In this document: piece by piece, positions 1 to 64,000 of the stretch
How positions within the stretch are numbered: position 1 is the first letter of the stretch
Layout: each line of letters begins with the position of its first letter
Assembly: GCA_016935315.1 (NCBI GenBank)
Contig: JAFGRD010000150.1
Coordinates: 1-64,000, forward strand
Reading direction: 5' to 3'
Length of the DNA stretch: 64,000 bases
Source of the DNA: Pirellulales bacterium
GTDB lineage: Bacteria; Planctomycetota; Planctomycetia; Pirellulales; Thermoguttaceae
Made by a program: the position numbers and the translations under genes
The notes under the pieces: generated by a model
Seen by the model: only the letters and a program-made list of their open reading frames with translations
What the model was told of the DNA's origin: nothing
Databases searched by the model: none

Positions 1-137
1 CAAACTGCACCCGACCAGCGACCCCGTTTGGGCCCAAAACATTTCAAGAAAAACGAATTCCTGGTTCGAGCTGGCGAAGTTGGGCTAATTGCGAGCCCCA
101 TTTTTGTCTCCCCGGCAAGGTTCGTGTGGAGAACTGC

Positions 138-157
138 GCAGAGTTTGCCGATTATTC
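138..157 (+). promoter_or_regulatory. 20-bp motif shared with 11227-11246
   Basis: The sequence gcagagtttgccgattattc lies 86 bp upstream of the secretin start. Eighteen of its 20 bases match 11227-11246, which lies upstream of the Cys-rich lipoprotein gene at 11367. Both copies are on the + strand. It does not fit sigma-54 spacing (no GG/GC pair 12 bp apart), and I recognise no named binding site. It may be a promoter or operator element shared by the two genes, but this is inferred only from position and similarity. Confidence 0.4.
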
Positions 158-181
158 GCATTAAGTAGATCTTGCGCGTTC

Positions 182-206
182 GGGGTGTGGGCCGTGCGCA
201 CACCCC
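182..206 (+). other. Hairpin in the secretin 5' leader
   Basis: GGGGTGTG at 182-189 is exactly complementary to CACACCCC at 199-206, with a 9-nt loop. The stem ends 36 nt before the secretin ATG. No T-run follows, so an intrinsic terminator is unlikely. A leader structure affecting translation or mRNA stability is possible. Confidence 0.4.
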
Positions 207-242
207 TTGAAACCTTCGGGGCCGGGTAAGGGGACAATCTAA

Positions 243-3200
243 ATGACTGCTATTACAAGACTTAGGATCTTCGGACCCGCCGTGACCCGGGTTTGGGCCA
301 TCGGCGTGGGTGCGGCTTGCCTTTGGGCGCTGGCCGCTGAGACGGTCCTGTCGCAACAAACGGGGCCAGCTTACAGCCGGAGCCCCTCTCAACCTTACCA
401 GTTTGCGCAAAACGCCGTGCCGCCTGCCGCTCCGGCGCGGCCTGCTGAGCCGACACTGCTGGCCTATCCCTGCCGGCCGGGCATGGCCGCCGCCACGGCC
501 GCACGGCTTCAAGCGGAATTTGGGCAGGTGGCGAACGTTCGGATCGTCGCCGATCAGCGGACCTCTCAGATCCTGGTCATGGCTCCGGCCGATCTGCACG
601 CCCAGATCGCCGGCCGCATCAACGCGGCAGCGGCCCCCCCGGCGGTCCCCAACGGCCCACGTCCCACAGCAGCCCCCGTGGTTTCCCCCGCGCCCGCCGT
701 ACCCGAGGCAATCCGCTCGCGAGAGATACGCTTCCAGAACAAGCGTGCCGGGGAGATGGAGGCGGCCTTGGCCGAGACGCTGGGCGATCGGCTTTCGCCG
801 GCTGCCAGTCCGGCTGCCGGGATCAGGAATTATCGGGTGAATTTGCCCGGGGGACGCACGCTCGATTTGGCGATCCACCTCCAGGCCAATTTGGCGACGG
901 TTCGCGGCAGCGGCGGGGTGGTCGATTCGTGCATCCGTCTGATCGAGGCCTTGGACGGTCCCCGGCCGGCGGCCGGCGAGAGCATGCGCACCGTTTCGCT
1001 GCGGGCGACCGATCCGGCCGTCGTGCGTCGGGCGGTGGAAGCGATCCGTACCGGCGGCACCCCGGGATCGATGGTGACCATGCTGTTTCAGCAACAGCCG
1101 CCCGAAGAGGAAGACGTCGTTGCGCAACCCGTTCCGGAAAACGGCGCGCCCCCGGCGGGGCCGCCGCCCAACGGCCAGCCGCCCGGGGAGATGCAGCAGG
1201 ATCGCGGGTTGATCGGGGCCGTGCAGATCGATTGGATCGAAGGCCTCGACGTGCTGGTGATTCGCGGACACGAACGCGACGTGCAACAAGCGATGTCGAT
1301 CATCCAACAGATCGAGCAACTCAGCGCCGAGACGGTCCCCGCGGTCGAAATCTACCGGCTGCGGCACGTCGACTGCCAAGCCATAGGGGCGCTGATCGGC
1401 CCGCTGTACGACGAGGTTTTCCAGCCCCGGCAGGGAACCGTCTCGATCACACCGCTGGTCAAACCGAACGCGCTGTTGCTGGTCGGGCGGACCGAAAGCG
1501 TGCAGACGGTCATCGATCTGATCAAGCGATTGGACCTGCCCGTGGCGCCGGATACCCAGTTTCGCGTCTTTCGCCTGCGCCATGCGGCGGCCGAGACGGC
1601 CCTGACGACGATCGTCGAGTTCTTCGGAGAGGATCCGCAGGAACAAGTCGGGTTGGGGCCGCGCGTGTTGGCCGCCGCCGATTACCGCTCGAACTCATTG
1701 GTTGTCCGGGCGAGCCCCCGCGACATGGTCGAGGTGGCGGCGCTGATCGAGCGGCTCGATACGGGCAGCAGCGAGGCGGTCGACGAGATTCGCCTGTTCA
1801 AGCTGCAGAACACCCTGGCCGAAGAACTGGAGCCTATCCTGACCAACGCGATCGGTGCGCAAGGCGCCGGGCGCGGGGCCGCGGGCCAGGCCGGCGCCGG
1901 CGCAACGGCGGCCGAACAGAGATCGTCGATGCTGAAGTTCGTGACCGTCGACGCCCAAGGCCAGCAGCGTTTGAGTTCGGGCATTCTGACCGACGTGCGG
2001 ATCACGGCCGAACCGCGGGTCAATGCCCTGCTGGTTTCCGCACCCGCCGAAAGCATGGAGCTGATCCAAGCGCTGATTCGGCAACTCGACCAGCTTCCGG
2101 CCGCCGAGGCCCAAATCAAGGTCTTCACGATCGTCAACGGCGACGCCGGAGGTCTGATGGACATGCTGGACACGCTTTTCGGTCAACAGCAGGGAACCAC
2201 GACCAACCAGCCGGCGGTGCGCACCGGGGCCGTCGAGGGCGAAAGCTCGCTGGTTCCGCTGCGATTCGCCGTCGACACGCGCAGCAACAGCATCATCGCC
2301 GCAGGAACCATGGGCGACTTGCAGGTGGTCGAAGCGATCCTCTTGCGGTTGGACGAGAGCGACGTGCGGCAGCGCAAGAGCACGATCTACCGCCTGAAGA
2401 ACGCTCCGGCCCAGGACGTCGCCAACGCGATTAACGAGTTCCTGCGCAGCGAACGCCAGGTCCAGTTGATCGAACCGGGGCTGCTCAGTGCGTTCGAGCA
2501 GATCGAGCGCGAAGTGGTCGTGGTGCCGGAGATCGTCAGCAACAGCCTGATCGTCAGCGCCACGCCGCGATTCTTCGAGGAGATCGCCGACCTGGTCGAA
2601 CAACTTGACGAGCGGCCGCCGATGGTGATGATCCAAGTATTGATTGCGGAAGTGGAGCTGGACAACACCGACGAATTCGGCGTCGAATTGGGCCTGCAAG
2701 ACTCGATCCTCTTCGATCGCAGCATGCTCGGCGACCTGATCACCACCACGAATACGGAGCAAACATCGACCGCGGAGGGAATTGTCACGACGACTAACCA
2801 GATCATCCAGGCCGCCACCAACACACCCGGCTTCAGCTTCAACAACCAGACGCTCGGCAACAGCGGCAGCACGCAAGCCCTCAACGACTCCCAGGTCGTG
2901 GGCTCCCAAGGTCTCTCCCATTTTGCCGTGGGCCGGGTGAACGACGAGCTGAACTTCGGCGGGCTCGTGCTCTCGGCTTCCAGTGAAAGTGTCAGCATCC
3001 TGATCCGCGCACTGAAAGAGTGCCGGCGGCTGGAGGTCCTTGCCCGACCACAAGTGATGACGCTGGACAATCAGCCGGCGTATATCCAAGTCGGCGAGCG
3101 CGTGCCGCGGATCACCAGCGCGACGATCAGCGAGGCCGGGCAAGTCAACAGCGTTACGCTGACCGACGTCGGGCTGATCCTGGGCGTCACGCCGCGGATC

Positions 3201-4202
3201 AGCCCCGACGGCCTGGTGGTGATGGAAATCGACGCCGAAAAATCGAAGCTCGGCACGGAGGCTGAGGGCATTCCCGTCACCATCTCGGCCACCGGCGAGG
3301 TGGTCCGCTCGCCGCGGATCAAGATCACCTTGGCCCAGACGACCGTTAGCGCCGTCAGCGGCCAGACAATCGTGTTGGGCGGGCTGATCACCAAATCGAA
3401 GTTCGACGTCCACCGCAAGGTGCCCGGCTTGGGCGACCTGCCGTTGCTGGGGAGCCTGTTCCGCTACGACGCGGTGGCCACCGAGCGAAACGAACTGCTG
3501 ATCATCATGACGCCGCACGTCGTGCGCAACGAAGGCGACGCCGAGATGATCAAGCAGACCGAGACGGCGCGAATGAACTGGTGCTTGGGCGATGTGCTCG
3601 AGCTGCAGGGCGACGACCTCGGCATGCGCGATCGCAACGACGATTGGTCCGACGCGGAAACCAGTGTGGTCTATCCCGACATGAACCCGTCGGGCGAATG
3701 GACTCCGGTTCCGGAAGACGGAGCCGAAGGGCAGCCGCCGGCCGGAAACCCGTTCCAGCCCGAAATGGCTCCCACGCCGGCCGATCGACCGACGCCGAGC
3801 GACGCGTCGCCAGCGCCTGGCGGGCAGCCGACTCGTGGAGCTCGATTGCCGGGGCTAAGGCCGATGGCGGGCGCCCCAAGGGCAACGGCGCCCGGTGGTC
3901 AACAGCCGGGATCCGGGCCGTCGCCGGGCGCCGGCGGCGTCGAACAAGCGGTCTACCAGTGGCAGGGCCCGCCGCCGGCACCGTACGCTCAGGGCTATGG
4001 TCCCGCGGCGCCTCCCATGTACCAGCAGGGGCCGCATTACGGGCAGGCGCCTTACGGCCAACCACCGGCGGCGCAGCCGGTTCCCTATGGACAACCGCCG
4101 GCCGTGCAGCCGGCAGCCTACCGGCAATCGCCGGTGTACGCACCGCAGTACGCCCCAGGTTCCATGTCGCAATCACCCCAACCGCAGACGCGGCGGTATT
4201 GA
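243..4202 (+). CDS. Secretin (GspD/PilQ-type outer-membrane channel)
   Basis: This 1319-residue protein is a bacterial secretin, the multimeric outer-membrane pore used by type II secretion and type IV pilus systems. A signal peptide covers roughly residues 1-38. Repeated N-domain (NolW/KH-like) modules follow, each with an 'R-N-LLV/IV-A/S' signature such as RVNALLVSAPAESMELI and SNSLIVSATPRFFEEI. The C-terminal secretin gate spans about residues 800-1120 and includes VPRITS, QTIVLGGLI and the closing VPGLGDLPLLGSLFR and ELLIIMTPHVV. The last ~200 residues are a Pro/Gln/Gly-rich tail ending in PYGQP repeats, unusual for proteobacterial GspD and probably surface-exposed or disordered. It is about twice the usual GspD length because of extra N-modules. 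The start is supported by AAGGGGA 8 nt upstream. No other secretion gene is visible, so the rest of the system is encoded elsewhere or left of the window. Confidence 0.93.
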   Translation: MTAITRLRIFGPAVTRVWAIGVGAACLWALAAETVLSQQTGPAYSRSPSQPYQFAQNAVPPAAPARPAEPTLLAYPCRPGMAAATAARLQAEFGQVANVRIVADQRTSQILVMAPADLHAQIAGRINAAAAPPAVPNGPRPTAAPVVSPAPAVPEAIRSREIRFQNKRAGEMEAALAETLGDRLSPAASPAAGIRNYRVNLPGGRTLDLAIHLQANLATVRGSGGVVDSCIRLIEALDGPRPAAGESMRTVSLRATDPAVVRRAVEAIRTGGTPGSMVTMLFQQQPPEEEDVVAQPVPENGAPPAGPPPNGQPPGEMQQDRGLIGAVQIDWIEGLDVLVIRGHERDVQQAMSIIQQIEQLSAETVPAVEIYRLRHVDCQAIGALIGPLYDEVFQPRQGTVSITPLVKPNALLLVGRTESVQTVIDLIKRLDLPVAPDTQFRVFRLRHAAAETALTTIVEFFGEDPQEQVGLGPRVLAAADYRSNSLVVRASPRDMVEVAALIERLDTGSSEAVDEIRLFKLQNTLAEELEPILTNAIGAQGAGRGAAGQAGAGATAAEQRSSMLKFVTVDAQGQQRLSSGILTDVRITAEPRVNALLVSAPAESMELIQALIRQLDQLPAAEAQIKVFTIVNGDAGGLMDMLDTLFGQQQGTTTNQPAVRTGAVEGESSLVPLRFAVDTRSNSIIAAGTMGDLQVVEAILLRLDESDVRQRKSTIYRLKNAPAQDVANAINEFLRSERQVQLIEPGLLSAFEQIEREVVVVPEIVSNSLIVSATPRFFEEIADLVEQLDERPPMVMIQVLIAEVELDNTDEFGVELGLQDSILFDRSMLGDLITTTNTEQTSTAEGIVTTTNQIIQAATNTPGFSFNNQTLGNSGSTQALNDSQVVGSQGLSHFAVGRVNDELNFGGLVLSASSESVSILIRALKECRRLEVLARPQVMTLDNQPAYIQVGERVPRITSATISEAGQVNSVTLTDVGLILGVTPRISPDGLVVMEIDAEKSKLGTEAEGIPVTISATGEVVRSPRIKITLAQTTVSAVSGQTIVLGGLITKSKFDVHRKVPGLGDLPLLGSLFRYDAVATERNELLIIMTPHVVRNEGDAEMIKQTETARMNWCLGDVLELQGDDLGMRDRNDDWSDAETSVVYPDMNPSGEWTPVPEDGAEGQPPAGNPFQPEMAPTPADRPTPSDASPAPGGQPTRGARLPGLRPMAGAPRATAPGGQQPGSGPSPGAGGVEQAVYQWQGPPPAPYAQGYGPAAPPMYQQGPHYGQAPYGQPPAAQPVPYGQPPAVQPAAYRQSPVYAPQYAPGSMSQSPQPQTRRY

Positions 4203-4224
4203 TCCATCCAGGAAAGGAAATCGC

Positions 4225-5334
4225 ATGTCACTTGCCTTCCGACGCTTGTGCCTGACGGCGCTGGCGGCTGTTCTGGTGCCGGCCGTCGGCTGTACGCAAC
4301 TCGACGTGAACAAGCCGTTTTCCTGGCCGTTGGGGAAGAACGACGAGCCGGGAACGCCCAACAAGGTGGTGGCGATGTGGACCGACACGGTCCTCTACCA
4401 GCCAAACCTGTCTCCCACCCGAGGTTTCGGCGGCCGGTTGATGTTCTACGGGAACGACGCCGAGAAACCCATCAAGGTGGACGGCTCTCTGGTCGTCTAC
4501 GGGTTCGACGAAACCGTGGGAGAACCCGGCAAGGTCAAGCCGGATCGCAAGTACGTCTTCACCCCCGAGCAGTTGGCCAAGCACTACAGCAAGTCGGACC
4601 TCGGCCATTCCTACAGCATTTGGGTCCCTTGGGACAAGGTGGGAGGCCAGCAGAAGGAAATCAGCCTGATCGTCCGCTTCATGCCCAAACAGGGCGATCT
4701 CTTGGTGGGCAAGCAGGCGAAGTACATGTTGCCGGGCAGGAGGCCCACGGACGTCGAGCGAGCACTGGTCGGCGATGGTGCCGATCCGTCAGCCGCCGCG
4801 AGACAGGTACACACCGTCTCCTACGAACTGCCCGTGGCCGTCAACCACGTCGAATCGGCCCGAGGCGATGGGCACCAGCAGATGACAACCACGACCATCG
4901 GGATGCCGCCACGTTTCGGCGGCCGACCGCCGGTGGCCGTGTCCAACACTCCCGGAAGCGCCCTGACGGCGGGATACCCGCAAGCGGCTAGGGGTTCGGT
5001 GCCGGGGGGGCCGGCGGTTCAGCCGGGCTATCCCCAAGGATATCGGGGCCTGCCGGCCGTTCCACCGCCGCAGGCTCTGGCACAGCCGGCGTGGCAGGCT
5101 CCGGCTCCGCAGGCACCTCAGCAATCAGCAGCTCGTTCTTCACGTGCCAGATTCCCGGTTCGAGAAGAACGAGCCTCTCGGCAAGACCACGATCGTTCGC
5201 ATTGGCGACAGCGCCCCGTAGGGTTGCCGTCCCGTCCTTTACCAGCACCTCCAGTGCAGACAGCGACTGGAACCGCTGCGATCCCGTCAAACGCCGTGCC
5301 AGCGTGGTACCCACCGCCGTCGGTGGTGCAGTAG
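4225..5334 (+). CDS. Putative lipoprotein with Pro/Gln-rich tail
   Basis: The start ATG is preceded by GGAAAGGAAA. Residues 1-19 form a lipoprotein signal peptide ending in the lipobox AVGC, so the product is probably anchored in a membrane. The body (about residues 40-180) contains GFGGRLMFY and VYGFDET and looks like a conserved planctomycete protein of unknown function; I recognise no enzyme motif. The rest is Pro/Gln/Ala-rich and low in complexity, like the tail of the secretin 22 bp upstream, with which it is probably co-transcribed. The last ~115 codons lie antisense to the whole BON domain of the convergent gene. That stretch, after about residue 300, becomes Arg-rich and less natural, so the ORF may have lost its original stop and now read through. 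Confidence 0.75.
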   Translation: MSLAFRRLCLTALAAVLVPAVGCTQLDVNKPFSWPLGKNDEPGTPNKVVAMWTDTVLYQPNLSPTRGFGGRLMFYGNDAEKPIKVDGSLVVYGFDETVGEPGKVKPDRKYVFTPEQLAKHYSKSDLGHSYSIWVPWDKVGGQQKEISLIVRFMPKQGDLLVGKQAKYMLPGRRPTDVERALVGDGADPSAAARQVHTVSYELPVAVNHVESARGDGHQQMTTTTIGMPPRFGGRPPVAVSNTPGSALTAGYPQAARGSVPGGPAVQPGYPQGYRGLPAVPPPQALAQPAWQAPAPQAPQQSAARSSRARFPVREERASRQDHDRSHWRQRPVGLPSRPLPAPPVQTATGTAAIPSNAVPAWYPPPSVVQ

Positions 5335-5788
5335 GGTAGTCGAAAGCCACGCGCAGGCTCGTGCGGATGTCCGTTCTGCTCTGCCGTGCGCGACCGGCGT
5401 TGCCGCGCTGATTGGCGCCGGCGCCTCCGCGAGTTGAAAGCCCCGAGAGGGTCTGCCCCGTGGCACGGTTGCCGGCGCCGGCCTGGACGGCCCCGAGAAA
5501 GTTCTGGGCGTCGGAAGAGTCGACGCCGACGAATGCGCCCGCCTGGCGACTGCCGCGCACGAACCGGTCCGACGAATCGACCTGCCCGACGTTGGCCTGC
5601 GTCTGGCTCGCCATGCTGCCGCCGGCGCCGCCGAAAGTACGCGTGCTCTGGGTCGCGCCGCCGCCGACGGAGCGTGTGCCGAACAGCCCCTGCGAAGACG
5701 TGTCGCGGGTTACCTGTCCCCACGCGGGTGCGCAAAGGCCCACCGCGGAGAATACGACGAGCGTCAGACCGGTCACGTAAATGCGCAT
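4988..5788 (-). CDS. Secreted BON-domain protein
   Basis: The start at 5788 is chosen because AGGAGG sits 7 nt upstream of an ATG followed by a clear signal peptide (MRIYVTGLTLVVFSAVG, cleaved near AWG-Q). Residues ~25-145 are Gly/Ser/Gln-rich and low in complexity. Residues ~157-223 form a BON domain with the strand pattern GTATLRGAVAN and a following helix, then GIWHVKNEL. BON domains bind phospholipids or the envelope and are often found with secretins and OsmY-like proteins. The C-terminus is Pro/Glu-rich. The gene converges on the lipoprotein gene and overlaps its 3' end by 347 bp, with the BON domain inside the overlap. Since the BON fold is recognisable, this strand is certainly coding there. 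Confidence 0.82.
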   Translation of the reverse strand: MRIYVTGLTLVVFSAVGLCAPAWGQVTRDTSSQGLFGTRSVGGGATQSTRTFGGAGGSMASQTQANVGQVDSSDRFVRGSRQAGAFVGVDSSDAQNFLGAVQAGAGNRATGQTLSGLSTRGGAGANQRGNAGRARQSRTDIRTSLRVAFDYPTAPPTAVGTTLARRLTGSQRFQSLSALEVLVKDGTATLRGAVANANDRGLAERLVLLEPGIWHVKNELLIAEVPAEPEPATPAVPEPAAVERPAGPDILGDSPAEPPAPPAPNP

Positions 5789-5822
5789 GGTCACCCTCCT
5801 GCTTGATAGTCCCAATGTCTAT

Positions 5823-5851
5823 ATCGTATACAAATCCGCAGGAATTGCCAA
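5823..5851 (-). promoter_or_regulatory. Sigma-70-like promoter for the BON gene
   Basis: On the minus strand TTGGCA (5851-5846) and TACGAT (5828-5823) are separated by 17 bp. This matches TTGACA at 5/6 and TATAAT at 4/6. The -10 ends 35 nt before the BON ATG. The rest of 5789-6068 holds no gene I can support. Confidence 0.4.
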
Positions 5852-6068
5852 TTCGAGAAGTTTCTAGCCCGTGGCAGTTGGGCAGTGTGCCGTGTGGAGC
5901 GGTTGCGGCAAGTGACGCGGTTAGTGACTCTATGATAAACCGGCAAGCAGCGCCGTCGGAATCCTGCCCGACGCATCGGCGCCCCCCCGATCCGGCTATT
6001 CCCCAATCCGGCCATGCCTCGACCTCGCTGCTTTTCGACCCGGCTGCCCCTCGCCAGGGTGCTTGGCG

Positions 6069-7025
6069 TCAATCGGCGCCGGCTGCCAATGCCGCAACGT
6101 GGGCGACGACCGCCCGGCCCAGGTTGCACAGATCGTAGCCGCCCTCCAGCACGCTGACCAGGCGGCCGTGGGCGTGCGTTTCAGCGGCGGCGACCAGGGC
6201 TTCGGTGATCAGACCATACGACCGGGGATCCAGGGCGACGTGGGCGATCATATCGCTGCCCAGGGCGTCGAAGCCGGCGCTGAGCAGGAGGAATTCGGGG
6301 CCAAAACGATCCAGCGTCGGCAGCACCTGGTCGCGGATTGCCGCCAGGTACTCCGCTTCGCCGGAGCCGAAGCTCAGCGGCACGTTGAGCGTGAAGCCCC
6401 GGCCCGGCCCGACGCCTTCTTCTTCCACCTCGCCGCTGCCGGGAAAGGGCAGTGAGCCGGGGCGTTCGTGGAGGCTGATGTAGAAGACGTCGCGGCGCGA
6501 CTCGAAGGCGTGCTGCGTCCCGTTGCCGTGATGGACGTCGAAGTCGACGATCGCCACCCGCGACAGCCCATGCCGGCGGATCAAGTGCTCCGCGCCGAGG
6601 GCCACGTTGTTGAACAGGCAGAAGCCCATGGCCAGGTCGCGCTCGGCGTGGTGGCCCGGTGGCCGAACGGCGCAAAACGCCCGACGCACCTCGCCGGCCA
6701 TCACGGCGTCGCATGCGGCGATCACCCCGCCCGCAGCCAACGCGGCGGCGTCGTAGCTTCTCGGGCAGACCTGCGTGTCGGGCGTGCCGATGGCGGTGAA
6801 GCCCTCGTCGCACATCATCCGCACGACGTCCACGTAGGCGGGCTCGTGGACCATGGCGAGCTGCTCCGGCGTGGCCAGCCGAAACGCGATTGGCCGCATC
6901 CGCTGCAGCAGCCCGGCCTCGCGCAAGGTCTCCACGATCACCTCCAGGCGCTCGGGACGCTCGAGGTGGACGTCCTCCGTCTGGTGATCGAGAAACCGAC
7001 GATCGTAGATCCAGCCCACGGCCAT
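6069..7025 (-). CDS. Histone deacetylase family protein (AcuC/class II HDAC-like)
   Basis: A zinc-dependent deacylase of the HDAC/AcuC/acetylpolyamine amidohydrolase superfamily, about 318 residues, near the usual size. Visible motifs are RPPGHHA (tandem catalytic His), DFDVHHGNGT (zinc Asp and His, charge-relay), SAGFDA (second zinc Asp) and EGGYD near the end. The N-terminal HxxRPER-like piece (VHLERPERLE) is also typical. Substrates in bacteria range from acetylated acetyl-CoA synthetase to acetylpolyamines; nothing here tells which. I chose the ATG at 7025 (MAVGWIYD); an in-frame GTG at 7034 would add three residues. The gene is a stand-alone minus-strand unit, divergent from the + cluster at 7088. 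Confidence 0.93.
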   Translation of the reverse strand: MAVGWIYDRRFLDHQTEDVHLERPERLEVIVETLREAGLLQRMRPIAFRLATPEQLAMVHEPAYVDVVRMMCDEGFTAIGTPDTQVCPRSYDAAALAAGGVIAACDAVMAGEVRRAFCAVRPPGHHAERDLAMGFCLFNNVALGAEHLIRRHGLSRVAIVDFDVHHGNGTQHAFESRRDVFYISLHERPGSLPFPGSGEVEEEGVGPGRGFTLNVPLSFGSGEAEYLAAIRDQVLPTLDRFGPEFLLLSAGFDALGSDMIAHVALDPRSYGLITEALVAAAETHAHGRLVSVLEGGYDLCNLGRAVVAHVAALAAGAD

Positions 7026-7087
7026 TCCCGGCACCCCCGATTGCCAAGGGCCGATTGTACTGCTAGGCTGGAGTTGAGGAAAGTGCG

Positions 7088-7321
7088 ATGATTCGTCAGT
7101 GCCGTGAAGATGAATTCGAGGTGGTCTACTCCATCGTCAATGACGCGGCGGAGGCCGATTGGGCCGTGCGGTTCTATGCGAACCGCGGCTTCCGCCAGGT
7201 TTCGCCCGAGGTGAAGAACCGGCTGTTGAAGAAGTACTGGTCGATTCCCGAGCGCCAGGTCGAGACCTCCGTTGTGCTGGCCGATTCGACCTGGTGGGAG
7301 CGGCATCCGGAACGGCCGTAG
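7088..7321 (+). pseudogene. Internally deleted GNAT acetyltransferase remnant
   Basis: The 77-codon frame starts like a GNAT protein (MIRQCREDEFEVVYSIVNDA). After about residue 23 it jumps to the typical C-terminal part (WAVRFYANRGFRQVSP, then LLKKYWSIPERQVETSVVLAD). In full-length relatives as I recall them, about 90 residues lie between these parts, including the acetyl-CoA-binding Q/RxxGxG/A loop. That loop is absent here. The frame is kept across the join, so this looks like an in-frame deletion. The product cannot fold as a normal GNAT and is probably non-functional, though it could still be translated. Confidence 0.7.
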
Positions 7322-7352
7322 GAGTTCGTACGCAGAGAGATTGGACGCCGCC

Positions 7353-8384
7353 ATGGATTCGCTGCAACGCGTGATCGCCGCACTCGAGCGCCGGCAGCCC
7401 GATCGCGTGCCGCTGTTCGAGTGTGTAATCGACGCTCGGGTGATCGACGCCCTGTTGCCCGGCCGCGACTACTTTGCGTTCAACGACTGGATCGGCCTGG
7501 ACAACGTCGGCCAGAACCGCAGCTCGTGGAGCCGGGAGAACGTCGAGTTCATCGACGAAGCCAAGGGGTTGTTTCGGGACAAGTGGGGCGTGATTCGGGC
7601 GTTCGGCCCCGAGAGCACGCCGGTGCCGGTCGAGGGCCCCATCAAACGGCCCGAGGACCTGAAGACGTACCAGCCGCCCGACCCCGGTGCCGACGACGCG
7701 TTGGGCCATCTGCCCGAGGTGATCGATCGCTACCAGGGCCGCAAGGCGATCAGCGTCATCTGCCGCGACGCCTTCTTCAATCCGGCGTTTCTCCGCGGCA
7801 CCAGCCAGTTTCTGATGGACATGATCGAGCGGCCGAAGTTCGTCCACGAGTTGATCGAGGTGGCCCTGGGCTACGATATTCCCGCCATGGTCCGCATGGT
7901 CCAAGCCGGGGCCGACGTGGTCGTCTTCGGCGACGACTACGCCGACAAGAACGCCACGCTGATGTCGCCGAGGCATTTCCGCCAGTTCATTCTGCCGGGC
8001 CTGAAGCGGTGCGTCGATGCGGCCCACGACGCCGGGGCCTACGTCGTCAAACACACCGACGGCAACATCATGGGCATTATCGAGATGATCATCGACACGG
8101 GCATCGACGCCCTAAATCCCCTCGAACCGCAGGCCGGCATGGACATCGGGCTGATCAAGCAGAAATACGGCGACCGGATCGCGTTGGTGGGCAACATCGA
8201 CTGCGGTTACCTGTTGAGCCAGGCCCCGGTCGAGGAGGTTCGCCGTGTGACTCGCGAGACGATCAAGACGGCGGCCCCCGGCGGCGGCTACATGCTCTCC
8301 AGTTCCAACAGCATCCACTCCTCGGTCAAGCCGGAGAACTTCCTGGCGATGGTCGAGACGCTGCGGCAGTACGGGGAGTATTGA
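7353..8384 (+). CDS. Uroporphyrinogen decarboxylase-family protein (MtaA/methyltransferase-like)
   Basis: A 343-residue URO-D superfamily TIM barrel. The N-terminus (RVIAALERRQPDRVP) and the C-terminal glycine-rich GGGYMLSSSNSIHSSVKPEN are typical of the branch related to cobamide methyltransferases (MtaA-type) rather than heme-pathway HemE. A likely metal/substrate segment is VVKHTDGNI, followed by NPLEPQAGMD. The start at 7353 gives the natural family N-terminus; an upstream in-frame extension to 7272 has no similarity. It is the first gene of a same-strand group with an SDR (68 bp downstream) and an FAD oxidoreductase, which suggests a catabolic role, possibly demethylation. The substrate is unknown. 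Confidence 0.88.
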   Translation: MDSLQRVIAALERRQPDRVPLFECVIDARVIDALLPGRDYFAFNDWIGLDNVGQNRSSWSRENVEFIDEAKGLFRDKWGVIRAFGPESTPVPVEGPIKRPEDLKTYQPPDPGADDALGHLPEVIDRYQGRKAISVICRDAFFNPAFLRGTSQFLMDMIERPKFVHELIEVALGYDIPAMVRMVQAGADVVVFGDDYADKNATLMSPRHFRQFILPGLKRCVDAAHDAGAYVVKHTDGNIMGIIEMIIDTGIDALNPLEPQAGMDIGLIKQKYGDRIALVGNIDCGYLLSQAPVEEVRRVTRETIKTAAPGGGYMLSSSNSIHSSVKPENFLAMVETLRQYGEY

Positions 8385-8406
8385 ACAGGGAACCCGACCA
8401 TTCCTT

Positions 8407-8438
8407 GTCAGAGCGTGTCAAAGTCAGAGCGTGTCAGA
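8407..8438 (+). repeat. 16-bp tandem repeat upstream of the SDR
   Basis: Two adjacent copies of gtcagagcgtgtcaaa (8407-8422) and gtcagagcgtgtcaga (8423-8438) differ at one base. They lie between the URO-D stop and the SDR ribosome-binding site. Function unknown. Confidence 0.6.
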
Positions 8439-8452
8439 GCAGGAGAAAACGG

Positions 8453-9229
8453 ATGATGCGGAAGCGTGCAGCCATTGTCACGGGCGGGTCGCGAGGTATC
8501 GGCCGGGGAATCTGCCTCGAACTGGGCCGGCTGGGATACGCCGTGGTGGTCAACTACGCCACGCGGCCCGACGCCGCCAAGGAAGTCGTGGCCGCCGTTG
8601 CCGGCGACGGGGGCACGGCCGTGGCCGTCCAGGGAAACGTGGGCGTTGCCGAGGACCGCCGCGGCCTGGTCGCGCGGGCCCTCGATGAGTTTGGGCGGCT
8701 CGATCTGCTGGTCAACAACGCCGGCATCACCTCGCAGGGCCGCAAGGACGTCTTGGAGGCCACCGAGGAAAGCTGGGACGTGGTGTTCGATACGAACCTT
8801 AAGGGCCCGTTCTTCCTCGCGCAACTGGCGGCCAACGAAATGGTCCGGCTGATCGGCGAGAAGACGATTCCCGACGGCAAGATCATTAACATCTCATCGA
8901 TTTCCGGCCATACGCTCTCGTTGAACCGGGCCGACTACTGCATGACCAAGGCGGCCATGGGCATGATGACCAGGCTGTTTGCCGCCCGGTTGGCCGAGTA
9001 CGGCATCGGCGTATTCGAGATCTGTCCGGGCGTCATCGCCAGCGACATGACGGCCCCGGTCAAGGAGAAGTACGATCGCTTGATCGCCGAGGGGCTTTGG
9101 CCGATCCGTCGTTGGGGCCAACCGGAAGACATCGCCAAGGCGGTGGCCGCCGTCGTCGAAGGCTACTTTCCCTTCAGCACCGGCGGGCGAATCGACGTCG
9201 ACGGCGGATTCCACATCCGAACGCTGTAA
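8453..9229 (+). CDS. Short-chain dehydrogenase/reductase (FabG-like)
   Basis: A classical SDR of 258 residues. It has the Rossmann motif TGGSRGIG, the NNAG motif, a catalytic Ser in NISSISG and the YxxxK pair in YCMTK. The C-terminus ends in the usual ...DVDGGFHIRTL. It is likely an NAD(P)H-dependent alcohol or ketone oxidoreductase. FabG-like naming is common for this group, but the position between a URO-D-like protein and an FAD oxidoreductase argues for a catabolic enzyme rather than fatty-acid synthesis. AGGAG lies 7 nt upstream of the ATG at 8453; a second ATG follows immediately. Confidence 0.9.
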   Translation: MMRKRAAIVTGGSRGIGRGICLELGRLGYAVVVNYATRPDAAKEVVAAVAGDGGTAVAVQGNVGVAEDRRGLVARALDEFGRLDLLVNNAGITSQGRKDVLEATEESWDVVFDTNLKGPFFLAQLAANEMVRLIGEKTIPDGKIINISSISGHTLSLNRADYCMTKAAMGMMTRLFAARLAEYGIGVFEICPGVIASDMTAPVKEKYDRLIAEGLWPIRRWGQPEDIAKAVAAVVEGYFPFSTGGRIDVDGGFHIRTL

Positions 9230-9246
9230 CCGAAGGATGCGGCACC

Positions 9247-11226
9247 ATGCGCGACGAAGTTCTGACCGTCTCGAACTTGGCTGGCCAGGAAACGGCCCTG
9301 CCGATCACGTGGGTCCATACGCTGATCATCGGTAGCGGTGCCGCCGGGCTCAATGCGGCCGTGCAACTGAAGGCCAACGGCGTGGACGACGTGCTGATCG
9401 TGACCGAAGGCCTTCAGATGGGCACTTCGATCAACACCGGCAGCGACAAGCAGACCTATTACAAGCTGTCGATGTGTGGCGCCGACGCCGACGCCCCGGG
9501 TATCCTGGCCGAGACCTTCTTCGCCGGTGGCGGCATGCACGGCGATCTGGCCCTAGTCGAGGCCAGCCTCTCCGCCCGCGGGTTCATCCACCTGGTCAAC
9601 CTCGGCGTGCCCTTCCCCCGCGACGCCTACGGTCAGTTCGTCGGCTACAAGACGGACCACGACCCACGGCAGCGGGCGACCTCGATTGGGCCGTATACCT
9701 CGCAGGCTATGTGCCGGGCGCTGATCCGCCAGGTCGAGCGGCTGGAGATCCCTGTGCGGCAGGAGTGCAACGTGGTGCAACTGCTGACGGTTGGCTCCGG
9801 CGAAGACCGCCGGGCGGCCGGGGCTCTCGTGCTCAACGCGGAGGGCGCCCTGGAGGCCATCGGCGCCGAGAACGTCGTGTTTGCCGTGGGCGGCCCCGGC
9901 GGACTCTACAAAACGAGCGTCTATCCGGTGGTCCATACCGGCGCCATCGGCCTGGCCCTGCTGGCCGGGGCGAAGGCCCAAAACCTGCCCGAATCGCAAT
10001 ACGGCATGGCCTCGATCAGGTTCCGCTGGAACGTCTCCGGCACCTACATGCAGGTGATCCCCCGCTTCCTCAGCACCGACGCCGACGGCAGCGGCGACCA
10101 GCGGGAGTTTCTCCGCGACTATTTCGACGACGTTGGCCCCATGAACTCGCAGGTGTTCTTGAAGGGCTACCAGTGGCCGTTCGATTCGCGCCGGGTCGTG
10201 GGCGGCTCGTCGATTGTCGATATCCTGGTCTACATTGAGACGGTCGTCCACGGCCGCCGCGTGTTTCTCGATTACCAATGCAATCCCGAAGGGTTCCGGT
10301 TCGAACGGCTCAGCGAAGAAGCGCTCGGCTACCTGACCAAATCGAACGCCCTGCAGGAGACGCCGATCGAGCGGCTCCGCGCCATGAACCCGGGGGCGAT
10401 CGAGCACTACGCGGAGCACGGGATCCAGCTCGACCGGGAACCGCTGGAGATCGCCGTGTGTGCCCAGCACAATAACGGCGGGCTGGCCGGCAATCCCTGG
10501 TGGGAATCGGTCAACCTGAAGCACTTGTTTCCCGTGGGCGAGGTGAACGGCTCGCACGGCGTCTACCGACCCGGCGGATCGGCCTTGAATTCCGGTCAGG
10601 TCGGCTCATTCCGCGCCGCTGAGTTCATTGCGAATCGGTATCAGGACTGGACCGTCTCGCGGCAAGCTGTCGCCCGCAGCGCCACGTCCGCCGCTTCGGA
10701 GATTCTCGGCTGGATCGCCCGATGCGAGCAGAGCGGCACGTCTTGGCAACGGGAGCGCGAGGAGTTTCAGCGGCGGATGAGCCGGGCCGCCGCACACATC
10801 CGCTCGACCGACCAGTTGCGCGTCGCCGTGGCCGAGGCGTGGCAGCAAGTTCGGCGCATCGAACGGTCCGGCTGCGGTTACGAGAATCTGGCCGAATTGG
10901 CCGAGGCCCTGCGCAACCGCCAGCTCTGTTTCGCCCACGCCGTCTATCTCTCCGCCGTTCAGTTCTCGCTGCAAAGCGGCGTGGGAAGCCGCGGATCGGC
11001 CGTGGTGGTCGATCCAAGCGGCACGCCGATCCACGAGAAGCTGGACGACGCGTGGCGAATCGCACCGGAGAACACTGAGTTTCGCGAGAAAGTCCTGGAG
11101 ACGCTTGCCCGGCCCGACGGGAGTGTGCAGAACGCCTGGGTCGATCGCCGGCCGTTGCCGAAGACCGACGCCTGGTTCGAGACCGCCTGGGCCCACTTCC
11201 GCAGCGGAGCGATCTACGACGATTAG
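9247..11226 (+). CDS. FAD-dependent oxidoreductase (fumarate reductase/NadB flavoprotein-like)
   Basis: A 659-residue flavoprotein starting 17 bp after the SDR stop, with GAAGGA upstream. The dinucleotide-binding fold is IIGSGAAGLNAA near residue 30. Later FAD contacts are VFAVGGPGGLY and the C-terminal LFPVGEVNGSHGVYRPGGSA. The organisation resembles fumarate reductase/succinate dehydrogenase flavoprotein or L-aspartate oxidase, including a capping domain and a C-terminal helical domain (about residues 470-600). It is not a recognisable NadB. The arrangement downstream of the URO-D-like and SDR genes suggests all three act on one compound. The exact substrate cannot be read from the sequence. 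Confidence 0.87.
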   Translation: MRDEVLTVSNLAGQETALPITWVHTLIIGSGAAGLNAAVQLKANGVDDVLIVTEGLQMGTSINTGSDKQTYYKLSMCGADADAPGILAETFFAGGGMHGDLALVEASLSARGFIHLVNLGVPFPRDAYGQFVGYKTDHDPRQRATSIGPYTSQAMCRALIRQVERLEIPVRQECNVVQLLTVGSGEDRRAAGALVLNAEGALEAIGAENVVFAVGGPGGLYKTSVYPVVHTGAIGLALLAGAKAQNLPESQYGMASIRFRWNVSGTYMQVIPRFLSTDADGSGDQREFLRDYFDDVGPMNSQVFLKGYQWPFDSRRVVGGSSIVDILVYIETVVHGRRVFLDYQCNPEGFRFERLSEEALGYLTKSNALQETPIERLRAMNPGAIEHYAEHGIQLDREPLEIAVCAQHNNGGLAGNPWWESVNLKHLFPVGEVNGSHGVYRPGGSALNSGQVGSFRAAEFIANRYQDWTVSRQAVARSATSAASEILGWIARCEQSGTSWQREREEFQRRMSRAAAHIRSTDQLRVAVAEAWQQVRRIERSGCGYENLAELAEALRNRQLCFAHAVYLSAVQFSLQSGVGSRGSAVVVDPSGTPIHEKLDDAWRIAPENTEFREKVLETLARPDGSVQNAWVDRRPLPKTDAWFETAWAHFRSGAIYDD

Positions 11227-11246
11227 GCAGGGTTTGCCGATTATCC
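11227..11246 (+). promoter_or_regulatory. 20-bp motif shared with 138-157
   Basis: The sequence gcagggtttgccgattatcc begins right at the end of the flavoprotein gene and lies 120 bp before the GTG of the next gene. It differs from 138-157 at two positions. See that entry. Confidence 0.4.
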
Positions 11247-11366
11247 CTAATATTCTGCGCAGACCCGGCCGATCTTACCGAAAGGTCACGGCTCCCGGAG
11301 TCGCTGGTGCGCACCATGCGCCGGGGCGCCACACGACAAACACTCGGGTAAACGGGGGAACCAGGC

Positions 11367-12137
11367 GTGAGGGGTGGCAAAAACAAGAAGTTGGCGACGG
11401 TCTTCGTCGGGTGCTGCCTGGTGTCGTGCTGCCTGGGCTGCTATGGTCCCTGGGTCCGGCACGGCGTCCTTCTGCGGGGCGACTGGTCGCTCGAGTGCAA
11501 TCGGGTTCCCTGGCTCGACAGGCGATCGTCGAGCCGGGCAGAGCGGTGCGATTCGCAAGGAGGCCAAGAGTGCGGGCCGGCCCTGCCGCCGGTCCGACTG
11601 CCGGAATTCCCCGCCGAGCTGCCCGGCGATGCCGGCGGCCCGCAACCGGCCGCGTATCAAGCCTGTACGTCGCATTCCTGCGGGGCCTCGCCGGGCCGGG
11701 TCTGCCGCAAGTGTGGTCTGCCGGAACGCCCCGTCCAGGCGGCGGTCAACTATCAGAACCATCCTCGCTTTCACCCCGTTCCCACGCGGCCGGTGTTTTC
11801 TCGCCGCGACGATGACGGTCGGCTGGACCGACCTTGTGGGTTGCAGCCGAGCAGGGTCTCCAATGCCGTTCCCGATCCGACGGCGTCGCCTGACCGGAGG
11901 CCCGGCCCGATCGAGATCACTCCCCCAGCACCGGTTCCGGAGGAGATTCAGACTCCGGCGCCCGAGCCCCAGCAGATTGACCAAGGCGAGCAACAGGACC
12001 GGGTCACGAAAGCCCCTCGGCGGCTTCCCAAAGGCGCCACGCCTCCGAGTTGGGTTTTCGATCCGCTAGGGCTCGACAGGCTGCGCGTGCAGCTCGAAGC
12101 ACAGTCGCGGTCCGCCGGCTCCTCAGTCAAGCGCTAG
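11367..12137 (+). CDS. Hypothetical Cys-rich lipoprotein
   Basis: A 256-residue protein starting at GTG, preceded by GGGGGAACC. The N-terminus MRGGKNKKLATVFVGCCLV leads into CCLGC, a plausible lipobox, so membrane anchoring is likely. The body has several Cys pairs (TSHSCGASPGRVCRKCGLPE) that could bind metal or form disulfides. A Pro/Glu/Gln-rich stretch (PAPVPEEIQTPAPEPQQ) precedes a basic C-terminus. No family is recognised. The competing frame at 11374-12069 is Arg/Ser/Ala-rich and lacks a signal peptide, so I take it as a shadow. The gene stands alone and shares the 20-bp upstream motif with the secretin, which hints at an envelope role. Confidence 0.65.
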   Translation: MRGGKNKKLATVFVGCCLVSCCLGCYGPWVRHGVLLRGDWSLECNRVPWLDRRSSSRAERCDSQGGQECGPALPPVRLPEFPAELPGDAGGPQPAAYQACTSHSCGASPGRVCRKCGLPERPVQAAVNYQNHPRFHPVPTRPVFSRRDDDGRLDRPCGLQPSRVSNAVPDPTASPDRRPGPIEITPPAPVPEEIQTPAPEPQQIDQGEQQDRVTKAPRRLPKGATPPSWVFDPLGLDRLRVQLEAQSRSAGSSVKR

Positions 12138-12498
12138 ACGACCTCTGTTCGGCTGGGGACACTGCGGCCATGCTCTGGCCGCGTTCACCGTTCGACCCAC
12201 AGGAACGCCCCGTGCGTTCTTGGCGGGTTCTTGGCACCGCCTCAGTGCGAAGAAAGGAAGGACCTGATACGCCGATGCTGCGCGCCGCCCACCTTAACCA
12301 GGTCGCCCGGGTTCATACACGGCCGGGGGTTTAGGTAGTCTATTCCGGTCGTGACCCCGCTGGTCAAGCCGGCAGTTGCGCCGAACCGATTCATCAAGGG
12401 TAGCGTTGTTCTGCGCGGGCACCGGGGGGGCCCGCGTCGCGGCCCCGATTCGTGCCGAATCCGCGAATTCTCAGCAAACCACCTGCGATAGGCCTTCC
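12138..12498. other. Intergenic region upstream of the HtrA-like gene
   Basis: These 361 bp lie between two + strand genes. I see no convincing ORF, RNA gene or strong promoter. The HtrA reading frame stays open back to 12376, but that part lacks natural protein character. Confidence 0.4.
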
Positions 12499-13869
12499 AT
12501 GCCCGACCGACCGGCGCATCCGACACCCTTGTTTGGCTGGGCTGCTTGCATCGGCCTGATTGCCGCTGTCTGCTCGTCCCTTCCGACCGCCGAGAGCCGA
12601 GGGTCGGAACTGCGAATGACGCCCCTGGTCCAGGCGGTTCAGCGGGCAAGGCCCTCGGTGGTCAACATCCGTGGTGAGAAGACGCTCGATGAGACCGACC
12701 TTGCCGTCGGGCCGGCGGGCAACGGGCGCCGCGTCAACGGAATGGGGACGGGTGTGGTTATCGACCCGCGCGGGTACATCGTGACCAACTACCACGTGGT
12801 CGACGGCGTCCGGCAGATCCAGGTCACGCTGGCCGATGGAACACAGGTTGCCGCCCGCCTGGTCGATAATGATCCGGAAACCGATCTGGCCATCATCAAG
12901 ATCGACCTGCCCAGCGAACTGCCGGTGATCCCGGTGGGCACATCGTCGGATCTGATGCCGGGCGAAACCGTGGTGGCCGTGGGAAACGCCTACGGATACG
13001 AGCACACGGTCACTCGCGGAATCATCAGCGCACTGCACCGGGCGGTCCAGGTGAGCGACGCCCAGTTCTACGACGACCTGATCCAGACCGACGCCAGCAT
13101 CAACCCCGGCAACTCGGGCGGGCCGCTGCTGAACATCGACGGCGAGATGATCGGCATCAACGTGGCAGTCCGCGCCGGCGCCCAGGGCATTGGATTCGCC
13201 ATTCCCACGGATAAGGCGATCGCCGTGACCGCCCGGCTGCTGGCCTCCAGCAAGGCCCAAGGGGCTTGGCACGGGGTGAGGTTGGCCGGCACGGCCACGG
13301 CCGACGGCGGCGTGACCGTCGGGTCGGTCGAGGCCAAGAGCCCCGCCGCCGATTGCGGCTTGCGCCCCGGCGACGTGATCCTTTCCGTCGACGGCGTCGA
13401 GACCGGGCGAGACCTCGATTTCTCCCGGGCCATGCTGGAATTCGACGCCGGAGCCGAGGTCTCGCTGAGTATTCGCCGCGACGGCGAGCCGATGACCTTG
13501 CAACTGACCATGGTCGGTTTGCAGGACAGGCTAAAGGCCATGCCCGATCCGGCCTGGGAGCTGTTCGGCATGCAGTTGAAGGTCATTCCCTCGAAGCAGT
13601 TTCGCGAGACCTACCGGACCCGGTATCGCGGCGGACTGGCGGTGACCGATGTCCGCCCCGGCAGCCCGGCCGCCCATCGGGGAATCCGTTCCGGCGACGT
13701 GCTGGTCGGGATGCACGTCTGGGAGACCGTGTCGGTCGACAACATCGCCTACATCGTCAACCGGCCCGATTTCTCCGGACTAAGCCCCATCAAGTTCTTC
13801 ATCCTCCGCGGCAACGAGACCCTCTACGGGTATCTGCCCGTCGCCACGAAGACGGCGCGACGGCCGTAG
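12499..13869 (+). CDS. Deg/HtrA-like serine protease with two PDZ domains
   Basis: A 456-residue trypsin-fold protease of the S1C (Deg/HtrA) family, which degrades or chaperones misfolded envelope proteins. A hydrophobic N-terminal segment (about residues 11-25) serves as signal or anchor. The catalytic triad is visible: His in TNYHVVDG, Asp in PETDLAIIKI, Ser in NPGNSGGPL. PDZ1 lies at about residues 255-335 (SPAADCGLRPGDVILSVDG) and PDZ2 at about 365-450 (SPAAHRGIRSGDVLVGMHVW). The start at 12499 is chosen because the signal segment begins there; the frame extends upstream to 12376 without obvious protein character. The thiL frame begins 1 bp after its stop, so the two may be translationally coupled. 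Confidence 0.93.
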   Translation: MPDRPAHPTPLFGWAACIGLIAAVCSSLPTAESRGSELRMTPLVQAVQRARPSVVNIRGEKTLDETDLAVGPAGNGRRVNGMGTGVVIDPRGYIVTNYHVVDGVRQIQVTLADGTQVAARLVDNDPETDLAIIKIDLPSELPVIPVGTSSDLMPGETVVAVGNAYGYEHTVTRGIISALHRAVQVSDAQFYDDLIQTDASINPGNSGGPLLNIDGEMIGINVAVRAGAQGIGFAIPTDKAIAVTARLLASSKAQGAWHGVRLAGTATADGGVTVGSVEAKSPAADCGLRPGDVILSVDGVETGRDLDFSRAMLEFDAGAEVSLSIRRDGEPMTLQLTMVGLQDRLKAMPDPAWELFGMQLKVIPSKQFRETYRTRYRGGLAVTDVRPGSPAAHRGIRSGDVLVGMHVWETVSVDNIAYIVNRPDFSGLSPIKFFILRGNETLYGYLPVATKTARRP

Positions 13870-13870
13870 C

Positions 13871-14893
13871 ATGGGCCAACGGGGCTTGTCACCGCGGGCT
13901 GCCCGGTCGATACTGTCTGGCGTGCAAGCAGCGCCCCGCCATCCGCCCCTCCGGACGATTGGCCCCGTGGAAAGAGAGTGGATCCGCTACCTCCGCGACC
14001 GGTTGCCGCCCCATCCGCTGTTGCGGCTGGGCCCCGGGGACGATGCGGCCGTGCTGCAATTGGCGGGCGCCGACCAGTGCGTGGTGACGGTCGACATGCT
14101 GACCGACCACGTCGATTTCGAGCTGGCCGAGGTCGACCCGCGACGCGTCGGGCGCAAGTGTCTGGCGGTCAACCTCAGCGATCTGGCGGCCATGGCCAGC
14201 CGCCCGCTGGCGGCGGTGATCGCGATGGTCTTGCCCAGGCGCGGGGGCAAGGATCTGGCCGTGGCCCTGTACGAGGGATTGCTACCGCTGGCCGAACGCT
14301 TCGACCTGGCCATTGCCGGGGGCGACACGAACAGCTGGGACGGCCCGCTGGCGGTAAGCATTACGTTGCTCGGGACGCTAACCGAACGCGGGCCCCTGCG
14401 ACGCGGTGGCGCCCGGCCCGGCGATCGCATCGTGGTCACCGGCTCGTTCGGCGGGAGCATTCTGCGACGGCAATTCGAGTTCGAGCCGCGCGTGGCCGAG
14501 GCGCTGCTGCTGCACGGGCGTTACCGGCTGGATGCGGGCATCGACGTCAGCGACGGATTGGCGATCGACTTGGCTCACCTTGCCGAGGAGAGCTGCTGCG
14601 GGGCCGTGCTGTGCACGGACGCCGTGCCGGTGGCCGACGACGCTCGGCGGCTGGCCGAACGACGGGCCGACGACGCCACGCCGCTGGACCACGCGCTCGG
14701 CGACGGCGAGGACTTCGAGCTGATGCTGGCGGTGCCGCCGGACGAAGCCCGACGCATGCTGGCCGAACAGCCGCTCGACGTGCCGCTGACGGCCATCGGC
14801 GAGTTCACGGCCGAAAAGGGTCTCTGGAGAACCGATGCGGGAGGATCGCGAACGGAGCTCGTTCCGCGCGGTTGGCAACACGAATTCGACTGA
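13871..14893 (+). CDS. thiL: Thiamine-monophosphate kinase
   Basis: ThiL phosphorylates thiamine monophosphate to the active cofactor thiamine diphosphate. Motifs are GPGDDAAVL (nucleotide/Mg site), TVDMLTDHVDF, the metal-binding CLAVNLSDLAAMASRP, AGGDTN, DVSDGLAIDL and GDGEDFELM near the end. The family usually has 310-340 residues. The ATG at 13871 gives 340 residues, but the first 32 look non-homologous. A GTG at 13967, giving VEREWIRYLRD and 308 residues, fits the family better and may be the true start. Neither has a strong ribosome-binding site. tsaE follows after 27 bp, so the genes probably form an operon. Confidence 0.93.
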   Translation: MGQRGLSPRAARSILSGVQAAPRHPPLRTIGPVEREWIRYLRDRLPPHPLLRLGPGDDAAVLQLAGADQCVVTVDMLTDHVDFELAEVDPRRVGRKCLAVNLSDLAAMASRPLAAVIAMVLPRRGGKDLAVALYEGLLPLAERFDLAIAGGDTNSWDGPLAVSITLLGTLTERGPLRRGGARPGDRIVVTGSFGGSILRRQFEFEPRVAEALLLHGRYRLDAGIDVSDGLAIDLAHLAEESCCGAVLCTDAVPVADDARRLAERRADDATPLDHALGDGEDFELMLAVPPDEARRMLAEQPLDVPLTAIGEFTAEKGLWRTDAGGSRTELVPRGWQHEFD

Positions 14894-14920
14894 CCACCAC
14901 GTCGAAAGGCGTCTTTCTCG

Positions 14921-15391
14921 ATGAGCTGCTTCACTTACGATGCGGCCGACGAGTCGGCCACCGCGACTCTGGGGGCCTTGCTGGCCGAGCTTCTGCCCAA
15001 CGGCGGCACGGTGGCCCTGTGCGGCACCTTGGGGGCCGGCAAGACGCGGCTGGTCCAGGCGATCGCCGAGGCCGCCGGCGTCGACCGCCGCGACGTGGTC
15101 AGCCCCAGCTTCGTGCTGATCCAAGAGTATCAGGGCCGGCGACCGGTCTACCATCTCGACGCCTATCGGCTCCGCGATGAAGACGAGTTCCTGGAGCTCG
15201 GGCCCGACGAGTACTTCGACGGCGACGGCATTACGCTGGTCGAATGGGCCGATCGGGTGGAAAACTGCCTGCCGAAGCAGCGTCTGGAAATCCAGATCGA
15301 GGTGACCGGCCCTCAGTCGCGGCGATTCAGGGTCACCGCCGTCGGCGCCCGCTATGCGGCAGTGGTCGAGGCCTGCCAGAAGCGGCTCTGA
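14921..15391 (+). CDS. tsaE: tRNA threonylcarbamoyladenosine biosynthesis ATPase
   Basis: TsaE is the ATPase that works with TsaB and TsaD to install the t6A modification at position 37 of ANN-decoding tRNAs. The 156-residue protein has the Walker A loop CGTLGAGKTRL, the SPSFVLIQEY segment, HLDAYRLRD and ITLVEWADR, all hallmarks of the family at the usual length. AAAGG precedes the ATG. It is the last gene of the thiL-tsaE pair; its stop lies 16 bp before a 101-bp repeat element. Confidence 0.95.
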   Translation: MSCFTYDAADESATATLGALLAELLPNGGTVALCGTLGAGKTRLVQAIAEAAGVDRRDVVSPSFVLIQEYQGRRPVYHLDAYRLRDEDEFLELGPDEYFDGDGITLVEWADRVENCLPKQRLEIQIEVTGPQSRRFRVTAVGARYAAVVEACQKRL

Positions 15392-15407
15392 CGCGGAGGC
15401 ACGGACA

Positions 15408-15508
15408 ATTGATGTCTGCGTTTTGAATGACCAAGGCCGACCACCGGGAGATCGGACAAGTCGGGCTTCCGTCGGTCGCCCTCGCCCATTGAGTGTGCAA
15501 GCGTCAAT
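15408..15508 (+). repeat. 101-bp structured dispersed repeat, copy A
   Basis: This 101-bp block matches 47032-47132 at 84 of 101 positions without a gap. Its ends are inverted repeats: attgatgtctgc (first 12) pairs with gcaagcgtcaat (last 12) with one mismatch and two G-T pairs. An inner pair joins GGCCGAC (element positions 28-34) to GTCGGTC (64-70). It lies between the convergent tsaE and beta-helix genes, and its right end supplies the TGA stop of the beta-helix gene. It may be a MITE-like non-autonomous element or a structured RNA. See copy B. Confidence 0.8.
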
Positions 15509-17570
15509 CCGGTTCATCCACCTCGCGCTGCAACCCGATCTGCTCGAAGGGGATCTTCTTGAAGTCGGGCACCTTGGCATACACGGGCGAATCGTCGCGG
15601 AGCTGGAAGTTCATGTTGCCCGGATCGACGCAGCAGGGATCCTCGTCGACGAGGTTGTCGCGAAACGTGACGTAGGGCCGGGCCTGGGCCTGGACCCCGT
15701 CGAAACGCCCGCCGTACGAGACGTTGCGCGCGACGACGTTCCCCTTCGGCGCGGCCGGCTCGTCTTCCCAGAGCGTTAGCAGCTCGGGATAGCGTTGCGA
15801 CCAGGGCAGACTGCGAAAGGGCATCGCGTCGAGCCGCTGCTTCATCGTGGTGGCCACGTGATAGCCGGCCCAGCCCATCGCCCGGGCGTCGATATGCAGC
15901 GCCGGACTGCAGTCAATGAACAGGTTGTTCTCGATCAGGCAATTGCGGCCGCCGCCGACAAACGCCGCCCGCGTGACCTGGTAGAAGACGTTTCCGGTGA
16001 TCGCCGTGCCGCTGAACATGTCGTCGAGATAGACGCCCACGCAGCCGCGGTTCTCGAAGCCGGTGACGTGGTGCATGAAGTTGTGGCGGATGACCGTGCC
16101 GCGCATGGTCCAGTCGCGTCCGCTGTAGATGGCCCCCGCGTCGTTCGATTCTTCGCAAACGTGGTGCATTTCGTTCAGCTCGATCAGGTGATCGTTGCCG
16201 CTGAACGAGACGGCCTGGTGCGGGGCGTCGTGGATCAGGTTGTGGGCCGCCCGGTTGCCTACGCCGCCCAGCGAGATCGCGGGGCGGTACATGCGGTTGA
16301 TGCGGCCGTAGTGGTGGATGTGGTTGTTCAGCGCGGCGTGTCCGGCCGCGGCAAGGGTCTTGCGATCGCCCCCGGAAAGGGCCACGCCGCCGTCGCCGAT
16401 CTGGTAGATGTCGCAGCCGACCACGCTGCACCCGCGTCCGCCGGCGATCCGCACGGCCCAACCGCCGAGGTTCCGCAGCGTGCACCCCTCCACGCGACAT
16501 TGCGAGCCGTCCCGGATCGTTACGGCCGTGCCCCGAGCGATCTCGAAGGTCAGCCCGCGGACGGTCACGTGCGACGTGTCGCGCAGCGAAACGAGGCCTT
16601 CCAGCACGGACAGCGCCGCCCGGCCCTTTTCCATCGGCGCCGGCGGCCAGAAATAGAGCACGCCCGAGGTGCGGTCGAGGTACCATTCGCCGGGCGCGTC
16701 GATTTCGGCCAGCAGGTTGAAGGCGTAGTACCACTGACCCTTGCGATAACCGTAGCCGTGATAGGGCGGCGCCACGGAGATGATCCGCCGCTGGGTGTCG
16801 ATCGATTCGACCCGGTGTCGCTGGTCGGACCAGTCCCAGAACCAGTAGCCGTGGACCCAGGCGTCGTTCTCCTGCGTCCATCGCATGGGGCGCTCGCCCT
16901 CATAGATGAACTTGCCGATCTTGTCGCCCTTGGTGCCGCGGACGTTGACCGGCTGGCCGCCGACCAGATCGGCGATGCGGATGAATCCCTCGTTGGGCCA
17001 CCGGGCAAGCTGCATGGGCTGGTCGTCGAAGAAGAGTTCCGGCCCGCCGCCGCCGGCCTGGCCGAAGTCGGTGACGCCCAGGGCCTTCAGATCGACCTGT
17101 ACGATGTGGGGCCGGGCCGCCGGGTCGAGTCGCCGCAGCACGCCGGGGTCCTCGACGGGCCGAAAGCCGTCGAGCACGCGCCCGCCCACCAGCCGGGCCT
17201 GCTCGCCCTCGGCCGCCTGATAGACGATCGGCGCCGCGTCCGTACCCGAGTCCTCGACCGAAAGCTCCAGCGGCTTGTTGCACTGGTATACGCCGCCGCG
17301 CAGCCGCACGGTCACGCCCCCTTCCGGCAGGCCGCCTTGGCGTTTTCTTTGGCGGATCAGGTCTCGGGCCCGCTCCAGGCTGGCCAGCGGCCCGTCGGTG
17401 CCATCGGCGTTGGGCCTCGCCAGGCCTCCCGAGAAATCGTCGCGGCCGTCGGTTGCGACGTGGATCACCACCGGCTTCCGCTCCGCCGCGAGCAGGGTCG
17501 AGGTTATGGCCAGCAGGGTCGCCGCCAGTCGGAGGATCGTGTTGGTGCCTGCAAAACGTCTCTCGCTCAT
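15504..17570 (-). CDS. Secreted right-handed parallel beta-helix protein (carbohydrate-active-like)
   Basis: A 688-residue exported protein with signal peptide MSERRFAGTNTILRLAATLL cleaved near LLAAE. The start at 17570 has AAGGGA upstream. The N-terminal part (about residues 30-170) has PIVYQAAEGEQARLVGG, typical of beta-helix glycan-active proteins. Residues ~330-620 show short repeating turns such as VRGLTFEIA, VEGCTLRNLGG, IELNEMHH, IRHNFMHHVTG and IENNLFID, forming a parallel beta-helix. Such proteins include polysaccharide lyases and glycoside hydrolases (GH141-like is one possibility). I cannot assign a catalytic residue. It is monocistronic and convergent with tsaE; its last codon and stop lie at the edge of the 101-bp repeat. 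Confidence 0.85.
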   Translation of the reverse strand: MSERRFAGTNTILRLAATLLAITSTLLAAERKPVVIHVATDGRDDFSGGLARPNADGTDGPLASLERARDLIRQRKRQGGLPEGGVTVRLRGGVYQCNKPLELSVEDSGTDAAPIVYQAAEGEQARLVGGRVLDGFRPVEDPGVLRRLDPAARPHIVQVDLKALGVTDFGQAGGGGPELFFDDQPMQLARWPNEGFIRIADLVGGQPVNVRGTKGDKIGKFIYEGERPMRWTQENDAWVHGYWFWDWSDQRHRVESIDTQRRIISVAPPYHGYGYRKGQWYYAFNLLAEIDAPGEWYLDRTSGVLYFWPPAPMEKGRAALSVLEGLVSLRDTSHVTVRGLTFEIARGTAVTIRDGSQCRVEGCTLRNLGGWAVRIAGGRGCSVVGCDIYQIGDGGVALSGGDRKTLAAAGHAALNNHIHHYGRINRMYRPAISLGGVGNRAAHNLIHDAPHQAVSFSGNDHLIELNEMHHVCEESNDAGAIYSGRDWTMRGTVIRHNFMHHVTGFENRGCVGVYLDDMFSGTAITGNVFYQVTRAAFVGGGRNCLIENNLFIDCSPALHIDARAMGWAGYHVATTMKQRLDAMPFRSLPWSQRYPELLTLWEDEPAAPKGNVVARNVSYGGRFDGVQAQARPYVTFRDNLVDEDPCCVDPGNMNFQLRDDSPVYAKVPDFKKIPFEQIGLQREVDEPD

Positions 17571-17723
17571 TGTGCTGATTCCCTTCACCGCCAGGTTTGG
17601 TTCTGATTCTTGCATGAACACGGCCTGCAACTGTTGCGGGTCACATTGCCGGTCCATCATACCCGATCGCAGCGGCCGATGGTATCTGCGGCTGCGGGAC
17701 GTGGTCGGCTGGCGAGAAGACCG

Positions 17724-19043
17724 TCACGATTCGGTCTTCTGGCTGCCGGGCGGGATTTCGCGGCCGTGGGGATCGGTCGCCGTGTCGGTGGTCTCGGCGG
17801 CCAGGCGCTGCTGCAGTTCGTCGCCGATGAAGTGCTCCATACGCATGGCCGGCTCGTGGACGTGGTCCAGGGGCAGCCCGAGACGCTCGACCAGATAGAC
17901 TTCCCAAAGACGATGGGCGCGGATCAACTGGGCCGCCTGCTGGCGGCCGGACGCGGTCAGCCGCAGCAGCTCGCCTTGGCGTTGGACGTCGCCGCGGCGA
18001 AGCAGCGATTGCAGCCCCAGCCAGGCCAGCCATCCGCCGCCAACGGCCTGCTTCGCCTCCCCGGCCTGCAGCGCCCGTTCCGCCTGCAGTTCCTCCAGCC
18101 GATAGAGCATACCGAGCAGGTCTTCGCGGACGATCCGCAGCGAGGTTCGCAGGTTGCGTGCCAGGGCGCTGAGGACGCCGTATTGCGGCGAGAGCAGCAC
18201 GGCGGCCAGATAGAACAGCCCCACGATCACCGACATCGTCCCGGCGGTGTTCGTGTTGAACTGGACGGCCGCGAAGTGTCCCAGCACGGCCGAGGCGACG
18301 GCGATCACCGCCGAGATCAGCATCATCGTGCGGAGCCGGTCGCAGAGCAGGCCGGCGGTGGCGCCGGGCACGATCAGCATGGCGATCACCAGGATCGAGC
18401 CGACTTGCTCGAACGACGCCACCGTCGTCAGCGCAACCAGGGCCATCAACAGGTAGTGCATCCAGCCGGCCTTCAAGCCCATCGTATCGGCCAGCGCCGG
18501 ATCGAACGAGCTGATCAGCAGCTCCTTCCAGAAGAGCACGATGAACACGACGTTCAGCAGCAGCACCGGCGCGATGGTGACCAGGGCCCGAGGCACGTCG
18601 TATCCGGCGATCTCCACGCGATTGACGACCACCAGCTCGAGCAGCCCGTTGAGCACGCAGTCGGGGTCAAGATCGACGGCCTGGCCGTAACGCTTGATGA
18701 GGATGACTCCCAGGGCGAACAGCGACGTGAAGACGACGCCCATGCTGGCGTCCTCGGCCACGCCGCCGTGGCGATGGAGCGTCTCGATCAGCACGGTGGT
18801 CAGCATGCCCACCGCCAGCGCCCCGGCGGCCATGTAGACGATGTGCACGCTGCCGGTGAGCACGAACGCCACGACCAGCCCCGGCAGCACGGCGTGGGAG
18901 ATCGCGTCGCCCAAGAGGCTCATCCGCCGCAGCACCAGGTAGCATCCCAACAGGGCACAAGCCGTATTGGTCATTGCGCCGACGGCAATGACCCAGATGT
19001 CGGTCTGCGTGTTCGGATCGAGTTGGCTGAACCAGTCAAACAC
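17724..19043 (-). CDS. Metal ABC transporter permease 2 fused to DtxR/MntR-like domain
   Basis: Residues ~1-285 form an ABC-3 family permease with about eight to nine membrane segments. Hallmarks are SLLGDAISHAVLPGLV near the N-terminus, FKELLISSFDPALADTMG-like text and VGSILVIAMLIVPGATA. After about residue 300 the protein becomes soluble: LTASGRQQAAQLIRAHRLWE, then a ..HVHEPAMRMEHF.. stretch, which matches the DNA-binding/dimerisation part of DtxR/MntR regulators, including their metal-site His/Glu residues. The GTG at 19043, with GAGGAG upstream, overlaps the end of permease 1 by 8 bp, so translation is coupled. It is the last gene of the four-gene transporter. Whether the fused domain senses metal or binds DNA is unknown. 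Confidence 0.88.
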   Translation of the reverse strand: MFDWFSQLDPNTQTDIWVIAVGAMTNTACALLGCYLVLRRMSLLGDAISHAVLPGLVVAFVLTGSVHIVYMAAGALAVGMLTTVLIETLHRHGGVAEDASMGVVFTSLFALGVILIKRYGQAVDLDPDCVLNGLLELVVVNRVEIAGYDVPRALVTIAPVLLLNVVFIVLFWKELLISSFDPALADTMGLKAGWMHYLLMALVALTTVASFEQVGSILVIAMLIVPGATAGLLCDRLRTMMLISAVIAVASAVLGHFAAVQFNTNTAGTMSVIVGLFYLAAVLLSPQYGVLSALARNLRTSLRIVREDLLGMLYRLEELQAERALQAGEAKQAVGGGWLAWLGLQSLLRRGDVQRQGELLRLTASGRQQAAQLIRAHRLWEVYLVERLGLPLDHVHEPAMRMEHFIGDELQQRLAAETTDTATDPHGREIPPGSQKTES

Positions 19044-20406
19044 GCGGCGGCTCCTCGTCCGGTTCGGTAGACGCCGACAGATCCGGCCGCGAGAGATCGT
19101 GCGGCGATGGGGGAATCTGAACGGCCGCCACACCCGCCGCGGCCAGGTCGGTCTGCAACTGCCCGAGCAGTTCGGGCGTGAGCAGGTGCTCGATCGCATC
19201 GGCGTCGCGGTCGACGTGATCGGGAGCGATATGGGCGCCGCGAATCAGGAACAGCTCCCAGAGGCGATGGGCCCGAACGAGCCGGGCCGCTTCGGCGACG
19301 CCGGGCTGCGTCAGCCGCGCGCCGCCGGGCCCCCAAGCGACCAGCCCGCTTCGCGTGGCCCGCCATAGCAGCCAGTGTGCCCTGGGGCGGCTCCAGGCGC
19401 GGCGCCGCAGCAGTTGGTCGATCGAAATCTCCGCCGGGCTCGCCAGGGCCGGCTCGCTCAACTCGTAGAGCGTCCGCAACAGGTTCTCGCGACCGATCTT
19501 CCGTCGCAGACGCATCTCGGACCAGAGCCGCGCCAAGACGCCGCGCTGCGGGGCAAAGAAAACCGAGAACAGAAACAGGGCCGTCCCGCTGAGCACGATG
19601 ACCGGCCCGGTCGGTAAGTTCGACTCGGTGTCGCCGAAGCGGAGCGGATCGAAGCCCAGCCACTGCTTGACCACGCCGGCCGAGAGCAACGTGCCGAAGC
19701 CGCCGGTGGCGCCGCCGATTAGCCCGGCCAACAGCAACATGGGCCCCAGACGATCGGTCCAGAATCGGGCGGTTGCCCCGGGCAGGATGAGCATGGCGGC
19801 CATCAGCACCACGCCCACCGCCGGCAGCCCGATGACCGTGACCAGGGCCAACGTGCCCATCATGGCCATGTCCAGCGTCCAGGTGGGCCAACCCTGCGCC
19901 CGCGCAAAGCCGGGATCGAAGCTGAGGACCTTGAACTCCTTGAACAGCATCGCGACGATCGACAGGGCGGCCAGCGACACGCCGGCGATGAGGTAGAGGT
20001 CCTGGCGATTCATGCCGACGGCCTGGCCATAGATGTAGGATTCGAGTCCCGCCTTGGCCCCGCCGTCGGGTCGGTGCTGGATGATCGAAGAGAGCACGAT
20101 CCCGGCGCCGAAGAACGTGCTGAGGACGATTCCCAGCGCGGCGTCTTCCCTGGTGCGCGTGAAGCGGCAGACGATCGTGATCAGGACAACGCCGGCCAGT
20201 CCGGTCAGCAACGCCCCGAGGAGCATGCCGGCGAAGTGCCGTTGGCCCATGACCAGAAAGGCCAGGCACAGCCCGGGCAGGGCGGCGTGGGAGAGCAAAT
20301 CCCCCATCAGCGCCCGCCGCCGCAACAGGGCGAAGCTTCCCAGCACGCCGGCCACGCTGCCCAGCGCCGAGGTGCCCAGCAGGACGATCGTCGTCAGGTA
20401 GTTCAC
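19036..20406 (-). CDS. Metal ABC transporter permease 1 fused to DtxR/MntR-like domain
   Basis: A 456-residue ABC-3 permease for Mn, Zn or Fe. The N-terminal half is strongly hydrophobic, with [17 protein letters not shown] and [17 protein letters not shown], the same conserved positions as in permease 2. From about residue 300 it carries a DtxR-like tail with [19 protein letters not shown] (winged-helix-like), [14 protein letters not shown] and [17 protein letters not shown]. Having both subunits extended in this way is notable. The GTG start overlaps the ATPase stop by 4 bp (GTGA), showing coupling. It acts in the cytoplasmic membrane together with the ATPase and the lipoprotein at 21223. 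Confidence 0.88.
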
Positions 20407-21170
20407 TGGCGTCGATCTCCCCGGCGGACGGCCTCGGCGGCCTGGTCGAGCACGGTCAGCCGCCCGCCGTACGTCCTATTCAGGTTCTCGGTCGTAAAGG
20501 TGCTCGCGGTGGGGCCGGCGGCGATCAGTCGCATGTTCAGAAGAATCACGTGGTCGAAATACTCGCGAACGGTTTGCAGGTCGTGATGCACGACCAGCAC
20601 GGTCTTGCCCCCTTCGCGAAGCCTCTGCAACAGCCCGATGATCGCCTGTTCGGTGGCCGCGTCGACCCCGGCAAACGGCTCGTCCATGAAGTAGATCTGT
20701 GCGTTCTGGGCCAGCGCCCGGGCGAGGAACACGCGCTGCTGCTGTCCGCCGGAAAGCTGTCGGATCTGGCGTCGGGCCAGCGGCTCGAGCCCGACCTGCG
20801 CCAGGCACCGGCCGGCCGCCTCGTGCTGTGCGGCCCCGGGGCGGCGAAACCATCCCAACTGCCCGTACGTGCCCATCGTGACCACGTCCAGCGCCGTGAC
20901 GGGAAAATCCCAGTCGACTGATTCCCGCTGGGGCACGTAGCCGACCAGGTGCCGCTGCCGTGCGTAGGGCTGGCCGTAAAACGTCACCTTCCCGCTGGCC
21001 AAGGGCATCAACTCTAACACCGACTTGATCAGCGTGCTCTTGCCTGCCCCGTTCGGGCCGAGAATGCCGATCAACTTCCCTTCCGGCACCGTCAGGTCGA
21101 TGTCCCACAGCACGGGCTTGCGGTGGTAGGCCACCGTCATGTCGTGGATTTCCAGGGGGGGAGCGGACAT
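20403..21170 (-). CDS. Metal ABC transporter ATP-binding protein
   Basis: A 255-residue ABC ATPase of the ZnuC/MntB type. Walker A is GPNGAGKST, the signature is [15 protein letters not shown], Walker B is [12 protein letters not shown], and the switch His is in [22 protein letters not shown] segment is typical of the manganese/iron branch. GGAGA lies upstream of the ATG. It energises uptake through the two permeases encoded next, with which it overlaps by 4 bp. Confidence 0.95.
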
Positions 21171-21222
21171 GCTGGAAGTCTCCGGCCGGGATTGCGGGTT
21201 GGTGGTCGGCGGCCACGACCCC

Positions 21223-22185
21223 TTATTTCAGCGCCTCAACGATCGTTTCCACGTTGTATCGGACCATGCCGGCATACGTCTCGGCCGGCGTTCCACCGGG
21301 GCCCAACGCATCGGAGTAGAGCTCTTTCTCGCAGACGCGCACCGTGTGTCCCCGGGCGGCACAGGCTTCGACCAGCGACCGGATGTTCTTCGGCGGCACG
21401 CTGCTCTCGACAAACACCGACTTGATCCTGCGCTTCACCAGCATATCCACCAGCCGATTCGCCGTGGCTAGATCGGTTTCGTCGGCCGTGCTGATGCCTT
21501 GCAGGCCGTGAACCTCCACGTCGTAGGCGTCGCCGAAATAGCCGAACGCGTCGTGGGCGGTCACCATCACCCGTTGCACTTTGGGAATCTCGCTCAACCG
21601 CTGCCGGCACGATTCGTGCAACTCGGCCAGCTCGGCCAAGTAGGCGTCGGCCCGGCGGCGGTAGTCGTCGGCGTGCTCCGCGTCCAAGGCGATCAGCTTC
21701 TCGGCCGCGTACTCGACGCACCGGGCCCACAGCAAGACGTCGAGCCAGACGTGCGGATCGTAGTGTGCCTCGGAGCCGGGAATCTCGCGGAGCAATCGGC
21801 TCTGGTTCTGGCGGACTCCGTCGGTCACGGCATAGGCCGGCCGGCGGCGGGCCAGCTTCTGAAGCAGGTCGGCCAGACGCCCTTCCAGATGCAACCCGTT
21901 ATAGAAAACGGCATCGGCCGAGTTCAGCTTGCGGATGTCGCCGGGCGTGGCTTTGTAGAGGTGGGGATCCACGCCGGGGCCCATCAGCGGATCGACCGTC
22001 ACGTGGGGCCCGCCGATGTTCCGCAGCATGTCGGCGATCTGGCCGGTCGTGCAGACCACTCGGAGCGAGCCTGCCGCTGGATCGTCTGAACGCGAGTCGC
22101 CCGCACCGCAACCCGGCATCCATAGCCCACCGGCGGTCGCGGCCGCGAGGTACAGACAGCGGACAAGCGAAAGGCGTCTATTCAT
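21223..22185 (-). CDS. Metal ABC transporter substrate-binding lipoprotein (TroA/ZnuA family)
   Basis: A 320-residue cluster A-I binding protein. The signal peptide ends in a lipobox before Cys (LWMPGC). Metal ligands fit a His-His-His-Asp set: [30 protein letters not shown] and ELYSDALG. This is the TroA/ZnuA arrangement, so Zn or Mn is the likely cargo. There is no His-rich loop as in classic ZnuA. It is the first gene of the operon, 52 bp before the ATPase. The candidate operator at 22235-22251 lies 50 bp upstream of its start. Confidence 0.93.
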
Positions 22186-22234
22186 GGGCTCGTCTCAACT
22201 CGTTCCACAGCAATAGGTTGCAGTCCATGCGCCC

Positions 22235-22251
22235 ATCCGAAACCATCGGAT
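22235..22251. promoter_or_regulatory. Candidate operator of the metal-transport operon
   Basis: ATCCGA (22235-22240) and TCGGAT (22246-22251) form a perfect inverted repeat with a 5-bp spacer. It lies in the divergent region between the transporter operon and the GNAT gene. It does not match the published DtxR, MntR, Zur or Fur consensus that I know. A role in metal control is a guess from position. Confidence 0.25.
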
Positions 22252-22402
22252 TACCCCCGCCAACGGTGGACACGCCGAATATTCTAGCTTTGTCGGCCCT
22301 ATCAAGGGAGAGGAAAAACCAAGCGGGCCGTCCTCGCGACGGACGATGAAGGCCGAAGCCCCCGGTGGCGGAGGCCGGTGGCCGAGGTCACCCCTTTGTG
22401 AA

Positions 22403-22431
22403 TTGACCCCTTCGCAAACCGGCAGTAAATT
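22403..22431 (+). promoter_or_regulatory. Sigma-70-like promoter for the GNAT gene
   Basis: TTGACC (22403-22408) and TAAATT (22426-22431) are separated by exactly 17 bp. The -10 ends 71 nt before the GNAT ATG. The same -10 hexamer occurs in the candidate promoter of the giant gene. The remaining part of 22186-22502 holds only the inverted repeat noted at 22235. Confidence 0.4.
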
Positions 22432-22502
22432 ACACTTGGGTTTGGGACGGCTCCAGGTTGCCCAAGGTCGAAGTGCCCCCCTGACTGCGAACGACATGCC
22501 GC

Positions 22503-23063
22503 ATGGATCTCGTCTATTTCAAACGCTACCGGATGGAGATCGATTTGGCCAGTCGCGACTTCTCCGGGAGGGAGTTGCCTGAAGGCTATCATTTCTGGCC
22601 GTGGGACCCTTCGCTCCTGGAGGCCTATGCCCAGGCGAAGTATCATAGCTTCCGGGACGAGATCGACGCCAACGTCTTCCCCTGTTTGGGCGAATTGGCC
22701 GGTTGTCGCCGTCTGATGACCGAAATCTCGCGGAAGCCGGGCTTCCTGCTCGAGGCCACTTGGCTGGCCGTCCATCAGCCGGCCGAGGCCTCGCGGCCGG
22801 AGTATTGCGGGACCGTTCAGGGGATCCGCACGCAGAGCGGGCTGGGGTCGATCCAGAACCTGGGAATCACGCCGGAGCACCGCGACATGGGTCTGGGCAC
22901 CAGTCTGCTGTTTCAGGCCTTGGAGGGCTTTCGCCGCTGTGGTCTGGGATGCGTCTACCTGGAGGTGACCGCGCAGAACGAAGCCGCCATCCGGCTCTAC
23001 CGCCGCCTGGGGTTCACCACGGTCAAAACGGTGTTCAAAACGGTCGAGGTAGCCTACTCGTAA
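22503..23063 (+). CDS. GNAT-family N-acetyltransferase
   Basis: A 186-residue acetyltransferase. The acetyl-CoA-binding motif A is GITPEHRDMGLGTSLL, followed by the usual LEVTAQNEAAIRLYRRLGF near the C-terminus. The N-terminal half (residues 1-90) is not closely typical of any named subfamily, so the acceptor is unknown. It appears to be monocistronic, with a candidate promoter at 22403-22431. No strong ribosome-binding site precedes the ATG. Confidence 0.88.
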   Translation: MDLVYFKRYRMEIDLASRDFSGRELPEGYHFWPWDPSLLEAYAQAKYHSFRDEIDANVFPCLGELAGCRRLMTEISRKPGFLLEATWLAVHQPAEASRPEYCGTVQGIRTQSGLGSIQNLGITPEHRDMGLGTSLLFQALEGFRRCGLGCVYLEVTAQNEAAIRLYRRLGFTTVKTVFKTVEVAYS

Positions 23064-23186
23064 CCGCTTGGCCTGCTGAGGACCTGCAAAAGGCCTTTCT
23101 ACCCACAAGAACGCCCAACCTGTTCTTTTGCGAGTCCCCGAGAACCGCATAACGCCCATACCGACCTGTCGCCGCGAGGAAGCCCG

Positions 23187-24431
23187 TTGACCGAGCCGAT
23201 CCTTTCCCACGTCCTTCCCAACGGCCTGGCCCTGGTAGCCGAGCCGATCGCGTCGCTGCAGTCGGCGGCCTTCACGTTCCTGGTGCCGGCCGGCTGCGTG
23301 CACGACCCGGGCAAGCTCAGCGGCCTGAGCGGATTCACCTGCGAGATGGCCTTGCGCGGGGCGGGCGACCGCGACAGCCGGCAGTTCGTCCTCGATCTGG
23401 ACAATCTCGGTGTGGAACGCCACGAATCGGTCTCGGCCGCCCATACCGGCTTCAGCGGGGCCACGGTGGCCGAAAACTTGCCTGCGGCGCTGGCCATCTT
23501 CGCCGATCTGTTGCGGCGCCCCCACTTGCCGGCCGATCAGGTGGAGGCGGGACGGTTGGTGATGTTTCACGAGTTGCGGGCGGTCGAAGACGAGCCCACA
23601 CAGAAGGTGATGATCGAGTTGCGCCGTCGCCACTACCCCGAGCCTTGGGGCCGGCCCTCGCAAGGCGAGCAACAGGCCCTGGAGACGATCGCGATCGACG
23701 ATATCCGGGGCCATGTCCAACGCTGCTACCACCCCAACGGGGCCATCGTGGGTGTGGCGGGACGCTTCGAATTCGAGCGGCTGAAGGACTGCATCGGCGA
23801 GTTGTTCGGCGATTGGCGACCCTGCGACGTGGCCCCGATCAGGGAGCGGGCCCCCGACTGCCGATACGAGCACCTGGTCTACGACTCGAATCAGACCCAA
23901 ATCGGCATCGCCTATGCCTGCGTGCCCTACCGCGATCCCGACTACTTGAAAGCCTGGGGGGCCGTGGGCGTGCTCAGCGGCGGCTCCAGCTCCCGGCTGT
24001 TCACCGAGGTCCGCGAACGCCGCGGCCTTTGCTACGCCGTTCATGCCACCTGCCACACGTTGCGCGATCGCGGCGGTGTGTTCTGCTACGCGGGCACCAG
24101 CGCCGACCGGGCCCAAGAGACGCTGGACGTGACCCTTGCCGAGCTGAACCGGTTGGCCGCGGGCATCGAAGATCACGAACTTCAGCGTCTGAAGGCCCGC
24201 ATCAAAAGCGCCTTGATCATGCAGCAGGAATCGAGTTCCGCCCGCAGCTCCGCCCTGGCTCGCGACTGGTATCACCTGGGGCGCGCCCGGACCCTCGACG
24301 AGGTAAGCAGCCTGATCGATGCGCTGACGTGCGAGAGTATCAACGCCTATTTGGCCGAGCGTCCGCCGGGCGATTTCACGTTCGTCACGCTCGGCCGCCG
24401 AGAGTTGGAGGTGCCCGTTGGAGTTTCGTAG
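23187..24431 (+). CDS. M16-family peptidase homologue lacking the zinc motif
   Basis: A 414-residue M16 (pitrilysin/MPP-like) protein. Where the active subunit has HxxEH, this one reads GLSGFTCEM, so the zinc ligands are missing and it should be catalytically inactive. The C-terminal M16 domain is well kept (LSGGSSSRLFTEVRERRGLCY). Such inactive homologues pair with an active partner, as in the SPH2681/2682 type and mitochondrial MPP. The start is TTG at 23187, with GAGGA upstream. The next gene overlaps by 14 bp and is the active partner. Confidence 0.9.
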   Translation: MTEPILSHVLPNGLALVAEPIASLQSAAFTFLVPAGCVHDPGKLSGLSGFTCEMALRGAGDRDSRQFVLDLDNLGVERHESVSAAHTGFSGATVAENLPAALAIFADLLRRPHLPADQVEAGRLVMFHELRAVEDEPTQKVMIELRRRHYPEPWGRPSQGEQQALETIAIDDIRGHVQRCYHPNGAIVGVAGRFEFERLKDCIGELFGDWRPCDVAPIRERAPDCRYEHLVYDSNQTQIGIAYACVPYRDPDYLKAWGAVGVLSGGSSSRLFTEVRERRGLCYAVHATCHTLRDRGGVFCYAGTSADRAQETLDVTLAELNRLAAGIEDHELQRLKARIKSALIMQQESSSARSSALARDWYHLGRARTLDEVSSLIDALTCESINAYLAERPPGDFTFVTLGRRELEVPVGVS

Positions 24432-25656
24432 CCACACGCTGCCGAACGGCCTGGAGATCGTTGCCGAGTGCAACGGCGAGGCCCATTCAACGGCCCTGGG
24501 ATTCTTCGTGAAAACCGGCTCGCGCGACGAGAACGACGCGACCGCCGGGGTGAGCCATTTCCTCGAGCACATGACGTTCAAGGGCACACCCACCCGTTCG
24601 GCCGACGACGTGAACCGCGAGTTCGACGAGATGGGAGCGCACTACAACGCGTTCACCAACGAGGAGAATACGGTCTACTACGCGGCCGTGTTGCCGGAGT
24701 TCCAGGACCACGCGGTGGAACTGCTGGCCGACATTCTCCGCCCTTCGTTGCGGGACGACGACTTCGACATGGAGAAGCAGGTCATCATCGAAGAGATCCA
24801 CATGTACGACGACCAACCGCCGTTCGGGGCCGACGAGAAGTGTCGGGCGGCCTATTTCGGCTCGCACCCGCTGGGCCGCAGCGTGCTGGGCACCGTACAG
24901 AGCATCACCGAACTGTCCGTCGAGGCCATGCGCGACTACTTTGCCCGCCGCTATAGTCCCGGAAACGTCGCCTTGGCGGCGAGCGGGCGTGTCGATTTCG
25001 ACGGGCTGGTGGCCGCGGCCCGGCGCTATTGCGGCCGGTGGCAGCCCTGCGCCGACTCGCGTCGCATCGAACCCGCCGCGCCCCAGGCAGTGTTCCAGGC
25101 AATCCACAAGGAGATCGCCACGCAGGAGTACGCCCTGGAACTGGCCGAAGGGCCGGCCGCCGGCGACGACGACCGCTATGCCGCCAAACTGCTGGCTACG
25201 GTGCTCGGCGACGACTCGGGCAGCCGGCTTTACTGGGAACTCGTTGACCCGGGATGGGCCGAACAGGTCAGCCTGAACCACTGCGAATACGAGGGGGCCG
25301 GGCTGATGATGACCTACGTGAGCTGCGATCCCGAACAAATCGCCGAAAACCTCCAGCGAATCCTCGACGTCTATCGCCGGGCCGAGGCCGAGGGAATCAC
25401 CGCCGCCGAGCTGAAAACGGCCAAAAGCAAAATCCGCTCCCGCATCGTGCTCTCCAGCGAGCGCCCCCGCGGACGGCTATTCACCGTCGGGGCCGACTGG
25501 ATCTATCGCCGCGAATACCGCAGCGTCGAGGAGGACCTGGAGAAGGTCGCCGACGTCACGCTCGACGACGTCACGGCCGTGTTGTCCAAGTACCCGCTCC
25601 GCCGCAGCACGACGCTGGCGATCGGCCCGCTGGCCGACGTGTGCCCGCCGCGGTGA
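24418..25656 (+). CDS. M16-family zinc metallopeptidase (active subunit)
   Basis: A 412-residue peptidase with the inverted zinc motif HFLEH (His47, Glu50, His51) and a downstream Glu helix (EKQVIIEEIHMYDD). The C-terminal domain has LGDDSGSRLYWELVDPG, the partner of the R/Y pair used for substrate binding. Start TTG at 24418, preceded by GGAGG, within the end of the previous gene. It probably forms a heterodimer with the inactive homologue encoded upstream and degrades peptides in the cytoplasm or periplasm. No signal peptide is visible. Confidence 0.93.
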   Translation: MEFRSHTLPNGLEIVAECNGEAHSTALGFFVKTGSRDENDATAGVSHFLEHMTFKGTPTRSADDVNREFDEMGAHYNAFTNEENTVYYAAVLPEFQDHAVELLADILRPSLRDDDFDMEKQVIIEEIHMYDDQPPFGADEKCRAAYFGSHPLGRSVLGTVQSITELSVEAMRDYFARRYSPGNVALAASGRVDFDGLVAAARRYCGRWQPCADSRRIEPAAPQAVFQAIHKEIATQEYALELAEGPAAGDDDRYAAKLLATVLGDDSGSRLYWELVDPGWAEQVSLNHCEYEGAGLMMTYVSCDPEQIAENLQRILDVYRRAEAEGITAAELKTAKSKIRSRIVLSSERPRGRLFTVGADWIYRREYRSVEEDLEKVADVTLDDVTAVLSKYPLRRSTTLAIGPLADVCPPR

Positions 25657-25663
25657 CGTGGCG

Positions 25664-25684
25664 GTGACGCGGCGGTCGCGTCAC
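25664..25684. terminator. Perfect hairpin between convergent genes
   Basis: GTGACGCG (25664-25671) pairs exactly with CGCGTCAC (25677-25684) around a 5-nt loop. The stem lies between the M16 stop and the convergent gene, and includes the latter's stop codon. There is no T-run on either side, so it may act as a bidirectional pause or terminator only weakly. Confidence 0.4.
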
Positions 25685-26355
25685 TGCGTGAGATCCTTGA
25701 CCGAGAGGCCGTCGAAAGACGTCACGGCATCGGCCTTGGTCCAGAGCCCCACCTTGCCCGCCTCGCGGAACGTCGCGTCCGACGCCTCCAAGAGCAACTT
25801 GCCGTGGAGATAGCAGCGGATGCGGTCTCCGCGCTGCACGATGCGAATCGTGTGCCACGCGCCGGTCAACGGCGCGGGCTTGCCCGCGTCGTCCTTCGCC
25901 TCCACGTCGGCCGAGGCGAGCTGAGTCCGTTTTCCGTCGACGACTTTGTAGACGCGGTAGTTGTTTTCCAGCGGGTTCATCCGCGCGATGTAGTAGTTGT
26001 CCTTGTCGCGCAGCCGCCAGACGGGCCCGCCGCCCTGGTCGATCTTCCCCCGGACCGCCTTCATCGCGACGCGGAGATCCAGATCGCGATAGCTGGTTTC
26101 CTCGGCGATGCAGAGGTTGAACAACGGCCGCGGGCCCTCCGAGGAAGTCTGGGCCAGCACCTTGGGCCCGGCGGGCGCTGCGGCGTCTGTCTCCACACTC
26201 CACACGCTGCCCGCCCCTTCGCCCGTCGTGGCGGCCTTCCAGCCCGACGGCAGCTTGCCGGCCGCGGCGTCTTCGAAGTCCCAATGCTGCACCCCGACCG
26301 CACCCGCGGCGAGAATCACGCTGAGCGCCCCACTCCAAACTCCCAACGTCCGCAT
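25681..26355 (-). CDS. Secreted concanavalin-like (DUF1080/LamG-type) protein
   Basis: A 224-residue protein with an N-terminal signal peptide (MRTLGVWSGALSVILAAGAVG) and AGGAGG 6 nt before the ATG. The body is one jelly-roll fold: WDFEDAAAGKLPSGWK at the start, VWRLRDKDNYYIARMNP in the middle, and GKVGLWTKADAVTSFDGLSV at the end. This arrangement is common in planctomycete proteins related to the 3-keto-disaccharide hydrolase (DUF1080) fold, and in sugar-binding lectin-like domains. Catalytic residues are not evident. It converges with the M16 gene. Confidence 0.8.
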   Translation of the reverse strand: MRTLGVWSGALSVILAAGAVGVQHWDFEDAAAGKLPSGWKAATTGEGAGSVWSVETDAAAPAGPKVLAQTSSEGPRPLFNLCIAEETSYRDLDLRVAMKAVRGKIDQGGGPVWRLRDKDNYYIARMNPLENNYRVYKVVDGKRTQLASADVEAKDDAGKPAPLTGAWHTIRIVQRGDRIRCYLHGKLLLEASDATFREAGKVGLWTKADAVTSFDGLSVKDLTQ

Positions 26356-26424
26356 GGCAGGTCCTCCTCGTTAAGTCTTCTGCTGTAAGTGTTGCGTGCC
26401 GTGCACGCGTTCCTGAAGGTCGAT

Positions 26425-26775
26425 CTAAGGACTCGCTCCACCCGCCGGCTCGATCCGCTCGTAGTACCCCAGCAAGGCCCCGTTGCGGTCGCGCACGGCC
26501 ACCACGGACACCCGCTCGTTCTCGTCGTTGATTTTGACAAAGAACTCGTGCTCGCCGGCTTCGAGGCGGCCGTACTGCCGGAGAATCGCCTCCCGCGACT
26601 CCGGCTTGTGACAGTCGAACAACGAGCTGCCGACCAGGTCGGAGAGGCCCCGCTGCCGATAGTATCGTTGCTCGGCCGCCCGGTTAAGATACCGAATCAC
26701 GTGATCGGTATCAACGAAAACCACCGGATGCCTAACCGTATCGAGAATCGCACGCAGCGTTGCCTCGGAAACCAC
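26425..26775 (-). CDS. Small stand-alone PAS-domain protein
   Basis: A 116-residue protein consisting almost entirely of one PAS domain (ILDTVRHPVVFVDTDHVIRYLNR, abbreviated here to its key positions Asp-Thr-Val and Phe-Val-Asp). A SSLFDCHKPESREAIL segment resembles the PAS/DUF438 group of sensory proteins. The start GTG at 26775 is chosen because AGGAGG lies 6 nt upstream; the frame stays open to 26847. There is no output domain, so it must act on another protein or as a ligand binder. It lies 82 bp downstream of rmuC on the same strand. Confidence 0.72.
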   Translation of the reverse strand: MVSEATLRAILDTVRHPVVFVDTDHVIRYLNRAAEQRYYRQRGLSDLVGSSLFDCHKPESREAILRQYGRLEAGEHEFFVKINDENERVSVVAVRDRNGALLGYYERIEPAGGASP

Positions 26776-26857
26776 CCCGTCGCCTCCTACCTCACGATGA
26801 AACACGGCCGCTCGATAATAGTCGGGCGCCGGTCCCCAACGACGCACCCGGCGGCGA

Positions 26858-28309
26858 TCATTCGCCGCCCGGCGGCTTCTGCTCGAAATCGGTTTGCCTT
26901 ACCATCTCCGGCGCCTGCAACATCCGCGGCGACGTCTCGACCGGAGCGACCTGCTCGATCTCGGCGTCGGCCCCAGTGGTGCCCAGGTCGCGGAACTTCC
27001 GGGCGGTGACCAGCACGCGAGACTCCAGCGATCGCACGGCCCGATTATAGGCGCCGGTCGCCGCATCGAGCCCTTTGCCCACCTTGCGAAAGTAGTCGCC
27101 CATCGTGGCCAGTCGGCCGTAAAGCTCTTTGCCCAGGTTGCTGATCTCCCGGGCGTTCTCGGCCAACGCCTCCTGACGCCATCCATAGGCGACCGCTCGC
27201 AACAGCGAGATCAGCGTCGTCGGCGAGGCGACGATCACCCGCTCCTCCACGCCGAATTCGATCAACGCCGGATCGTGCTCCAGGGCGGCGCTGAAGAAAA
27301 CCTCGCCGGGCAGAAACAGGACCACGAACTCGGGGGTCTGGTCGAACTGCTCGAAATACGACTTGCGGCCCAGCGCCGTGATATGGCTGCGGACCTGCCG
27401 GGCATGGTCTTTGAGCTTGGCGGTCCGGGTTTCTTCGTCGGGGGCCTCAACCGCTTCGAGGTAGGCCGCCAGCGGCGCCTTGGAATCGACGACGATGGTC
27501 TTCCGGGCGGGCAGGCGCACCAGCAGGTCGGGCCGCAGCCGGCCGTCCTCGGTGTCGGTGCTCTGCTGCTGGAAAAAATCGCAGTATTCGAGCATCCCGG
27601 CCATTTCGACGACACGCTTGAGTTGGATTTCTCCCCAACGCCCGCGCACCTGCGGCCGGCGCAACGCCTTGACCAGATTGGATGTCTCCGAGTGAAGCTC
27701 CTTTTGGCTTTGCAGCAGGGAGCCAACCTGTTCGCGAAGCCCCTGATAGGCCCCCGCCCGGGCCTTCTCGATCTCCTGGATCTTCGCGTCCACCTTCTCC
27801 AGCGACTCGCGGACCGGCTTGACCAGCTCGCCGATGGCCTGCTGCCGCTTGTCGAGATCGCCCTTGGCCGTCTCCTGGAACTTTTCCAGCGTGGCCTTGG
27901 CCAATTCGAGAAACGACTGGTTGTTGCTCTTCAGCGCATCACCTGCCAGGGCCTTGAAGGCGTCGGACAGCTTGCGCTGGGCCTCGTTGACCACGGCCAG
28001 TTTCTCCTCGGCCTGTTTGCGCTCTTGCTCGAGCGTGGTGGCAAGCTGGGCCGCCTTCTCGCGCAGCGCGGTGTGGACGTCCTGGTGGCGCCGGACTTCC
28101 TCCTGCAACTGCCGTACGGTGGCGTTGAGTTCGTCGATGGTCTGCATGCGGGCGTCAAGCCGTTCGGCCAGGGCCACGCGCTGCGATTCGGTCTCGGACT
28201 TGCCCCGGTCGTACGCGTGCTGGACCTTCGCCCGCAGCAGCAGCCAAAGCGAGCCGCCGCCGATGGTCAAACCGATGAAAAAGAACACGACCGGGAGAAT
28301 GTACTGCAT
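26858..28309 (-). CDS. rmuC: DNA recombination protein RmuC
   Basis: RmuC is a predicted nuclease-fold protein that limits inversions at short inverted repeats. This 483-residue copy has an N-terminal membrane segment ([19 protein letters not shown]), a long coiled coil (about residues 25-170, rich in Gln/Glu/Lys), and the conserved RmuC core with [32 protein letters not shown] and [19 protein letters not shown]. It is about the usual length. AAAGGAAG precedes the ATG at 28309. The same frame stays open for another 1.9 kb upstream, antisense to the next gene; I treat that as a shadow. Confidence 0.94.
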
Positions 28310-28498
28310 GGCAGGGGCTTCCTTTTCCAGACGCGACGGCCTTCTGTTCGCAGTATACGGAAGCACTCCGGTTCCATCCACCCGCTCGAATCGACCGGAT
28401 TGGGCCAGCCGGGTTGACAAACGACCGCGACAAGCCGTAGGCTGGCGGCCGGCGTTTCGCCAGATCGTAACCGCGACCCTGCCAGGAGGTGTACGACC

Positions 28499-30238
28499 AT
28501 GGCCGTGATTTATCGAGTGAACATGACGGATTTGTCGGTCCGCTCCGAGGCCCCCGGTCCGGGCTATCTGGAAACCGGTGGCCGGGGGCTGACCTCCGCA
28601 CTGATTGCCGCCGAAGTCCGTCCCACCTGCCACCCCCTTTCGCCGGAGAACAAGCTGGTCATTGCCCCGGGTGTTCTGACGGGCACGGGCGCCCCTTGTT
28701 CCGGTCGGTTGTCCGTGGGGGCGAAGAGCCCGCTGACCGGCACCATCAAGGAAAGCAACTCCGGCGGCATGGGCGCCATCGCGATGGCGACGCTCGGCAT
28801 CCGGGCGATCATCCTGGAAGGCAAGCCGGCCGACCGCGGGCTCTATCGGCTGATCGTCAACACCGAAGGGATCCAGATCGAGCCGGCCGACGAGTTGGCC
28901 GGCCTGGGTAACTACGAAACGGTGGGCAGACAGTACGAGGAGTTTGGCGACAAGGTCTCCTGTCTGAGCATCGGTCAGGCGGGTGAGATGGGCGCCGCGG
29001 CCGCCAGCATCGCGGTGACCGACGTCGAAGGCCGCCCCACCCGGCATTGCGGACGCGGTGGTTTGGGGGCCGTGATGGGTTCCAAGGGCGTCAAGGTGAT
29101 CGTCATCGATCCCCGCGGCGGCCATCGCCCCAAGCCGGCCGACGTCGAGGCCTTCAAGCGGGGCGCCCAGAAATTCCAGGAGATCCTCAAAGGCCATCCG
29201 CTGACCGGCGAGGGCTTGCCCACCTACGGCACCAACGCCTTGGCCAACGTCATCAACCAGGCGGGCGCCTATCCCACTCGCAATTTCAGCCAGGGCCAGT
29301 TCGAAGGGACCGAGGCAATCAGCGGCGAACACCAGCACGACGTGATCCTCGAGCGGGGCGGCGAGATTGCTCACGCCTGTCACCGCGGCTGCACGATCAA
29401 ATGCTCGCGGATCTACGTCGATGAGAACGGCCAGTACGTTACGAAGGGCCCCGAGTACGAGACGATTTGGGCCCACGGCGCCGATTGCGGTATCGACGAC
29501 CTCGACGCCATCGCCCGGATGGACCGTCTGGACGACGACTTCGGGCTCGACACGATCGAAACGGGGGCCACCATCGGCGTGGCCATGGAAGCCGGGATCA
29601 TCCCGTTCGGCGACGCCGAGGGGGCGATCGGGTTGCTGGAGGAAGTGGGGCGGGGAACGCCGCTGGGCCGACTGGTCGCCTCGGGGGCCGAAGTGCTTGG
29701 CAAGGCCTACGGCGTCTCGCGGATCCCGACCGTCAAGGGACAGTCGATGCCCGCCTACGACCCCCGCGCCGTTCAGGGAATCGGCGTGACCTACGCCACG
29801 TCGACGATGGGGGCCGATCATACGGCCGGCTACTCCATCGCGGCCAACGTTCTGGGCGTTGGCGGCACCGTCGATCCGCTGAAACCGGAGGGCCAGGTCG
29901 AACTTAGCCGGAACCTGCAAATCGCCACCGCTTCGATCGACGCCTCGGGGCTCTGCCTGTTCGTGGCCTTCGCCGTGCTCGACAAGCCGGAGGCGATGGA
30001 CGCGATTTGCGACATGTTTTCCGGACTGCTGGGCCGGGAGTTCACGGCCGACGACTACCTGGCCCTCGGCAAGGCAACCCTTGCCCGGGAACGCGAATTC
30101 AACCGGGCCGCCGGCTTCACGGCGGCCGACGACCGCCTGCCCGATTTCTTCAAGACCGAGAAGCTTGCTCCCCACGGCGCCACCTTCACCGTGTCGGACG
30201 AGGAACTCGACACGGTCTACAACTTCGTGGGAGAATAG
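28499..30238 (+). CDS. Aldehyde:ferredoxin oxidoreductase-family tungstoenzyme
   Basis: A 579-residue AOR-family protein, close to the usual ~600. The N-terminal domain reads [14 protein letters not shown], then [15 protein letters not shown] and the cofactor-binding NSGGMGA and [18 protein letters not shown]. The iron-sulphur ligands are CHRGCTIKC (Cys294, 298, 302) and a distal Cys in DASGLCLF (Cys486). The spacing is C-x3-C-x3-C rather than the C-x2-C-x3-C of the archaeal prototype. These enzymes use a bis-tungstopterin to oxidise aldehydes to acids, or run in reverse. Start supported by AGGAGGTG. A MoaD/ThiS-like carrier follows at 31785, consistent with pterin cofactor needs. Confidence 0.9.
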
Positions 30239-30289
30239 CCACCACAAGAACACGCCCTTGCGGCCTCACGCACCGGGAGGATCCCCCAA

Positions 30290-31732
30290 ATGTGCTGCTT
30301 CGTCTCGCTGGTCGTTCTGTGTTGCACTGCCGTGCCCGCCGAGGCCGCCAACGTTGAAACCGGCTCGCGAAGGCGGGCCGCCGAGGCGCTGCACAACGCC
30401 ACGGTGTTCTTCCGCGACCAGGTCGCCACCGAGGGCGGCTACCTCTGGCGATACAGTGAGGATCTGGCCACCCGCGAAGGCGAAGGCCGGGCCTCCAAGA
30501 CCACAGTCTGGGTGCAGCCGCCCGGCACGCCCTCGGTGGGAATCGCGCTGCTGGGCGCCTATCACGCAACCGGCGACGACGATTATCTGGACGCCGCCCG
30601 GCAGGCGGGCTACTGCCTGGTGCGGGGGCAACTGCGCAGCGGCGGCTGGGACTACCGGATCGAGTTCGATCTCGCACAGCGGAAGCGATACGCCTATCGC
30701 GTCGACGCGCCGGCGGAAGGTCGGCAGCAGCGTAACACGACGACCCTGGACGACAACACGACGCAGGCGGCCCTGCGGCTGTTGATGCGATTGGACGAGA
30801 CCCTGCGGTTCGAAGATCCCAAGATCCACGACGCGGCCGCCTACGGCCTGGAGCGATTGCTTGCGGCTGCGTATCCCAACGGCGCCTGGCCCCAGCGGTT
30901 CGAACACCCGCCGGACGCCGCCCGGTTCCCCGTCAAGAAGGCCAGCTATCCGCCGTCGTGGTCGCGGACTTTTCCGGGCACGAGCTACTCGCACGACTAT
31001 ACGTTCAACGACAACGCCATCGGCGACGTGATCGACGTGTTGTTCGAGGCGTCGCGAGTTTACGGCCAGGCGCAATACGCGGAGGCGGCCCGACGGGCAG
31101 GCGACTTCATCCTGCTGGCCCAGATGCCCGAGCCGCAGCCCGGCTGGGCACAGCAATACGACGCCGACATGCACCCGGTCTGGGCGCGGAAGTTCGAGCC
31201 TCCGGCGATCACCGGCGGCGAGTCGCAGGGCGTGATGCGAACCTTGCTGCAGCTCTACCGCCAGACCGGCGACAAGAAGTACCTCGAGCCAATCCCGTCG
31301 GCCGTGGCGTACTTCCGCCGCTCGCAACGGCCCGACGGCCGGCTGGCGCGATTCTACGAGTTGCAGACGAACAAACCGTTGTACTTCACAATCGACTACA
31401 AGCTGACCTACAGCGACGCCGACATGCCCACCCATTATGCGTTCGTCGTCTCCAACGGCATCGACGGCATCGAGCGGGCGTATCGGCAAGTCCTGAAACT
31501 CGATCCGCGGCAGCTACGCCCCGCCCCGTCGAACGCGCCCCGCAAGACGTCGCCCGGTATGATTGCCCAGGTCGAAGAGGTGATTGCCTCCCTGGACGAT
31601 CGAGGTCGTTGGGTCGAGGAAGGACGGCTGAAATACCACGGCGCCGACGATCCGACACGGCGAGTGGTCGACTGTCGCACGTTCATTCAGAACGTGACAA
31701 TCCTGAGCAGGTATCTGGCAGCGGTCGACTGA
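30290..31732 (+). CDS. Secreted pectate-lyase (PL10)-like protein
   Basis: A 480-residue exported protein; MCCFVSLVVLCCTAVPAEA is a signal peptide and GGGAGGATC precedes the ATG. The fold is predicted to be an (alpha/alpha) toroid: GGYLWRYSEDL, GIALLGAYHATGDDDYLDAARQAG, then GGWDYRIEFD, and YSHDYTFNDNAIGDVIDVLFEA, a signature of polysaccharide lyase family 10. It may cleave pectic or other uronic polysaccharides in the periplasm or outside the cell. It starts 51 bp after the tungstoenzyme gene and is probably co-transcribed with it, which is an unusual partnership. Catalytic residues cannot be assigned with certainty. Confidence 0.82.
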   Translation: MCCFVSLVVLCCTAVPAEAANVETGSRRRAAEALHNATVFFRDQVATEGGYLWRYSEDLATREGEGRASKTTVWVQPPGTPSVGIALLGAYHATGDDDYLDAARQAGYCLVRGQLRSGGWDYRIEFDLAQRKRYAYRVDAPAEGRQQRNTTTLDDNTTQAALRLLMRLDETLRFEDPKIHDAAAYGLERLLAAAYPNGAWPQRFEHPPDAARFPVKKASYPPSWSRTFPGTSYSHDYTFNDNAIGDVIDVLFEASRVYGQAQYAEAARRAGDFILLAQMPEPQPGWAQQYDADMHPVWARKFEPPAITGGESQGVMRTLLQLYRQTGDKKYLEPIPSAVAYFRRSQRPDGRLARFYELQTNKPLYFTIDYKLTYSDADMPTHYAFVVSNGIDGIERAYRQVLKLDPRQLRPAPSNAPRKTSPGMIAQVEEVIASLDDRGRWVEEGRLKYHGADDPTRRVVDCRTFIQNVTILSRYLAAVD

Positions 31733-31784
31733 CGGTCTGGCGACGGCGTCAACAGCCGCGTCTTCGGACCGGTTGGATGCAAGC

Positions 31785-32018
31785 ATGCCCCGAGTCCAAG
31801 TCAACTTGTACGCCACGCTTCGACGATACGTCGGCGGCGCGCCGTCGGTTGAAGTGGAGATTGACCCCGGGCGGACTATCGAAGCCGTGCTCGCCGGCCT
31901 TGGCGTGCCGACCGATCAGACCCGGATCCTCTTCCTCAACAACCGCGCCGCCAATCTCTCCGACACGTTAAAGGACGGCGATCAGCTCGGCGTCTTTCCC
32001 GCCCTCGGCGGCGGATAG
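31785..32018 (+). CDS. MoaD/ThiS-family sulfur carrier
   Basis: A 77-residue ubiquitin-fold protein starting MPRVQVNLYATLRRY and ending in PALGGG, the double-Gly tail that is activated as a thiocarboxylate. MoaD donates sulfur to molybdopterin/tungstopterin and ThiS donates it to thiamine. Placement after the AOR gene favours pterin biosynthesis. The TTG at 31773 would add four residues; I prefer the ATG at 31785. Confidence 0.85.
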   Translation: MPRVQVNLYATLRRYVGGAPSVEVEIDPGRTIEAVLAGLGVPTDQTRILFLNNRAANLSDTLKDGDQLGVFPALGGG

Positions 32019-32256
32019 ATGGTAGCCCGTTGTTACGAACTCGTTACGTTCCTCGTCCGGAATTCCCGCTAGAATAGGCCAGTGGAGTGTCGGACGGGGC
32101 CGCTGCGGGCTCGGATGGTCCGCGTGGACGGCTGCTGCCGCCCGTCGGCCGACTTTGGGAACTTTTGCGGCGTTGGGCGAGTCTAATCATCGCCGTATGC
32201 CCTATCGCTGCGGGCTTGGCAGCCCGAGGAAGTCAATAACCCCGAGGAGCAAGACC

Positions 32257-35200
32257 ATGCGACGGCTGATATCCGCGATCCTGACCCTGGTTCTGGCATT
32301 GGCCTCCACTTCGCCGGCGTCGGCCCAGGCCGACGCCGGGCAGGCGTACCAGGACGCCAAGGCCGCTTACGAGGCGGGCCAGTTCGGTCAGGCCCGCGAC
32401 TCGGCTCAAAAGGCCTCCGAGACCGATCCGGACAATCCCGAGGTCTACCTCTTGTTGGGGAAGGCCCACTACCAACTCGGCGAGCTGGACGAGGCCATCA
32501 CGGCCTGGAAGCGGACGCTCGCACTGGCCCCCGAGCAACCCTACGCCAAGCAGATGCTCGACGTGCTCCGCGGCCAGGCTGCGGCGATCGACGTCCGGAT
32601 CAGGCTGATCGAGATGATGATCCAGGAGCGGCTTTACGCTCCGGCGCGTACGGAGTGTGCCGAACTGCTGGTCGACCAGGCGCCGTCGGACGCGCAGCGC
32701 GCTAGGGTAATGATCCTCCAAGCGGAATCGCTTGTGCGGATGCACAAGGGGCCCGACGCCCGTCGCGTGCTGCACGAACTTCTGACCTCGTATCCTCAGC
32801 TGGCCGATCCGGTGCAAAGCACGCTGCTCTTGGGCGAGGCAAAGCTGCAGGGCGACCCGCGGTCGGTCGCCGAAGCACTGACGCTGCTGAGGAAGGTGGT
32901 TGCCGATCATCCGGAGACCCCGGCGGCGGTTGACGCGCAATATGACCTCATCAGGCACGCTCCGGATCTTCGCTGGGAGCCGGCCCAGTGGGAGGCCTCT
33001 CGGGCCGAGGCGATGGCCGAGTGGTTGGCCGCCCACGGCGATCACCGATGGGCTCAAGAAGGCCGGCGCCTGGTGATCGATGCCTACCTGGCCCTGACTC
33101 TGCGGGGTCCGAAACCGACGGCCAAGTCCGACTTGAGCCCGACCGATGTGAAGGCCTTGGACCTGGCCGCCCAATTCTATGGGCAATCGCCGCCGGCCGA
33201 GGAAGCGAACAAGCTAACCAGCCGGCTGTTGAAACAACTGAAAGATCACTACACGGCCCACGGCGCCCGCCTCGCGGCCGCCAAGGCCATGGAAACCCTG
33301 CTGGCGGCGCCGCTGCCTCCGGACAATCGTCTGGCAGTGCTCAGGGAACTAGCGTCGGCAAAGTATCTTCTCGGCGCCGAGTGGCTCGAGGAGACGGCCC
33401 AGGCAGGGCGGCTTCCCGTTGGTGTCGCGCGCGGACAGCTGCCCGAGAGACTGACCGATGTCTTATCCGTCTTCCGGACGATCCGCAGGGAATATCCGGC
33501 CGAACCCTTCTGGATTGACCAGGCGAACCTGGCCAAGCGGGTGCGGGCCTCTGCCTCGCGAGTCCTTCCCACCGCCGAGTTCAAGGGGCTCAGAAGCCCC
33601 GACGCCTGGGCCCTGGACATCGCGCTGCCGGTGATCAAGGCTGACGCCGACGCCGCAGCGGTCACGTCAGCGATCGAGACGGTACTGGGGATCATTCAGG
33701 AATGCGCCAAGCTCAACAAGTCGGGGTCGCGGATACTCGCGGTCGAACTCAGCACCGAGCTGCTTAACACCGTCTCGTCGTCGCATCCGAGCTGGCCGAA
33801 GGTGATCACGTCGTACTACACTGTGGCGGGCGGTTACGCACACTACGTGTTCCAGGAGAACACTAAGGCCGGACGCGCGGGGGAGAACGCCAAGCTGTCC
33901 GAGCAGCAGAAGGCGATGCTGGCCGTCCTCAAGGACCACGTGGCCGGCCATGCCGCCCACGCACCGCACGCCTTGGCACAACTGGCCGAGCATGTCAAGC
34001 CGTGGGTCGCGCACGGCCACTGGGCCGCGGCCGAAGAAGCCTACGCCGCCGTGGCCGACGCGCTGCCGGAAAAGGAGCGACGCCAAGCCGACCTGGCGGT
34101 GGTCAACCTCTGGATCCAGCAGGTCACTCAGGAGCATCAGCGGCTGGTCGCGGTTGGCTTGACGGTCCCTCGGGAACTCGACGCGACGCTCAAGAAAGCC
34201 CTGTTGCGGTGCTACCAACTCCAGGCGGGGCTGGACCAGGAACCTGCCATCCTGACGCAGGTTCGCAGTACATGGGACAGCGTAGTGGGCCACTACAAGA
34301 TGCTCGACTACTACGACGTGGCCGAGGAAGCGATTCAACTGAAGCCCGAGGCGGCAGTCGACGCTGCCGATGAGTACGCCGCGCTGCAACTGGCATTCTT
34401 GCAGGATCAACTCGCCCGCCGAGAGTTGACGCGTTTTCTCGGGCAGTTTGGCGCGTCGGAGAAGATCGTGTTGGGGCCGGAATTCGCGAAGGTGATCGCC
34501 GCCTACACGAAGCTAATCACCGACCGGCCCGCCAGCACGTTGGTGCCGCAGGCGACCGAAAAAGTCTTCGCCATCGGCCGGCTCTTCGAGCAGCGAGGCG
34601 CGTTTTCCGTGGCAGCCGGCGTGTACGGGGATTTCGCCAAGTTCGCGGCCGGGGTGAAGGTCCTTGCCGACGCAGCTCCCGGGGCTTCGAGCACGGCCGA
34701 GCGGGCGGCCTTCGCCGTGGCGACTGCCTTGGACGCCCAAGCCCGAAAGGTGTTGCAGAAGGCCAGCGCCGACCGCCAAAGCGGCGACCCCCCGCCAGCG
34801 AAGTTGAGCGACGAGTTCACGGCAGCAATTGCCGCCTACAAGGGCTTCATCGAGGCCTATCCCAAGAGCCAGTTGATGGGACAGGCCACCTCGAAAATCA
34901 TGGCCGTGGCCTACGAGTACGCCAAGATTGACGCGTGGGACGTGGCCGACTCGGTCTACGCGGGTCTACTGGGCTCGAAACTGCCGATCCGGCGTCCCGA
35001 GCGGTTGCAGTTCTGCCGAGGCCTGTGCCAGCTGGGCCGTGCCATGCCCGATCACGCCCGAGAGGTCCTGGCGGTCTTGACGGTGGGCGGTTTGCGCGGC
35101 TCCGACGAAGGGCCGGCCGTGGAGATGCTGGCGATCCGAAATGCGTTGGACGTACGGGTCCTAGGGCGCGGCGGACGAGGAACGGATAGTGACTCGGTGC

Positions 35201-37713
35201 GGCCGAACGCATCGGGCCCGGCGGACCAGCAGATTGCCATGAGCCAATCGGCCGTGGTTTCAGCGCCCCAGCCCGCCGCGCCGCCGGCTCAGGCCGTCGA
35301 ACGCGTCGAGCCGCAAGCCGACGCCGTCCGCGATTCCCAGCTCCTGGCGATGATCCGCCAACAGGAGTCGAGCCGCGCGGCCCAAGTGGCACAGCTTCGC
35401 GAAGGGATAGCACTCTCGAACTTGCCACAGCGGCTTCCCGTACAGCAAGAGCAGGCGCAAGGCCAACAGGGCGGGCTGCAAGTACCGGCGGCTCCCGTGC
35501 TCTCGGAGGCCGAATTGGCGCGGCAGGAGAAGGCCCTCCATGCCGCGTACGCCATTTTCCAGGCCGTCTGCCGGGACCATCCCCGCACCCCGACGGCCGA
35601 CCAGGCCCGCGGCGAGATCCTGGTGATGGTCAGCCATTGGCGAAGTCTCAACGAGTGGGAGCGGTCGGCGGCCTTGGCACTACGGTTCCTGACCGACCAT
35701 CCCACGGACCCGGAGCTTCCCAAGTTGCGACTGGAGGTCGCCCGTGATCGACTGGCCTGGGCTGCCAAACCGATCGCGCGGAAGGCCAGCAAGGTCGAGA
35801 TGCTGAGCGAAGTGTCGCAGCGGTTCGACGCCGCTCGCAAGGAATTGGAACGGATCGTGGCCGACTTTCCCAATGAGCGCAGCGCCCAGCAGGATGCCCA
35901 GTGGGACCTTGCCAGCAGCTATTTGACGCAGGCCCGGGTCGTCGCCGCGTTCAGCCCCGTGCTGGCCCGTGGCCAATACGTCCGCACCACGAGGGAGCTT
36001 CGGCGGGTGGCCGAGACGTATCCCGACCACCCCAAGATCGGCACAATTCCGCAGATGCTTTGGAACATTTCCACCGAACTGGAAGGCCGCGGCTACGACG
36101 AGGAAGCGATCCTGGTCTGGAATGAGCTGGCCGTTCACGATCCGATGCACCCCCTGGCGCAACAGGCGTCGCTGAAGATCGCCCAAACCTACCATCAGAA
36201 GCTGAAGCGGCCGCTGCGGGCGGCCGAAACCTACCAGGAATTGAACTTTGCCCGGGGCGGAAACGATCAAGAGTTGCAGAATGCGATCTTCCAGATCGGC
36301 TCCGAGTTGAGGGACCAGAAACGGTGGGTCGAGGCGCTGCACGTGTTGGAGACGTTCGTCGACAGCTTTCCGAAGCATGCCCAGGCCGGAGAGGCCCTGG
36401 CTATGGTCGGCCAGATCCATCAGGCCAACGAAGCCTGGAAAGAGGCCATCGCCGCCTATCGCCGGGTGATCGCCGAATTCGAGAATGGCCAGTTCGTGCA
36501 GCAGGCCAAGTGGGCCATCGCCGAATGCACGATCAATCTCAGCCAGTGGCGCGAGGCAAGCGACGCCTATCGGGAATACGTCAAGGCCTATCCCAACGAC
36601 GCCCAGGTGGCCGAAGCCAATCGACGCATCGAGGTACTCAAGGACCTCGCGCGGTACCAAGGGCTGGTCGACGAGCAGGGCCAGCGAAAAGCCTTCGACG
36701 CCCAGTTCCAGATTGCCGTCATCGTGGCCGGCCAGTTGTCCAACCCGGTCAAGGCGATCATCGAGTATCGCAAGGTGGCCACCGACTGGTCCGACAGCCA
36801 CCTGGCCGATGATGCCCTGTATGCGGTCGGCACGACGTATCTTTCGCTGGGCGAGAAGGAGAAGGCCCGGGAGGCCCTGCTGGCGGTTGCCGTGGACTAT
36901 CCGACCAGTTCGCTCGCCGACAATGCACTGTTTACGGTCGGCAGCAGCTACGAAGACGAAGCCGCCAAACTGGCCACCGTCACCCGCGAGTCGACGCTGG
37001 CGCGGAACAAGGACATTGCGCAACGCCGGGCCTATCAACTGGCGCGAATGAACGTCTCCCGACAGGCGGAAGTCAAGAACCAGCGAATTGCCGACCTGAA
37101 GAAGGCGGGCAAGGGTAAGCTGGCCGAAGTGGAAGAGGCCTCGGTGGCCAGCAACTACGGGCAGTTCAACGACGCCAACACGCTGCTGTTTGCCCAGATG
37201 GCGGAACAGGAAGTCGAGACACTCACCGCCGCCCAGCTGGCAGATCGCCAGGACAAGATCAACGCCGCGCTGCGCAAGGCCGTCCAGGCCTACACCAAGG
37301 CCTCGCAGGTGGCCGGGGCCGACAAGGCCGACGATGCCCTGCTGCAAATGGCGACGATCTACGACGAGCAACTGAAGGATTCCGAGGCCGCCATGCAAAC
37401 CTGGCTGGAAATCGTCCTGCAGTTCAGCGGCACCGACGTGGCCCAGAACGCCAGCTGGCGGATCGCCGAAACGTACCAGCGCCAAGGCAAGTACGCCGAG
37501 GCGATCGAGGCCCATAAGGCCTTCTTGCGCAACTACCGCGGCAGCGACCGGGCCGGCGCGGCCCAGTTCGCCATTGCCGAAAACTACGAGCAGCTCGGCC
37601 AATGGGTTAACGCCATGGACTCCTACACGAATTATCTGACCAACTACCCCGAAGGTCCCTTGGCGACCAAGGCGAAGGAGCAGATCAACTGGATCAAAAC
37701 CTACCGGCTCTGA
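32257..37713 (+). CDS. Giant secreted TPR protein
   Basis: An 1818-residue protein with a signal peptide (MRRLISAILTLVLALASTSP, cleaved near ASA-Q) and GAGGAG upstream of the ATG. TPR repeats are clear at the N-terminus (AYEAGQFGQARDSAQKASET) and dense in the C-terminal third, with BamD/YbgF-like units such as AIAAYRRVIAEFENGQF, YREYVKAYPND, and IEAHKAFLRNYRGSD. The middle is helical with Ala/Gln-rich linkers (about residues 990-1060). It probably acts as a periplasmic scaffold or peptidoglycan/outer-membrane partner. The in-frame stretch from 32155 lacks a signal sequence. A second TPR gene follows after 82 bp. Confidence 0.9.
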   Translation: MRRLISAILTLVLALASTSPASAQADAGQAYQDAKAAYEAGQFGQARDSAQKASETDPDNPEVYLLLGKAHYQLGELDEAITAWKRTLALAPEQPYAKQMLDVLRGQAAAIDVRIRLIEMMIQERLYAPARTECAELLVDQAPSDAQRARVMILQAESLVRMHKGPDARRVLHELLTSYPQLADPVQSTLLLGEAKLQGDPRSVAEALTLLRKVVADHPETPAAVDAQYDLIRHAPDLRWEPAQWEASRAEAMAEWLAAHGDHRWAQEGRRLVIDAYLALTLRGPKPTAKSDLSPTDVKALDLAAQFYGQSPPAEEANKLTSRLLKQLKDHYTAHGARLAAAKAMETLLAAPLPPDNRLAVLRELASAKYLLGAEWLEETAQAGRLPVGVARGQLPERLTDVLSVFRTIRREYPAEPFWIDQANLAKRVRASASRVLPTAEFKGLRSPDAWALDIALPVIKADADAAAVTSAIETVLGIIQECAKLNKSGSRILAVELSTELLNTVSSSHPSWPKVITSYYTVAGGYAHYVFQENTKAGRAGENAKLSEQQKAMLAVLKDHVAGHAAHAPHALAQLAEHVKPWVAHGHWAAAEEAYAAVADALPEKERRQADLAVVNLWIQQVTQEHQRLVAVGLTVPRELDATLKKALLRCYQLQAGLDQEPAILTQVRSTWDSVVGHYKMLDYYDVAEEAIQLKPEAAVDAADEYAALQLAFLQDQLARRELTRFLGQFGASEKIVLGPEFAKVIAAYTKLITDRPASTLVPQATEKVFAIGRLFEQRGAFSVAAGVYGDFAKFAAGVKVLADAAPGASSTAERAAFAVATALDAQARKVLQKASADRQSGDPPPAKLSDEFTAAIAAYKGFIEAYPKSQLMGQATSKIMAVAYEYAKIDAWDVADSVYAGLLGSKLPIRRPERLQFCRGLCQLGRAMPDHAREVLAVLTVGGLRGSDEGPAVEMLAIRNALDVRVLGRGGRGTDSDSVRPNASGPADQQIAMSQSAVVSAPQPAAPPAQAVERVEPQADAVRDSQLLAMIRQQESSRAAQVAQLREGIALSNLPQRLPVQQEQAQGQQGGLQVPAAPVLSEAELARQEKALHAAYAIFQAVCRDHPRTPTADQARGEILVMVSHWRSLNEWERSAALALRFLTDHPTDPELPKLRLEVARDRLAWAAKPIARKASKVEMLSEVSQRFDAARKELERIVADFPNERSAQQDAQWDLASSYLTQARVVAAFSPVLARGQYVRTTRELRRVAETYPDHPKIGTIPQMLWNISTELEGRGYDEEAILVWNELAVHDPMHPLAQQASLKIAQTYHQKLKRPLRAAETYQELNFARGGNDQELQNAIFQIGSELRDQKRWVEALHVLETFVDSFPKHAQAGEALAMVGQIHQANEAWKEAIAAYRRVIAEFENGQFVQQAKWAIAECTINLSQWREASDAYREYVKAYPNDAQVAEANRRIEVLKDLARYQGLVDEQGQRKAFDAQFQIAVIVAGQLSNPVKAIIEYRKVATDWSDSHLADDALYAVGTTYLSLGEKEKAREALLAVAVDYPTSSLADNALFTVGSSYEDEAAKLATVTRESTLARNKDIAQRRAYQLARMNVSRQAEVKNQRIADLKKAGKGKLAEVEEASVASNYGQFNDANTLLFAQMAEQEVETLTAAQLADRQDKINAALRKAVQAYTKASQVAGADKADDALLQMATIYDEQLKDSEAAMQTWLEIVLQFSGTDVAQNASWRIAETYQRQGKYAEAIEAHKAFLRNYRGSDRAGAAQFAIAENYEQLGQWVNAMDSYTNYLTNYPEGPLATKAKEQINWIKTYRL

Positions 37714-37795
37714 GCCGAGGGACCGTCGCCGGGGGAAGCCGCGGCCGACCTGACCACGTACAGCACGACAACGAACTCGACAAGGAGAACTTGAC

Positions 37796-39316
37796 ATGCG
37801 GATCCAACTGCTTATTTGCCTGGCCGCCGCCGGACTGGTCCTCAGCGGCTCTGCAGTCGTTACGGCGGACCGGGCCGCGGCGCAGGACACGCCGGCCGCG
37901 GTGGTGCTCCGGGCGGCTTCAACCGCGGAAGCCCAGACTTCGGGCGAGGACCCGCCCGCCCCGCCCGCCGAGACTCCCGCTCCGCCCGCCGCGGAAGAGG
38001 ACGCGCCGGCCGCTGAAACCGAGCCAACCGCCGAAGACCTCTTTGCCAAAGGGCGCGATGCGCTGTTCCGGGGCGAGTACACGCAAGCCATCGAGCTACT
38101 GGGTAAGGCCGTGGCCGCCGACCAGACCAAGACCAGCTACCGGCTCCACCTGGCCCGGGCATACCGCTACGCGGGCAACGACCCGGAAGCGGAAAAGCAC
38201 CTCGAAAAGATCCTCCAAACAGCACCCGACCACGTCGAGGCCGGCCAGGCGTTGGCAGAAATCTGCGCCGCCGCCAAACGCTTCCAGGACGTCGTTCGCG
38301 TGCTCGAGCCGCTGTTGAAATACCGGCACGACTATCCCACCTACCACATGCTCGCCGAAGCCCAATACAACCTCGGAAAACTCGATCAGGCCAGGAAATA
38401 CTATGAAGAGGCCATTAAGCTCAACCCGCAGAGCGCGTCGGACCACTATCAACTCGGCAACATCTATCTGGCGGGCAACTTCTTCGCATTGGCAGCCGAC
38501 TCGTACCAGGCGGCCTTGCGGCTGGGGCTGGACAGTCCCGTGCTGCACTACAAGCTGGGCTCGGCCTATTTCAACCTGCGAAACTACTTCGGGCGGATCG
38601 CCGAGCAAGCGGTTAAATCGGGCGAGCCCGGCACGATCCACCAGCGCTGGTATCTGATCGAGCCGGTGCCCGGCCGCAAGGACGTCTTCCGCTGCGCGCC
38701 CGAGACGTCCGCCGTCTATCAGATCGCCAAGGCCATGGCCGACGGCATCGAGGACCGGCCCGACATCCACGTGCTGCGGGCGACGGTCTATCTGAACGCC
38801 CGCCGCTATGCCCAGGCCTACGAGATGTTCACCGAGACCGCGCCCACCGTCCCCGACGAAGACAAGGCCCTGTTCCACTACTACTACGCCCAAGCCGCCT
38901 TCGGCACGGGGCAATACGATCGCTATCTGCAGCTTCTCCAAGAGGCGATCAAACTCGATCCGCAGGCCTACCAGGCGGGCTTGGTCGACGCCTATCTTCG
39001 CGTGGCCGATCAGCACAACGAGGCCGGCAACCTCGACAAGTACGTCGAATACCTGGTTCGGGCCGTGGCCGAGAGTTCCCAAACCACCTCGCTGCACCTG
39101 AAACTCGGCTATGCCTACGAGGAAGCCCGCAAACACGAACAGGCTATGGCCCAATGGCAGATGGTGCTCGACCTGGAACCCGACCATCCGCAACGGATCG
39201 AGCTGCTGAATCTGATCGAGAAGTATCGGGCGGGGGTTGCGCTATCGGTCCGACCAAGCGAGACCCCGAAGCCGGACACAGCCAAGCCCGAACCACCACC
39301 ACCGGCGACTCAATGA
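37796..39316 (+). CDS. Secreted TPR protein
   Basis: A 506-residue protein with signal peptide MRIQLLICLAAAGLVLSGS and a Pro/Ala/Glu-rich linker (about residues 30-80). From residue ~80 it is a run of TPRs, for example AKGRDALFRGEYTQAIELLG, AEAQYNLGKLDQARKYYEEA and QLGNIYLAGNFFALAADSYQ. AGGAG precedes the ATG. It likely binds other envelope proteins; no catalytic motif is visible. It follows the giant TPR gene on the same strand, probably in one operon. The C-terminus is Pro/Glu-rich. Confidence 0.9.
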   Translation: MRIQLLICLAAAGLVLSGSAVVTADRAAAQDTPAAVVLRAASTAEAQTSGEDPPAPPAETPAPPAAEEDAPAAETEPTAEDLFAKGRDALFRGEYTQAIELLGKAVAADQTKTSYRLHLARAYRYAGNDPEAEKHLEKILQTAPDHVEAGQALAEICAAAKRFQDVVRVLEPLLKYRHDYPTYHMLAEAQYNLGKLDQARKYYEEAIKLNPQSASDHYQLGNIYLAGNFFALAADSYQAALRLGLDSPVLHYKLGSAYFNLRNYFGRIAEQAVKSGEPGTIHQRWYLIEPVPGRKDVFRCAPETSAVYQIAKAMADGIEDRPDIHVLRATVYLNARRYAQAYEMFTETAPTVPDEDKALFHYYYAQAAFGTGQYDRYLQLLQEAIKLDPQAYQAGLVDAYLRVADQHNEAGNLDKYVEYLVRAVAESSQTTSLHLKLGYAYEEARKHEQAMAQWQMVLDLEPDHPQRIELLNLIEKYRAGVALSVRPSETPKPDTAKPEPPPPATQ

Positions 39317-39556
39317 CCGGACTTCTTCAGAACGCGCTTGCCTTGTCGTTCTGCATACGCCCGGTCCACAAGCGAATCGGCATGTCGCGCCAGGCCGCAA
39401 CCGGCGGCCGATCCACGGTCGGGATTCCTGGCTGTCACGACGGGGCACAGCCTCGCAAGAGCGCCGAGCCGGCCCCATGCTTGACCCGTTCGAATTCGCC
39501 GTCTAGCATGAAAGGTGACGGTCCGAACCCTGTCCGTGGAATTCCGGAGACCGGTG

Positions 39557-39808
39557 ATGAGCGATATTGAACCGCTCCCGACCGACGCGGAGGAATACCT
39601 CGAAGCGCTGAACCGGGGAAACGCATTTTTCGTGCGAGGGGAGTTCGCCGAGGCCATCGCGGCGTTCACCGAAGCGATCGAAATCGACTCGAATCGCTCC
39701 TTGGCCTACTACAGCCGATGCGCCGCCCACTACGCCAGTGGCGATGAGGCCCGAAGCGAAGCGGACCGCATGTCGGCCGAACGTCTCGAGACCACCAGCG
39801 GCCGTTAA
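39557..39808 (+). CDS. Small TPR protein
   Basis: An 83-residue cytoplasmic protein with two TPR helices: YLEALNRGNAFFVRGEFAEA followed by IAAFTEAIEIDSNRSLAYYS. The ATG at 39557 is preceded by GGAGA; the frame extends upstream to 39515. A single TPR pair is short for a stand-alone protein, and it may be a truncated relative of the neighbouring genes. It is the last gene of the TPR group. Residues 60-83 are hydrophilic. Confidence 0.7.
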   Translation: MSDIEPLPTDAEEYLEALNRGNAFFVRGEFAEAIAAFTEAIEIDSNRSLAYYSRCAAHYASGDEARSEADRMSAERLETTSGR

Positions 39809-40190
39809 TAAATCGGGCCGCAAGTCCCGCAGTAGTCAGGCGGGCTCGCCCACGGGTCGGCCGTAGCTCTTCTCTCGGGACCGCGGTGGGCCCCCTGCTA
39901 CCGCCCGCCGACCAGCGACCCCGGCTCCCGATTGCCCACTGCCAGCCCCGGCACGAAGTGCGCCCCGGACTGCGCCCAAACGGCCGTTCTGCGAGACCTG
40001 TCCAGCGGAACCCCTCTCCTGGAATATGCTATGTTTTCCGGTCGCTTGGGAGGTATCTGGTGCCTTGGGAGGTATTTGGTGTGCATCTCGACCCTTTCAG
40101 GTCATTATCATTGAGGGAGTATGGCTTCCGGTCGCTCGGGAAGCCCACTGCAATATCGGAGTCCGAAGGAACTTGTCGGAGAACGCAACC
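39809..40190. other. Intergenic region between the TPR genes and the RND operon
   Basis: These 382 bp hold no supportable gene. They contain the 19-bp tandem repeat listed at 40045 and a related pair ccggtcgcttggg / ccggtcgctcggg (around 40039 and 40127). The adaptor frame is open back to 40026 but does not look coding. No clear promoter was found. Confidence 0.4.
40045..40082 (+). repeat. 19-bp tandem repeat
   Basis: Copy 1 cttgggaggtatctggtgc (40045-40063) and copy 2 cttgggaggtatttggtgt (40064-40082) differ at two bases. They lie upstream of the RND adaptor gene. Role unknown. Confidence 0.55.
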
Positions 40191-41591
40191 GTGGTTAGGC
40201 GGATCTTGGCATTGGGTGCTGTTGCGGGCAGGATAATTGTCGCGGATGCGTGTGTTGGTTGTTTCGCCGTGTGGCTGTGGATGCTGCTGGTGAGCGCGGC
40301 CGAAGCGCAGACGCCCGCAGCTCGGGTCATGGTGGCCGAAGTCCAGCAGCGCGTGCTGGCCGCCGGGCAGACTTTCGTCGGCACGGTGATACCCTTGCGC
40401 AGCAGCACCGTGGGCAGTTCCGTCGAGGGCCTGGTGACCGAGTTGGTGGTTGAAGAGGGCGATGCAGTCGAACGCGGTGACACACTGGCCCAACTGCGAA
40501 CCGAGCAACTGCGTCTCCAATTGGCCGTTGCCAACGCGGAACTCGACGTGTTGACGAACGCGCTGGCAGAACTGAATACCTCGCTGCCGGACGAGATCAC
40601 ACAGGCCGAAGCCCGCATGCTGGCTGCCAAGGCCCTCATGCAGTTCACCGCCCGACGGCTGAAACGTACGCAAGCCTTGCTGGCCCGCAAGACGATCAGC
40701 GAGGACGAGTTGCAGGAGATCGAGTCGGCCGCACTGGCCGCGGACGAGAAGTATCGCGAAAATCAGACGGCGTTTGAACAAGCCAAGGCAGTTCTGCCGG
40801 CGAAACTGGAGCAGGCCAAAGCCCGGCTCAACGCGCAGCGAAACGAGATTGCTCGACTGCAGGACGACATTGACCAGCACAAGATCGTGGCACCGTTTAC
40901 CGGATTCGTCACGCAGGAGCACACGGAAATCGGCCAGTGGATTGCCAAGGGGGCCTCGGTCGTAGACGTGGTCGAGTTGGCTTCCGTGGAAATCGAGGTG
41001 CCGGTTCCAGAGAGCTCTGTCTCTTCCTTGCGCGTGGGGACCACGGCGAGAGTAACTGTCGCGGCCTTGCCCACCGAGTCGTGGGAGGCACCGGTCGCGG
41101 CCATCGTCCCGCAGGCCGACGTCCGCTCGCGGAGTTTTCCGGTCAAGGTGCGTTTGCAGAACCCGTCGGGCCCGGGTGGCGTGCTGCTGAAGCCGGGGAT
41201 GTTCGCCCGGGTCACGCTTCCGGTCGGCGACCCCCAGTCGGTTCTGCTGGTTCCCAAAGACGCCGTCGTGCTCGGTGGCGACGTCCCGGTTGTGTATGTG
41301 GCAGACCCGCTGCCGACTGGTCTGGCCGCTGCCGGGGGGCCACCGCAGCCGCCCGCGGCCCCGGGCGGTCCGCCGACGGGGCCGGCGTCCGACAGCATGG
41401 CCCGCCGTGTGCCGGTCGAGTTGGGGGCAGGCGTGGACGGTCTGATCGAAGTCCGCGGGCCGCTAAAAGCTGGCGACCGCGTGGTCGTGGAGGGGAACGA
41501 GCGGCTGTTTCCGGGCAGCCCGTTGATCATCATCCATCGGCGTGGTGCCCCGGCCGAATCGAAGCGGTCGACCGCCAGCCCCTCCCCATGA
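40191..41591 (+). CDS. RND efflux periplasmic adaptor (MFP)
   Basis: A 466-residue membrane-fusion protein of the HlyD/AcrA type. The N-terminus has a hydrophobic signal/anchor (about residues 15-35). A lipoyl half follows (SSVEGLVTELVVEEGDAVERGDTLAQL, shortened to its key residues GLV and EGD), then a long helical hairpin (about residues 95-250) and the second lipoyl half (IVAPFTGFVTQEHTEIGQWI). Beta-barrel and membrane-proximal domains complete it. GTG at 40191 with GGAGAA upstream is preferred; the frame stays open to 40026. It bridges the inner-membrane pump encoded 7 bp downstream to an outer-membrane channel not present in the window. A Pro/Gly-rich insert occurs near residue 390. Confidence 0.9.
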   Translation: MVRRILALGAVAGRIIVADACVGCFAVWLWMLLVSAAEAQTPAARVMVAEVQQRVLAAGQTFVGTVIPLRSSTVGSSVEGLVTELVVEEGDAVERGDTLAQLRTEQLRLQLAVANAELDVLTNALAELNTSLPDEITQAEARMLAAKALMQFTARRLKRTQALLARKTISEDELQEIESAALAADEKYRENQTAFEQAKAVLPAKLEQAKARLNAQRNEIARLQDDIDQHKIVAPFTGFVTQEHTEIGQWIAKGASVVDVVELASVEIEVPVPESSVSSLRVGTTARVTVAALPTESWEAPVAAIVPQADVRSRSFPVKVRLQNPSGPGGVLLKPGMFARVTLPVGDPQSVLLVPKDAVVLGGDVPVVYVADPLPTGLAAAGGPPQPPAAPGGPPTGPASDSMARRVPVELGAGVDGLIEVRGPLKAGDRVVVEGNERLFPGSPLIIIHRRGAPAESKRSTASPSP

Positions 41592-41598
41592 GCCTGCC

Positions 41599-44500
41599 AT
41601 GCAATTGATCGAAGCCTTTGTCGCAAACCCGGTCAAGGTATCGGTCGGCGTACTGCTGTTCGCGCTGTTCGGCTTCATCGGGCTGGTGCGGATGCCGATG
41701 CAGTTGACGCCCGAGGTGCAGATCCCCACGATTACGATCGAAACCCGTTGGCCCAGTGCCGCGCCGCAGGAAGTCGAGCGGGAAATCGTCCAAGAGCAGG
41801 AGGAGCAGCTCAAGGGCGTTGAGGGCGTGACGAAGATGTCGGCCGAGTGTCGCGACTCTTCCGGCACAATCACGCTCGAATTCGGGGTCGGGACCGACCT
41901 GAACGCCGCGATGCTGAAGGTCAGCAGCCGCCTGCAGCAGGTTCCCGAGTATCCTGAGGAAGCCGATGAGCCGGTGATCAGCACTTCCGGCACGGACGAC
42001 AATCCGATCGCCTGGTTCATTCTGCGGCCCAGGGTTGCCTCCGTGGAGGAAGTCGCCCGGTTCCGACGCGAGAACCCGGACCTGGCCGACCCGCGGCGTA
42101 ATCCCGAGTTGGCCAAGCGGCTCGAATCCTGCGAACGGGCTCACAACTCGGGTCTGAGGACCCGCCGGCTGTCACAACTTGTCGAGGACCATCCCGAGCT
42201 CGAAGGGCGGCTGACAGCGTTGCTGCCGCCGCAGGAGTACGCTTCGGCGGAAGCGATCGCCGAGTTTCGCCGGGAGCATCCCGAACTGGCAGGCGATCTC
42301 GAGCCGGCGATGGCTGCGTCGGACCCGCAGCAGGCCGGCCAGCAACTGGAGCAGCTCGCTCGGCGGAGCCCCGAGCTTCGCTCGCGGCTGGAAGAAATCC
42401 TGCCGCGCGAGATCGACGTGCCCAAGCTTCGCCTGTTTGCCGAGGACCACATCGAAGCCGCGTTCGAACGGGTTCCCGGTGTCTCGAACTCGAACGTGTT
42501 CGGCGGCCAAGAGACGGAGATGCAGGTGATCATCGACCCGCAGAAGCTGGCCGCAAGGCAACTGACCGCCACGGACGTGCGTCTCGCCTTGCGGCGCCAG
42601 AACCGCGACACGACCGCGGGCGATATCTGGGACGGAAAACGGCGATACGTCGTGCGCGTGTTGGGGCAGTTCAACGACCCGCAAGACGTCAGCAATGTGA
42701 TCATCGCCCGGCGCGACGGCCAGCCGGTTTACGTTTGCGACGTCGCCCGGGTGAAGCTCGGATATAAGAAGCCCGTTGCCGTGGTCAAGAACTTCGGCAC
42801 CAAGGGCCTGGCCATCAACTGTGTGCGCGAGACGGGAGCCAATGTGCTGGATGTGATGGAGGGTCTTCACGCGGTGGCCGTGGGGCTCAACAGCAGAGTA
42901 CTTTCGCTCCGCGGGTTGGAACTCGTCCAAGTCTACGACGAGACGGAGTACATCGATTCGGCTATCTGGCTGGTAATTCAGAACATTGTGGTAGGCGGCC
43001 TGCTGACGGTGGGCGTATTGCTGCTGTTCCTCCGCAGCGGCCGGTCCACGATCGTGATCTTTCTGGCCATCCCCACCAGTATCATCGGTACCTTCCTGAT
43101 GCTGGACATGATGGGCCGGTCGCTGAACGTGATCAGCCTAGCGGGGCTGGCTTTCGCGGTGGGTATGCTGGTCGACAACGCCGTCGTGGTACTGGAGAAC
43201 ATTTTTCGCCACTATCAGACGGGCGACGATCCGTTCACGGCCGCCGTGCGCGGGACGAAAGAGGTTTGGGGAGCCGTGATCGCCTCGACCCTGACGACGC
43301 TGGCCGTGTTTGTGCCCGTGCTGTTCGTGCAAGAGGAGGCCGGGCAACTCTTCCGGGACATCGCCCTGGCGATCAGCTCTGCCGTGGCCCTGTCGCTGTT
43401 GGTTTCGGTTACGGTCATTCCCACCGCTGCCGCCCGGATTCTCCGTCGCGACCGCCCGGCACCCGAGGTCGCTGATTTCGCCGGCGGCCAGCACCGGGGG
43501 GGCACAGGCGGCGGCCGGCGAGCCCTCGGGCTGGTCGATCGGCTGGGCGGCCTGTTTGTCGCCCACGTGGTTGCAGTCAACCGGTACATCCAACACAGGA
43601 GGTCGCTGCGACTGGCGACGGTGGCCGGTTTTGTGGGGGCCGCCCTGCTGCTGAGTTGGCTGCTGATGCCGGCCGTGGAATATCTTCCCACCGGGAACCG
43701 GAACCTGGTCTTCGGCGTGCTGCTTCCGCCGGCCGGCTACAACGTCGATCAGTTGCTGAAGCTGGGCAGACAATTGGAAGACGACACGCAGCCGTACTGG
43801 GACATCGACAAGGGTGATCCTGCCAACGCCGCGCTGCAGCACCCGCCGATCGACGACTACTTCTTCGTGGCGGCGGGCCGAAGCGTCTTCTTCGGCATGC
43901 GGGCGGTCGATCCCTTGCGGGCGGCCGACCTGGTGCCGCTGGTCGAGCAGGTGACCGACAAGCTGCCCACCACCTTCGTCAGGGCGTCGCAGATGAGCAT
44001 CTTCGGTCGCAGCGTTGGCGGTGGCGGCCGCTCGGTCGACGTGGAGATCAGTGGACCCGAACTGGAGGAACTGATCACCCTAGGCGGCCAGATCATCGGC
44101 CAGGTCACCGCGCCGAACGGCCCGGTGCCCGGTGGCATCGCCTTCCCACAACCCAGTCTTGACCTGAGCAGTCCCGAGATGCACGTCCGACCGAAATGGG
44201 ACCAGTCGGCCGACATGCTGCTCTTCAAAGACGAGCTGGATTACGCGGTCGACGCTTTGGTAGACGGCGCGTATGCCGGCGACTACTACCATCAGGGCGA
44301 CAAGATCGATCTGACGATCATCGGCAACGAGGCGTTCCTACGGCACACGCAGGACTTGAGTCGGCTGCCGATTGCCACGCCGTCGGGCGACCTGGTTTCG
44401 CTGGCCGCCGTGGCCGACGACGTGCTGGGTGGCGGTCCCGAGCAGATCAACCGTCGCGAGCGCGAACGGGCCATCACCATCCAAGTCCTTCCTCCCCCGA

Positions 44501-45258
44501 CCATGCCCCTGGAACAGGCGATCAACAACATCAACAACCAGTTGATTCGGCCGTTGCGCGAAGCCGGCCGCATCGGCGGGCAGTACCAGATCCGGATGGC
44601 CGGTACGGCCGACAAACTCCGCGCGACGTGGAACGCTCTCTACTGGAATTTCATCCTCGCCCTGCTGATTACCTACTTGCTGATGGCCGCCCTCTTCGAG
44701 TCGTGGCTCTATCCGTTCGTGATCATTCTCAGCGTGCCGTTGGGGGCGGTCGGCGGACTGGCGGGCCTGGCCCTGTTGAACGTCTACCTCCCACTGCAAA
44801 AGGCGCTGGGCCTCTCCGTGGGCGGATACCAAACGCTCGACGTGCTGACCATGCTCGGCTTCGTGATTCTGATCGGAACCGTCGTCAACAACGCAATTCT
44901 CATCGTGCACCAGTCGCTGAACCACATGCGCGAGGAAGGCATGGACCCCGACGAGGCAATCCTGGCCAGCGTCCGCACTCGGATCCGCCCCATCTTCATG
45001 ACTACCTTGACCACCGTTTTGGGGCTTTCACCGCTGGTGCTGTTTCCCGGGGCCGGCAGCGAACTCTATCGGGGCCTCGGCGCCGTGGTCCTCGGCGGCC
45101 TGATCGTCTCCACCGCCTTTACCCTGGTTCTGGTGCCCACGCTGTTCAGCCTGATGATGGACACCAAGGCCGCCGTCCTCCGTCTGTTCAGGCAAGGCCC
45201 CGCCGACTCGGCGGGGAAGCCCGGCCCACAGTCGGAGGAGACGGTGGCGGCAAGCTGA
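41599..45258 (+). CDS. RND-family efflux pump (AcrB/HAE1-like)
   Basis: A 1219-residue inner-membrane proton-driven pump with two sets of six membrane segments and periplasmic loops. TM4 holds the proton-relay Asp in GMLVDNAVVVLENI (VDN rather than the VDD of AcrB). The second half has LGFVILIGTVVNNAILIVHQ and RTRIRPIFMTTLTTVLG. It is ~170 residues longer than AcrB, mainly because of a ~125-residue helical insert (residues ~145-268) in the first porter domain, made of short units such as FRRENPDLAD, LVEDHPELEGRL, FRREHPELAG and ARRSPELRSRL. ATG at 41599 lies 7 bp after the adaptor stop. The exported compound is unknown. Confidence 0.93.
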   Translation: MQLIEAFVANPVKVSVGVLLFALFGFIGLVRMPMQLTPEVQIPTITIETRWPSAAPQEVEREIVQEQEEQLKGVEGVTKMSAECRDSSGTITLEFGVGTDLNAAMLKVSSRLQQVPEYPEEADEPVISTSGTDDNPIAWFILRPRVASVEEVARFRRENPDLADPRRNPELAKRLESCERAHNSGLRTRRLSQLVEDHPELEGRLTALLPPQEYASAEAIAEFRREHPELAGDLEPAMAASDPQQAGQQLEQLARRSPELRSRLEEILPREIDVPKLRLFAEDHIEAAFERVPGVSNSNVFGGQETEMQVIIDPQKLAARQLTATDVRLALRRQNRDTTAGDIWDGKRRYVVRVLGQFNDPQDVSNVIIARRDGQPVYVCDVARVKLGYKKPVAVVKNFGTKGLAINCVRETGANVLDVMEGLHAVAVGLNSRVLSLRGLELVQVYDETEYIDSAIWLVIQNIVVGGLLTVGVLLLFLRSGRSTIVIFLAIPTSIIGTFLMLDMMGRSLNVISLAGLAFAVGMLVDNAVVVLENIFRHYQTGDDPFTAAVRGTKEVWGAVIASTLTTLAVFVPVLFVQEEAGQLFRDIALAISSAVALSLLVSVTVIPTAAARILRRDRPAPEVADFAGGQHRGGTGGGRRALGLVDRLGGLFVAHVVAVNRYIQHRRSLRLATVAGFVGAALLLSWLLMPAVEYLPTGNRNLVFGVLLPPAGYNVDQLLKLGRQLEDDTQPYWDIDKGDPANAALQHPPIDDYFFVAAGRSVFFGMRAVDPLRAADLVPLVEQVTDKLPTTFVRASQMSIFGRSVGGGGRSVDVEISGPELEELITLGGQIIGQVTAPNGPVPGGIAFPQPSLDLSSPEMHVRPKWDQSADMLLFKDELDYAVDALVDGAYAGDYYHQGDKIDLTIIGNEAFLRHTQDLSRLPIATPSGDLVSLAAVADDVLGGGPEQINRRERERAITIQVLPPPTMPLEQAINNINNQLIRPLREAGRIGGQYQIRMAGTADKLRATWNALYWNFILALLITYLLMAALFESWLYPFVIILSVPLGAVGGLAGLALLNVYLPLQKALGLSVGGYQTLDVLTMLGFVILIGTVVNNAILIVHQSLNHMREEGMDPDEAILASVRTRIRPIFMTTLTTVLGLSPLVLFPGAGSELYRGLGAVVLGGLIVSTAFTLVLVPTLFSLMMDTKAAVLRLFRQGPADSAGKPGPQSEETVAAS

Positions 45259-45391
45259 TCCGCGTTGGCACCGGCCGTAACCTATTTGGAGACGTTGCCG
45301 GTCGCCCCGGATACGTTTGGAGGCAGCGCGGCAAGGGACAACTCAAGTGGCTTCCGTATTCCGACAACACATCAGCGCCAGATTCCTGCTT

Positions 45392-45514
45392 GCGGTGCCC
45401 GAGGACCGTCAGAAATGCCTTGACGCAGGCTGCGACGACTACGTGTCGAAGCCGGTGGATCGTGCAAACCTCGTCGCGACCATCTGCCGGCATCTCGTTA
45501 CGCGGCGAGCCTGA
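45392..45514 (+). pseudogene. Response-regulator receiver-domain remnant
   Basis: The frame reads AVPEDRQKCLDAGCDDYVSK followed by PVDRANLVATICRHL, the last third of a response-regulator receiver domain with the conserved Lys-Pro. The phosphoacceptor Asp and the N-terminal two thirds are missing. It lies in a 485-bp gap after the pump gene, directly before a second unrelated remnant, so the segment probably records deletions. Confidence 0.65.
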
Positions 45515-45553
45515 TTTCGGAGGATTCCCGCGATAGGAAACCACGGCCGGGAC

Positions 45554-45709
45554 AATGATCCCAGCGGACCGGTCTACCACAAGGGTCAATACCACCTCTT
45601 CTTCCAGTATAATCTATACGACTGGAAATGGGTCAACATGCACTGGGGCCATGCCGTCAGCACTGACCTGGCCCGCTGGAAGGAGTTGCCCGTAGCCATC
45701 GATCCCGAT
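45554..45709 (+). pseudogene. GH32 (levanase/invertase) N-terminal remnant
   Basis: The frame reads NDPSGPVYHKGQYHLFFQYN, then NMHWGHAVSTDLARWKELPV, which matches the N-terminal part of glycoside hydrolase family 32, including the nucleophile Asp of the NDPNG motif. Only ~52 residues remain; the rest of the ~500-residue enzyme is absent. It ends just upstream of the PHP gene. Confidence 0.75.
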
Positions 45710-45743
45710 CGATTCCCCATCAGCAAACGGAAAGGACCAAGAC

Positions 45744-46826
45744 ATGAAGAGACTGAGCTTGGCGTTAGCCCTCCTGCTGGCGTTACTTGTCTGCCCCGCC
45801 ATTGCGGCCGATGTGCGGTACGAAATCCATTTCCCGGACCTGCCCGGATATCAGACCTTGGCGTGCGATCTCCACACGCATTCGGTCTTCTCCGACGGAT
45901 CCGTTTGGCCTCCGGTCCGGGCGGACGAAGCCTGGCGTCAGGGACTGGATGCGATTTCGGTAACCGACCATATCGAGTACCAGCCGCACAAGGACGATGT
46001 GCCGACCAATCACAACCGGCCGTACGACCTGACGGCGGGGGCGGCCCGGGCGCGGAACCTGCTGTGCCCCAAGGGAGCCGAGATTACCCGCGATACGCCG
46101 CCGGGCCATTTCAACGCCGTCTTTCTCCGCGACGTCGATCCGTTGGACACGAAGGACTTCCTCGAAGTCATCAAGCAGGCCAACGAGCAGGAGGCCTTCG
46201 TGTTTTGGAACCATCAAGGCTGGAAGGGGGCCGAGAAGGGACGATGGCTGGACGTCCACACGACCCTTTATGAGAACGGTTGGCTGCACGGGATGGAAGT
46301 CTGCAACGGCGATGAGTACTACCCCGACGCGCATCGGTGGTGTCTGGAGAAGAACCTTACCATGCTCGGAAACTCGGACATCCACAGCCCCGACCTTCGC
46401 GAGAAGAGCACCCCGTCCGGGCATCGTACGATGACGCTGGTGTTTGCCAAGGAAAGGACCCTGGCAGCGCTGAAAGAGGCCTTGATGGAACGCCGCACGG
46501 CCGTCTGGTTCCAGGATCAGATCATCGGCCGAAAGGACTTGCTGCAACCGCTGTTCGGCGAGTGTGTCCAGGTGGCAAAACCTCACTTGCGCACCAAGAA
46601 CGCCGTGTATCTGGAAATCCGCAACGTCTCCGACCTGGACATTCACCTGGTGCGCACCGGCCGCTTCGGGCCGCGCGAAGGGACCTTGCCCGCACGAAGC
46701 GTCACTCTGTTGAAGATCGACGCCGACACGCCGGACCAACCGCTGGAACTGGCCTACACGGCGACCAACTTCCTGATCGGGCCGGACGAAGGCCTGCCCG
46801 TCGTGCTCAATGTCGCCGCGCCGTAG
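45744..46826 (+). CDS. Secreted PHP-domain phosphoesterase
   Basis: A 360-residue protein with signal peptide MKRLSLALALLLALLVCPAI and AAAGGA upstream of the ATG. Residues ~40-270 form a PHP fold with metal ligands in CDLHTHSVFSDGS (His44, His46), SVTDHIEYQ, GAEITRD, FWNHQGW and GNSDIHSP. The text resembles the group annotated as Sb-PDE-type phosphodiesterases, so a phosphodiester or phosphomonoester substrate outside the cytoplasm is likely. A C-terminal beta-rich domain (about residues 285-360) follows. The gene begins just after the GH32 remnant, so its promoter may have been reshaped by that deletion. Confidence 0.88.
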   Translation: MKRLSLALALLLALLVCPAIAADVRYEIHFPDLPGYQTLACDLHTHSVFSDGSVWPPVRADEAWRQGLDAISVTDHIEYQPHKDDVPTNHNRPYDLTAGAARARNLLCPKGAEITRDTPPGHFNAVFLRDVDPLDTKDFLEVIKQANEQEAFVFWNHQGWKGAEKGRWLDVHTTLYENGWLHGMEVCNGDEYYPDAHRWCLEKNLTMLGNSDIHSPDLREKSTPSGHRTMTLVFAKERTLAALKEALMERRTAVWFQDQIIGRKDLLQPLFGECVQVAKPHLRTKNAVYLEIRNVSDLDIHLVRTGRFGPREGTLPARSVTLLKIDADTPDQPLELAYTATNFLIGPDEGLPVVLNVAAP

Positions 46827-46880
46827 CGGACAGCCGGCGGAACGAAGTGCTCACATACTCGCCCGTCGACTAACACGGCC

Positions 46881-46914
46881 CCCGTGTATCACAGTTCCCA
46901 TACGGGTCCTTTTT
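46881..46914 (+). terminator. Candidate terminator after the PHP gene
   Basis: CCCGTGTAT (46881-46889) and ATACGGG (46900-46906) can pair with a two-base bulge, followed by tcctttttc. It lies 55 bp after the PHP stop. The stem is imperfect. Confidence 0.35.
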
Positions 46915-46946
46915 CGGGGGGGCGAGGTCTCTTTTCTCGGCCGGGT

Positions 46947-46969
46947 GGTGTCGCCCCCGGGGCGATACC
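46947..46969. other. 10-bp stem hairpin
   Basis: GGTGTCGCCC (46947-46956) pairs with GGGCGATACC (46960-46969) around a 3-nt loop, with one G-T pair. It lies between the PHP gene and repeat copy B and has no T-run. The function is unknown; the rest of 46827-47400 holds copy B and the promoter listed separately. Confidence 0.4.
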
Positions 46970-47031
46970 GGTGCATCGCCACACCCGCGAGCCGGTCAGC
47001 GCACCCTCCCGCAATAGCTTCCGGATCTTCT

Positions 47032-47132
47032 ATTGATGTTTGCATGGTGAATGATCCAGGCCGACTAGCGGAAGGCTGGACAAGTCGGGCTCCCGTTGGT
47101 CGCCCACGCGTATTGAGTGTGCAAGCGTCAAT
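47032..47132 (+). repeat. 101-bp structured dispersed repeat, copy B
   Basis: Same length and orientation as copy A (15408-15508), 84 of 101 bases identical. The ends attgatgtttgc and gcaagcgtcaat pair over all 12 positions if G-T pairs are allowed; copy A has one mismatch there. The inner GGCCGAC pairs with GTTGGTC: compared with copy A the C-to-T change keeps pairing as G-T. Changes that preserve structure support a functional or transposition-related fold. It lies 205 bp after the PHP stop and 269 bp before the giant gene. Confidence 0.8.
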
Positions 47133-47279
47133 AAAGCCTTTTTGGGCAATAGGTTGCGAATGCGCGGGCGGCTCCGTTCCGGTCGCTCTTCGGTGCGCCC
47201 CGCGGGCCGATGGCCGAAGAAACGGTCATTTCGCGCCGACCGGCCGGACTGGCCAACTGCGGGCCCCGGGCCGCAGGGA

Positions 47280-47307
47280 TTGACAAATAATCTCGTTTCG
47301 CTAAATT
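47280..47307 (+). promoter_or_regulatory. Sigma-70-like promoter for the giant gene
   Basis: A perfect TTGACA (47280-47285) and TAAATT (47302-47307) are 16 bp apart. The -10 ends 93 nt before the ATG of the giant gene, which also has AAAGGA upstream. Confidence 0.5.
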
Positions 47308-47400
47308 GAACGTCAGTCATCTCTCTTTTACGGAACAGGGCCTCGCCGAACCACTCTCGTGGCACGTGGCCGTTATTCGATTCATTGAAAGGATAACGCG

Positions 47401-50400
47401 ATGAGGACTCAGCATGTGCGCGCCCGTGACTGCCAACGTTCGTTCTGCAAATCAAGGCATGCTTCCCGCCGTGAGCATCCCAAGGGCCATCTGCGGCTCA
47501 GCGTGGAGCGGCTCGAAGATCGGCGACTGTTGTCGATCGGCGGCTGGTCGAGCGCGGCCGCGTTAAACGAGCCGCTGTTGACGGACAAGGGGCAGACCTT
47601 CTATGTGGACGTGGATGCACCGGGGAATCAGGATGGCTCGAGTTGGGACGACGCCTTCCACTCCTTGCAGGATGCACTAGCGGCGGCTTCCCAGAACGAT
47701 GAAATCTGTGTCGCCGAGGGTGTTTACACTCCAGACCACGGCGCGGGCCAAACGCCCGGGGACCGTCAAGCCACGTTTCAACTCCTCAGCGGTGTAACCA
47801 TTCGCGGCGGCTATGCCGGGTCAGGGCAATCCGATCCCGATGCTCGAAGCGCCGACCCCTACGTTACCGTTTTCAGCGGTGACCTTGCCGGCGACGACGG
47901 CCCCGGTTTCTCGAACTACGACGAAAACAGTCTCCACGTGGTCACCGGCAGCGGCACCAATGCGACGGCAATTCTCGAAGGCTGCACGGTCACCGGAGGT
48001 TATGCCGACGACGCAAACGGCGCCGGCGTGCTCAACGAGGCAGGCAGCCCCACCTTGATCCGGTGTGCGATCCGTGGCAACCTCGCCTTCGCCGACGACC
48101 CCGACAGCAGCGGCGGCCGCGGCGGCGGGGTCTACGGCCGGCAAAGCGACGCCATCTTGATCGGCTGTTTTATCAGCGAAAACTCCGCCAGCCTTGGCGG
48201 CGGAGGCGTCTACTGCGATCAGAGCGATCTGACCATCGCCGAGTGTGCGCTCAGTGACAACCAAGGTGGCGGAATCGCGTGTTACCGTAGCAGCCCCACG
48301 GTCGGGAACTCGGCGTTTCACGCAAACTCCAGCAGCTTCGGGGCCGGATTCAATTGCGAGTACGGCAGCAACCCGGTGATCACCAACTGCGAGTTCCTCG
48401 CGAATTCGGCATTGCTCGACGGCGGCGGGCTTCGCGGCTACGAGGACTCCAGCCCGACCCTGGTCAACTGCCTGTTTGCGGGCAACTCGGCCGCGATCCA
48501 GAGAGGCGGCGCCATATCGCTCTATGAGGATTGCGATCCCGAAATCATTGGCTGCACGTTCACCGACAACTCCGCCGGAAGCCTTGGCGGCGCGCTCTTC
48601 GCCCGCAGAGACAGCGATCCGGTCCTGCACAACTGCATCCTGTGGGGCAATTCGGCGGGGACGGGAGGGCCGGAGATCGCCCTGCAATACCACGTCGCCG
48701 GCGGGACCGTGTCGACCGGCACCACTGCTACCGTTGGCTACTGCGACGTCGAGGGTGGCGAGGCGGGGGTCTACGTCGAAGACGGCTGCACGCTCGGTTG
48801 GGGCGACGGCAACATCGAGGGCGATCCGGCACTCGCCGCCCCGGATCAAGGCAACTATCGTCTGCTGCCCGGCTCATCCTGCATCGACGCCGGCGATCAA
48901 ACGGCCGTACCGCCGACCGTGGCGACCGACCTGGACGGCAATCCGCGGATCATCGGGAACACGGTCGACATGGGGGCCTACGAGTATCAGGTGCCGCGCA
49001 CGTGGTACGTCGACGACGACGCGCCGCACGACCCGGCCGCGGGTGATCCGAGCGTCAGCGACCCGCTGGAAGACGGTACCGAATCGCATCCGTTCGACGC
49101 CATCCAGGAGGCCATCGCGGCAGCCGTCGACGGCGACACGGTGGTCGTCCTCGACGGCACCTACACGGGTACCGGCAACCGTGACATCGACTTCGCGGGC
49201 AAGGCGATTACGGTTCGCTCCCAGAACGGCCAGGAGGACTGCATTATCGACTGTCAGGCCAGCGACCTGGAGCCCCACCGCGGCTTCTACTTCGGCAGCG
49301 GCGAGGACGAGAACTCGGTGCTGATGGGATTCACGATTACCGGTGGCTACGTGGGTGACTACCCTGGTGAGGCCCAAGGCAGCGGGATCTCCTGCCGGGG
49401 CAGCAGCCCGTCGATCGTAGACTGCACGCTCACCGAGAACTGCGCCGGCGGTCACGGCGCAGCCCTCTGCAATGAAGGCTCGAGCAGCCCGACTATCGTC
49501 GGCTGCACCTTCTTCATCAGTGACGCCGACCACACCGGCACGGGAGTGCTTAACCGCCTGGGAAGCGCACCGACGTTAATGGACTGCACGTTCTTCCAGT
49601 ATGACTGGGCTGCGATGCAGAATTACGGCAGCGCCCCCACACTGATAAACTGCGTGTTCAGCGACAATCAGGTCGCCATTTTCAGCGACTACAGCTCCCC
49701 GACGCTGATCAACTGCACAATCGTCGGGCACCGAATGGCCATCCCGACCGACGGAGGCGCCATCGTCACGGCAACGAACTGCATCTTCTGGGACAACCAG
49801 GACATGGGCTGGGAAGAGGGTGAGTTTGTCGTCCGCTACAGTTGCGTCGAAGGGGGATGGGAAGGCGAAGGGAACATTGACGCCAACCCGCTGTTCGTCG
49901 ACGCCGCCAGCGACAACTACCGCCTGCAGCCCGGCTCACCTTGCATCGACGTGGCTGATAGTGCTGCCCTCCCGCCGGAGGTCACGACCGATCTGGACGG
50001 CAACCCGCGGATTCTCGGCGGCGTGGTCGACATGGGAGCGTACGAGGCCGAGGATCTCGGACCGCGGGTGGTCTACGTCGACGACGACGCGCCGCACGAC
50101 CCGGCCGCGGGTGATCCGAGCGTCAGCGATCCGCTGGAAAACGGCACCGAATCACATCCTTTCGACGCCATCCAGGAGGCCATCGCGGCGGCTGCCAACG
50201 GCGACACGGTCGTCGTGCTCGACGGCACCTATCTCGGCCTGGGCAACTACGGGATCGACTTCCTCGGCAAGGCGATTCATGTCCGCTCGCAAAACGGGCC
50301 GGATGCCTGCCAAGTCGGGATACACGGCGAGGACAAACAGGACGACGACAGCGGGCGCGGTTTCGTCTTCAACTCGGGCGAGGGCCCCGAGTCCGTTCTG

Positions 50401-53400
50401 GACGGGCTCACGATCTCCTCTCTGGGAATCGTCTGCCGGAACAGCAGCCCGACGATCCTCGGCTGCACGATCCGCGACAACGAGGCAGAAGCCGGCGGCG
50501 GCATCTATTGCGAGAACGCCGATCCCATCATCACCGACTGCCTGATCACGGCTAACCGCGGCTACTCGACTCATGGCGGACGGGAGCAGGGCGGCGGCAT
50601 TTACGGGCAGAACAGCAGCCCGGTCATCACCGGCTGCACCGTCCGCGACAATTATACCTACCTGTCGGGGGCCGGCATGTACTTCGACGCAGACAGTGCT
50701 CCAACCATCACCGATTGCACGATCGAGGGCAACTACTCGGAGGAGGGCGGCGGCGCGGGAATCGCCTGCCTGGGTGTCGCGACGATCAGTCGTTGCGAGT
50801 TCCTCGCTAACGAAGCCACGGGAGGTCCCGGGGCGGGGCTGTGGTTGCGCAACGACGGCACCGCAAGCGACTGCTCCTTCATGGAGAACATCGGAACCGC
50901 GCTTTCCGCCAACGGCGGCAGTTCCACGATCGTCGGGTGTGCGATCGTCGGCACGAGAGGCTTGGCGGTCGACAGCGCCGGTAACGCACTGCTGGTCAAT
51001 TGCCTCATCGTGGACAACAACGGCGGCGGAGTCATCCACAGCGGTACGGGCACGCTCGAAATCCTCGACAGCACCGTCAGCCGCAATCGTCGCCGAGGCG
51101 GCGTCAGTTGCTACGAAGGTGAGGTGGTCGTCGCCAATAGCATCGTCTACGGCAACACGGCAACGCTTGCCGAACACGAGGATAACATCACCGCTCTCGA
51201 CGACGGTCAGGTCCTGGTCAGCTACTGCAACGTCGAGGGCGGATACGCCGGCGAAGGCAACATCGACGCCGATCCGGCCTTCGCCGATCCCATCGATGGC
51301 AACTACCACCTGCTGCCCGGCTCGCCGTCGATCAACGCGGGAAGTAACGCCGCCGTGCCCGATTGGCTGCCGACCGATCTGGATGGCCTCCCGCGTATCG
51401 TGGCTGGCACGGTCGACATGGGCGCCTATGAGTTCCAGGGGCCGTTCGTGCCGCAGGTTCTCTACGTCGACGACGATGCCCTGGGGGCCAACGATGGGAC
51501 GAGTTGGGAAGACGCGTTCGTGCATCTGCAGGACGCGCTGGATACTGCGGCGGCGCATGCCAACGTGCGCGAGATCCGCGTGGCCCAAGGGACTTACCAA
51601 CCCGATCAAGGCAGCAACCAAACACGCGGCGACCGCGAGGCCACGTTCCAATTGCTTAGCGGAGTCGCCGTTCTGGGTGGTTACGAGGGTTTCGACACGG
51701 CGGATCCGGGCGCCCACGACCCGGACGCCCGCAACCCGGTTGCCTTCGTGAGCATCCTCAGCGGCGATTTGGCCGGCGACGATGTGCCGATCACGGATCC
51801 CTTCGATCTGTGGCACGAACCGAGCCGCAACGAGAACAGCGCCCACGTGGTCACCGGCAGCGGAACCGACGCCACCGCGGTGCTCGACGGCTTCACGATC
51901 ACCGCGGGTAAAGCCGACGACTGGAGAAACGGCGGCGGCGCCGTCAATTTCGAAGGGACCCCCACGTACCGAAACTGCGCCTTCGTCCACAACTGGGCCA
52001 GTCAGGGCGGCGGGATGTACAACGCCCAGGACGACGACGACGGTATCGGACCTCTGCTGGTGAACTGCTCGTTCCTGGGCAACTGGGGTAACGATTGCGG
52101 CGGCGGCATGTACAACAGCTCCAGCAACCCCGCGTTGATCAACTGCACGTTCAGCGGGAACATCGCCGAGGACTGGGGCGGCGGCGGGATGTTCAACTCC
52201 GACAGTGACCCGACGCTGATCAACTGCACCATGACGGGCAACCTCGCCAACGACGGCGGCAGCGGCATCTACAACTCCGGGAGCAATCCGGTCCTGGGCA
52301 ATTGCATCATCTGGGGTAATCTGCGCGATCAGATCACCCGCTACAACGGATCACCCGAAATCACCTACAGCGTCGTACAGGACGGCTGGGAAGGTGAGGG
52401 CAATCTCGACCTCGACCCACAGTTTGTCGATGCCGACGGTTCGGACGGTGTTTTTGGCACGGCCGACGACAATCTCCGCCTGCGGTTCGGCTCGCCGTGC
52501 ATCGACGCCGGCAATAATGCGGCGCTGCCCGACGACCTGTCGACCGATCTGGACGGCAATCCACGGATCGCCGGTCCGGCGGTGGACATGGGTGCGTATG
52601 AATTCCCGACGCTCATCACGGGCATGATCCGCGGCACAAAGTTCCACGACCTCGACGACGACGGCGTCTGGGGCGAAGGTGAGCCGGCATTGGAAGGCTG
52701 GACGGTCTACATCGACCTGGATCACGACGGCCAACGGGACGACGGCGAGCCCTCGGCCGTCACCGACGCCCAGGGGGAGTACGTCCTGAGCGAACTGCCG
52801 TCGGGCACCTATACGGTCGCCGAGGTGCCGCAGTACGGTTGGCGTCAGACCTTTCCCGCTGTCGACGCCATGCGGCGCATCGATCTCAGCGGCGAGTGCG
52901 AAGACCCTGGAGAAGATTCACTTTCGCCGTCGATCAGCGGCGACGGACGCTACGTGGCTTTTTCTTCCGACGTTTCGGACCTGGTGCCGGGGGATGCCAA
53001 CGGTGCGACGGACATCTTCGTGTACGATTTCCGTGCGGGCACGTTGGAGCACGTCAGCGTCGCCTCCGACGGCACCCAGGCCAACGACGCGAGCTTCAAC
53101 CCGTTGATCACCGCCGACGGGCGATACGTGGCCTTCCGGTCCAAGGCCAGCAATCTCGTGCTCGGAGACACCAATGGCGACGTCGATCTCTTCGTCTACG
53201 ACCGCCAGACAAAGGCCATCGAGCGCGTGAACGTGTCTTCCGACGGTCAGCAGAGCGAGGGAGGCTGCCAAGGCGTGTCGATCAGCACCGACGGACGCTA
53301 CGTGGCCTTCTCCTCGCTCGCCGACAACCTGGTCCCGAATGATACGAACGGTGAATTCGACGTCTTCGTCCGCGATCGTCACGTCGGTACCACCGAGCGA

Positions 53401-56400
53401 GTCAGCATCGCTTATAACGGAGCACAGGCCGACGCCATGTGTGACGAGACGGCGATCAGTGCCGACGGACGCTACGTTGCGTTCAACTCGCACGCGCATC
53501 ACTTGGTTCCGGGTGGGCCGTACTACGATTTCGAAATCTACGTGCGCGACCGGGTTCTCAACACGATCGAGTGCGTTACTCGCTTTCCCGTCGGTGCTGA
53601 CGACGACGCGCGGCACCCTTCGATCAGTGCCGACGGACGCTACGTTGCCTTCAACACGCGACGGAGCGACGTGGGTTCAAACGTCTTTCTCCACGACCGG
53701 CAGACGGGCACTACCAAGCAGATCAGCGTTGCCGCGGACGGCTCGCAGGGCGACGACTTGTCGGCCGGACCTCGGCTCAGCGCCGACGGGCGCTTCGTGA
53801 CGTTCTACTCGTACGCCACCAATCTCCTCCCCGGAGTCACTCTGAACCGGGCCAACGTGTTCCTCTACGACCAACTTACCGATGCCCTACAGTGTGTGAG
53901 TTGGGGCTGCGACGGCGCCCAAGCCAGCGCCTACAGTTGGCTTCCCGCAATCAGCGCCGACGGCGCTTACGTGGTCTTCGGCTCGCTGGCCGACAACCTC
54001 GTGCCGGGGGACGTCAACCAGCGATCGGATGTCTTCGTGGCCCGAACCGGAGACGCGGAGATGGCTGGGACGCATACCGTGACAGTTCAGCCTGGCCAGA
54101 CCGTCGGAAGCGTGAACTTCGGGAACTGCAGCGTGTTCGGAGAAATCCGCGGTGCCAAGTTCCACGACCTCGACGGCGACGGCGTCTGGGACGATGGTGA
54201 GCCGGGTCTGGAAGGCTGGACGGTCTACATCGACCTGGATCACGATGGCCAACGGGATGACGGCGAGCCTTCGGCCGTCACCAACGCCCAGGGGGAGTAC
54301 GTCTTGAGCGAGCTGCCGTCGGGTACCTATACGGTCGCCGAGGTGCCGCAGGTCCATTGGGCGCCGACCTTCCCGGTGCCCGACCCGCGCACCATCCAGC
54401 GGGTCAACACGGCTGCCGACGGCTCGGAGGCCAACGACCGAAGTCTCGGCGTGTCGCTCAGCGCTGACGGCCGCTTGGTGGCCTTCGACTCGGAGGCCTC
54501 CAGCCTCGTGCCGGGCGATACGAACGGGATGGCCGATGTCTTCGTCCGCGATTTGGCGACCGGCACGATTCAACGGGTCAGCCTGCGCTCCGATGGCGGG
54601 CAAGGAAACGGCGGAAGCACGCAGCCGGCCCTCAGCGCCGACGGTCGCTATGTCGCCTTTACGTCCCGCGCGTCCGATCTCGTGCCGGGCGATCTGGATC
54701 TCGACGACGACAACGAGGACGTGTTTCTCTACGACCGGCAGACGGACACGCTGGTCTGCGTCAGCCTCTCTCTGGCCGGCGTGCCGGCCAACCATCACAG
54801 CATGGACCCATCGATCAGTGCCGACGGTCGCTTCGTGGCCTTCTCGTCCAGCGCGACCGATCTCGTGGTCGGCGATACGAACAACCGCAGCGATGTTTTC
54901 GTCTACGACCGCCAGACCGGGCTGATCGAGCGGGTGAGCATGGCCTCCGACGGCACGCAGGGTAACCACCGCAGCCAACAACCCGCGATCAGTGCGGACG
55001 GTCGCTACGTGACGTACAGCTCGCAGGCGACTAACCTCGTGCCGGGCGACACCAACGAGTTCACCGACGTCTTCGTCTACGACCGCCATACGGCGACCGT
55101 GGAACGCGTGAGCGTGTCGGCCGATGGTGCCCAGGCCAATAACGACAGCGGCTCTCCCGCGATCTCCGCCGACGGCCGCTGGGTGGCCTTCACGTCGCAT
55201 TCCAGCAACCTGGCGCCGGGGAATCCCCATGGCAGGGCCGGCGCGTTCCTCTACGACCGACATACCGGCCAAATCGAGTGTATCAGCCTTCGTGCCGACG
55301 GCTTCGCCGGCAACGACGGCAGCTACGAGGTCAACGTCTCGGCCGACGGCCGCTATGTCGCCTTCTCCTCCTACGCGTCGGACCTGCTGCCGGGCGACAC
55401 CGACCGCCAGAGCGACGTCCTTATCTACGATCGGCTGACCGGGACGACCAGCCTGGCGAGTGTCCGCCCGGACGGCGTCGAGAGCAACGGCGACTGTGGC
55501 AGCCCCGTACTCAGCGCCGACGGCCACTACGTGGCGTTTCTCAGCAGCTCCTCGAACCTCGTGCCGGATGACCACAACGCCGAGACCGACGTCTTCGTGA
55601 CCGAGAATCCGGCCGCGTGGCTGCCGCAGCCGCATACGGTCGTCCTCGCGTCGGGGCAAACCGTCCACGGCATCTACTTCGGCAATCAGCTCCGTACCGG
55701 ACAGATCCACGGCCATACGTTCCACGACGCGAATTTCAGCGGCACCTGGGACGACGACGAGCTGGCTCTGGTGGGCTGGACCGTCTATCTCGACCAGAAC
55801 GAGAACGGCCAGCACGACGCCGCGGAACCCTCGGCCAGGACCACCGGCGGCGGCTACTCGTTCCGAAACCTTGCGCCCGGCACCTACACGGTCCGCCAAG
55901 TGCTGCCCGAACGCTGGTGGCAGACCTTCCCCGGGGAATTGGGCAGTGCGGCTCAAGCCGCGCACACGTTCCACCTCGGCGCTGGAGAGATCCGGGAGGA
56001 AATCGACTTCGGCAACTACGACATGGACCGCACGCTGAGGGTCTCGACGCTGGTGGACGAGAACGACGGCGACTACCGGCCGGGCGATCTGAGCCTTCGC
56101 GAGGCGTTCGCCCTGGCGGCCGTGATGCCGGGCCACAACGCGATCGGCTTCGAGGACGCCCTGGCCGGTGGCACGATCACGCTGGACTCGTCGCTGGGAC
56201 AGCTCGCCATCGACAGCGACGTATCCATCTCGGGCCCGGACGCCGAGAACGTGACCCTCGACGCGGCCGGGCAAAGCCGGGTCCTTTGGGTGGCCGACGG
56301 TGTCGATGCAAGTCTGCACCGCCTGACGATCACCGGCGGCAGCGCGGACCAAGGCGGCGGCATCTACGTCAATGGGGAAGGCTCCCGTATCCACCAGTGC

Positions 56401-59400
56401 ATTATTGTCGGCAACGAGGCCGAACAGGGTGGCGGCGTCTATGTCCACGGCGGCGACGTGGCGATCTTCAACTCGACCGTCAGCGACAACCTGGCCCGCG
56501 CCGGCGGCGGGATCTATCTCCACGGCGGCAGCGTCGAAATCGCCTCCTGCGAAGTCAAGCGCAACGAGGCACCCTATGAAGGCGGTGGCGGCATCTTCGT
56601 CGCTGGGGGCAATGCGACGATTCGCCGGTGTGCTTTTCGTGAAAACGAAACCGATGCAGACTACAGCGTCGGCGGCGGTGCGATCTTCTGCCGTCAGAGC
56701 AGTCCCGTCATTGACACCTGTGTGTTCGCCCGCAACTACACGATCGGTGGCGGGGGCGAGGGCATCTTCTGCGACCGGGACGCCGACCCGATCATCGTCA
56801 ACTGTTCCTTCGTCGACAACCGGGCGCCGGGAATCACTTGCGACTCGACCAGTGCGCCGACCATCCAGCACAGCACGTTTGCCAACAACCAGACGGGAAT
56901 CGACGTCCGCGACGGCAGCGCCCCGACCATCGAGGCGTGCACGTTCAGCGGCAACTCTTCCGCGGCCATCTCCAACGGCAGCGACGATCTGGTGACGATC
57001 ATCAATTGCACCATGGTCGGCAACGGCGGCGGCGTCTACACTTGGGACGGCCGCGGCACGACGACAATCCTCCACTGTACCATCTACGGCAACTTCGGCC
57101 GACCGGCCGTCGATTGCAGCCGTACCCGATTGATCATGCGAAACACGATCGTCTGGGGCAACCTGCCGGGCAGTATCCGCCTGGGCGAAGACGCCACGGC
57201 GTCCGTCACCTTCAGCGACGTCGGCGGCGGGTATCCCGGCGAGGGGAACATTGACGCGGATCCGATGATCGAGGTGACGCCGGCTTACTGGGACCACGAC
57301 TTGGGCGACCGCCTGGCCGGCGACAGCGTGCGATTGTTGCCCGGCTCGCCCTGCATCGATGCGGGAATAGACGCCGGTATCGATGTGGACATATCCGGCA
57401 ACGCGCGGCCCTACGATCTGGCCGGCGTGGACCACAACGGGCCGCTTCCCGAGTTCGACATGGGCGCCCACGAATTCTCCGAAGAGGTGGGCGTGATTCG
57501 GGGCCACGTGTTCGACGATCGCAACGGCAACGGGATTTGGGACGCCGGCGAATCGTACAACGGGCCCACGATGACGATCTACCTCGACCTGAACGAGAAC
57601 GCATTGCACGACGAGGGCGAGCCGTCTACCCAGATCGATCCCGACTGCGGCGTCTATTGGCTGGACGGCGTGGAACCGGGCACGCACACCGTGGCCGGGG
57701 TGCTGCCCGACGGCTGGCAGCAGACGTTCCCCGGCGCCGACCCGCGACAGCTTTGCCGGGTCAGCATCGCGGCCGACGGTTCGCAGGCCGACGGGCCAAG
57801 TGAGACGCCGTCCGTCGACGCCGGCGGTCGTTCCGTGGCCTTCGTCTCCCGGGCGTCGAACCTTGTGCCGGGCGACACGAACGGGCTGGCCGACGTGTTC
57901 GTCTACGATCGCCAGACGGGCGAGATGCAGTGCCTCAGCATGGGGCAGCTCGGAACACCTGCCAACGGTGCCAGCAGCTCCCCTGCCATCACGCCCGACG
58001 GCCGCTACGTGGTCTTCGCTTCCCGGGCAACGAATCTCATCCCCGGCGGCACCTCCGGCCAACAGGTCTTTCTCCACGACCGCCAGACAGGCACGACGGA
58101 ACTCGTCAGTCGCACCTGGGAGGGACAACAGACCAGCGGTTACAGCTACGATCCGACGATCACCGGCGATGGACGTTGCGTCGCCTTCTGGTCCTCGGCC
58201 CGGGATCTGGTGCTTGGAGATACGAACAACGATTTCGACGTGTTCGTCCGCGACCTTCAGGCGGGCACGACCGAGCGAGTCAGCGTCGCCTCCGACGGCA
58301 CCGAGGGCAACAACAACAGTTTTCACCCGGCCATCAGTGCCGACGGCCGCTACGTAGCCTTCGATTCCTGGTCGTCGAACCTCGTGCCCAACGACACGAA
58401 CGGGACGGGCGACGTGTTCGTCTACGACCGCCAGACCGGCACGATCGAGAGTGTTACGGGCGCCGAGCAGGGTGGTACGGGAAGCGATTACTTCATGTCT
58501 CCCTCGATCAGCGGCGACGGTCGCTTCGTAGCGCTGGTGGCCGCCGGGCCGGACTTCATGGACGATAACGACGGCAAAACAGTCAACATCTTTGTCGTCG
58601 ATCGGCAGACCGACACGGTGCGGCGCGTCAGCGTCGCCGCCGACGGTTCCCAGGCAAACGGCGACAGTTTGGATCCCGTGATCACGCCCAACGGTTGCTA
58701 CGTGGCGTTTCGCTCCGCGGCGTCGAATCTCGTGCACGGCGACACCAACTATGCCGACGACGTCTTCGTTTACGACATGCAGACGAACACGATTCGGCGG
58801 GCGAGCGTCGATGAGAATGGATTCCAGGGGAACCTGGCCTCCTCCGTGGCGGCGATTACGGCCGACGGCCAGAACGTGGCACTTATCTCGGCCGCAACCA
58901 ATTTCGTCGAAGGCGATTCCAACGGACACGCGGACGTCTTCATCACCGGCCCCGGCGATGGTTCGAGGTTGCCGGGTACCTACGCTTTGACCGTCCACGC
59001 CGGGCAGACCATCGCAGACGTCGACTTCGGCGTCCGCGATCTCAACCCGCTGGTCGATCACATCGCGTTCGGCGCGATCGACTCCCCGCGACAGGTCGGA
59101 GTGCCCTTCGAGATCACCATGGCGGCCGTCGACGCCCAAGGCAACCCGGTGACCGGATGGCACGGCAGCGTGGATCTCAGTGCCTGGACAAACATCGCCG
59201 ATGCCACGATCCTGATCTCCGAGGTGGATGCCAGCTCGCCCGACACGGTCGAGTTCACTAACGTCTCCGGCGGGGCGGTCGACCTTTCTGGCTGGCAGGT
59301 CTGGTTCTACGATCGCACCTCGGGCAGCTCGCCGCTGACGCCGCTGACGATCCCCGACGGCACCGTCTGTGCGCCCGGCGACGTCTTCCTGGTGACCCAA

Positions 59401-60840
59401 GACGGCGACGCCCCGGGAAGTTATCCTCACTTCTACACGGGCGCGAACATCAGTTGGAGGACGCTCGAAGGAGAGATCGGCGTGTTGCTGACCGACGCGT
59501 CGGCCCAAGTGGTCGACTTCGTGGCGGCGTCGGCCCTCGATCCCTCACAGATCACCAACCCGATTGCGGTCGTTCCGCGGGACTGGCAGGGCGATCCGCT
59601 GCCGCCGCTGCCCGACTACAGCCGCTCGTACCAGCGCGCCGGGCAGGCCGATCACGACACGAGCGCCGATTGGGTAATCGCGGCTTCCAGCATCGGCAGC
59701 CTCAACCCCGGACTGTCGCTGCCGTTCCTCGCGACCACCCCGGTGGCGATCACCCTCGGATCGGTCGCCTTGGTCGACGGTACTTGGACCGGTCCGGTTG
59801 CCGCTATGGAGGAGGCTGCCGGCATGTATCTGCTTGCGGAACACGCCAGCGGGCACTCGGGGCAGAGCAATCCCTTCGACGCGATCGCCGCCGGAGTGGT
59901 TGGCCGCCACGTCTTCTACAACAACTCGGCCTTCGACGGCAACGACTCCGGCGCCAACGCCGACGACGACGGGGCCATCGCCCCGGACAAGACGGCGCTC
60001 TTACCCGGCGGCGCGGCCACGTTTGCCAACTACACCAGCTACAGCCGAGGTATCAATGGGATCATGGTCGACATCGAGGGACTGCCCGAGGCGGCGGTTC
60101 CCGGCGTCGACGACTTCCAGTTCCGGATCGGCAATACGGACAACCCGCAACACTGGGACGCCGCCCCCGCTCCGGCGAGCATCACGCTGCGTCCGGGAGT
60201 CGGGGTCAACGGCTCCGATCGAGTGACCATCGTCTTCAACGACCACGCCGTCGTGAAGCAGTGGTTGCAGGTGACCGTGCTGGCCACGCCGAATACTGGC
60301 TTGGCCGAGCCGGACGTGTTCTATTTCGGCAACGTCGTGGGAGAAGCCGGCAACTCGACGACCGACGCGCGAGTCAACGCCGTCGACATGCTCTTGGCCC
60401 GCAACAACCCGCGGACCTTCCTCAACCCGGCGGCAATCGACTTCCCTTACGACTACAACCGCGACGCGCGGGTCAACGCGACCGACGTGCTGATCGCGCG
60501 CAACAATCAGACACACTTCCTCGACGCGCTGAACCTGATCAGCGTGCCGTACGGTCCCCCCGCCGGCAGTGTCGATGCGACGGAGTCTGCGGCGTTGGAG
60601 AAGGGGTCGGTCGAAAAGGCCATGCCGGCGGAAATCGTACCGGATGATCTCGACGGCGCCGTCTTGACGGCCCGTTGGTCGGCACACGACGTCGCCCCGG
60701 AGCAGGCGGCCAAGGAGGACCCGCTCGCCCGGACCGGGATGCAGTGGCTCTACGAGTTCCAGAAGACCGAAACGGCAGCCACGGCTTCCAAGAAGGACAC
60801 AGGCAGGGCGGAGATCATAGACCGGCTGATGCTGGTCTGA
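47401..60840 (+). CDS. Giant multidomain secreted protein (4479 residues)
   Basis: The N-terminus carries the planctomycete extracellular signature VERLEDRRLLS (residues ~35-45). Four parallel beta-helix modules follow (about 50-530, 534-885, 890-1345, 1350-1735), most closing with TDLDGNPRI..VDMGAYE. Next come SdrD-B-like domains at about 1740, 2246, 2766 and 3364 (FHDLDDDGVWGEGEP, GTYTVAEVP). The first, second and fourth are each interrupted after W-QTFP-like text by seven repeats of the DGRYVAF type (about 1823-2223, 2331-2735, 3453-3852), and resume with THTVTVQPGQTVGSVNFGN-like strands. A fifth beta-helix with a CSLREA-like start lies at 2877-3362. A lamin-tail-like domain (about 3934-4108) and a dockerin-like double motif (DARVNAVDMLLARNN and DARVNATDVLIARNN, about 4318-4382) end the protein. 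It is probably cell-surface or matrix material; no catalytic site is seen. Confidence 0.92.
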   Translation: MRTQHVRARDCQRSFCKSRHASRREHPKGHLRLSVERLEDRRLLSIGGWSSAAALNEPLLTDKGQTFYVDVDAPGNQDGSSWDDAFHSLQDALAAASQNDEICVAEGVYTPDHGAGQTPGDRQATFQLLSGVTIRGGYAGSGQSDPDARSADPYVTVFSGDLAGDDGPGFSNYDENSLHVVTGSGTNATAILEGCTVTGGYADDANGAGVLNEAGSPTLIRCAIRGNLAFADDPDSSGGRGGGVYGRQSDAILIGCFISENSASLGGGGVYCDQSDLTIAECALSDNQGGGIACYRSSPTVGNSAFHANSSSFGAGFNCEYGSNPVITNCEFLANSALLDGGGLRGYEDSSPTLVNCLFAGNSAAIQRGGAISLYEDCDPEIIGCTFTDNSAGSLGGALFARRDSDPVLHNCILWGNSAGTGGPEIALQYHVAGGTVSTGTTATVGYCDVEGGEAGVYVEDGCTLGWGDGNIEGDPALAAPDQGNYRLLPGSSCIDAGDQTAVPPTVATDLDGNPRIIGNTVDMGAYEYQVPRTWYVDDDAPHDPAAGDPSVSDPLEDGTESHPFDAIQEAIAAAVDGDTVVVLDGTYTGTGNRDIDFAGKAITVRSQNGQEDCIIDCQASDLEPHRGFYFGSGEDENSVLMGFTITGGYVGDYPGEAQGSGISCRGSSPSIVDCTLTENCAGGHGAALCNEGSSSPTIVGCTFFISDADHTGTGVLNRLGSAPTLMDCTFFQYDWAAMQNYGSAPTLINCVFSDNQVAIFSDYSSPTLINCTIVGHRMAIPTDGGAIVTATNCIFWDNQDMGWEEGEFVVRYSCVEGGWEGEGNIDANPLFVDAASDNYRLQPGSPCIDVADSAALPPEVTTDLDGNPRILGGVVDMGAYEAEDLGPRVVYVDDDAPHDPAAGDPSVSDPLENGTESHPFDAIQEAIAAAANGDTVVVLDGTYLGLGNYGIDFLGKAIHVRSQNGPDACQVGIHGEDKQDDDSGRGFVFNSGEGPESVLDGLTISSLGIVCRNSSPTILGCTIRDNEAEAGGGIYCENADPIITDCLITANRGYSTHGGREQGGGIYGQNSSPVITGCTVRDNYTYLSGAGMYFDADSAPTITDCTIEGNYSEEGGGAGIACLGVATISRCEFLANEATGGPGAGLWLRNDGTASDCSFMENIGTALSANGGSSTIVGCAIVGTRGLAVDSAGNALLVNCLIVDNNGGGVIHSGTGTLEILDSTVSRNRRRGGVSCYEGEVVVANSIVYGNTATLAEHEDNITALDDGQVLVSYCNVEGGYAGEGNIDADPAFADPIDGNYHLLPGSPSINAGSNAAVPDWLPTDLDGLPRIVAGTVDMGAYEFQGPFVPQVLYVDDDALGANDGTSWEDAFVHLQDALDTAAAHANVREIRVAQGTYQPDQGSNQTRGDREATFQLLSGVAVLGGYEGFDTADPGAHDPDARNPVAFVSILSGDLAGDDVPITDPFDLWHEPSRNENSAHVVTGSGTDATAVLDGFTITAGKADDWRNGGGAVNFEGTPTYRNCAFVHNWASQGGGMYNAQDDDDGIGPLLVNCSFLGNWGNDCGGGMYNSSSNPALINCTFSGNIAEDWGGGGMFNSDSDPTLINCTMTGNLANDGGSGIYNSGSNPVLGNCIIWGNLRDQITRYNGSPEITYSVVQDGWEGEGNLDLDPQFVDADGSDGVFGTADDNLRLRFGSPCIDAGNNAALPDDLSTDLDGNPRIAGPAVDMGAYEFPTLITGMIRGTKFHDLDDDGVWGEGEPALEGWTVYIDLDHDGQRDDGEPSAVTDAQGEYVLSELPSGTYTVAEVPQYGWRQTFPAVDAMRRIDLSGECEDPGEDSLSPSISGDGRYVAFSSDVSDLVPGDANGATDIFVYDFRAGTLEHVSVASDGTQANDASFNPLITADGRYVAFRSKASNLVLGDTNGDVDLFVYDRQTKAIERVNVSSDGQQSEGGCQGVSISTDGRYVAFSSLADNLVPNDTNGEFDVFVRDRHVGTTERVSIAYNGAQADAMCDETAISADGRYVAFNSHAHHLVPGGPYYDFEIYVRDRVLNTIECVTRFPVGADDDARHPSISADGRYVAFNTRRSDVGSNVFLHDRQTGTTKQISVAADGSQGDDLSAGPRLSADGRFVTFYSYATNLLPGVTLNRANVFLYDQLTDALQCVSWGCDGAQASAYSWLPAISADGAYVVFGSLADNLVPGDVNQRSDVFVARTGDAEMAGTHTVTVQPGQTVGSVNFGNCSVFGEIRGAKFHDLDGDGVWDDGEPGLEGWTVYIDLDHDGQRDDGEPSAVTNAQGEYVLSELPSGTYTVAEVPQVHWAPTFPVPDPRTIQRVNTAADGSEANDRSLGVSLSADGRLVAFDSEASSLVPGDTNGMADVFVRDLATGTIQRVSLRSDGGQGNGGSTQPALSADGRYVAFTSRASDLVPGDLDLDDDNEDVFLYDRQTDTLVCVSLSLAGVPANHHSMDPSISADGRFVAFSSSATDLVVGDTNNRSDVFVYDRQTGLIERVSMASDGTQGNHRSQQPAISADGRYVTYSSQATNLVPGDTNEFTDVFVYDRHTATVERVSVSADGAQANNDSGSPAISADGRWVAFTSHSSNLAPGNPHGRAGAFLYDRHTGQIECISLRADGFAGNDGSYEVNVSADGRYVAFSSYASDLLPGDTDRQSDVLIYDRLTGTTSLASVRPDGVESNGDCGSPVLSADGHYVAFLSSSSNLVPDDHNAETDVFVTENPAAWLPQPHTVVLASGQTVHGIYFGNQLRTGQIHGHTFHDANFSGTWDDDELALVGWTVYLDQNENGQHDAAEPSARTTGGGYSFRNLAPGTYTVRQVLPERWWQTFPGELGSAAQAAHTFHLGAGEIREEIDFGNYDMDRTLRVSTLVDENDGDYRPGDLSLREAFALAAVMPGHNAIGFEDALAGGTITLDSSLGQLAIDSDVSISGPDAENVTLDAAGQSRVLWVADGVDASLHRLTITGGSADQGGGIYVNGEGSRIHQCIIVGNEAEQGGGVYVHGGDVAIFNSTVSDNLARAGGGIYLHGGSVEIASCEVKRNEAPYEGGGGIFVAGGNATIRRCAFRENETDADYSVGGGAIFCRQSSPVIDTCVFARNYTIGGGGEGIFCDRDADPIIVNCSFVDNRAPGITCDSTSAPTIQHSTFANNQTGIDVRDGSAPTIEACTFSGNSSAAISNGSDDLVTIINCTMVGNGGGVYTWDGRGTTTILHCTIYGNFGRPAVDCSRTRLIMRNTIVWGNLPGSIRLGEDATASVTFSDVGGGYPGEGNIDADPMIEVTPAYWDHDLGDRLAGDSVRLLPGSPCIDAGIDAGIDVDISGNARPYDLAGVDHNGPLPEFDMGAHEFSEEVGVIRGHVFDDRNGNGIWDAGESYNGPTMTIYLDLNENALHDEGEPSTQIDPDCGVYWLDGVEPGTHTVAGVLPDGWQQTFPGADPRQLCRVSIAADGSQADGPSETPSVDAGGRSVAFVSRASNLVPGDTNGLADVFVYDRQTGEMQCLSMGQLGTPANGASSSPAITPDGRYVVFASRATNLIPGGTSGQQVFLHDRQTGTTELVSRTWEGQQTSGYSYDPTITGDGRCVAFWSSARDLVLGDTNNDFDVFVRDLQAGTTERVSVASDGTEGNNNSFHPAISADGRYVAFDSWSSNLVPNDTNGTGDVFVYDRQTGTIESVTGAEQGGTGSDYFMSPSISGDGRFVALVAAGPDFMDDNDGKTVNIFVVDRQTDTVRRVSVAADGSQANGDSLDPVITPNGCYVAFRSAASNLVHGDTNYADDVFVYDMQTNTIRRASVDENGFQGNLASSVAAITADGQNVALISAATNFVEGDSNGHADVFITGPGDGSRLPGTYALTVHAGQTIADVDFGVRDLNPLVDHIAFGAIDSPRQVGVPFEITMAAVDAQGNPVTGWHGSVDLSAWTNIADATILISEVDASSPDTVEFTNVSGGAVDLSGWQVWFYDRTSGSSPLTPLTIPDGTVCAPGDVFLVTQDGDAPGSYPHFYTGANISWRTLEGEIGVLLTDASAQVVDFVAASALDPSQITNPIAVVPRDWQGDPLPPLPDYSRSYQRAGQADHDTSADWVIAASSIGSLNPGLSLPFLATTPVAITLGSVALVDGTWTGPVAAMEEAAGMYLLAEHASGHSGQSNPFDAIAAGVVGRHVFYNNSAFDGNDSGANADDDGAIAPDKTALLPGGAATFANYTSYSRGINGIMVDIEGLPEAAVPGVDDFQFRIGNTDNPQHWDAAPAPASITLRPGVGVNGSDRVTIVFNDHAVVKQWLQVTVLATPNTGLAEPDVFYFGNVVGEAGNSTTDARVNAVDMLLARNNPRTFLNPAAIDFPYDYNRDARVNATDVLIARNNQTHFLDALNLISVPYGPPAGSVDATESAALEKGSVEKAMPAEIVPDDLDGAVLTARWSAHDVAPEQAAKEDPLARTGMQWLYEFQKTETAATASKKDTGRAEIIDRLMLV
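49006..49164 (+). repeat. Intragenic direct repeat 1, copy 1
   Basis: This 159-bp block opens beta-helix module 2 (encoding YVDDDAPHDPAAGDPSVSDP and following). It differs from 50074-50232 at about 12 positions, mostly third codon bases. Confidence 0.85.
50074..50232 (+). repeat. Intragenic direct repeat 1, copy 2
   Basis: Opens beta-helix module 3; exactly 1068 bp (356 codons) downstream of copy 1. DNA identity is about 92%, higher than for the remainder of the modules. Confidence 0.85.
52639..52833 (+). repeat. Intragenic direct repeat 2, copy 1
   Basis: A 195-bp block encoding most of the first SdrD-B-like domain (KFHDLDDDGVW to AEVPQ). It differs from 54157-54351 at about 13 positions. 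Confidence 0.85.
54157..54351 (+). repeat. Intragenic direct repeat 2, copy 2
   Basis: Second SdrD-B-like domain, 1518 bp (506 codons) downstream of copy 1, about 93% identical. The spacing equals one SdrD-B plus propeller unit. Confidence 0.85.
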
Positions 60841-60881
60841 GCCAGGGAGACAATCCCCGGCGGGACACTCTTGACGGGCGA

Positions 60882-62573
60882 TCACTCGGCGTGAAGGATA
60901 CACAGCAGCGGCCGCCCGCCGTAGTCGGCGATGCGCTGCTCGTGGACCTTCCGCCCGGCCAGTCTCTTCCGGGCTCGATCCAAGTGCTCGCTGTCGGAGA
61001 ATTCGACGCACCACACGCGGCCTTGTTCCAGCGCCTGCTCATACGCGCGGGATCCGTCGATTTCCTCGGGTCCCACAACGCGTACGCCCTCCTCGCCCAT
61101 GGCCAGGTAGCGCAGCGGCCAGTAATTCCAATACTCGCCGGCAACGATCCAAACGGGCGTCGAGTCGGCGGACGGCGTGCCTGTCCGCTGCTGGAGAACG
61201 TATCGCAGGGCGGCCACTTTCGGCTCGACCGCCGCAGTCCGAAACGTCGAGTGTCCCTGCCCTCCCGTGCGTTCGATAAAGCGAAAGTAGTGTGCATGGT
61301 AGTCGGCCAGCACGAGCCACGCCGCCGGCAGGGCCACCCCGACGAAGGCGAGCCGCCACCGGGGTGAGCAGGCGGCGAAACCCAGTGCCAGTCCGCGACT
61401 GACAAGCAGCGTCGTCGGCACGACCAGACACATTGCGTACCGTTGCCAGCCGGGAATCAGGCTGCGAGGACCGGCAATCAACAGGAACCCGACCAGGGCG
61501 AGTGCCCACGCTGAGATCAGGACACGGTCTTCCGTTCGCCCATCCCGCTTCGCGGATCGCCAAAGCAACGCCAAGGCGGCCGCCACCAACCCCCAGAACA
61601 GCACCGCGTCGACGCCCCATCCTTCGGCCTCGGCCGTCGACGGCCATTGCAGCCACGAACGCGAGCCGGCGACGTCCTGGTAGACGGTGTCCCCGGTGAA
61701 CAGCCGCGGGTAGACGACCAGATAATGGGGCGTCGTCTGCGGTCGGATCAGCTCGCCGACGCTGCCCATGCGCTTGGTGAAACGTGCCAGGCGAGGCGAT
61801 CCCGACGCCATCCCCCAAACCAGCAGGCTGGCCAGCACAACGACCAGCGACAGCAGCGCCACGGCCGCTCGACGGCGCGGCGCGCCGACGGCCAGAAACC
61901 GCTTCACGTCCTCCCATCGCCACGACGTGGCCAGCGCGGCCACAATGGCTGCTCCTGTCAGGAGATTGGTCAGATGGACCAGTAGGGCGGCGATCTGCGC
62001 CAACACGGCCACCATAATGAATCGGCTCTGCTGCTCTCTGAAACGGACCGCCGCCAGCGAGAAGTAGACGATCGGCAACGTCGCCAGCACCGACTGGCTG
62101 GCGTCCCAGGCAAAGCGGCTGTAGGCGATGTTGATTGGCAAGAGAGCCAGAACCAACGTCGAGATCAGCGCCGTCCGTGAGTCGAAGACCCATCGGCAAA
62201 GCAGCCAATTGACGCCCAACGCGGCCAGCCCGCTGCCGACGGCGATCGACCGCAGCAGCGTGATCGAGGGCGGAAAGAAGACGTGCAACAACACGGCCGG
62301 TCCGAAGAAGAACGGATTCGGCGCGTTGCCGGTGGGTGTCTGAATGTGGAACTTGTGCTCCCGCAGGAGTTCCAGCGCCTTGGCTCCGTACCAGGCCTCG
62401 TCGCCGTTGATGCCCGGGATGTGGTCCAGCGATCGGCAACGAAACCAGACGGCCACCAGCAGGAGCGCCGCGAAGTTGACGGCCAACATGAGCTGAAGGA
62501 GTCTGGCTCGCCGAAGATGCACGCCGGAGAACAGCGGTTTGATCCCGGGTTGTTGCTTCATTCGCTTCCCCAT
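60882..62573 (-). CDS. ArnT-like integral membrane glycosyltransferase
   Basis: A ~563-residue polytopic protein of the GT-C class (ArnT/PMT, GT39/GT83-like), which transfers sugars from polyprenyl-phosphate donors. The first periplasmic loop has the catalytic Asp-Glu pair in PGINGDEAWYGAKALELL, and later HLTNLLTGAAIVAALATSW marks one of about ten membrane segments. The C-terminal ~130 residues form a soluble periplasmic domain (WIVAGEYWNYWPLRYLAMGE). ATG at 62573 or at 62561 (better GGGGAAG spacing) may be the start. It converges with the giant gene, 41 bp apart, and lies downstream of a TPR lipoprotein gene on the same strand. Confidence 0.88.
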   Translation of the reverse strand: MGKRMKQQPGIKPLFSGVHLRRARLLQLMLAVNFAALLLVAVWFRCRSLDHIPGINGDEAWYGAKALELLREHKFHIQTPTGNAPNPFFFGPAVLLHVFFPPSITLLRSIAVGSGLAALGVNWLLCRWVFDSRTALISTLVLALLPINIAYSRFAWDASQSVLATLPIVYFSLAAVRFREQQSRFIMVAVLAQIAALLVHLTNLLTGAAIVAALATSWRWEDVKRFLAVGAPRRRAAVALLSLVVVLASLLVWGMASGSPRLARFTKRMGSVGELIRPQTTPHYLVVYPRLFTGDTVYQDVAGSRSWLQWPSTAEAEGWGVDAVLFWGLVAAALALLWRSAKRDGRTEDRVLISAWALALVGFLLIAGPRSLIPGWQRYAMCLVVPTTLLVSRGLALGFAACSPRWRLAFVGVALPAAWLVLADYHAHYFRFIERTGGQGHSTFRTAAVEPKVAALRYVLQQRTGTPSADSTPVWIVAGEYWNYWPLRYLAMGEEGVRVVGPEEIDGSRAYEQALEQGRVWCVEFSDSEHLDRARKRLAGRKVHEQRIADYGGRPLLCILHAE

Positions 62574-62689
62574 CGCGGACTGTCGCCGCGTCTGTCCCGG
62601 CGCCCACGTACCCACGAGGGCGACTTGCCCGGGAAAAACCGGCGCGGAAATCTCTTCGACGAGTATACCTTGCCCGGAGGTCGTGAACC

Positions 62690-63589
62690 TCAGCGTTGTG
62701 GAGACGCCCCGGGCAGGCGGGCCAGCTCGATCCGCTTCAACAGCTCGCGGCTCGGCTGGTGTTCCGGTTGGATCGCCAGAGCATGTTGCGCGGCGGCGGC
62801 GGCCTCGGCGGGACGCCCGGCGAACCATTCGGCTTCGCCCAGGCGGTAGAACACGTCCGGCGTCGCTCGCCCGCGGTCTGCCGCGGCCGCGAAACACTCC
62901 GCTCCGTCCCGGTGGCGACCCAGCGCCGTGCAGGCCAATCCCGTCAGATAGAGCACTTCTTGCGGCTCCTCGCCCGGCGAGAAGGCTTCCGACAGGGTCT
63001 GCAACGTGGCCAGCGCGGCTTGCGGCCGGTCCAGTTGGAGATACAACTCGGCGACGCTCAGCAGAACGTTGCGGTTGTCGGCAGCATAGACCAGGCAACG
63101 GTGGTAGTCGGCCAGAGCCTGCTCGTGGTGGCCCGCCGCGTGCATCACACGTCCCCGAATGACCCAGGCCCCCGGCAATCTGGGATTCAAGTCGAGCGCC
63201 TCCTCGGCTTTCTGCCTTGCCCGCTCCATCTGGCCGGCGGCCAAGTGCATTTCGGCCAGACGGACCCGCAGCATGGCGTCATCGGGGGCAAGTTGGGCAG
63301 CTTCTTCCAACTGCTGGATTGACGCCCGCTGCGCGCCGCGACGCCAAAGGGCCTCAGCATAATGGCGCCGTGCCTCGGGATCGTTGGGGCACGTCTTGAC
63401 GGCCTTGGCCAACAGGGCTTCGGCCTGCTCGTGCTGGCCCTGCTCGGCCGCGGCGATGCCGTGCTGCGACAATTGCCGACTGGCTGCCAGGGACTTCGAG
63501 GTCGGCCCGCCGCGGCCCGGCAAGCGGCAGCCTGCCGGCAATGATAGCACTGCCGCGGCGATCATCCAGCGAAGGCCAACGCACCGCAT
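62690..63589 (-). CDS. TPR-repeat lipoprotein
   Basis: A 299-residue protein; MRCVGLRWMIAAAVLSLPAG ends in a lipobox Cys. About six TPRs follow, for example IAAAEQGQHEQAEALLAKAV, AEMHLAAGQMERARQKAEEA and GRVMHAAGHHEQALADYHRC. ATG at 63589 is chosen because the signal peptide begins there; the frame stays open to 63850 with no natural protein character. It lies 116 bp upstream of the glycosyltransferase gene on the same strand and may be co-transcribed with it. A role in the envelope as a protein-interaction scaffold is likely. Confidence 0.87.
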   Translation of the reverse strand: MRCVGLRWMIAAAVLSLPAGCRLPGRGGPTSKSLAASRQLSQHGIAAAEQGQHEQAEALLAKAVKTCPNDPEARRHYAEALWRRGAQRASIQQLEEAAQLAPDDAMLRVRLAEMHLAAGQMERARQKAEEALDLNPRLPGAWVIRGRVMHAAGHHEQALADYHRCLVYAADNRNVLLSVAELYLQLDRPQAALATLQTLSEAFSPGEEPQEVLYLTGLACTALGRHRDGAECFAAAADRGRATPDVFYRLGEAEWFAGRPAEAAAAAQHALAIQPEHQPSRELLKRIELARLPGASPQR

Positions 63590-63840
63590 TCTAATCAGAT
63601 CGGGTCTTCCAGGCATTGCGGAGAAGCCTCGCCGGTCAGGCCTGTCCAGAGAAGCAAGTTGGGCAACCATGCAAGAGCAAGCACACGCAGTCACGAAACC
63701 GGCGCCCACGCGGAACGGTAGCAGAACCACCAGCTTTCCACCAGACCGGTTCGAGGAACCGGAGCGGTCGAGCGGTTCCCGGTGTTTCCTACGGGTGCTA
63801 TCATGGGATCGGTTCGAGTCATTCCAGGGAGATGCCCGGT

Positions 63841-64000
63841 ATGCCGGCAAAATTCGAAAGATTGGGGATCTCGTTCCAGTATCCGGACAACTGGACGCTG
63901 GACGAAGAAGACGCCTTGGCAGGCCGCAGCGCGGTGACAGTCTACAGCCCCGGCGGTGCGTTCTGGTCGGTCGTGGTCCATCCTCGTTCGGCCGACCCGG
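63841..64000 (+). CDS. Hypothetical protein, cut by the window edge
   Basis: The frame opens with ATG at 63841 (AGGGAG 9 nt upstream; an in-frame ATG lies at 63832) and stays open to the end: MPAKFERLGISFQYPDNWTL, then VTVYSPGGAFWSVVVHP. It looks like a small planctomycete protein of unknown function with a beta-strand-rich N-terminus. Only the first 53 residues are visible. It is divergent from the TPR lipoprotein gene. Confidence 0.7.
   Translation, partial: MPAKFERLGISFQYPDNWTLDEEDALAGRSAVTVYSPGGAFWSVVVHPRSADP

Follow-up and report, generated by a model that had tools for sequence, protein, structure and literature searches.

A dispersed palindromic element of Pirellulales is very probably an IS630-type MITE

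The window, by which we mean the whole 64,000-nt stretch of a Pirellulales contig that was analysed, contains two copies of a short element that recurs in genomes across the order, and as judged from its ends, its targets and its empty sites this element is very probably a gene-less MITE of IS630/Tc1-mariner type that is mobilised in trans. The preliminary description had left the choice between a non-autonomous mobile repeat (MITE or REP-like) and a structured RNA family; the MITE option was right, and the ends, the YTAR target with its TA, and the empty sites now specify it as IS630/Tc1-mariner type. TA targets are traits of IS630/Tc1-mariner elements. As is typical of MITEs, the copies are short, dispersed and set in unrelated flanks, and they have terminal inverted repeats, with conserved ends and arms that are complementary in 27 aligned sequences. 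The order-wide family is thus a MITE family that is ordinary in kind and new in membership.

Results

The two blocks at 15408-15508 and 47032-47132 lie in the same orientation and are identical at 84 of 101 positions with no indel, exactly as first described. The 12-bp inverted repeats claimed for their ends are present but imperfect (9/12 in copy 1 and 10/12 in copy 2), and the whole block is one long imperfect palindrome. In intact copies the true boundary, TA...TA, lies one base further out on each side, that is, at 15407-15509 and 47031-47133, and copy 1 has lost both TA (AATTG...CAATC). The terminal inverted repeats listed here were placed from the window sequence and the family consensus.

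15407..15509, minus strand (canonical orientation): MITE copy 1, from which the called minus-strand gene 15504-17660 takes its TGA stop (15504-15506)
15407..15419, no strand: terminal inverted repeat of copy 1, left
15435..15453, plus strand: second core hairpin (head-to-head) of copy 1, GGCC type, degenerate
15463..15481, minus strand: canonical core hairpin of copy 1, GGGC type
15497..15509, no strand: terminal inverted repeat of copy 1, right
47031..47133, minus strand (canonical orientation): MITE copy 2, TA intact at both ends
47031..47043, no strand: terminal inverted repeat of copy 2, left
47059..47077, plus strand: second core hairpin (head-to-head) of copy 2, GGCC type
47087..47105, minus strand: canonical core hairpin of copy 2, GGGC type
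47121..47133, no strand: terminal inverted repeat of copy 2, right

Used as a query against the whole genome, copy 2 gave 395 first-look candidates, and the 40 of them that were scored were all 89-100% identical over at least 98 of 101 bases. With a profile made from the copies in the first 41 of 101 sampled stretches (1,789,738 bp, 25% of the window's genome, G000, window included), 121 distinct copies were found in this sample and none in the reversed sequence, which extrapolates to about 480 copies in 7.1 Mb; the possibility, raised at the outset, that no further copies exist is therefore decisively disposed of. At least 90 of the 103 positions are spanned by 90 of the 121 copies, whereas 27 are partial, many of them broken near the centre of the palindrome with one arm left (for example L088:12029-12064, L080:3841-3873, L059:537-581 and L084:1106-1144). 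The copies occur in both orientations (58 and 63), and their flanks differ. Two derivatives of 37 and 39 nt (L078:4163 and L206:13808) consist of terminal inverted repeats only. G000 also has two further dispersed repeat families, L179:1-86 (also at L202 and L175) and L177:4666-4751, which occur in about 8 and 26 places in the 1.79 Mb and both contain MITE insertions; one copy of the L177:4666-4751 type lies near window position 23100.

Intact copies read Y-TATTGA...TCAATA-R. Of the 121 copies, 72 are free of gaps and have a length of 103 nt. In 64 of these a Y precedes and an R follows the element, and 46 retain the left TA, 44 the right one and 32 both; when 27 sequences were aligned across genomes, the preceding base was Y in 25 and the following base R in 26. 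The flanks, which the preliminary description had marked for a search for target-site duplications, thus have TA duplicated at a YTAR target, and no duplication longer than TA was seen at them. For empty sites, the element and one TA were removed and the joined flanks were compared with the sampled genome, and 6 of 107 such queries had spanning matches elsewhere. Two of these, L253 and L163, are clean: in both, the element has entered a second dispersed repeat at one and the same TTAG. This repeat is uninterrupted at L179, L202 and L175, and once one TA is left out, the joined flanks can be aligned with it across the junction. For L208 the interrupted sequence is a third repeat, and for L028 it is a further MITE copy; in the alignments shown, their uninterrupted counterparts have CA or TG at the junction and not TA, so that a mutation must first have created the TA into which the element then inserted. 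Because two of four empty sites need this prior change, the support for an IS630-type MITE is slightly reduced. The remaining two, L171 (a tandem pair) and L086 (gapped), are ambiguous as empty sites, and a comparison within the genus around one G202 copy did not reveal a clean orthologous empty site in another species. Taken together, the copies and empty sites look, at the level of sequence, like the traces of a transposon with a YTAR target and TA duplication.

With a home-made gene caller, which called 1,072 genes and 89% coding DNA in the G000 sample, 82 of the 121 copies are intergenic, 15 partly so and 24 inside called genes, as compared with 8%, 4% and 88% for random placement. In 16 of the 72 copies the TGA of TATTGA serves as the stop of a called gene that enters the copy (17 gene ends), and one other entering gene stops at element position 3. 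The sample contains 1,390 YTAR sites, of which 117 lie at the stops of called genes and 520 in non-coding DNA; since YTAR is often a stop codon, tolerance of such insertions, with no added preference, is enough to account for the 16 of 72. Insertion at TAA or TAG would cost the gene one extra codon, as the TATTGA terminus would offer an immediate new stop. Window copy 1 ends the beta-helix gene 15504-17660 via its TATTGA stop. Copy 2 is situated between the called genes 45744-46826 (+) and 47401-60840 (+), about 270 bp before the 4,479-residue frame of the latter, whose product, with matches to beta-helix, PD40, SdrD_B, NosD and lamin-tail domains, is probably a giant surface protein.

Relatives of the element were found by DNA search in 12 of 60 genomes and with a covariance model, as the preliminary description had proposed, in 39 of 196 sampled Pirellulales genomes, the own genome being included in both counts. 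The model was built from 28 sequences; the 39 genomes fall in 27 of 101 genera, and four of them have at least 20 places each. The aligned members from relatives are 103-108 nt long and have the same ends. In a 199-genome sample of the phylum the covariance model matched the window's own genome only, and searches of plasmids and phages gave no match. Identical copies at different places were found in G202 (four) and G035 (three); the 300-nt flanks of these sets gave no match in 8 of 9 pairs and common pieces of only 27-39 nt in the ninth (L254/L256), and as the flanks differ between identical copies, the family moved recently in the lineages of G202 and G035.

IS630 transposons with similar ends exist in several of these genomes. 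A scan of G202 for element ends gave 70 matches, compared with 54 for the reversed pattern, and end-like sites that are not MITEs were seen 119-141 bp from three contig starts (C31, C6 and C40). The DNA adjoining the C31 and C6 sites encodes the last 36 and the first 26 residues of an IS630-type transposase, with matches of 44% over 36 and 82% over 17 residues to the IS630 at L100 of G057, and the two halves presumably belong to one G202 IS630 element. Its ends are TATTGATCCTTGCGCCCCGAATGAACCC and TATTGATCCTTGCGCGGCCAAAGACCCC, and the arms of the local MITE are TATTGACTCTTGCGCTACTAATGAACCC and TATTGATGGTTGCGCGGCGAATGAATCC. A further 30 IS630 loci include L327 (G125, Botrimarina hoheduenensis, order Pirellulales), L351 (G117) and L337 (G110), which are about 1.1 kb long with both ends matching the type; NCBIfam names L327, L351 and L100 as IS630 above its cut-off and L337 below it (83.2 of 100). 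The IS630 transposases at L100, L287 and L291 consist of an HTH frame and a DDE frame that meet at an A-rich stretch, as if frameshifted. The stretch L167 6734-8911, considered as an autonomous element, has no transposase among its open frames and was taken as two remnants; at L167:6660-6740 an element-like end abuts a tRNA-like stretch, and the facing end lies 2.2 kb away with a 390-residue frame between.

In the eight genomes that have both IS630 and MITE, the 28-nt IS630 ends were compared with the MITE arms and the local MITE was ranked among the MITEs of 27 genomes; as a null, 117 other TATTGA 28-mers from G000 gave maxima of 17-19 and means of 11.9-13.0. The best identity to local arms was 23/28 in G202 and in G110, 21/28 in G130 and 20/28 in G125, and the local MITE was best or tied best in three of the eight genomes only (G202, G110 and G130), ranking 12th in G125 despite its 20/28. 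The local matches were poor in G056 (16/28, rank 21), G057 (16/28, rank 9) and G026 (17/28, rank 8). The one IS630 of G000 for which both ends are present (L031/L338) reached 16/28 and rank 8 of 27, inside the null range, and the partner transposase of G000 was not pinned down. Eight loci have pairing TATTGA-type ends, and four of them (L324, L335, L338 and L340) show by eye little MITE likeness past the terminus. Of 25 genomes with this IS630 subfamily 13 have the MITE, as compared with 26 of the 171 that lack the subfamily (Fisher P = 1.1e-4, uncorrected for kinship and with the own genome counted), and 26 of the 39 MITE genomes gave no match to the subfamily.

The best-conserved interior stretch is a 19-nt hairpin, GGSC-GACCAACGGRA-GSCC, that is kept across the order and is characterised by G-C/C-G swaps of a stem pair, a conserved G.A mismatch and an AAC loop. 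In 27 sequences its third stem pair occurs 15 times as G-C, 11 times as C-G and once as G-U, and of all core stem cells 99.4% are paired. Most aligned relatives have this core once, on the TATTGAC side, whereas the window family has it twice, head-to-head, with one GGGC and one GGCC arm, an arrangement that looks as if the 5' halves of two subtypes had been joined. Divergence at G/C positions within G000 is 0.06 in the core, 0.08 in the 5' and 0.035 in the 3' terminal inverted repeat, and 0.10-0.23 in the rest; the core is less diverged than the 5' repeat and the rest of the element, but not than the 3' repeat. Scanning 61 IS630 loci (179,037 bp) revealed no core at 0 or 1 mismatch and four core-like places with 2-3 mismatches, each outside the transposase match or mapped IS630 ends, whereas the same scan was positive for 20 of 20 MITE loci.

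The same hairpin, as the 20-nt sequence GGSCGACCAACGGGAGSCCG, is also present in a repeat unit of two Oscillospiraceae MAGs, Lapin-004_bin88 and Lapin-021_bin36 (L117, L119, L123, L128, L129, L132, L134 and L154). Both GGGC and GGCC forms occur there, and in most cases the hairpin belongs to an unrelated MITE-like element whose ends resemble TAATACTAATATC...GATATTAGTATTA; this likeness is due either to chance or to a shared module. Rfam gave no match for the Oscillospiraceae repeat, and the single gathering match in that search, Flavo-1, belongs to an unrelated Flavobacterium locus. Among the matches listed, the core at single places in Streptomyces, Kitasatospora, Luteitalea, Solibacteraceae and Bacteroidales and at two in Flavobacterium was taken as chance, because about 4 places are expected in 257 Gb, an estimate for even composition that rises in GC-rich DNA.

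Discussion

In the mechanism that we propose, a DDE transposase of the IS630 family, supplied from elsewhere in the cell, would bind the two matching ends (TATTGAYNNYTGC...), cut the element out and insert it at a YTAR site, duplicating the TA. Within G000 the family expanded and then stopped or slowed, and its copies decay like neutral DNA; they occupy sites of little harm, namely intergenic stretches and the stop codons TAA and TAG. An alternative is that the element is a TA-target MITE mobilised in this lineage by a DDE transposase other than IS630, its IS630-like ends being ancestral only. This would agree with the poor match of the own genome's IS630 and with a partner of the subfamily being undetected in most MITE genomes, but it is improbable in view of the matching IS630 ends in G202, G110 and G130, and of the TA target that the available part of the RUP literature reports for an IS630-mobilised element (PMC2229807).

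It also had to be asked whether the copies are kept for their fold, as a structured non-coding RNA family of cis-regulatory or small RNA type. Several members have strong predicted folds, and between genomes the arms and one core stem pair covary, with 54 double-change cells vs 20.6 after shuffling (for a structure drawn from one of the sequences tested) and none of the slid controls above 14. However, covariation of the arms is also expected from two ends that are read by one transposase, and G-U (19) is no more frequent than A-C (26) between genomes. Within G000, where 34 arm pairs were followed through 72 copies, 14 compensatory cells stand against 14.5 from shuffling and 128 G-U against 117 A-C. 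The G-T compatible changes seen in the two window copies, which the preliminary description took to keep an inner stem, are therefore no evidence for RNA; across the 72 copies stem changes look neutral. Compared with shuffles, copy 1 folds with z -2.8 on the plus and -2.4 on the minus strand and copy 2 with z -5.5 on the plus strand, but on the minus strand, the canonical one, the fold of copy 2 is not stronger than that of shuffled sequence (z -0.1). Furthermore, the 33 copies between tandem genes show no orientation bias (14 same, 19 opposite), and Rfam has no match in the window at the gathering score and none to one G035 element in a relaxed search. A structured RNA is accordingly not supported and very unlikely: the stem departures within the genome are what neutral decay of a palindrome would give, and the covariation of the arms between genomes is explained by two ends and one slowly changing transposase, with no need for a functional RNA. 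The REP-like option, in which a REP-associated tyrosine (Y1/HUH) transposase would move a palindrome of REP/BIME type, finds some likeness in the high copy number, the extragenic palindromes and one Y1_Tnp match in G000, but it is hardly credible for an element of about 103 bp, not a 20-40 bp unit, that lacks a GTAG (or CGTC) tag at its ends, has terminal inverted repeats and duplicates TA at YTAR, and the single Y1 locus (L035, 1,948 bp, at a contig start) has no terminus or core motif within 2 mismatches.

The IS630-type MITE of Pirellulales can be compared, by description, with known systems, as far as the available parts of the sources describe them. Like it, RUP (repeat unit of pneumococcus; 107 bp, 108 copies) is intergenic, has a TA target and shares its ends with an IS630 transposon, and mobilisation by IS630-Spn1 has been proposed (PMC2229807). 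Unlike the Pirellulales MITE with its conserved internal hairpin and its spread over an order, RUP is described there from one species and with no internal motif reported (PMC2229807). The Correia/NEMIS element of Neisseria is likewise a MITE of about 107 bp with TA at its ends, and its 155-bp form carries a functional internal motif, which is an IHF site and not a 19-nt hairpin as in Pirellulales (PMC2229807). The GTAG/CGTC-tagged REPs, some of which were placed in the PVC superphylum, resemble the Pirellulales MITE as abundant extragenic palindromes but are 20-40 bp long with tetranucleotide tags, are not TIR/TA elements and, in the GTAG case, go with tyrosine transposases (PMC3733652). The parts available of PMC2229807, PMC3733652, PMC10969869 and PMC9208149 contain no description of the present family. 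No described MITE family of Planctomycetota was found in the literature searched; subscription journals lay mostly outside this literature, and an earlier description is possible.

As to the core, our guess is that a protein or the transposase contacts it while the strand is folded. A more specific idea, that the hairpin is a module dedicated to recognition in single-stranded form, which either a host factor or the transposase binds and which the MITE needs in order to spread in trans, is speculative and rather unlikely. If true, it would explain why the core has outlasted all but the termini across the order, why it was not found in the IS630 loci scanned and why two cores stand head-to-head in the expanding form of G000, and the unrelated MITE from gut Oscillospiraceae would count as another element that uses this module.

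In conclusion, an order-wide, high-copy MITE family is added to the Planctomycetota, and the 39 genomes provide a natural series for MITE ends that diverge together with their IS630 partners. The family also illustrates a simple route to harmless insertion, in which the target includes stop codons and the end of the element restores one. With an internal hairpin conserved across the order, the question of what MITEs carry inside, and why, becomes testable.
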